From a virus: a DNA stretch of 22,719 nucleotides. Positions within the stretch are counted from its first letter, which is position 1; each line of letters begins with the position of its first letter. The position numbers and the translations under genes are program-made. The notes under the pieces are model-generated. The model did no database searches. It was not told the origin of the DNA and saw nothing but the letters and a program-made list of their open reading frames with translations. This document shows, piece by piece, positions 1-22,719 of the stretch. Where the stretch lies: positions 1 through 22,719 of the IMG/VR virus record IMGVR_UViG_3300034190_001886. One strand, written 5' to 3'.

Positions 1-824
1 TTTTGTGCCGCTTCGATTGCTTTCTTTTTACCAACATCGTTTTCATCATTGTCTGCGAAAATAATATATTCTTTATTAGGTATAGAATCGCTAAACTTCA
101 TCGACACATTCTTAAGATTGCCTGCGTTGAAGCATACAACCATAGGTATTTTCTTTTCTTCATGAATGGTTGCACAAGTTGCATACCCTTCTCCAAAACC
201 AAGCTGTCGTGATTCTTTAACTAACTTTGTGCCTATTAAAAAGAAACAACCCCCTGTCTTACCGCCTGATAAAAACATCTTTCTACCGTTAGGGTAAATC
301 ATTTGTAAGCTCCACAACTTACCTTTCTCATCTACGATAGGTATTAATAACCTATCTTTGAATACTCTTAAAGAATGGGATGCAACATTCTTTTTATCCA
401 AGTATTGATGAGAGGTACATGGCGAAGATGCATCCCAAATCATTTTTGCTTTCTTAGCAACTTTTAACCATTTAGCTTCTTGGCTTTTCTTTGCCTCTTC
501 TTGAAATCGCTCAAGAGCTTCTCGATTGATGGGGGTCGATGACCGACCTGATAATTTAAAATCAAATGTTTGTCCAGTACGATAGTCAGAGGCAAACCCC
601 ACAGGTGTGCCATAATTATCGTAGTAAGCATAATACCCTGACATAGCTCGCTTGCCATTAATGGTTGTGTATGCTCTTTGTGGTTTTTCAGGGTTTGGTA
701 TAAGGTTCTCATCTTTCCTCTCAAATCCGTGTTTAGTTAAGAAATCAATGAAGCGATTCATTGCGTCTGCGGTCAGTGGTGCGTTGTGACTTTTATTGCC
801 ACCTTGCACATTCTTTATTCCCAT
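1..824 (-). CDS. Toprim-domain DNA primase (partial, runs off left edge)
   Basis: A minus-strand frame stays open from ATG at 824 to the window edge, giving 274 residues with no stop; the C-terminal part lies outside. Residues about 130-200 resemble the linker that precedes the Toprim domain in TraC/P4-type phage and plasmid primases. A Toprim_3-like core follows: the acidic motif GEGYAT (E212), then FNAGNL near 232-237, then FADNDEND with D258 and D260, the metal-binding DxD signature. Toprim primases make RNA primers for lagging-strand synthesis and are often fused to a helicase, which would be beyond the edge. No N-terminal zinc-finger Cys cluster is visible. A GAGGG Shine-Dalgarno sits about 5 nt before the ATG. 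The gene diverges from the SSB-like gene at 922. The Toprim call is firm; whether it is a primase alone or a primase-helicase cannot be seen. Confidence 0.85.
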   Translation of the reverse strand, partial: MGIKNVQGGNKSHNAPLTADAMNRFIDFLTKHGFERKDENLIPNPEKPQRAYTTINGKRAMSGYYAYYDNYGTPVGFASDYRTGQTFDFKLSGRSSTPINREALERFQEEAKKSQEAKWLKVAKKAKMIWDASSPCTSHQYLDKKNVASHSLRVFKDRLLIPIVDEKGKLWSLQMIYPNGRKMFLSGGKTGGCFFLIGTKLVKESRQLGFGEGYATCATIHEEKKIPMVVCFNAGNLKNVSMKFSDSIPNKEYIIFADNDENDVGKKKAIEAAQ

Positions 825-848
825 AGTTGCCCTCTCATCAAAAAAAGT

Positions 849-876
849 ATAATATGTTGTCTTTAACACCTTACAA
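849..876 (-). promoter_or_regulatory. Candidate promoter for the primase gene
   Basis: Reading the minus strand, TTGTAA (876-871) is followed after 16 bp by TATTAT (854-849), close to the sigma70 consensus and about 25 bp ahead of the primase ATG. The same AT block read on the plus strand is TATAAT (848-853), a good -10 for the divergent gene at 922, but the only upstream partner there is a weak TTGCCC at 827-832. The two promoters may overlap face to face. Not experimentally supported. Confidence 0.45.
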
Positions 877-890
877 TATACATGGTAAGG
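869..890. repeat. Short inverted repeat in the divergent control region
   Basis: CCTTAC (869-874) and GTAAGG (885-890) form a perfect 6-bp inverted repeat around a 10-nt centre. It lies between the divergent primase and SSB-like genes and overlaps the putative -35 of the minus-strand promoter. This would suit an operator, or a small hairpin in the leader of the plus-strand transcript. Arms this short could be chance. Confidence 0.35.
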
Positions 891-921
891 ATTAATTAAA
901 CAACCTATAGAGGAGAAAATT

Positions 922-1563
922 ATGGCATTAACCATTTCAGAACAATCATCAGGCGGTGATTACGAAGTCCTTCAACAAGGACAATACAACGCCACATGCT
1001 ATCGTGTGGTAGACATTGGTACCCACCAAGAATCTTATGAAGGTGAAACTTTTAAAAGACACAGCGTTATTCTTGTATGGGAAACTTCAGATAAAATGAT
1101 GAAGGATGGAAAACCTTTTTCAGTAACTCAGCAATACAATCTTTCTTTACATGAGAAAGCCAAGCTAAGACAACACCTTGTATCTTGGAGGCAAAAACAA
1201 TTTACCCAAGAAGAGCTTGGTGGTTTCGATCTAACTAAAGTATTGGGTCTAACTTGTAAATTAGATGTGGGTCACACCAGTGGTGGTAATCCAAAAGTAT
1301 TAGCAGTCTATGCACCTGAAGGTGGCGTACAGAAAGTTGCAACCGTCAATGAGCAAATAGCTTTTGATTGTGATGCATATGCTAACGATGATAAAGCTGA
1401 GTGCGATAAGTTCGTTCAGTTACCTGAATGGATGCAAGACAAGATTGATGAATCTTTTGAAGTCAAAGCAGGTCACAAAGTTGAAGAGCCAAAGACAGAA
1501 GAGTTTGGTTCTTTAGATGCTATTGCTGATGACAAGGATGAAGGAGAAAACATCCCATTCTAA
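922..1563 (+). CDS. SSB-like protein with SSB C-terminal tip
   Basis: A 213-residue protein of a family common in phages and plasmids. The body (about 10-145) is beta-rich with a conserved block around SLHEKAKLR...SWR...FTQEEL. The end is a long acidic linker finishing in DEGENIPF. A terminal acidic-Ile-Pro-Phe peptide is the hallmark of bacterial SSB proteins (E. coli SSB ends DDDIPF), where it docks repair and replication partners. I therefore infer a phage ssDNA-binding protein that protects replication intermediates and may recruit host enzymes. It lies directly upstream of a RecE-like exonuclease. AGAGGAG just before the ATG is a strong ribosome site. No diagnostic OB-fold motif can be read by eye, so the ssDNA-binding role rests on the tail and the context. 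Confidence 0.7.
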   Translation: MALTISEQSSGGDYEVLQQGQYNATCYRVVDIGTHQESYEGETFKRHSVILVWETSDKMMKDGKPFSVTQQYNLSLHEKAKLRQHLVSWRQKQFTQEELGGFDLTKVLGLTCKLDVGHTSGGNPKVLAVYAPEGGVQKVATVNEQIAFDCDAYANDDKAECDKFVQLPEWMQDKIDESFEVKAGHKVEEPKTEEFGSLDAIADDKDEGENIPF

Positions 1564-1569
1564 GTTTTA

Positions 1570-1629
1570 GGGTTGCTAGTAGTTCATTTTTTTCTCCAAA
1601 TAAAAATCTGTATATATTTCTAGCAACCC
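1570..1629. repeat. 10-bp perfect inverted repeat in the SSB-exonuclease gap
   Basis: GGGTTGCTAG (1570-1579) is matched by its exact complement CTAGCAACCC (1620-1629) across a 40-nt AT-rich loop. It fills most of the 75-nt gap between the SSB-like gene and the exonuclease gene and ends 9 nt before the exonuclease ATG. That ATG has no clear Shine-Dalgarno, so the stem may control its translation, mark an mRNA processing point or bind protein. No U-run follows the stem, so it is not a standard terminator. Confidence 0.65.
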
Positions 1630-1638
1630 ACCTTTACT

Positions 1639-2460
1639 ATGGCAGACATAATAGATTTCCAACAGCATCATAAAGAGATTGTTGTATACAAAGAAGGTGT
1701 ATATGAAGATATGCCCTTTCCTGAATACAACGCTTTAGATGCAGTGCGTTCTCATGACTTAACATCGTTTAGTCGTGATCCGTTCACTTGGAAGTATGAG
1801 GAGAAACCTGACAGTGAAGCATCATTCTTTGTAGAGGGAAGGGTGCAACACTGTCTGTTTTTAGAACCTCATGTTTTCAATGATGAATTTGCGGTAGCTC
1901 CTAAAGTAGATAAAAGAACCAAGGACGGTAAGGCAGAGTATGAAGACTTCTTATCGACTGTAGGTGATAGAACTGTTATTACCCAAGAGCTATACGATAC
2001 CTGTGTAGAAAGAACCAATGTGCTTGATGCATTTAAGCCACAAGAAAAAGATAAAACAGAATTGACGGTTATCTTTGATTACTTTGGTCATTTATGTAAA
2101 GCACGATTCGATCTACTTGCTGACAATGTGATTATTGATTTGAAGACTTGTCGTGATGCATCACCCAAAGCATTTACCTACGCTGTTAGAAACTTTGGCT
2201 ATCATCAACAGTGTGCGTTTTATTTAGATGCGGCTCGATCAGCAGGCATGACCGATGTAGATAGGTTTCAGTTCTTAGCAATACAAAAGACACATCCCTA
2301 TCCTTATGTGGTCTATGAGCTTGAACCAAGTGCCATAGAGTACGGTAGGTCATTGAATGAACAAGCATTAGATAATATGAATGTGGCTAGAGATACCAAT
2401 GTGTATACGCCATTCAATTTACATAATCGTATTGTAGAGATTAAGCTGTCAGACTTGTGA
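1639..2460 (+). CDS. RecE/DUF3799-like PD-(D/E)XK exonuclease
   Basis: A 273-residue protein with the layout of phage RecE C-terminal/DUF3799 (RecB-family) nucleases. The N-terminal block EYNA...VRSHDLTSF (29-44) matches the family's opening. G67-R-V-Q-H71 is the HxxL-type helix with the conserved His. RFDLL gives D158, DLK gives D167 and K169, and QQCAFY (Q191...Y195) is the QxxxY motif of RecB nucleases. All catalytic positions look intact. The enzyme should resect dsDNA ends to make 3' overhangs for annealing, acting with the upstream SSB-like protein; no separate annealase is seen. The ATG at 1639 is preferred because the frame is stopped at 1621 and the conserved region begins near residue 20, although the ribosome site is poor. 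Confidence 0.85.
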   Translation: MADIIDFQQHHKEIVVYKEGVYEDMPFPEYNALDAVRSHDLTSFSRDPFTWKYEEKPDSEASFFVEGRVQHCLFLEPHVFNDEFAVAPKVDKRTKDGKAEYEDFLSTVGDRTVITQELYDTCVERTNVLDAFKPQEKDKTELTVIFDYFGHLCKARFDLLADNVIIDLKTCRDASPKAFTYAVRNFGYHQQCAFYLDAARSAGMTDVDRFQFLAIQKTHPYPYVVYELEPSAIEYGRSLNEQALDNMNVARDTNVYTPFNLHNRIVEIKLSDL

Positions 2461-2461
2461 T

Positions 2462-2737
2462 GTGAAGCCACAACATGACCATACCTATTGGGCAATGCAA
2501 GTAGCACAAAAGAATACACATGCGGAGAGGGTTCAATTTTTAAAAGATAATGGATTCACTAACGAAAAACGCATTGATGTCATTTGTCACTTAAGTACAT
2601 ACTGGCTACCTCCAAGGATGTACAACTTGCCTAATAGGTTGCTTAATGCGGCATATAAAGATTTGCCATGCGATACAACCAAAACAATATTTAAAGTGGG
2701 CGTGTCCGCTTTAAGAAAAAAATATGGAATAAGATGA
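2462..2737 (+). CDS. Small unknown protein in the recombination operon
   Basis: A 91-residue product starting at GTG one base after the stop of the exonuclease gene; its end overlaps the ATG of the next gene by four bases (ATGA), so it is embedded in the operon. The protein is basic, with aromatic residues (YW, YWLPP) and a C-terminus rich in Lys and Arg. It looks alpha-helical and has no motif I recognise. The GTG lacks a strong ribosome site, so translation is probably coupled to the exonuclease gene. An internal ATG 11 codons in is the alternative start. A DNA-associated accessory role is suggested by position only. Confidence 0.6.
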   Translation: MKPQHDHTYWAMQVAQKNTHAERVQFLKDNGFTNEKRIDVICHLSTYWLPPRMYNLPNRLLNAAYKDLPCDTTKTIFKVGVSALRKKYGIR

Positions 2738-3258
2738 GAGTACCATTATCAAAACAAGAAATATCAGAATGCAAACAAGCATCATCCCTGCGGTGGCAAT
2801 TGGCGAGAGCCGCTAATGTTGCCAACCAACGCAGAGATAAAACAAGAAGCGATGCAGACATAGACTATCTAGGAGTCAAAGGTGAGCTTGCAGTAGCAAA
2901 GATATTTCAAATAGACCACGACATTCACAAAGGTGGCATCGACCCCAACATTGACATGTGGTTTGGGGAAACTTCGATTGATGTGAAGGCTACCTTTACT
3001 CAAGGCGGTCATCTTTTATTTAAGAAGAGAGATTACTTTAAGGCTGATGTAGCCATTCTTGTACAAGCTGTACCTGACTCAGAAGCTATGGATGTTATAG
3101 GTTGGTGTACACAAAAAGAGTTTAAACAAAATGCACCTGACCTAAATCTAGGACAAGGTGTGTGTCCTGCTATACATTGTACTGAGCTTAGAAAAATTGA
3201 GGAACTATGGAAGTTCCTCACAATGAAAAGGGTTCAGGGTTTTAACAATAAGATTTAA
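2734..3258 (+). CDS. Second PD-(D/E)XK-fold nuclease-like protein
   Basis: A 174-residue protein with the signature of the restriction-endonuclease fold: GVKGELAVAKIF supplies E51 in the first helix, then D74 (NIDMWFG) and SIDVKAT with D83 and K85, giving E...D-x8-D-x-K. A hydrophobic strand (DVAILVQAV) and a Trp-containing strand (VIGWC) follow, as in small phage nucleases and Holliday-junction-resolvase relatives. The function could be junction resolution, flap or end cleavage, or host DNA attack; the sequence does not decide. It overlaps the preceding gene by ATGA and ends in a stop codon that overlaps the stop of the convergent gene at 3255. Fold call fairly strong, activity inferred. Confidence 0.65.
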   Translation: MRVPLSKQEISECKQASSLRWQLARAANVANQRRDKTRSDADIDYLGVKGELAVAKIFQIDHDIHKGGIDPNIDMWFGETSIDVKATFTQGGHLLFKKRDYFKADVAILVQAVPDSEAMDVIGWCTQKEFKQNAPDLNLGQGVCPAIHCTELRKIEELWKFLTMKRVQGFNNKI

Positions 3259-3479
3259 TCTTCTGACCGTGCAATGATTATGGCACCGTCTACTTCGATG
3301 TCGTTGAATTGCAATCCACTAATTTGTTGATCCTCATATTCAAAAATTACATCACGAACCAACAATCTAAGTAAGCCTGCTTTCTGATACAGGTTAAGTC
3401 TTGCATAAGTATCAATGACCTCATCTGCTGTCATCTTATTGGTTTGCACCAACACATCGTCTTTCTTTTTACCAAACAT
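3255..3479 (-). CDS. Unknown small phage protein
   Basis: A 74-residue product, last gene of the minus-strand small-gene operon. A Lys-rich start (MFGKKKDD) is followed by an amphipathic helical stretch (residues about 18-45) and a beta-like acidic end. AGAGGAC about 5 nt before the ATG is a good ribosome site, which supports real translation. Its stop codon overlaps the stop of the plus-strand nuclease gene, leaving no intergenic space. No family recognised. Confidence 0.6.
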   Translation of the reverse strand: MFGKKKDDVLVQTNKMTADEVIDTYARLNLYQKAGLLRLLVRDVIFEYEDQQISGLQFNDIEVDGAIIIARSED

Positions 3480-3492
3480 ATTGTCCTCTCTA

Positions 3493-3705
3493 TTAATGGT
3501 TTAGTTTAACATACCCATGTTTATTTACATGAGCTAAGTGGCTACCGTCAAAAGCCCTAAGCAACCAACCTTCTTTTGAATCAAGAAACGATTCTATAAT
3601 ATCAGGCTCCTCTACATTACCCATGTTGTACCTATCACGATAAAAACATTTGTATTTGTAACACGCCATTTCAAATGTCAGCTTAAGCCTTCTTAGTTTT
3701 GGCAT
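3493..3705 (-). CDS. Unknown small basic phage protein
   Basis: A 70-residue product with a very basic N-terminus (MPKLRRLKLTFE), a Tyr/Cys/Lys-rich centre (ACYKYKCFYRDRY) and a C-terminal half that could form a small beta hairpin. A GGAG ribosome site precedes the ATG by about 5 nt. The gene start overlaps the end of the 33-codon gene at 3683. It may contact nucleic acid given its charge, but that is a guess. Confidence 0.55.
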   Translation of the reverse strand: MPKLRRLKLTFEMACYKYKCFYRDRYNMGNVEEPDIIESFLDSKEGWLLRAFDGSHLAHVNKHGYVKLNH

Positions 3706-3784
3706 CCTTTCTCCGTTTTCTTAATAATTTAAAAAACTCTTTTTCATCGTAAAACTTTTTCGTTACCTCATCCCAAAATTTCAT
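3683..3784 (-). CDS. Candidate 33-residue basic miniprotein
   Basis: A short frame from ATG at 3784 to TAA at 3683 encodes 33 residues, about a third Lys or Arg, beginning MKFWDEVTKKF and ending in a basic run. AGAGGTG four bases before the ATG is one of the better ribosome sites in this operon. The frame fills most of the gap between the neighbouring genes and overlaps the next start by 23 bases, as other junctions here do. Length alone makes it uncertain; ribosome site and packing argue for it. Confidence 0.45.
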   Translation of the reverse strand: MKFWDEVTKKFYDEKEFFKLLRKRRKDAKTKKA

Positions 3785-3793
3785 ATGACACCT

Positions 3794-3943
3794 CTAGTCG
3801 TGACGAGTCCATCTACAATGTAAGATGTCCTCTTTGTTGGTACTGTTGTTGTCCAACCATTTTAAAAGTATGTAAGTGGATAAAGCCATGACACAAAGAA
3901 ATAACCAAATCACACACACCCAAAATAATATTGTTCCAATCAT
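3794..3943 (-). CDS. Candidate 49-residue single-span membrane protein
   Basis: ATG at 3943 overlaps the TGA of the preceding gene as ATGA and is preceded by AGGTGG at 5 nt. The product starts MIGTILFWVCVIWLFLCVMAL, one hydrophobic segment covering residues 2 to about 27, and continues with a polar tail of about 22 residues. That is the shape of a single-pass inner-membrane miniprotein. Phage proteins of this kind include holins, superinfection-exclusion proteins and host-inhibiting toxins; the sequence does not choose between them. Start context and hydrophobic segment make it more credible than its length suggests. Confidence 0.55.
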   Translation of the reverse strand: MIGTILFWVCVIWLFLCVMALSTYILLKWLDNNSTNKEDILHCRWTRHD

Positions 3944-4191
3944 TTGAACCACCTGCTTTCAAATAACCACTTACGCATTGGCTCGATCCAAGTTGTCTTG
4001 GGTTTACCTCTTCGATGAAAAAAGTCTTCTACTCTTCTGCCACTTGCATAGGTCGTCACAATAGATGCTTTATCTTTGTAATTAGGGTCCTGTTTGTCCC
4101 ATTGCGAATAAATGGAAGTCCAAGTCTTATTCATTTGTTCTTGCAACAACTCCTCTTTTCTTTCCTCTAACTTATCACTGTGCTGTGTCAT
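3940..4191 (-). CDS. Unknown small phage protein
   Basis: An 83-residue charged protein with an N-terminal helix rich in Glu, Lys and Gln (residues about 3-27) and a C-terminal half containing RRVEDFFHRRGKPKT and several Trp residues. A GGAG ribosome site lies about 7 nt before the ATG, and the gene overlaps the upstream one by 17 bases. The basic, aromatic C-terminus could bind nucleic acid. No family recognised. Confidence 0.55.
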   Translation of the reverse strand: MTQHSDKLEERKEELLQEQMNKTWTSIYSQWDKQDPNYKDKASIVTTYASGRRVEDFFHRRGKPKTTWIEPMRKWLFESRWFK

Positions 4192-4411
4192 CTTGGCACT
4201 CCTCAGCTATGTAATCTTTTGACTCCTTAAACATGTTAGCTGTTAGCATGTTTACTGAAACATAATCTTGTGGGTTGTGTTTATAAGAATCCAAGAAAGT
4301 ATTGAGCTTGTTATTGGACATGCCTGTTACCAAGTCACCTTCCATAAACAAGTCTTTCTTGACATAAGTTCTACTGCGATTCCACACAGTTATATTAGTG
4401 AGTTTTTCCAT
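4175..4411 (-). CDS. Unknown small phage protein
   Basis: A 78-residue product beginning MEKLTNITVWNRSRTYVKKD, likely two beta strands, then a mostly helical half ending in an acidic tail. GGGAG seven bases upstream is an acceptable ribosome site. It overlaps both neighbours by 17 bases, the tight packing of the whole operon. No motif or family recognised. Confidence 0.55.
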   Translation of the reverse strand: MEKLTNITVWNRSRTYVKKDLFMEGDLVTGMSNNKLNTFLDSYKHNPQDYVSVNMLTANMFKESKDYIAEECQDDTAQ

Positions 4412-4736
4412 TTTCTTTCTCCCTTAAATTATTGGTTTTAATTAATAAATGTATCTGTAATTCTTTTGCTAACTCTACAGGTGAATATTCTTTTCTTGCC
4501 TGTATGATGTTTGCGATCTCTTCAACCTTGTAGCAATACAATAAAAACTCTTTAGCATCCATTGAAGCTTTATATCTCTCTACAACATAGTAATAAAGCT
4601 CATCATCAATAGTCGTAACATAACCATTGAAGTAAGCACCGTTTGCTTCATGGACACCTAAGTAACTTGAATCTGCAATCACATCTTCAAGTATGTCTAC
4701 AAAGGAACCCATGATATTAATTGAAGGCTTGTTCAC
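4395..4736 (-). CDS. Unknown phage protein, GTG start
   Basis: A 113-residue product from a GTG start that overlaps the TGA of the upstream gene (GTGA), with AGAGGA six bases before it; the next ATG is at codon 9. The first half looks beta-rich with several Tyr residues (DDELYYYVVERY); the second half is helical and charged (residues about 70-110). No family recognised. The ribosome site and four-base overlap are the evidence for this start. Confidence 0.6.
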   Translation of the reverse strand: MNKPSINIMGSFVDILEDVIADSSYLGVHEANGAYFNGYVTTIDDELYYYVVERYKASMDAKEFLLYCYKVEEIANIIQARKEYSPVELAKELQIHLLIKTNNLREKENGKTH

Positions 4737-4969
4737 TCTTTGTCCTCTTTGATACGAATGAACTTAACTGACCAACCATATGGGTCATAAACAATGTGAG
4801 TGTCACCAAGCTCAAGGTTCTGTAGATGTTCCAATGTAAACTCACCGTCTTCATCCATACCCCAATCACCCTCGATGCCATCATCAATAAATTCTTGCAT
4901 GTCGACTACTCTTGGCTCTACTTTGCCATAAGCATCTGCATTCCACTTTACTAAAAATTCTGCACTCAT
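4733..4969 (-). CDS. Strongly acidic small phage protein
   Basis: A 78-residue protein with about 20 Asp/Glu against 7 Lys/Arg, net charge near minus 13. The acidic residues cluster in IDDGIEGDWGMDEDGE. The C-terminal part looks like a small beta sheet (HIVYDPYGWSVKFIRI). Small acidic early phage proteins include DNA mimics that block restriction or repair enzymes; this is a possibility by charge only. Its start uses the shared GGAGTAGCGTAATG cassette, which overlaps the upstream stop by one base. Confidence 0.6.
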   Translation of the reverse strand: MSAEFLVKWNADAYGKVEPRVVDMQEFIDDGIEGDWGMDEDGEFTLEHLQNLELGDTHIVYDPYGWSVKFIRIKEDKE

Positions 4970-4980
4970 TACGCTACTCC
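4967..4980 (-). promoter_or_regulatory. Repeated ribosome-site/stop/start cassette, copy 1
   Basis: The minus strand reads GGAGTAGCGTAATG. The purine run is the ribosome site, TAA ends the upstream gene and ATG starts the next, sharing one A. The last 11 bases are identical to the other two copies at 5242 and 5946. Confidence 0.7.
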
Positions 4981-5244
4981 TATTAATTTGTTGAAGTCTG
5001 CAACAGCTATTTCACCTAAGATTGTTTTTTCGTTGCTATCTAAAACAGTGTTGACAATTTTGTCGCTCTCTACTGGTCCCCATTGTGTGTTATCAACAGT
5101 GTCGTTAAAATTATCAAATTTAAACAACGGTGCTGTCCACAAAAATTCACAACCACCATTACCTGCTGTTTCCATAATATAAGCATTACCTTCATATACA
5201 GGAACAGTAAAAATTTCATAAATATTATTATTTTTATTTTCCAT
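4969..5244 (-). CDS. Unknown acidic phage protein
   Basis: A 91-residue acidic product (net charge about minus 9) starting with an Asn/Lys-rich stretch, MENKNNNIYEIF, followed by likely beta strands and a C-terminal AVADFNKLIGVA. Both its start and its stop lie in copies of the shared GTAGCGTAATG cassette, so like its upstream neighbour it ends in Val-Ala. No family recognised. Confidence 0.6.
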   Translation of the reverse strand: MENKNNNIYEIFTVPVYEGNAYIMETAGNGGCEFLWTAPLFKFDNFNDTVDNTQWGPVESDKIVNTVLDSNEKTILGEIAVADFNKLIGVA

Positions 5245-5255
5245 TACGCTACCTC
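5242..5255 (-). promoter_or_regulatory. Repeated ribosome-site/stop/start cassette, copy 2
   Basis: The minus strand reads GAGGTAGCGTAATG: ribosome site, the last codons of the 234-residue gene (GTA GCG TAA) and the ATG of the 91-residue gene. All 14 bases match copy 3 at 5946. Confidence 0.7.
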
Positions 5256-5948
5256 TCTTATTGTTAATGGGTTAACTTTTGTTGGTCTTTTGTAATAATA
5301 AAAGACACCATCAAAATCTTTTGGCTTTTCTAATTTAGCATCAAAGGTAACTCTGTCACCTTCTTTGCATGAAGTCTTAATCATGTCATCGCCATACTTG
5401 ATCTTATAAGATGGCACAGTACCAAACACTCTATGACCTGAATCCAACTCAATCAAAGCTTTGAAAACCACTGTATCGTAATATGTAAAAGGATTGTCAT
5501 AAGCATTGATTGTTTTAATAGTACCAGTCAGAGTAATTCTGTTGTCAGTATCAAGAACTGGAAGAAGAGCTTCTTTCTGCTTTCTATCATAATCACTGCA
5601 TGACCTAGCCATATTGTATGACCACATTAGCATCCAGTAATTAGTTTGAATCTCATCAGAAATTCTTTGCCTTCTCTCTCTCATTCTTTGCATCTCTTCT
5701 TTGGTTCTTCTTTGCTTTCTTTTGATTTCATTTAAAGAATGACCTTTGATATCAGAATAATTATCGAGTTTTGCACCGTGTTCTTTTGCGATGCGTTTTG
5801 CTTTTTCAATAGCAGTATCAGGATCAGTAGTTAAGTTGGCTACATGATAGGTAGTGTGAACATACATACCGCTACGATTCACATAGTAATGATGCTCACG
5901 CAAAGTAAACATCATTCCTTTTTCGCCTGTTGAGATAAAGTAATTCAT
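5244..5948 (-). CDS. Unknown protein with charged coiled coil and possible OB-like C-terminus
   Basis: The largest product of the small-gene operon, 234 residues. Residues about 65-105 are a dense Arg/Lys/Glu/Gln helix (EIKRKQRRTKEEMQRMRERR) that should form a coiled coil. Residues about 135-228 look like a small beta barrel: LTGTIKTINAY, then TVVFKALIEL, then RVFGTVP, then GDRVTFDAKLE, ending in FYYYKRPT. That strand order recalls OB-type nucleic-acid-binding folds, but no signature residues confirm it. The gene starts and ends in the shared GAGGTAGCGTAATG cassette. RNA or ssDNA binding is my best guess and weakly supported. Confidence 0.6.
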   Translation of the reverse strand: MNYFISTGEKGMMFTLREHHYYVNRSGMYVHTTYHVANLTTDPDTAIEKAKRIAKEHGAKLDNYSDIKGHSLNEIKRKQRRTKEEMQRMRERRQRISDEIQTNYWMLMWSYNMARSCSDYDRKQKEALLPVLDTDNRITLTGTIKTINAYDNPFTYYDTVVFKALIELDSGHRVFGTVPSYKIKYGDDMIKTSCKEGDRVTFDAKLEKPKDFDGVFYYYKRPTKVNPLTIREVA

Positions 5949-5959
5949 TACGCTACCTC
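5946..5959 (-). promoter_or_regulatory. Repeated ribosome-site/stop/start cassette, copy 3
   Basis: The minus strand reads GAGGTAGCGTAATG, with one more G upstream (GGAGG), joining the end of the 73-residue gene to the 234-residue gene. Confidence 0.7.
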
Positions 5960-6169
5960 CTGTGAAATTCTTTCAAGCTTACGATCAACTCTTTTCTTAA
6001 GCTCTTTAGGGCTTGTTGCAAAAATAGCCATGTCTTCAACATCGTAGTAAGACTGCACTATATAATCGTTATTGAAGCTGTAAGTTCTAGTCACCCTAAC
6101 CTTCACACCCCTGTAAAGGTAGTCTTGAGGACCGCCTAATTTGTCTTTAGATAACGGATAATTTTTCAT
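5948..6169 (-). CDS. Unknown small phage protein, first gene of the small-gene operon
   Basis: The start is placed at the ATG at 6169 (73 residues, MKNYPLSKDK) rather than the in-frame ATG at 6196. AAGGAG lies 6 nt before 6169, whereas 6196 has no ribosome site and lies almost at the expected transcription start. The product has a beta-like middle (YRGVKVRVTRTYSF) and a basic C-terminal helix (PKELKKRVDRKLERI). It ends in Glu-Val-Ala through the shared cassette. No family recognised. Confidence 0.6.
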   Translation of the reverse strand: MKNYPLSKDKLGGPQDYLYRGVKVRVTRTYSFNNDYIVQSYYDVEDMAIFATSPKELKKRVDRKLERISQEVA

Positions 6170-6202
6170 ATTTTGCTCCTTAGTTATATTTTTCATACCT
6201 TT

Positions 6203-6230
6203 ATAATAGCAAATTGAATATTAATTGCAA
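6203..6230 (-). promoter_or_regulatory. sigma70-like promoter of the small-gene operon
   Basis: Minus strand: TTGCAA (6230-6225), 16 bp, TATTAT (6208-6203). The predicted start site near 6196 leaves a leader of about 25 nt carrying AAGGAG before the ATG at 6169. It lies in the only gap between the methyltransferase gene and the operon and probably drives the genes down to 3255. Confidence 0.6.
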
Positions 6231-6247
6231 CACTTTTCAACACTTTT
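6228..6247. repeat. Tandem 10-bp direct repeat at the small-gene promoter
   Basis: CAACACTTTT occurs twice head to tail with no spacer, overlapping the -35 at 6225-6230 and extending upstream of it. A 10-bp period puts both copies on one face of the helix, as expected for a site bound by two adjacent dimers of a small regulator. The left copy ends at 6237 and the right copy at 6247, two bases into the methyltransferase stop codon. Confidence 0.6.
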
Positions 6248-6815
6248 ATTTAATTATTTCTAGCACATATCCGTGTACCTTTTTTGGTGTTTTTATGGTC
6301 ATGTCATGTATATTGCCATCGACTTTCTTACATAGTTTCCAAAAGGTATCTCTACCTTGGTCAGCTATAAGTATGGTGCCTGTTGCATGCTTTACCATAT
6401 TCAGTAAGTTGTCTACATGTTCTTCCCAATAACATATGTCACACCCTGTTATTAAATGTGGGTGCTTCCAACCATGATTAGGTATATCTAAGTAATCTTC
6501 ATAAAACACATCCAATGATTGTTTGTTCATTTTTGCAACTGCTTCTACAAACGGTTGTACATTTATATCTTTTTCTATACCCACCACATCCATACCTTGT
6601 CGTTGCATGTAAGTCATAAGCACACCCCAACCACACCCAATGTCTAATGCAGTTTCATGTTTGGATAAGTTGTAGCGTGAAAGGAAGTCCATCATTAACA
6701 GGGTTGAATCCCATACCTTGTTGCCATGAAGTGTAGGTGCTTCATGTTTACGCTTTATCTTTCTGATCTCTTTATCTGTTGAGGTAGGTATCTTTATGTT
6801 AAAAAGTGTTCGCAT
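6246..6815 (-). CDS. Class I SAM-dependent methyltransferase
   Basis: A 189-residue Rossmann-fold methyltransferase. Motif I is ALDIGCGWG (56-64) with D58; the acidic residue ending strand 2 is E81 (VVGIEKD). Motif IV corresponds to LITGCDICYWEEH (D126) and is followed by ILIADQGRD (D152). The GNKVWDSTLLMMDFL lead-in and the late DxGR motif resemble protein-lysine methyltransferases of the METTL20/METTL21 group more than DNA methyltransferases; there is no DPPY or PC motif. The substrate may be a host or phage protein. The ATG at 6815 has no Shine-Dalgarno and lies only about 7 nt downstream of the predicted transcription start, so the message would be nearly leaderless. It could be the first gene of the small-gene operon by read-through. 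Confidence 0.8.
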   Translation of the reverse strand: MRTLFNIKIPTSTDKEIRKIKRKHEAPTLHGNKVWDSTLLMMDFLSRYNLSKHETALDIGCGWGVLMTYMQRQGMDVVGIEKDINVQPFVEAVAKMNKQSLDVFYEDYLDIPNHGWKHPHLITGCDICYWEEHVDNLLNMVKHATGTILIADQGRDTFWKLCKKVDGNIHDMTIKTPKKVHGYVLEIIK

Positions 6816-6828
6816 GGTGTTAAAATAT

Positions 6829-6856
6829 ATTATAATCAGTTATAATCAGGTTTCAA
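6829..6856 (-). promoter_or_regulatory. sigma70-like promoter of the methyltransferase gene
   Basis: Minus strand: TTGAAA (6856-6851), 16 bp, TATAAT (6834-6829), close to consensus. The same segment holds TATAAT on the plus strand at 6831 and 6841 that could serve the divergent RHH gene, though no good -35 is seen in that direction. The tandem repeat at 6830-6849 lies inside this promoter. Confidence 0.55.
6830..6849. repeat. Tandem 10-bp direct repeat in the divergent promoter
   Basis: TTATAATCAG is present twice in direct succession between the methyltransferase and RHH genes. It covers the -10 and most of the spacer of the minus-strand promoter and carries both plus-strand -10 candidates. 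A 10-bp tandem layout next to a ribbon-helix-helix gene suggests an autoregulatory operator; it may instead be only duplicated -10 boxes. Confidence 0.6.
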
Positions 6857-6871
6857 ATAAAGGAGTGAGTA

Positions 6872-7045
6872 ATGGGTGACTACAACAAGGGCTATAGAAC
6901 CTTGACAGTCGATTTAAAAACCTACGAAATGTTGGAAGAGATTTGTGCGTCTGAAAGACGGAAAAAAATAGATCAAGTGCGTTTGATGATTGAAATAAAT
7001 CACAAACAAGTGATGTCAAAAAAAGAGGGGAGTGAACTGACATAG
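6872..7045 (+). CDS. Ribbon-helix-helix (Arc/CopG-type) small DNA-binding protein
   Basis: A 57-residue product starting at ATG 6872 with AGGAG 6 nt upstream. Residues about 8-15 (YRTLTVDL) form the beta ribbon, 16-30 (KTYEMLEEICASERR) helix A and 32-48 (KIDQVRLMIEINHKQ) helix B, the whole length of an RHH domain with little left over. RHH proteins dimerise through the ribbon, which enters the DNA major groove at short repeated sites, and commonly repress their own promoter. The tandem 10-bp repeat at 6830-6849 is an obvious candidate target. It is translated just before the DUF1289 gene (9 nt gap). Fold call by pattern, not by database search. Confidence 0.65.
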   Translation: MGDYNKGYRTLTVDLKTYEMLEEICASERRKKIDQVRLMIEINHKQVMSKKEGSELT

Positions 7046-7054
7046 GAGGCTATT

Positions 7055-7342
7055 ATGTCATTACACATGTCTGAATCTCTTGCATCTAATCCATGCATAG
7101 GTGTATGTTCAGTAACCCAATGGGGTGATGAAACTTGTCGTGGGTGTGGTCGTAGTAAAGATGTTCTTGAAAACGGTGTTTGGAATACATTGACGGATGT
7201 ACAAAAGAAACTCGTTGTTATGGAATGTTGGGAGCGTGGCTATTATCCAAGACAAAAGCTTGAGCTTATATGCGAAGAGATGGGTATAACAATGGTTAAA
7301 GCCAAAGAATTAATATTTAAAGATAACGCAAAGTTAGCTTAG
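7055..7342 (+). CDS. DUF1289 Cys-cluster protein
   Basis: A 95-residue protein with the full DUF1289 signature: NPCIGVCSV...GDETCRGCGRS, giving C14, C18, C28 and C31, a likely metal (Zn or Fe-S) site, followed by the VWNTLTDVQKK helix typical of the family. The family is common as a 50-70 residue protein in proteobacteria and its function is unknown; this copy has an extra helical C-terminus of about 25 residues (LICEEMGITMVKAKELIF) that could be helix-turn-helix-like. TAGGAGG upstream is a strong ribosome site overlapping the RHH stop. It is the second gene of a plus-strand island between two minus-strand operons and may be a host-derived cargo gene. Its stop overlaps that of the 852-residue late protein. 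Confidence 0.85.
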   Translation: MSLHMSESLASNPCIGVCSVTQWGDETCRGCGRSKDVLENGVWNTLTDVQKKLVVMECWERGYYPRQKLELICEEMGITMVKAKELIFKDNAKLA

Positions 7343-9897
7343 GCTAAAGAACCAATTCCTGTACCACGCATTCTGCGTTCTAATATTTCTCTGTCTGCGG
7401 GATCAGGCAAGATAGTTTCTGATAACATCATTTCAGGTGTCACTGCGGTTGCAGGTGGAACCAATGGTATGTCAGAGGGGGTAAATGATTGTAGTGCTTC
7501 GTTGAGTTGTGTGTTCAAGTTATCTTGTTGCAGGCGTTGTTGTTGTTCTTCTTCCGCCATTTCACTTATATCTTCTGCTTGCAATACATCAGACTCTTCA
7601 GGCTCCAAACCTTCAGGCACTCTTACTACAGCTTGTGAGCCTGCATATAAATATGGATTAACTACATTAATAGCCTCTTGTAAAACTTGCAAATTTTCAG
7701 GCGATGAAGTCAACATGTCGATCATTAATTTTTCAGTTTGATCTGCTACATTTTTTTTGAAAGCATCTCTACCTGCTCTTGGAGTAATAATATTCAATAA
7801 GTTTAAAGTGGTATCCACAAGCTTTCCTGTTCGACCCCTGAATTGATCCATAATATCGTCACGAATTTGACCAAACCCATATGTATCTGATGCAGACCTA
7901 CCCTTGATGAAGGTTGCTTTTTGTATTGTGTCCATAAGCCTTACGAAAGTTTCAAACTCTTCAGGCTCAAACAATGCTTGGTAAACCTTTTTTCTGTTGT
8001 CTAGGTATTTTTCTGCATTAACAAAAGCGTCATCAGCTAACCTTTTTGTTCTTCCTGCTATGTTGGCTTCTTGAGAGTTTAAACCAAACTTTTCAACCGC
8101 TTCTTGATAAATTTGATTTGCTGATCTTTTATCTTCTAAAGCTTTTACATATTGTGGGTCCAAGTTACCAAAACCTACCTTGCGAATAAATTGTGGCATA
8201 CCCTTTGCGGTAGCAATTTCATCCTGTAAAAACATATGTTTTAAATTTTGAAACGCTTGTGCATCTTTGGTCTGCATTAATCTTCTAAATGCTTTGACCT
8301 CTCTTGGTGAAGCGTTACCACGAAATACCCTTTGCAATGTTTTGGCTGTTTTAGTGTCGTCACCAATTAACTTTGACAAAACACCCACAATACTTTTTTC
8401 AAGCACTTGAGTGTGTGGTTTTGATGGATCATAAACACTGTTAGCTAATCTGTATTTGTCAGAATGCTGTTTCATTAATTGATTTAAGTCTTCTTTATAG
8501 CTGTAGGGCAACTTAGATTTTTGATAGGCACCTTGTTGTACATTTGTTGTAGCCAAATTATCTAAATCAATTTTTCTAACCTCATCTAAGTCTTTTAGGG
8601 TTGTTTTTAATTTTTTACCATCGTAAAAAGTTTTTTTAATTTGTTTGAGTGTGTCCTTAATAATAGGGCTATTAGTGTTAGCTATCTCTAAATCAATTTT
8701 TTCGATGATGGGAGTAACATCAATTTGCAACAATTGATCTTTTGCTTTTAATTTGTTCCTTTTTAAATATGCGTTGATTAGGGCAGGCTCTTCGCCCATT
8801 AACAAGTCTTGTATTTCAATTTGTTTTGCAGGAGGCAACAGAACTCCATCAGCATCGTAATAATATGTTTTAGTTTCTTCTTGTGCTTCTTTTAGCAACT
8901 TTGCATATCTTCCCTCTCTCTTTGAAGCCATCTCCTTAACAACACCCTCAGAAAGATTTTTTATGGTTTCCATGGGATTGGCTTCTTGTTCACCTGTAAT
9001 GCCTGCGATTTTTTTGCCAGTAACATATTTGCCTGACTGAAGCTCTGCTAAATAAGTATCTATCGCTTCATCAATTTGCGATGATGTCGTAGCATAATAA
9101 TCAGCTAATCTGTAACCCTCTTTTCCTCGCACCAAGTAGTTTTGTAACTGTATAACTCTTGATTGTGGCTTTCCGTATTCTATTTCAGCAACAGTTAAGT
9201 CTATGCCAAAATCTTCTTTAGCTCTTTTTCTTGCAGCTTGATTTCCTTCATCTCTTGCTAATTCCATAATTAGACCAAGATCGTTTTCACCACCTGCGTA
9301 GCCAAACTTTTTAACTATTTTAGCCTGTTTACTTACCCCAATAGGTATGCCACCAAATGCACTCGTCATAACCAAATCATCAGCAACGGTATCAAAGTTA
9401 AGTTCAGGTCCACCAATAAGTTCAGACAACAAAGCTCTACCTGCGTAAACACCTGAACCTAATAATCCTGTACCACCTGCTCCGCCTAATGCTCCCCCAA
9501 TTCTTCCTTTAGGCAAAGGTATTTCTAAACCTCTAACCCTGATTCCACCTTTGTAGCCACCCTCAAGACCAAGAATGCCACCCAAGACCTCGGCTCCAAC
9601 CTGTACTGAGGGTACAATCTTGCCAAACACATCATAGCTGTCTACCCAACTTGTGTAATCTTGAAATTCTTTGTGTACTTTTTTTGAAATTGGGTCGATA
9701 TACGCCAAGTCATTTTCTGCATCTTTGAAATAAATAACATTGGGATTGTCAGGAAACCTTTTTTTCTTTAAGTAATCAACCCTAGCATCTTCATCATTGG
9801 TAAGTGATGCGATGATAGATGTAAGCTCGCCTGATGGTTTGTTTCTTCTGCGTAATTCTAATTCAGCTTCGAGTTGCTCTTTTGTAAATTCAGCCAT
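7339..9897 (-). CDS. Large internal virion / DNA-ejection-type protein
   Basis: An 852-residue protein, the last and largest of the late operon. Residues 98-163 are a Gly-rich hydrophobic region (VLGGILGLEGG, then IGGALGGAGGTGLLGSG) like the glycine-zipper segments of phage proteins that enter membranes. The rest is mostly charged helix with Lys/Glu-rich coiled-coil stretches. The C-terminus is Gln/Glu-rich then Pro-rich, ending RRMRGTGIGSLA. Position after the tail hub, length and composition suit an internal virion protein that leaves the head with the DNA and helps it across the envelope, as with P22 gp16/gp20 or T7 gp15/gp16, but no sequence match to those is claimed. No lytic transglycosylase motif seen. 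It lacks a strong ribosome site, so translation is likely coupled. Confidence 0.6.
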   Translation of the reverse strand: MAEFTKEQLEAELELRRRNKPSGELTSIIASLTNDEDARVDYLKKKRFPDNPNVIYFKDAENDLAYIDPISKKVHKEFQDYTSWVDSYDVFGKIVPSVQVGAEVLGGILGLEGGYKGGIRVRGLEIPLPKGRIGGALGGAGGTGLLGSGVYAGRALLSELIGGPELNFDTVADDLVMTSAFGGIPIGVSKQAKIVKKFGYAGGENDLGLIMELARDEGNQAARKRAKEDFGIDLTVAEIEYGKPQSRVIQLQNYLVRGKEGYRLADYYATTSSQIDEAIDTYLAELQSGKYVTGKKIAGITGEQEANPMETIKNLSEGVVKEMASKREGRYAKLLKEAQEETKTYYYDADGVLLPPAKQIEIQDLLMGEEPALINAYLKRNKLKAKDQLLQIDVTPIIEKIDLEIANTNSPIIKDTLKQIKKTFYDGKKLKTTLKDLDEVRKIDLDNLATTNVQQGAYQKSKLPYSYKEDLNQLMKQHSDKYRLANSVYDPSKPHTQVLEKSIVGVLSKLIGDDTKTAKTLQRVFRGNASPREVKAFRRLMQTKDAQAFQNLKHMFLQDEIATAKGMPQFIRKVGFGNLDPQYVKALEDKRSANQIYQEAVEKFGLNSQEANIAGRTKRLADDAFVNAEKYLDNRKKVYQALFEPEEFETFVRLMDTIQKATFIKGRSASDTYGFGQIRDDIMDQFRGRTGKLVDTTLNLLNIITPRAGRDAFKKNVADQTEKLMIDMLTSSPENLQVLQEAINVVNPYLYAGSQAVVRVPEGLEPEESDVLQAEDISEMAEEEQQQRLQQDNLNTQLNEALQSFTPSDIPLVPPATAVTPEMMLSETILPDPADREILERRMRGTGIGSLA

Positions 9898-9902
9898 TTT
9901 TA

Positions 9903-11306
9903 TTAATCAGTTTGTTGCAAAAGCCTTGCTATCTCATCATCAGACAAATCACTTAATGAGGATTGCGAGCCTGATGGGGTTTGAACAGGATTGCTGTTTA
10001 AATCAAAATATTTTAGAGCCTCTTCTGCTAATACCTGTCTATCAGGATTTTGTTGCGTTTCAATTGCCTTATCTTTAAACATTTCAATTTGCTCATCGCT
10101 AAATGCTTTATTTTCTCTACGCCAAGCGGTTTCCCATTTTGTCATGTGTGCTTGAAGCCCTGAAACTGATGCATTTTTGTTTTGTAAATACCTATCCCTT
10201 TCAATCTGTCTTGCTGTTTCAAATTGAATTATAAAGTTATTAATATCACGCATTATGGCAATTGTGTTGTAATAACCATCCTTGGTTTGTGCAAGACTTG
10301 GTATTGAGCTAATAAACAATCTCATTTCTGTATCAGAAATAGGACCTTTAGTTTTTTGCACATTCATCATAGCAAGGTTTACGGTAACACTTGCCATCGG
10401 CTCTCTTTTGCTTTGTATATTTCTTAACCCATCGGCAATAGGTAAATCTCTTAAACCCGGAAATGAAATAATAAATCTATTTATATCTTCGAATACTAAA
10501 GGAGCCAACCCAAATGCCTCTTCAGGTATTTCTGCTCCATACTTTTCCATTTGATCTAATAACTCATTACTTTTATTAGCCATCTCGTAATCTTGAGCAT
10601 ATGTTTCTTCTTGCTTACCTGCGGCTCTTCCTAGATTTTTATAAAATTCTTCTAAACCTGTTTCTTTTCCCCCTATTTGCACCAAAGGCTGTGTTACTTC
10701 CGTGTAGCCATCACTAGTTGCTTTTGCAATTTCTTCTACTTCTTTTGAGCCAAAAGTTTTATAAGAAATGTTTCCGTCTTCACCTTCTTTTGCATAGGTT
10801 ACAGCAGTACCTTTATCAGGGTTGATTGAATCTAGTAACTCTTTATATAGAAGGCTATTATAATTTTGTTCTGCTTTTTGCTTGTCACCTATAGCCAAAT
10901 TTACAGATTGCACAGCTAGGTTGTCTAACTTTTCATCGAATGCCTTTGTTTTTGCATCTAGCTCTTTTTTGAAACTTTGAAATCCTAAACCAATACCTCT
11001 ACCGATTGATGGCATTTTTTCTTGTGATGGTTGTAGCAATAAACCTGCTCCAATGTCTGACGCTAAATCATAAAAACTTGCTCTTCGTGGTGGTGTTAAA
11101 GCTCCTGAAAGCATACCTTGATACTCTTGTGCTTTTTCTCCTACATCTATGTTGGATGGATTCAATGCTTGTAAAAGCAACGCACTTATGCCTTCTTGTC
11201 CTAGGGTAATATTTTGATTTGTATCATTGGTCTGCTCTTCATTGGTAACACCCCCACCATTCTCGTAACCCATCAAGGATTTCAGACCTGCTCGATTCAT
11301 AGCCAT
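9903..11306 (-). CDS. Putative internal virion protein
   Basis: A 467-residue protein, mostly alpha-helical and charged. The N-terminus carries MGYENGGGVTNEE, an example of the Gly-Gly-x-Val motif repeated in neighbouring virion proteins, then a Gly/Ala/Leu-rich patch (SDIGAGLLL, SIGRGIGLGF) around residues 80-110. The C-terminus has a Ser/Pro/Asp-rich tail. It lies between the 852- and 364-residue proteins, overlapping the latter by one base (TAATG). By position and composition I expect a structural or ejection protein; no family recognised. Confidence 0.55.
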   Translation of the reverse strand: MAMNRAGLKSLMGYENGGGVTNEEQTNDTNQNITLGQEGISALLLQALNPSNIDVGEKAQEYQGMLSGALTPPRRASFYDLASDIGAGLLLQPSQEKMPSIGRGIGLGFQSFKKELDAKTKAFDEKLDNLAVQSVNLAIGDKQKAEQNYNSLLYKELLDSINPDKGTAVTYAKEGEDGNISYKTFGSKEVEEIAKATSDGYTEVTQPLVQIGGKETGLEEFYKNLGRAAGKQEETYAQDYEMANKSNELLDQMEKYGAEIPEEAFGLAPLVFEDINRFIISFPGLRDLPIADGLRNIQSKREPMASVTVNLAMMNVQKTKGPISDTEMRLFISSIPSLAQTKDGYYNTIAIMRDINNFIIQFETARQIERDRYLQNKNASVSGLQAHMTKWETAWRRENKAFSDEQIEMFKDKAIETQQNPDRQVLAEEALKYFDLNSNPVQTPSGSQSSLSDLSDDEIARLLQQTD

Positions 11307-12400
11307 TATGTTGTAGCTGTTGCTGTTGGATAACCACGATATTGTGGTGGGTTAAAGAAACTACCTAAGCCACCTAACGCTGATAAACCTACTCCTAATC
11401 CTGTTTGTAACGGTGATGGCAAGACACCAAACTGTGTACCAATTTGACTAAAGCCCGCAGGTACACTTTGAACGAATGGCAACAAGGATTGCATTTGCTG
11501 TAACGGTGCTTGTTGTTGCATCAGAGCATTTGCACGAGCTGCATCTAATTGTCTTTGTTGCTGTGCTTGAGTTAATTGACCTAAGCCAAGTTGTCTTTGA
11601 ATGTCAGCTTGTTGAGCTTGCTGTTGCTGAGTGCCTAAGCCCATTAACTGTTGACCAAAGCCTACTTGCCCTGCCTGTCTTGTTTGAGCTAAAGAGCCAA
11701 TGCCTGAAGCAAGGTTAGCCAATCTTTGTTGTTCTCTACCAAACTCACCTAATGCTGTTTGTTGTGCCTGTTGAAAGCCTTGGCTTCTTAATCTACCCAA
11801 GGTTTCTGATAATCCTCGACCCAATGCTTCTGCTCGCTCTTCAGCACCTAGTCTTGCACGAGAACCAAAAGCTGATTCACCTGCTCTAACATCTCTTGCT
11901 CTTTGTGCGATGTCTGCTTGTTCGCCTGCCTCTAGGATATCTTGTCTTACTTGGTCAATGACTTGTTCTTGATATGGGTCGTAAAACCTTTGTGTCATGG
12001 ATGGATCAAATCTTGATCTACCATATTCACGCATAATTTGTTCTGATTCACCCAAACCACCGAATAAACTTTCCAAGCCACTGCCATAAGCTCGTCTTGC
12101 TTCTTCTAATAGTGGGTCTTGAACGCCAACTGCTTCTCTTGAAAGTCTTATCGCTTCTAACTGCTCAGGAGATAAACCTGCAACGCTTTCAGGTATGACA
12201 ACAGGTCTACCCTGCTCATCATAAAAGGTGCGTTCAGCGGCACGAAATGCCTGTTGGATAAAACCCGGTCTATAACTAGCTGTACCCGGTACACCTGAAC
12301 CAAAGTAAAGTTCACGAGTTGTAGGGTCTAGGGTTCTAAACTGTTGTTGTACATCAGTGGCAACTGGTCCACCTTCTTGCATCTTCTTTAACTCATTCAT
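11306..12400 (-). CDS. Gln-rich putative internal virion protein
   Basis: A 364-residue protein with a very Gln/Ala-rich centre. Residues about 195-305 contain many QQ pairs (GTQQQQAQQADIQRQLGLGQ) and should form a long helix or coiled coil. The N-terminus starts MNELKKMQEGGPV with the shared Gly-Gly-Pro-Val motif; the C-terminus is Gly/Leu-rich then FFNPPQYRGY. Such Gln-rich helical proteins follow tail-hub genes in many marine podoviruses and are likely ejected with DNA. It overlaps the upstream gene by four bases (ATGA). Confidence 0.55.
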   Translation of the reverse strand: MNELKKMQEGGPVATDVQQQFRTLDPTTRELYFGSGVPGTASYRPGFIQQAFRAAERTFYDEQGRPVVIPESVAGLSPEQLEAIRLSREAVGVQDPLLEEARRAYGSGLESLFGGLGESEQIMREYGRSRFDPSMTQRFYDPYQEQVIDQVRQDILEAGEQADIAQRARDVRAGESAFGSRARLGAEERAEALGRGLSETLGRLRSQGFQQAQQTALGEFGREQQRLANLASGIGSLAQTRQAGQVGFGQQLMGLGTQQQQAQQADIQRQLGLGQLTQAQQQRQLDAARANALMQQQAPLQQMQSLLPFVQSVPAGFSQIGTQFGVLPSPLQTGLGVGLSALGGLGSFFNPPQYRGYPTATATT

Positions 12401-14127
12401 ACTTGGTTCGCAAAATGATCCATAAGTTTATACATAATTCTTGTGCCTGAATCTCTACCTGATTCACCGTTTGGCGTAAGAGTTAGTATTCCGTTTTGTT
12501 CGTTTAAATCGTAAGAGCCTGCACCTCTAACAGCTTTGGCTGTCATTACAAACTCACCGTCAGATAACATGGCAGGAATGTCGTCACTTGTTTCAGTGCC
12601 GGGTCCATCTATCTGACCATCCTTTCTTGGAAACTCAGACACATCAACCATTGGCTCACCACCTTCTTGTAAAGCCACAACGCCACCATCAGCAAACGCC
12701 ATGATGCCACCACGAGCCGCCATTCTTGTTTGTGGTGGTTGCACAATTACTTCTTCACTTACAGTAGGTCTGCCACCTGATAGTACAGGAATGCCTTCAC
12801 CTGTTAAACCAAACTCAACTCTTGATGGCATTTCTTGACCAGTTCTTCTAGCAATCTCAGATTCTATGTTGTATCTGCCCAATGCATCCATGGTTGTTAA
12901 TGGTGTAAGCGGTACGCCTTTTTGTTTTTTCTGTTCGTCATAAGCAAGTTTAGCTAAGACACCTGCAATACCTGCAAGACCTGCTGTACCTAAACCTGTA
13001 AGTCTGCCCTGTTCTTTATCGTATAAAGAACCGCCAATACGACCTAATATACCTTGTCTTTCTTCACCTTGACGATTAACAACCTTCCCTGATGCTCTAG
13101 CCTCCATCACCCTTTGGTTAAATGTCCCATCAGCTTTAAAACCCTCTACTTGTTCAGGTGTGTAGCCTGCGGAAATTAATTCCTGAGTCCTAGTCATACC
13201 ATCATCACCTGTGATGGTTTTAAGAAAATCTTCAACTCTCCCTAAAGACGATTGACGATTTTCCATGCCTTCAGGTAGAGGTTGTTCACCTCCGCCAAAC
13301 AGACTGCTGATACCGCTTTTTACATTTCCAAAAAAATCACCCACTCTACCAAAACGACCTATGCCATCAGCACCACCGCCTGTAAAAAGCTTGCCACCCT
13401 TTGATGTTGCTCCGGGTGTACCACCTAATAATTTACTACCACCGTAAGACAAAGCACCGCCAAGCAAAGCATCTTTAGTTGAAAGCCCTGATGCCTTACC
13501 TGCTGCAGCTGTTATAGCCGCAGATGCCAAGGGTCCTACACCCGGTATGAAGGGTGCAACCGTTGCAACCACAGGTGCTAACTTTTTAGTAACTTTTTTT
13601 CTAGCTCTGTTTAATTTGGATAATGCTTTCTTTATAAAGAATTCTTGTAATCCTGTGTCAGGGTTTATGGATGCAATACCACCTAACTCACCTGTGGTAT
13701 CAACAATTCTTGTGCGTGGGTCAACACCCATTTGCATCATGGTTTCATCAAGAGCATCGGCAATTGCAGGATTTGCTTCAAACACTTCAGGAGGTACAAC
13801 AACCTCGCCTTCTGATAAGTGACCCATAGTGGTGTCAGTTGACCGACCTTTAGCTTTTTGAATTTCCATTAAAAAATTATCAATGTCCATTCCTGTACCC
13901 ATGCCTTGTATAATTCTGCGTTGTGCTGCTTTTGATTCAGGGCTATCCATTGGCATATCCATAATGACTTGTACCTCATTGCCAAAACCCAAATCAATGA
14001 GAGGTTGAAATTGATTGGTTCGCATGGTTTCAGCCATCATTTCTTGTTCAGAATCAGACATCATGCCTGGACCCATAGGTTGCATTTGATTTGCGAGATT
14101 TTGTATTCTTTCTTCTAGTGTTGCCAT
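12397..14127 (-). CDS. Large virion protein with duplicated LS(E/D)GE(V/F)V motif
   Basis: A 576-residue protein. HLSEGEVVVPPEVF (103-116) near the start is echoed by DIPAMLSDGEFVMTA near the end (L521-M528), the latter part of the IDGPGTxTSDDIPAMLSDGEF block frequent in marine phage virion proteins. Between them are an Ala/Gly/Val-rich hydrophobic region (residues about 180-235, VVATVAPFIPGVGPLAS), probably membrane-active, and a second one near 370. RGGIMAFADGGVVALQEGGEP just before the second motif holds three Gly-Gly elements. The first 60 residues are Met/Gln-rich. It is probably an ejection or internal head protein, and its ordered motifs may serve assembly. Function inferred. Confidence 0.6.
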   Translation of the reverse strand: MATLEERIQNLANQMQPMGPGMMSDSEQEMMAETMRTNQFQPLIDLGFGNEVQVIMDMPMDSPESKAAQRRIIQGMGTGMDIDNFLMEIQKAKGRSTDTTMGHLSEGEVVVPPEVFEANPAIADALDETMMQMGVDPRTRIVDTTGELGGIASINPDTGLQEFFIKKALSKLNRARKKVTKKLAPVVATVAPFIPGVGPLASAAITAAAGKASGLSTKDALLGGALSYGGSKLLGGTPGATSKGGKLFTGGGADGIGRFGRVGDFFGNVKSGISSLFGGGEQPLPEGMENRQSSLGRVEDFLKTITGDDGMTRTQELISAGYTPEQVEGFKADGTFNQRVMEARASGKVVNRQGEERQGILGRIGGSLYDKEQGRLTGLGTAGLAGIAGVLAKLAYDEQKKQKGVPLTPLTTMDALGRYNIESEIARRTGQEMPSRVEFGLTGEGIPVLSGGRPTVSEEVIVQPPQTRMAARGGIMAFADGGVVALQEGGEPMVDVSEFPRKDGQIDGPGTETSDDIPAMLSDGEFVMTAKAVRGAGSYDLNEQNGILTLTPNGESGRDSGTRIMYKLMDHFANQV

Positions 14128-14128
14128 A

Positions 14129-14437
14129 TTAACTCGTTGTTACTGTTACTGAGCCTACTGCTCCTGTGCCACTCACACCAACGGGGTATGTTTGGTGGCT
14201 GTAAAGGTCACGAAATTCAGTACCGTCATATGCTTGGTGTATTTCTCTCGTTAAGTTGAAGATAATATCACCTGCAACAAAGTTCAGTTCACTTATTTCG
14301 GAATCGGTGAACTGCGGTGTTCGATTTGGGTCGAACTGTCCTAAGTTTAACTCAAGAACTCTTACTAATCTATTAAAAAGTTCAGGAGTTACCTCATCGC
14401 CTGCTAAGGGTATTCTCGTTGGTAAGAGCTTTGCCAT
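14129..14437 (-). CDS. Small conserved marine-phage virion-associated protein
   Basis: A 102-residue protein starting MAKLLPTRIPLAGDEVTPEL. The first half is helical (FNRLVRVLELNLGQF); the end is Gly/Ser/Val/Thr-rich and beta-like. Proteins of this size and start are regular neighbours of the gp10-like tail hub in marine phages, as far as I recall. It is packed between the hub gene (TAATG overlap) and the 576-residue gene. A tail-machine or assembly role is inferred from position. Confidence 0.6.
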   Translation of the reverse strand: MAKLLPTRIPLAGDEVTPELFNRLVRVLELNLGQFDPNRTPQFTDSEISELNFVAGDIIFNLTREIHQAYDGTEFRDLYSHQTYPVGVSGTGAVGSVTVTTS

Positions 14438-16326
14438 TACCTTCTACCATCAGGCTGTATATCCATTCTAGTATATCCTAATCGCCATTGCACCCCTAAT
14501 CTATTACCTAATTCTCCATCATCATCGCTTTGTATTCTTAACACAGCTTGGCGACCCCTTGCTCTGACATGTAGTTGCTCTGTGTTATTGGATACATCTT
14601 TAGTAAATGCTGTAGTTAAAGAGTTGGCAGGAGTGTTTCTTGTTTTCACTTGCATATTGATAATCGGTGAGCCACTCGATGTATTGGTACCGTAAAACCT
14701 TACATCAGGTATGATTCGCCTAATAAAAGCAAAGTCATTACCGTCTTGTAAATCAAAGTCAGCACTTTCTACAAAGACACCATCCATAGGTGAACCATCA
14801 TTGTCTTCACCTACCTCTTGGTTAAATAAGGTATTACTTGCTGTGGCTATAGGTCGTGTAAATACATCCTCATCAATCCAAGCTGTTCTTGATAATTGAC
14901 CAATACTCCATGTGCCTTCTAAATAGTTATATATAACATATCTTGATATTTCATTCGTGCTATCTTGTGTTGAAGGATAGAACCACCAAACTTCGTTGTA
15001 TTCTTTGTTCAATAAAGCAAATGTTTTAAATGCTTGCTCCATGTTTAGGTTTTCTTGTACATAGCTTAAGACAGTGCATTCTAATCTTTTCACAGCACCG
15101 TTATATAAATAGAATCCATCTTCAGCCATCCAATAAACACCTGTAGGTGCATTGATACACGCATTGGGTGCGATCATACCTACACCTTGATTAATTAAGT
15201 TAACTGCAAAAGTAAGTGGAGGACCTACAAACTGTATTGAATATAATGAAGTATCTGTCCATACCAAAGTTTCTTGTCTTGATCTTATGGCACCAATAAT
15301 CTCTGAACCTGCCGATAATCTAACTGAACCTGCTGTATTAGTAGTTTTTGGCTCCCACTCAACAATACTTTCTTGGTCAGAAAAAGCCACAAGCATTGGG
15401 TCAATCGAACCTGTTCTTGCGGTTCCACCTGCATTCAGTGGGTCACAACCTAATGCAAATACATGTCTGTCTGTATCTGAAACCAAAACCTGTAATGCTT
15501 TTGTTGGTGCTAGATTTGCACCTGACAACGATGTAATGTTGACACCCCTTGTTGATGTGCCTGTAGATTCATCCCAATAGTAGATGCCTCCTGCACGATT
15601 GTTAAAAACCAAATCTTCGCCAAAGTTATCGGCAGACCATAGCCTTAATTGATTGATTTCTGATAAAGATGTTGATGATCCCCAACCACCTGATCCCCAA
15701 CTTCCTGCACCCCATCCAGTCGATTGCACAAAATTATCAAGACCAACATTGATTTGATAGGCTCCTACTACAGAGCTACCACCATTGCCTGTATCAGAAG
15801 CATTTGCTGTAACCGTAGCACCGTCTGTATCTTTAGCCTCTACCGTATAACTGTTAACATCCACAATGGTTGCAATTTGATATTCTTGATTAAGTACAGT
15901 AGCGGTAATATTGCCACCCAAACTGACTGCTCCTGAGAAAGTGACAAAATCATTTTGCACTGCTCCATGAGCGGTATCTGATACGGTAAGAGTTGCATCA
16001 CCATCGGATGCAGAAAAGGTTACATCGCCTGCGTTTGTTGTACTTCTAATAGGGGTGATGTCATAAAGATTATTACCCTCTTGCACATAGGTTTTTAATT
16101 GTGTGCCAACAAATAAATATTTGGTTCCCTCTAAAGAAATCCATGCGAATAATTTTCTGCATGTACCAAGAAAGGTATTGGTGGTGTTTTTTGTCCAACC
16201 ACCAATCTTCTCTACAAAACCTTTACGAAATCTTACAAGCGATGCGTCAAACCAACCGCCTGCATTTGTGTATGCGGTTCCTTCTCTATCTATGCCTGCT
16301 TTGAACTGAAACTTTGCGAATGGCAT
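14437..16326 (-). CDS. Tail hub / P22 gp10-like tail-machine protein
   Basis: A 629-residue protein built of many beta segments, with aromatic repeats typical of beta-propeller tail hubs (TKYLFVGTQLKTYV, GGIYYWDES, GVYWMAEDGFYLYNGAV). This is the pattern of P22 gp10 (packaged-DNA stabilisation, Phage_stabilise) and T7 gp12-like nozzle proteins. Residues about 100-175 look like an inserted Ig-like module (FVTFSGAV...YQIATIVDVNSYTVEA). Residues 204-217 are GWGAGSWGSGGWGS, a Gly-Trp repeat seen in phage tail tube proteins. The protein should close the head below the adaptor and form the channel mouth. It follows two gp4-like adaptor genes, as expected of a short-tail machine. Confidence 0.7.
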   Translation of the reverse strand: MPFAKFQFKAGIDREGTAYTNAGGWFDASLVRFRKGFVEKIGGWTKNTTNTFLGTCRKLFAWISLEGTKYLFVGTQLKTYVQEGNNLYDITPIRSTTNAGDVTFSASDGDATLTVSDTAHGAVQNDFVTFSGAVSLGGNITATVLNQEYQIATIVDVNSYTVEAKDTDGATVTANASDTGNGGSSVVGAYQINVGLDNFVQSTGWGAGSWGSGGWGSSTSLSEINQLRLWSADNFGEDLVFNNRAGGIYYWDESTGTSTRGVNITSLSGANLAPTKALQVLVSDTDRHVFALGCDPLNAGGTARTGSIDPMLVAFSDQESIVEWEPKTTNTAGSVRLSAGSEIIGAIRSRQETLVWTDTSLYSIQFVGPPLTFAVNLINQGVGMIAPNACINAPTGVYWMAEDGFYLYNGAVKRLECTVLSYVQENLNMEQAFKTFALLNKEYNEVWWFYPSTQDSTNEISRYVIYNYLEGTWSIGQLSRTAWIDEDVFTRPIATASNTLFNQEVGEDNDGSPMDGVFVESADFDLQDGNDFAFIRRIIPDVRFYGTNTSSGSPIINMQVKTRNTPANSLTTAFTKDVSNNTEQLHVRARGRQAVLRIQSDDDGELGNRLGVQWRLGYTRMDIQPDGRR

Positions 16327-16336
16327 GTTTCATGTT

Positions 16337-16765
16337 CTAAGCAATTCTGATAATGGCAGTTGCTGCCGCAGCCGCAGGAAATACAATTGTAAAGTCACCC
16401 GCAGTTGAAGTTTTATCACCGCCAAAATCAATCGTTGCTACTGAGGCATTTGTAGCTGATGAATTATAAATCATACAACCTCTTGCAGTTATAGTAGCAG
16501 TTCCGAAAGTTAAATCACTAAAATCCGTAAAACCTGTAGTACCACTAGAAGTGGGGGTTACATTGGTTAAATTTGCACCACCTGATGTGTAATTAGTACC
16601 GCTAGCTTGTCCTGTAGTGGTAAAAGCTGTAGTAGTTGCACCTAGAGTAGCACTTGATGTATACAAGGCTAGTTTAAAAGTATTTCCTGTTGAATTGGTA
16701 AAATCATGTGTACCAGTCAACAACTGTTTTTTAAAGCTAGTTGTTAATGTTGATGTGATTGCCAT
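16337..16765 (-). CDS. Small beta-rich virion protein
   Basis: A 142-residue Thr/Ser/Ala/Gly-rich protein with almost no charge over long stretches, alternating polar and hydrophobic residues as in beta sandwiches. Key segments are FKLALYTSSATLG, TDFSDLTFGTATITARG and FTIVFPAAAAATAIIRI. The family is common in phages upstream of tail hubs and is usually called a virion or minor tail protein; the FKLALY...Y start and F-x-d-l-T-w/f-x-x-a-T-i-t-a-r-G core are characteristic. Likely a decoration or fibre-like structural protein. The distinct role is not determinable. Confidence 0.6.
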   Translation of the reverse strand: MAITSTLTTSFKKQLLTGTHDFTNSTGNTFKLALYTSSATLGATTTAFTTTGQASGTNYTSGGANLTNVTPTSSGTTGFTDFSDLTFGTATITARGCMIYNSSATNASVATIDFGGDKTSTAGDFTIVFPAAAAATAIIRIA

Positions 16766-17056
16766 TTAAAGCTCCTTTAAAATATTAGCTAAATCCTCAT
16801 GTCCTTGAGCCAAGAGTAAGTTTTTCATAGTGCATCTTTCACTATTAATCGCCTGTTTCATATAATAAAGTATTAATTTATAAATATCTAGCTTAAATGC
16901 CTCAGCTTGTTGTCTAATATGAGGTTCAGCATTTTCACTAATACCACATATCCTATCGGTTAATTTTTCAGCCCAAAACTCAGGCGTATGTCCACGATTA
17001 TTTTCTGTTGCAACACTGATTACGCCTAAATTACTTTTTACTATATCGTCTAGCAT
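16766..17056 (-). CDS. Conserved small helical phage protein
   Basis: A 96-residue protein, nearly all alpha-helical: HTPEFWAEKLTDRICGI, then IRQQAEAFKLDIYKLILYYM, then a final KNLLLAQGHEDLANILKEL. The Tyr-Tyr-Met, basic helix and terminal GHEDLA block look strongly conserved from my memory of phage proteomes, but I cannot name a function. It lies in the late operon between the Rossmann-like and small beta virion genes. It may be a non-structural assembly or regulatory protein. Confidence 0.6.
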   Translation of the reverse strand: MLDDIVKSNLGVISVATENNRGHTPEFWAEKLTDRICGISENAEPHIRQQAEAFKLDIYKLILYYMKQAINSERCTMKNLLLAQGHEDLANILKEL

Positions 17057-17057
17057 C

Positions 17058-17789
17058 TTACCACTTGTTAGGTTCTACAGGATTTGTTTTATCGTCATGC
17101 CTACCAATAAGCATTGGCTCGACAGGAGTCTTATTATAACTTAAGTCACTTTGTTTTTTTACCACCAATTTCTCACCTTCTAGCAATGGTAAATATGGGT
17201 CATCAAGCCTATGATAACCATAAAGTTTTTCTCTTAAGGGTATAGCAGTGTCTAGTAAAGTAGATGTTTGTGCTATGCCCACCTCAATTCCTGCATGCAT
17301 ACATTTAGATAGCCAAAACTCTACGCAAGCTCTACCTGACTCTGCAAAATGTAAATTGCCCTTGTAAGTAAAATCCACACCATAAATTCTTAAATTACCC
17401 ACTTTATTCCATAGTGCAAAAGCAATAGCGTATGCGACTGTATTATTCAAATAAGAGCATTGCAAATCTTCAATAATTTCTTCTAATGGATAAAGAACAA
17501 GTTTCTTACAACGCTCATCCAGTTGGCAGGTGTATATTGGCTTATCGCCCTTAAGTAATAACCTTTGCATGCCTGATGTCTGCCCACCCGCATCTTCACT
17601 GTCAAGAAACCTAGACGGTGGGTCCATCATAAATGTTCTATCGTGAAAAATTACTGAGCCAACTGCGTTGATACCCCACACCTCATCAAAGTGATCTCCG
17701 TGTGATGCGGCTAAATTATACTCAAACCAACTTTTACCCAAACCAACGATGGCAACGGTTTTGCCCTCAAGCTTTTTTATTCTTTTCAT
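17058..17789 (-). CDS. Rossmann-like protein, DUF115/MptE-like
   Basis: A 243-residue protein beginning with a nucleotide-binding loop, VAIVGLGKSWFEYNL (12-26). Later elements are WGINAVG, MMDPPSRF, LNNTVAYAIAFAL and IYGVDFTYKGNLHFAESGR. The Gly-rich loop with Ser, the NT...A helix and the YGVDF strand resemble DUF115/6-hydroxymethylpterin diphosphokinase MptE-like and CstII-type sialyltransferase folds, which bind a nucleotide or nucleotide-sugar. The C-terminal 50 residues are Lys/Pro-rich and look disordered. AGAGGAG before the ATG is a strong ribosome site. An enzyme within a block of tail genes may modify virion proteins or glycans; that is speculation. Confidence 0.5.
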   Translation of the reverse strand: MKRIKKLEGKTVAIVGLGKSWFEYNLAASHGDHFDEVWGINAVGSVIFHDRTFMMDPPSRFLDSEDAGGQTSGMQRLLLKGDKPIYTCQLDERCKKLVLYPLEEIIEDLQCSYLNNTVAYAIAFALWNKVGNLRIYGVDFTYKGNLHFAESGRACVEFWLSKCMHAGIEVGIAQTSTLLDTAIPLREKLYGYHRLDDPYLPLLEGEKLVVKKQSDLSYNKTPVEPMLIGRHDDKTNPVEPNKW

Positions 17790-17798
17790 CTCTCTCCT

Positions 17799-18446
17799 CT
17801 ATGTGACTTTAATTCTTAATGAATCATACCTCATCTCGTCTATTTGATCTCTTCCTTCACTCAAGTTCTTTAATCTTGCTAGGTTTTCTTGAAACTTAGC
17901 TTCATATACATTAATGTCATTTTGAGCTAATTTTAAAAATACTGCACCTTCAACCAAGCAAGCATACAACAATGTGTCAGGAGCTTCTGTGCTTAAGAAG
18001 GTTGTGCCACTATCACCTTGAGTTGTAATAGATGCAGGTCTAAATAAATAATGTAATTCGGTTGTATAGTTTTGGTCAGGCACAGGGCTTATTTCAAAAG
18101 TGTTGTCATCAAAAAAGGCATAATATCTTGGTCTGCCTCTTAATGTTGTGCTTGGTGCAAACTCTTTTATAAAAGAATTATGTTTAAGTTCTAAATAATA
18201 ATATTTATCTGAATCAATAATAGCTAAAGAAAAAGGTGCTAAAAAATCAGTTGGCGTGGTTAAGAACCTTTGATCCAAAGTAAAGTTACCCTGCACATTT
18301 TTTCTTTGATTTGGTAGCTGTACGCTTTTAAATATTCTTTCTTCTGCTTGCGTAATAAAATTATTTAGCTGACTTACAAAAGTTGTTTCGTCAGTTTCTA
18401 AATAATCTTGTATTGCTGTTTTTAATGTAGCTAGTGTAAAACTCAT
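17799..18446 (-). CDS. Head-tail adaptor protein, gp4/SU10-adaptor-like
   Basis: A 215-residue protein with the form of podovirus adaptor proteins. There is an N-terminal helical bundle (LATLKTAIQDYLETDE, then VSQLNNFITQAEERIFKSVQLPNQRK), the LTTPTDFLAPFSLAI segment of the SU10-adaptor family, a beta domain (RPRYYAFFDDNTFEISPVPDQ), YLFRPASI, and a C-terminal helix. Such proteins form the ring linking portal to tail hub. A related adaptor lies at 18757, so the phage has two rings or one ring plus a completion protein. It overlaps the zinc-ribbon gene by four bases (ATGA). Confidence 0.65.
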   Translation of the reverse strand: MSFTLATLKTAIQDYLETDETTFVSQLNNFITQAEERIFKSVQLPNQRKNVQGNFTLDQRFLTTPTDFLAPFSLAIIDSDKYYYLELKHNSFIKEFAPSTTLRGRPRYYAFFDDNTFEISPVPDQNYTTELHYLFRPASITTQGDSGTTFLSTEAPDTLLYACLVEGAVFLKLAQNDINVYEAKFQENLARLKNLSEGRDQIDEMRYDSLRIKVT

Positions 18447-18757
18447 GTTGTTACCGTTACCTCACCTAATGAGCTAGTCAATTTGGTTGGCGTTGTAAGT
18501 TCAGTACCTATTATACCCAAATCAACATTGGTGTATAACTTAAATGTTTTGGGCGAAACGCTTATATCAGGTCTTGGCTCTCTGACAGCTTGTGGGTCAG
18601 TAATATTTGTTCTTGGTTCTAACTGCGGATGTTTTGGCTCATAACATTCAGGACATGTTTTTAAGCCATTCCATTCTTTGCGAAGTTGTTTCAGATAATA
18701 TCTAAAACCACATCTATCACATATGGCGTATGGATTTTTATTAGAAGCAAAAGCCAT
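18443..18757 (-). CDS. Zinc-ribbon phage protein between the adaptors
   Basis: A 104-residue protein with C13-D-R-C16 and C35-P-E-C38 separated by 18 residues, a four-Cys zinc ribbon. The following EPKHPQLEPR and a C-terminus of Thr-rich beta segments may interact with the virion. Genes of this kind sit beside adaptor genes in many marine phages. Its function is unknown; a structural zinc or an assembly role is possible. It is coupled to both neighbours by overlapping codons (TAATG and ATGA). Confidence 0.7.
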   Translation of the reverse strand: MAFASNKNPYAICDRCGFRYYLKQLRKEWNGLKTCPECYEPKHPQLEPRTNITDPQAVREPRPDISVSPKTFKLYTNVDLGIIGTELTTPTKLTSSLGEVTVTT

Positions 18758-19452
18758 TATGCATAATTATAACTAGCAACATCAGGAGTTACCCTTACTG
18801 ACGCTCTGTCTTCATCTTGCGACATGGCTCTTAAAAACTCTTCTTCATATATTTGTTTTAAAAAAGCAGTCCTGTCGGGAGCTTTTTTAATAGAGAGGTA
18901 ATAAGACAATCCTGCCGCCAAACAGGGATAAAACCTAAAAGGCAATTGCAATGTGTCTGTTGGTGTGTCCGCATCATCCATCCTTGTCAACACATTCATG
19001 TATACAGTGTATGTTGACGATTTGTCAGGCGTAGGATAAACGCTAATTGTTGGGCTTAATTGTTTGTCTACAAAAAACTGTAATGGTTTTCCCTCAGTAG
19101 ATTTATCAGGCACCGAAGCATATTCGCTTCTTGATAACCTTGTCATTTGTAAATCTACAGGATTACTGTTTATTGTTTCACGCACATAAGCATCCAATAC
19201 ATCAATAGCGGCAGTTGCATCGCTACTATCTACATTGTAAGTAGTGGTGCCATCAACCATGGCTACAGTTTTAGTTTGTATTGTCCACTGATTAAGACCA
19301 CGATTAGCCCATTCAGCTAATAATAAATTAAGACTTCTTCTTGCTGTTTTAAGATCGTATGCTGTTCTTAATTCAAGACCGCATCGTTCAAATGCTTCTT
19401 CAATATAGTCAGCTACATCTAGCTCAAAGTTTTTTGACCCTGATACTGCCAT
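18757..19452 (-). CDS. P22 gp4-like tail accessory/adaptor protein
   Basis: A 231-residue protein opening with a helical domain typical of gp4-like head-completion proteins: IEEAFERCGLELRTAYDLKT followed by SLNLLLAEWANRGLNQWTI. A beta region follows (TTTYNVDSS, then LQFFVDKQLSPTISVYPTPD). LPFRFYPCLAAGLSYYLSIK forms a C-terminal helix, then acidic stretches. The 'aE.a.rsLnlll.eWaNrG.n.W' core is a hallmark of this family. It should bind the portal and seal packaged DNA before the hub is added. Confidence 0.7.
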   Translation of the reverse strand: MAVSGSKNFELDVADYIEEAFERCGLELRTAYDLKTARRSLNLLLAEWANRGLNQWTIQTKTVAMVDGTTTYNVDSSDATAAIDVLDAYVRETINSNPVDLQMTRLSRSEYASVPDKSTEGKPLQFFVDKQLSPTISVYPTPDKSSTYTVYMNVLTRMDDADTPTDTLQLPFRFYPCLAAGLSYYLSIKKAPDRTAFLKQIYEEEFLRAMSQDEDRASVRVTPDVASYNYA

Positions 19453-19722
19453 TTACTTTTTAAGTTTTCCGCCACGACCCATCTTTTTAAGTCCGCCACC
19501 ACGACCAAGTTTCTTGACTCCTGACTTAGCACCACCCATAGCCATTTTCTTAACTCCTGACTTGGCACCGCCCTTAGCCATTTTTACGACTCCTGACTTA
19601 GCTGTTTCAGCACCTTGTCTGCTTCGTCTTGCTGACGCACCGCCACCCATAGCCATTTTCATAATACCGCCTTTAATCATTGGCTTGGCTTTAGGTCCTA
19701 AACCTTTATGCTTCTTTTTCAT
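19453..19722 (-). CDS. Lys/Gly-rich basic protein with three 12-residue repeats
   Basis: An 89-residue protein, extremely basic and almost free of acidic residues. AKSGVVKMAKGG, AKSGVKKMAMGG and AKSGVKKLGRGG are three successive 12-residue repeats (41-76), preceded by IKGGIMKMAMGGG and followed by LKKMGRGGKLKK. It should be disordered and bind DNA or a negatively charged surface. Similar repeat proteins occur beside head genes in marine phages. A role in binding packaged DNA or in assembly is inferred. Start and end overlap neighbours tightly. Confidence 0.65.
   Translation of the reverse strand: MKKKHKGLGPKAKPMIKGGIMKMAMGGGASARRSRQGAETAKSGVVKMAKGGAKSGVKKMAMGGAKSGVKKLGRGGGLKKMGRGGKLKK
19495..19602 (-). 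repeat. Three tandem 36-bp coding repeats
   Basis: Three successive 36-bp units encode the 12-residue AKSGV(V/K)K(M/L) repeats of the basic protein. The copies differ at a handful of bases, mostly at the alternating Lys/Met/Arg positions. Copy number is likely to vary between related phages by slippage or recombination. Confidence 0.7.
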
Positions 19723-20225
19723 TATACGCTCCTACGCTGTAATATTTGTTCGAACTCCTCTTCGTTCCAACTGTCATAATAACCTATTTTTTCTAATCTT
19801 TCAGATGCAATGTTAAGTGTATCTAATCTTTGCATAAAAATCATATTGTAACTTTCTTCAAACAAAGGCTCAAAGGATTCTTGGTCAACAACAGTTTTTT
19901 CTTCGTGATCTTGATGGAAACCCATAATCCAAAGATTAAATTCATTAAAAAATGTGTTCATCATTTGTATCTTTGCATCAAACACTTCAACATGCTCGTC
20001 AGTGTTAAAGTCACAATAAATACAAACATCTATATTTTTAGGAAATCTTTTTGCAAATAATACTAAATCTTCCCAAGTAGACTTTTCTGATTTAATTATT
20101 TTAACTTTTTCGTCTTGCCAAGTTTTCTTTGCATACGGACATGTTGCATGACCATCATCTTTTGGCTCTTCCAATACTTCAACAGACCAAGCCCTTATCT
20201 CAGCCTGTAGTTCTATTTCATTCAT
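19722..20225 (-). CDS. Conserved unknown protein with HATCPYAKK motif
   Basis: A 167-residue acidic protein. GHATCPYAKKTW (25-36) is a striking motif with a single Cys-Pro; later CIYCDFN and HQDHEE, then FEPLFEESYNMIFMQRLDTL. Repeated HxxC and CxxC-like elements suggest a metal or redox site, but I cannot name the family. It is unusual among its neighbours because it is acidic while the flanking genes are very basic, so it might be a partner or chaperone for them. It overlaps both neighbours (TAATG and ATGA). Confidence 0.55.
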   Translation of the reverse strand: MNEIELQAEIRAWSVEVLEEPKDDGHATCPYAKKTWQDEKVKIIKSEKSTWEDLVLFAKRFPKNIDVCIYCDFNTDEHVEVFDAKIQMMNTFFNEFNLWIMGFHQDHEEKTVVDQESFEPLFEESYNMIFMQRLDTLNIASERLEKIGYYDSWNEEEFEQILQRRSV

Positions 20226-20488
20226 TTTTTCTTTTTAACAAAGGTTTTTACATTAGTTGGCTTACCACCAACACCTTGTTTTTTTGCTCTCTTTCTTGTT
20301 ACCGCAGAACGAATCTGTGATTTGGTCATGCTTCTAGCTTTTGATGCAGGCACACATTTGGGGTATTTTCTTTTTGACCCCTTAGCTTTTTTTCTGCCAC
20401 ATTTTTTAAAACCACCACCTTTTTTGGGTGAGCCTATATCTACCCAATCTTCTTTAAACCATCTGCGTAAGCCACCACCTTTTGCCAT
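20222..20488 (-). CDS. Basic small protein, DUF5872-like
   Basis: An 88-residue Lys-rich protein. WFKEDWVDIGSPKKGGGFKK, then CGRKKAKGSKRKYPKCVP, with Trp/Asp-rich start and CGR...YPKCxP, matches the DUF5872 pattern of marine phages as I remember it. The tail is Arg/Lys-rich. Likely a DNA- or RNA-binding head-associated protein; no experimental role is known to me. It is one of four basic proteins clustered at 19453-21138. Confidence 0.6.
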   Translation of the reverse strand: MAKGGGLRRWFKEDWVDIGSPKKGGGFKKCGRKKAKGSKRKYPKCVPASKARSMTKSQIRSAVTRKRAKKQGVGGKPTNVKTFVKKKK

Positions 20489-20490
20489 GA

Positions 20491-20832
20491 TTAGCCACGC
20501 ATCTTAGTTCTTTTTTTTCTTTTAGGATCAATGGCTCCACAACCCCTAGCAACAAAAGATACCTTGCCACCATTACGCATAAAACCAATTTGATTTCTCA
20601 CTTCTTTTGGCAATTTAGGTAAGCCTTTATTACCCGCAGGTATGGGCTTTAGTTTTTTATTGTTTTTAATCATTGCACCACCGTTTGCTTTGTATTGACC
20701 GCCCATCTTCTTATATTCTTTAACCATATAAGCATTTGCATAAGCACTAGGGTATACATCAAATTTAGCCCTAGCCTTTGCTTTAGCTTTTTTATATAAG
20801 CTTGGATTTTTTACATTGTCAGGTATTGCCAT
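20491..20832 (-). CDS. Basic small phage protein with NGGKVSF...RGCG tail
   Basis: A 113-residue protein starting MAIPDNVKNPSLYKKAKAKA, a lysine-rich helix, with SAYANAYMVKEYKKMGGQY, then ANGGAMIK, and ending MRNGGKVSFVARGCGAIDPK followed by RKKRTKMRG. The YxxAYMVKEYKKMGG helix and the NGGKVSF-RGCG end are recurrent elements of marine phage proteins. It likely binds DNA or another virion component. Function unknown. Confidence 0.65.
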   Translation of the reverse strand: MAIPDNVKNPSLYKKAKAKARAKFDVYPSAYANAYMVKEYKKMGGQYKANGGAMIKNNKKLKPIPAGNKGLPKLPKEVRNQIGFMRNGGKVSFVARGCGAIDPKRKKRTKMRG

Positions 20833-21138
20833 TTAGCACCTCCATCTTCGTCTTGCTTGGCGAATTCTTGAATTAGGATCATTCCTTGTTTTTTTAGAAC
20901 TTCTTTTAAGTTGACCAAGTGATCTAGCACAATAAGATTTTCTTCGTGCCGCCCTTTCTTTAGTTCTTGGTTTTTTTTCTGTAACTGCTGTTTTAAGTTT
21001 TGAACCGGGGTTTTTTCTTCGGTAGGCTTTGACACCTCTTTCAGTCATGCCTGCACCCTTTTTGGTGGGTCGGTAATTACCTCCCTTGCCTGTGGTTCTT
21101 GCAATAGGTTTTGATTTTCTTTTCTTTTTTATAGCCAC
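20833..21138 (-). CDS. Basic small protein, DUF6321-like
   Basis: A 101-residue protein with GTG start at 21138 sharing one base with the upstream TAG. GAGMTERGVKAYRRKNPGSK, then AARRKSYCARSLGQLK and a tail RIRQARRRWRC fit the DUF6321-like phage family. Very basic, with conserved Cys and Trp. Probable DNA-contacting or structural role; unproven. An overlapping 74-codon frame on the same strand (20811-21035) is not preferred because this frame carries the conserved blocks and couples to the upstream gene. Confidence 0.6.
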   Translation of the reverse strand: MAIKKKRKSKPIARTTGKGGNYRPTKKGAGMTERGVKAYRRKNPGSKLKTAVTEKKPRTKERAARRKSYCARSLGQLKRSSKKTRNDPNSRIRQARRRWRC

Positions 21139-21932
21139 TACTCTGAATAAGGTCTATTTTGTATGTAAAGAATGTCCAAACCTGCTGAAACTGCAAGATT
21201 AGCATTTGAGCTACTTGCTATAGCTCTTACCTCTAAATCTGTTTTTTCTTCAAATTTTATTGGGTAATTAAATTCTTGATGAATGATATCTTGAGATAAA
21301 GCAAACTTATCTTTTACATTAAATACACCACCATCAGGTCTTGCAACCAAAGATACGGTTCCATACTTATTTGCTGTTTCAGTATTCATGGTAATATCTA
21401 ATTGATGTAAATATGCGGTATATCCTGCTGGCACTGTCCAAAAACACATTAGCGTTTGGTTATCACCAACATCAATTACACCATATTTATTCGCAGGCAC
21501 CCCTGAACTAACTGTTCCTGTTCCTGCGTAAATCTTTCCTGCGTTTTGTCCGCCACTTCCTGCGGTATCTACAATCATTCTAAATACTCTTAAAAAAGAG
21601 TTAGTTGTATTGACTGCGGTTTGTCCGTTTAAAGTAACAGACTCACTAATTTCGTTGTAACTTCCATCTAAGCCTGAGATGGTTATTGTTCTTGCACCAG
21701 TTCCTGCTGAAGCATCATTAGCACTAGCACTAGATATTTTCAAAACACTAGCTGAAGTTAAGTAAGAGTAAAGCCCACCTTCTGACCAAATGGTTTCAAG
21801 TGAATCATCAATATCAGCATTAAAACCAAACTTAAATTGTGTTTCATGATAGGCAACCTGACCCCTTGAAACCTGAAGCTCAAAAGGCTCGGAAGTACCA
21901 AATCTTGAAACTGATGATACTTCCCTAGCCAT
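21138..21932 (-). CDS. Beta-rich virion structural protein
   Basis: A 264-residue protein dominated by short beta segments and Ser/Thr/Gly/Asn, e.g. ARTITISGLDGSYNEISESV, then CFWTVPAGYTAYLHQLDITM and ATANKYG-type turns. The pattern (a TISGLDGxYNEISESVTL-type sandwich plus a VPAGYTAYLHQL module) is common in marine phage virion proteins next to capsid genes. It could be a head fibre or decoration protein. The ATG at 21932 begins MAREVSSVSRFGTSEPFE. Its stop overlaps the next gene's GTG. Confidence 0.6.
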   Translation of the reverse strand: MAREVSSVSRFGTSEPFELQVSRGQVAYHETQFKFGFNADIDDSLETIWSEGGLYSYLTSASVLKISSASANDASAGTGARTITISGLDGSYNEISESVTLNGQTAVNTTNSFLRVFRMIVDTAGSGGQNAGKIYAGTGTVSSGVPANKYGVIDVGDNQTLMCFWTVPAGYTAYLHQLDITMNTETANKYGTVSLVARPDGGVFNVKDKFALSQDIIHQEFNYPIKFEEKTDLEVRAIASSSNANLAVSAGLDILYIQNRPYSE

Positions 21933-21937
21933 ATTTT

Positions 21938-22237
21938 TTAAGAATGAAAAATAGTAACTCTATCAATATTACTTAATACAACATGCACGCCAGTTTCAAA
22001 CAAAACACCTGAATCAGGTATGTTTAATGTTTCAGTATCGTTAGCGTTACAAGGTGCAATAAGCAAAGTTGAACCTGTCACTGAGCCATCTCTAAATGTA
22101 ACAGTTCCATCAGAAGTACCACCTGCGATGATATAACCTCTTAATCTTGATCTACCTGAGATTAAAGAAGCACCGCCAGTAGCACTAGATGTTGTGGTTG
22201 CTGTTTTTACATCTGAGCCAGTTATTCTAGTAGACAT
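21938..22237 (-). CDS. Small beta-rich head-associated protein
   Basis: A 99-residue protein of short beta strands: SGRSRLRGYIIAGGTSDGTV, then TFRDGS, then LLIAPCNAND, then VHVVLSNIDRVTIF. The xRGYxIxxGxxxGTVTFRDG core resembles small phage head/decoration proteins that lie between head fibre genes. It follows the head-fibre-like gene with 14 bp between them. Function inferred from position and fold. Confidence 0.55.
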   Translation of the reverse strand: MSTRITGSDVKTATTTSSATGGASLISGRSRLRGYIIAGGTSDGTVTFRDGSVTGSTLLIAPCNANDTETLNIPDSGVLFETGVHVVLSNIDRVTIFHS

Positions 22238-22251
22238 ACTAAGCTCCTAAA

Positions 22252-22719
22252 TTATGCGTCAGCAAATGGTGTAACTATAGTTCCTGAACCAATAAGTAAA
22301 GAATTGTGAACAAGATAAGTAGCTGTATCAATAGCTGTTACTTGTACAACACTTCCAACAATACCACCTTTGGTTGTACCATTTAAAGTCATGACATCAT
22401 TATCTGCTGCTGGAACGAAAGCTTTCTTTGTACTATCATCGATAGCTACAATTACTGCACCTTTGAACTTATCAGTACCATCAGTTTTGATGTCAAGATC
22501 AGTTGCTAAAGTTTCAATGTAGAAAAAGAAAGAAGCTCCAATGTTGTTGGTTTGGTTTGGATCAGTTGGATCACTTGGAGTAGTTGATACGATTGAAGGC
22601 AAAGTAAATTTACCATCAGCATCATTACATAAAAGTATCTTACCTGCGTGTGCATCTACAGTTAAAGTTGTATCTGCGGTTAAAGAAACAGAGTTATTAA
22701 CCCCTGCTGAAATAAATCC
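22252..22719 (-). CDS. Head fibre/decoration-like protein (partial, runs off right edge)
   Basis: The frame is open to the right edge. Upstream of the TTG at 22602 the reading continues without a stop and encodes VSLTADTTLTVDAHAGKILL, which is conserved-looking structure, so TTG is not the start; the true start lies outside the window. At least 155 residues are visible. The LTADTTLTVDAHAGK and KFTLPSIVST segments resemble head-fibre/decoration modules with the T-L-T-x-x-d-x-G-K and f-T-L-P pattern. The C-terminal part is beta-rich and ends IVTPFADA. Upstream of it should lie the capsid gene. Confidence 0.65.
   Translation of the reverse strand, partial: GFISAGVNNSVSLTADTTLTVDAHAGKILLCNDADGKFTLPSIVSTTPSDPTDPNQTNNIGASFFFYIETLATDLDIKTDGTDKFKGAVIVAIDDSTKKAFVPAADNDVMTLNGTTKGGIVGSVVQVTAIDTATYLVHNSLLIGSGTIVTPFADA

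Follow-up and report, generated by a model that had tools for sequence, protein, structure and literature searches.

A 22.7-kb virus record, referred to below as the window, encodes a 213-residue protein that we interpret as a phage single-stranded DNA-binding protein (SSB) whose C-terminal IPF tip docks on SSB-tip pockets, with host proteins as the most likely partners in the lineage of relatives that ends in Phe (probability roughly 0.6). According to this proposal, the protein would coat phage ssDNA with an OB-type core. Its long tail, acidic and disordered, would end in a C-terminal Ile-Pro-Phe-COO- that may dock into the SSB-tip pockets of DNA-processing enzymes. In the Phe-tip lineage, the likeliest partners would be host SSB-interacting proteins such as Pol III chi, DnaG, PriA and RecO; host machinery would thereby read DNA coated by the phage SSB, and the RecE-like exonuclease encoded next to it may bind through this tip contact as well. 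The parts of this scheme that we infer are ssDNA binding, tip docking and partner identity. The proposal gives a likely function to PHROG 862/6599, a family of phage proteins that is widespread but unnamed, with members in marine and freshwater phages and in phages of Vibrio, Pseudomonas, Xanthomonas and Pelagibacter. It also offers a natural experiment on what a tip only a few residues long may decide, namely which enzymes, those of the host or those of the phage, handle the ssDNA of a phage.

An unnamed phage protein family with a predicted OB-type fold

The gene for the SSB-like protein occupies positions 922-1563 (+) of the window and follows a Shine-Dalgarno-like AGGAG at 911-915 (+), read from the sequence. 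Its product matches PHROG 862 (E=3.4e-10) and PHROG 6599 (E=1.7e-6), both listed as unknown function in PHROG, and among 21 family members scanned all 21 matched the former and 20 the latter. A Pfam search with the window protein returned no family at E up to 1, in keeping with the original prediction that the family generally goes unnamed, and a few public records already label its members 'putative ssDNA binding protein'. Relatives were found in 42 phage records by tblastn and at more than 100 loci in scans of IMG/VR. Pfam scans of 21 family members did not find DUF669 (PF05037), and DUF2815 (PF10991) was matched by neither these members nor the window protein. Searches of PDB sequences with the single protein and with two alignment profiles of the family gave no meaningful match, and Pfam and profile comparison revealed no sequence link to any known SSB family.

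An AlphaFold2 model built from an alignment of 48 sequences has a pLDDT of about 90 for residues 20-180, followed by a disordered tail. The predicted OB-type core spans residues ~14-140 (961-1341, +) and is followed by a C-terminal helical segment (residues 150-184; 1369-1473, +) with model helices at residues 150-154, 158-166, 169-176 and 179-184 and an LPEWMQDKI motif conserved in the alignments. The best solved match found by VIA-align is PrgE, an OB protein that binds ssDNA (8s4s, Z 8.3, 4.3 A over 111 residues; 8s4t, Z 8.1, 3.5 A over 105 residues), at a Z of about 8 that, by the tool's own note, can be reached by chance or by unrelated folds. Because of this, we place weight on the uniform character of the match list instead: nearly all of the matches listed are OB folds, and those below PrgE include LEF-3, the RadD C-terminal domain, Teb1, Rim1, RPA and SSBs at Z 4-6. 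Foldseek gave no match to the model below E 0.01 in the PDB and matched predicted structures named DUF669 at E ~1e-5 and TM ~0.4. The model supports the SSB-like protein originally proposed, with a predicted OB-type fold and a predicted disordered acidic tail.

The protein could instead be an OB-fold adaptor, or a binder of dsDNA or RNA, whose tip came to resemble that of SSB by convergence. This would fit the lack of a sequence link to known SSBs and the equal binding of ssDNA and dsDNA by PrgE, the solved fold closest to the model (PMC11137577). Since the gene has an SSB-like genome position and its product an SSB-like tail architecture, and since no PF00436 SSB was found in 18 phage records and the window, we consider a non-SSB role quite unlikely.

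The C-terminal tip is conserved across divergent relatives

The ORF at 922-1563 (+) ends in ...ADDKDEGENIPF followed by TAA. Positions 1480-1563 correspond to residues 187-213, and the acidic tip DDKDEGENIPF together with the stop codon lies at 1528-1563 (+), so the acidic IPF ending that had been read from the sequence, and its coordinates, were right. Between the helical segment and the tip lies a disordered variable linker (residues 186-202; 1477-1527, +) with pLDDT below 50.

To count tips we required an acidic stretch and then [IVLMT]P[FWY] as the very last residues, a strict definition that 92 of 116 distinct full-length relatives satisfied and that none of 1,209 other ORFs of at least 80 aa from the same loci did, which rules out a chance origin of the tip. 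IPF ends 68 of the 116 relatives, and the totals for PF, PW and PY are 81, 14 and 4, respectively. Mean pairwise identity across the family is 0.45 in the core, falls to 0.10-0.16 (10-16%) in the linker, which cannot be aligned, and is 0.58 over the last three residues. Clustering at 60% identity left 26 representatives, of which 20 have an aromatic last residue and 15 end in P[FWY]. Homologs without the acidic IPF end, which the original prediction had named as evidence against it, do exist; they are a minority. An aromatic last residue is missing from L015, L016, L021, L025, L116, L128 and L134, and an internal PF occurs within the tail of L013, L015, L021 and L025. As judged from these alignments, the tip is supported as a conserved functional element, and its conservation across very divergent phages suggests that it is probably a route for bringing DNA enzymes onto phage DNA.

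In T7-type SSBs, the tail and ssDNA compete for the OB groove. The acidic aromatic tail of the present family might likewise act mainly in cis, competing for the groove and tuning both affinity and ssDNA specificity with no dedicated partner. The C-terminal tail of Enc34 ORF6, which controls ssDNA specificity (PMC5686142), offers a model for such a role, and some relatives that end in EW or TW still carry an acidic tail. An exact IPF in 68 of 116 members is nevertheless tighter than charge alone demands, and a mainly cis function seems unlikely to us.

Linkage to phage exonucleases

The next gene (1639-2460, +) starts 75 bp past the stop of the SSB-like gene and encodes a RecE-like, exonuclease VIII-type PD-(D/E)XK exonuclease (PF12684, E=1.5e-18; PHROG 412 'exonuclease VIII', E=3.4e-53), confirming that the SSB-like gene directly precedes a RecE-like exonuclease. 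This arrangement recurs widely, with a same-strand exonuclease near the SSB-like gene in 130 of 137 loci and the enzymes drawn from six PHROG families (412, 298, 2139, 107, 10477 and 724). The exonuclease lies downstream in all of these loci but L009 and L219, which have it upstream, and three of the seven loci without one end less than 900 bp from the SSB-like gene. Zobellviridae and Pradovirus have it between the genes for a DNA polymerase and a 5'-3' exonuclease. The SSB-like protein would immediately coat the ssDNA that an exonuclease releases.

Given this linkage, it is possible, if less probable than host docking, that the main target of the tip is the neighboring phage exonuclease, the RecE-like enzyme in the window, which would be tethered to ssDNA for recombination and the resection of ends. 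Besides the 130 loci and six exonuclease families, this reading can draw on the SSB of phage HK620, whose tip recruits a phage protein (PMC5928155), and on the Phe-clade members without an aromatic end (L015 and L134), both of which belong to the loci where no neighboring exonuclease was found. Yet the same Phe tip is kept across different exonuclease families, so that each family would need a tip pocket, and the terminal Phe is retained in L006, another locus in which no neighboring exonuclease was found.

The gap between the two genes is filled by a perfect 10-bp inverted repeat (1570-1629, +; GGGTTGCTAG / CTAGCAACCC) with a predicted hairpin of about -18 kcal/mol. This hairpin persists in all five of the nearest relatives, with a terminal pair lost in one of them, and is possibly an attenuator, a processing site or a protein-binding site.

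Tip type and phage DNA polymerase

Tip type correlates with the presence of a phage DNA polymerase. A family A polymerase was detected in all 13 records from lineages whose proteins end in Trp or Tyr or lack an aromatic tip; none of the 19 records from the Phe-tip clade, the tipless member L015 included, yielded one. Searches for family B and C polymerases in the Phe-tip records plus L134 and L136 found none, and PHROG 17 was seen only in two polymerase-carrying records included as positives. Several of the Phe-tip records searched are fragments and five are circular, complete genomes; the Phe-tip phages have helicase or primase genes and no detectable DNA polymerase. One potential counter-example, an annotated 'DNA directed DNA polymerase' in MW202692.1 (L222, 36220-37014), was rejected: the protein is an AAA/DnaB-like ATPase that matches AAA_25, KaiC and DnaB C-terminal domains, and the label is likely a mis-annotation.

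In the tree, the Phe group forms a single clade (99/97 support) with two tip losses, and the association with polymerase therefore amounts to one deep event and not many. We treat this correlation, which comes essentially from one deep split, as a lead and not as proof. Still, the lack of a detectable phage polymerase in the Phe-tip lineage favors docking on host proteins, and known partners of the SSB tip include Pol III chi, DnaG, PriA and ExoI (PMC5872125). The precedent of HK620, the one phage SSB of this kind with a tested tip in the literature consulted, counts against host docking, as its partner is a phage protein. The interpretation originally offered is thus supported in part. On balance, we favor host docking for the IPF lineage and regard docking on the exonuclease as its main rival.

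A more speculative reading, which we hold to be rather doubtful, is that the family has two wirings. Phages without a polymerase would keep a tip identical to that of host SSB (IPF), through which ssDNA coated by the phage protein would be plugged into the host replisome, and carriers of a family A polymerase would have been re-keyed, their tips changed to Trp or Tyr so as to suit partners encoded by the phage and to escape the pockets of host proteins. The limited set of literature that we searched describes neither the SSB-like family nor its split between Phe and Trp/Tyr tips nor its link to six exonuclease families.

Other genes in the window and its relatives

Upstream of the SSB-like gene, the window carries a divergent primase-helicase gene (3-824, -) that is cut by the window edge. 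A full-length copy with Toprim_3 and VapE-like domains is present in L005, which ranks among the window phage's closest relatives; there it adjoins a gene for a Mom-family protein (930-1568, -; PF25680, E=1.7e-33) that suggests anti-restriction DNA modification. In L006, a glucosyltransferase gene near the SSB-like relative (3400-4314; PHROG 842, beta-glucosyl-HMC-alpha-glucosyltransferase, E=1.5e-49) suggests glucosylated DNA. Elsewhere the window encodes a SAM-dependent methyltransferase-like protein (6246-6815, -; CMAS, E=1.1e-6), a cysteine-rich DUF1289 protein (7055-7342, +; PF06945, E=2e-9) and a small, very basic protein with repeated units such as GGAKSGVKKMAM and no Pfam match (19453-19722, -).

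Comparison with known SSBs

The tail of the window protein resembles that of bacterial SSB (PF00436), in which an acidic C-terminal stretch is likewise followed by IPF (DDDIPF in E. coli), and the OB-type fold predicted for the window protein is a further likeness. Unlike bacterial SSB, the window protein has no PF00436 match and has a larger core and a helical C-terminal segment. T7 gp2.5 and Enc34 ORF6 (DUF2815) are phage OB SSBs with an acidic C-terminal tail and with genes that likewise lie in a phage replication module, but the window family has no Pfam DUF2815 match, and neither protein is among the structural matches listed by VIA-align. PrgE, from plasmid pCF10, is the nearest solved fold (8s4s, 8s4t), although this protein of 144 residues shares only 10% identity with the window protein.

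A further comparison is with the SSB of phage HK620 (HkaK), which has been placed in DUF669 and belongs to PHROG 743. This protein binds ssDNA, and its last six residues, NDYPPF, are required to bring Sak4 onto SSB-coated DNA (PMC5928155). The sequence profiles of HK620 SSB and the window family are not detectably related (hhalign probability 0.3%, and no PHROG 743 match). Modeled as a yardstick, HK620 SSB gave a mean pLDDT of 72 with five unequal models, and its best PDB match was again PrgE (Z 8.0). The two proteins have at least 10 matches in common, DUF669 proteins among them, between their two top-50 lists from the viral library. Both models are OB-type, their elements follow one another in the same order, and both proteins have a disordered tail with an SSB-like Pro-Phe tip. 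They differ in that the partner of HK620 SSB is the annealase Sak4 whereas the window family sits with an exonuclease, and in that ssDNA binding and tip function are proven for HK620 and predicted for the window protein. Tip-dependent recruitment by phage SSBs is thus already established in HK620.
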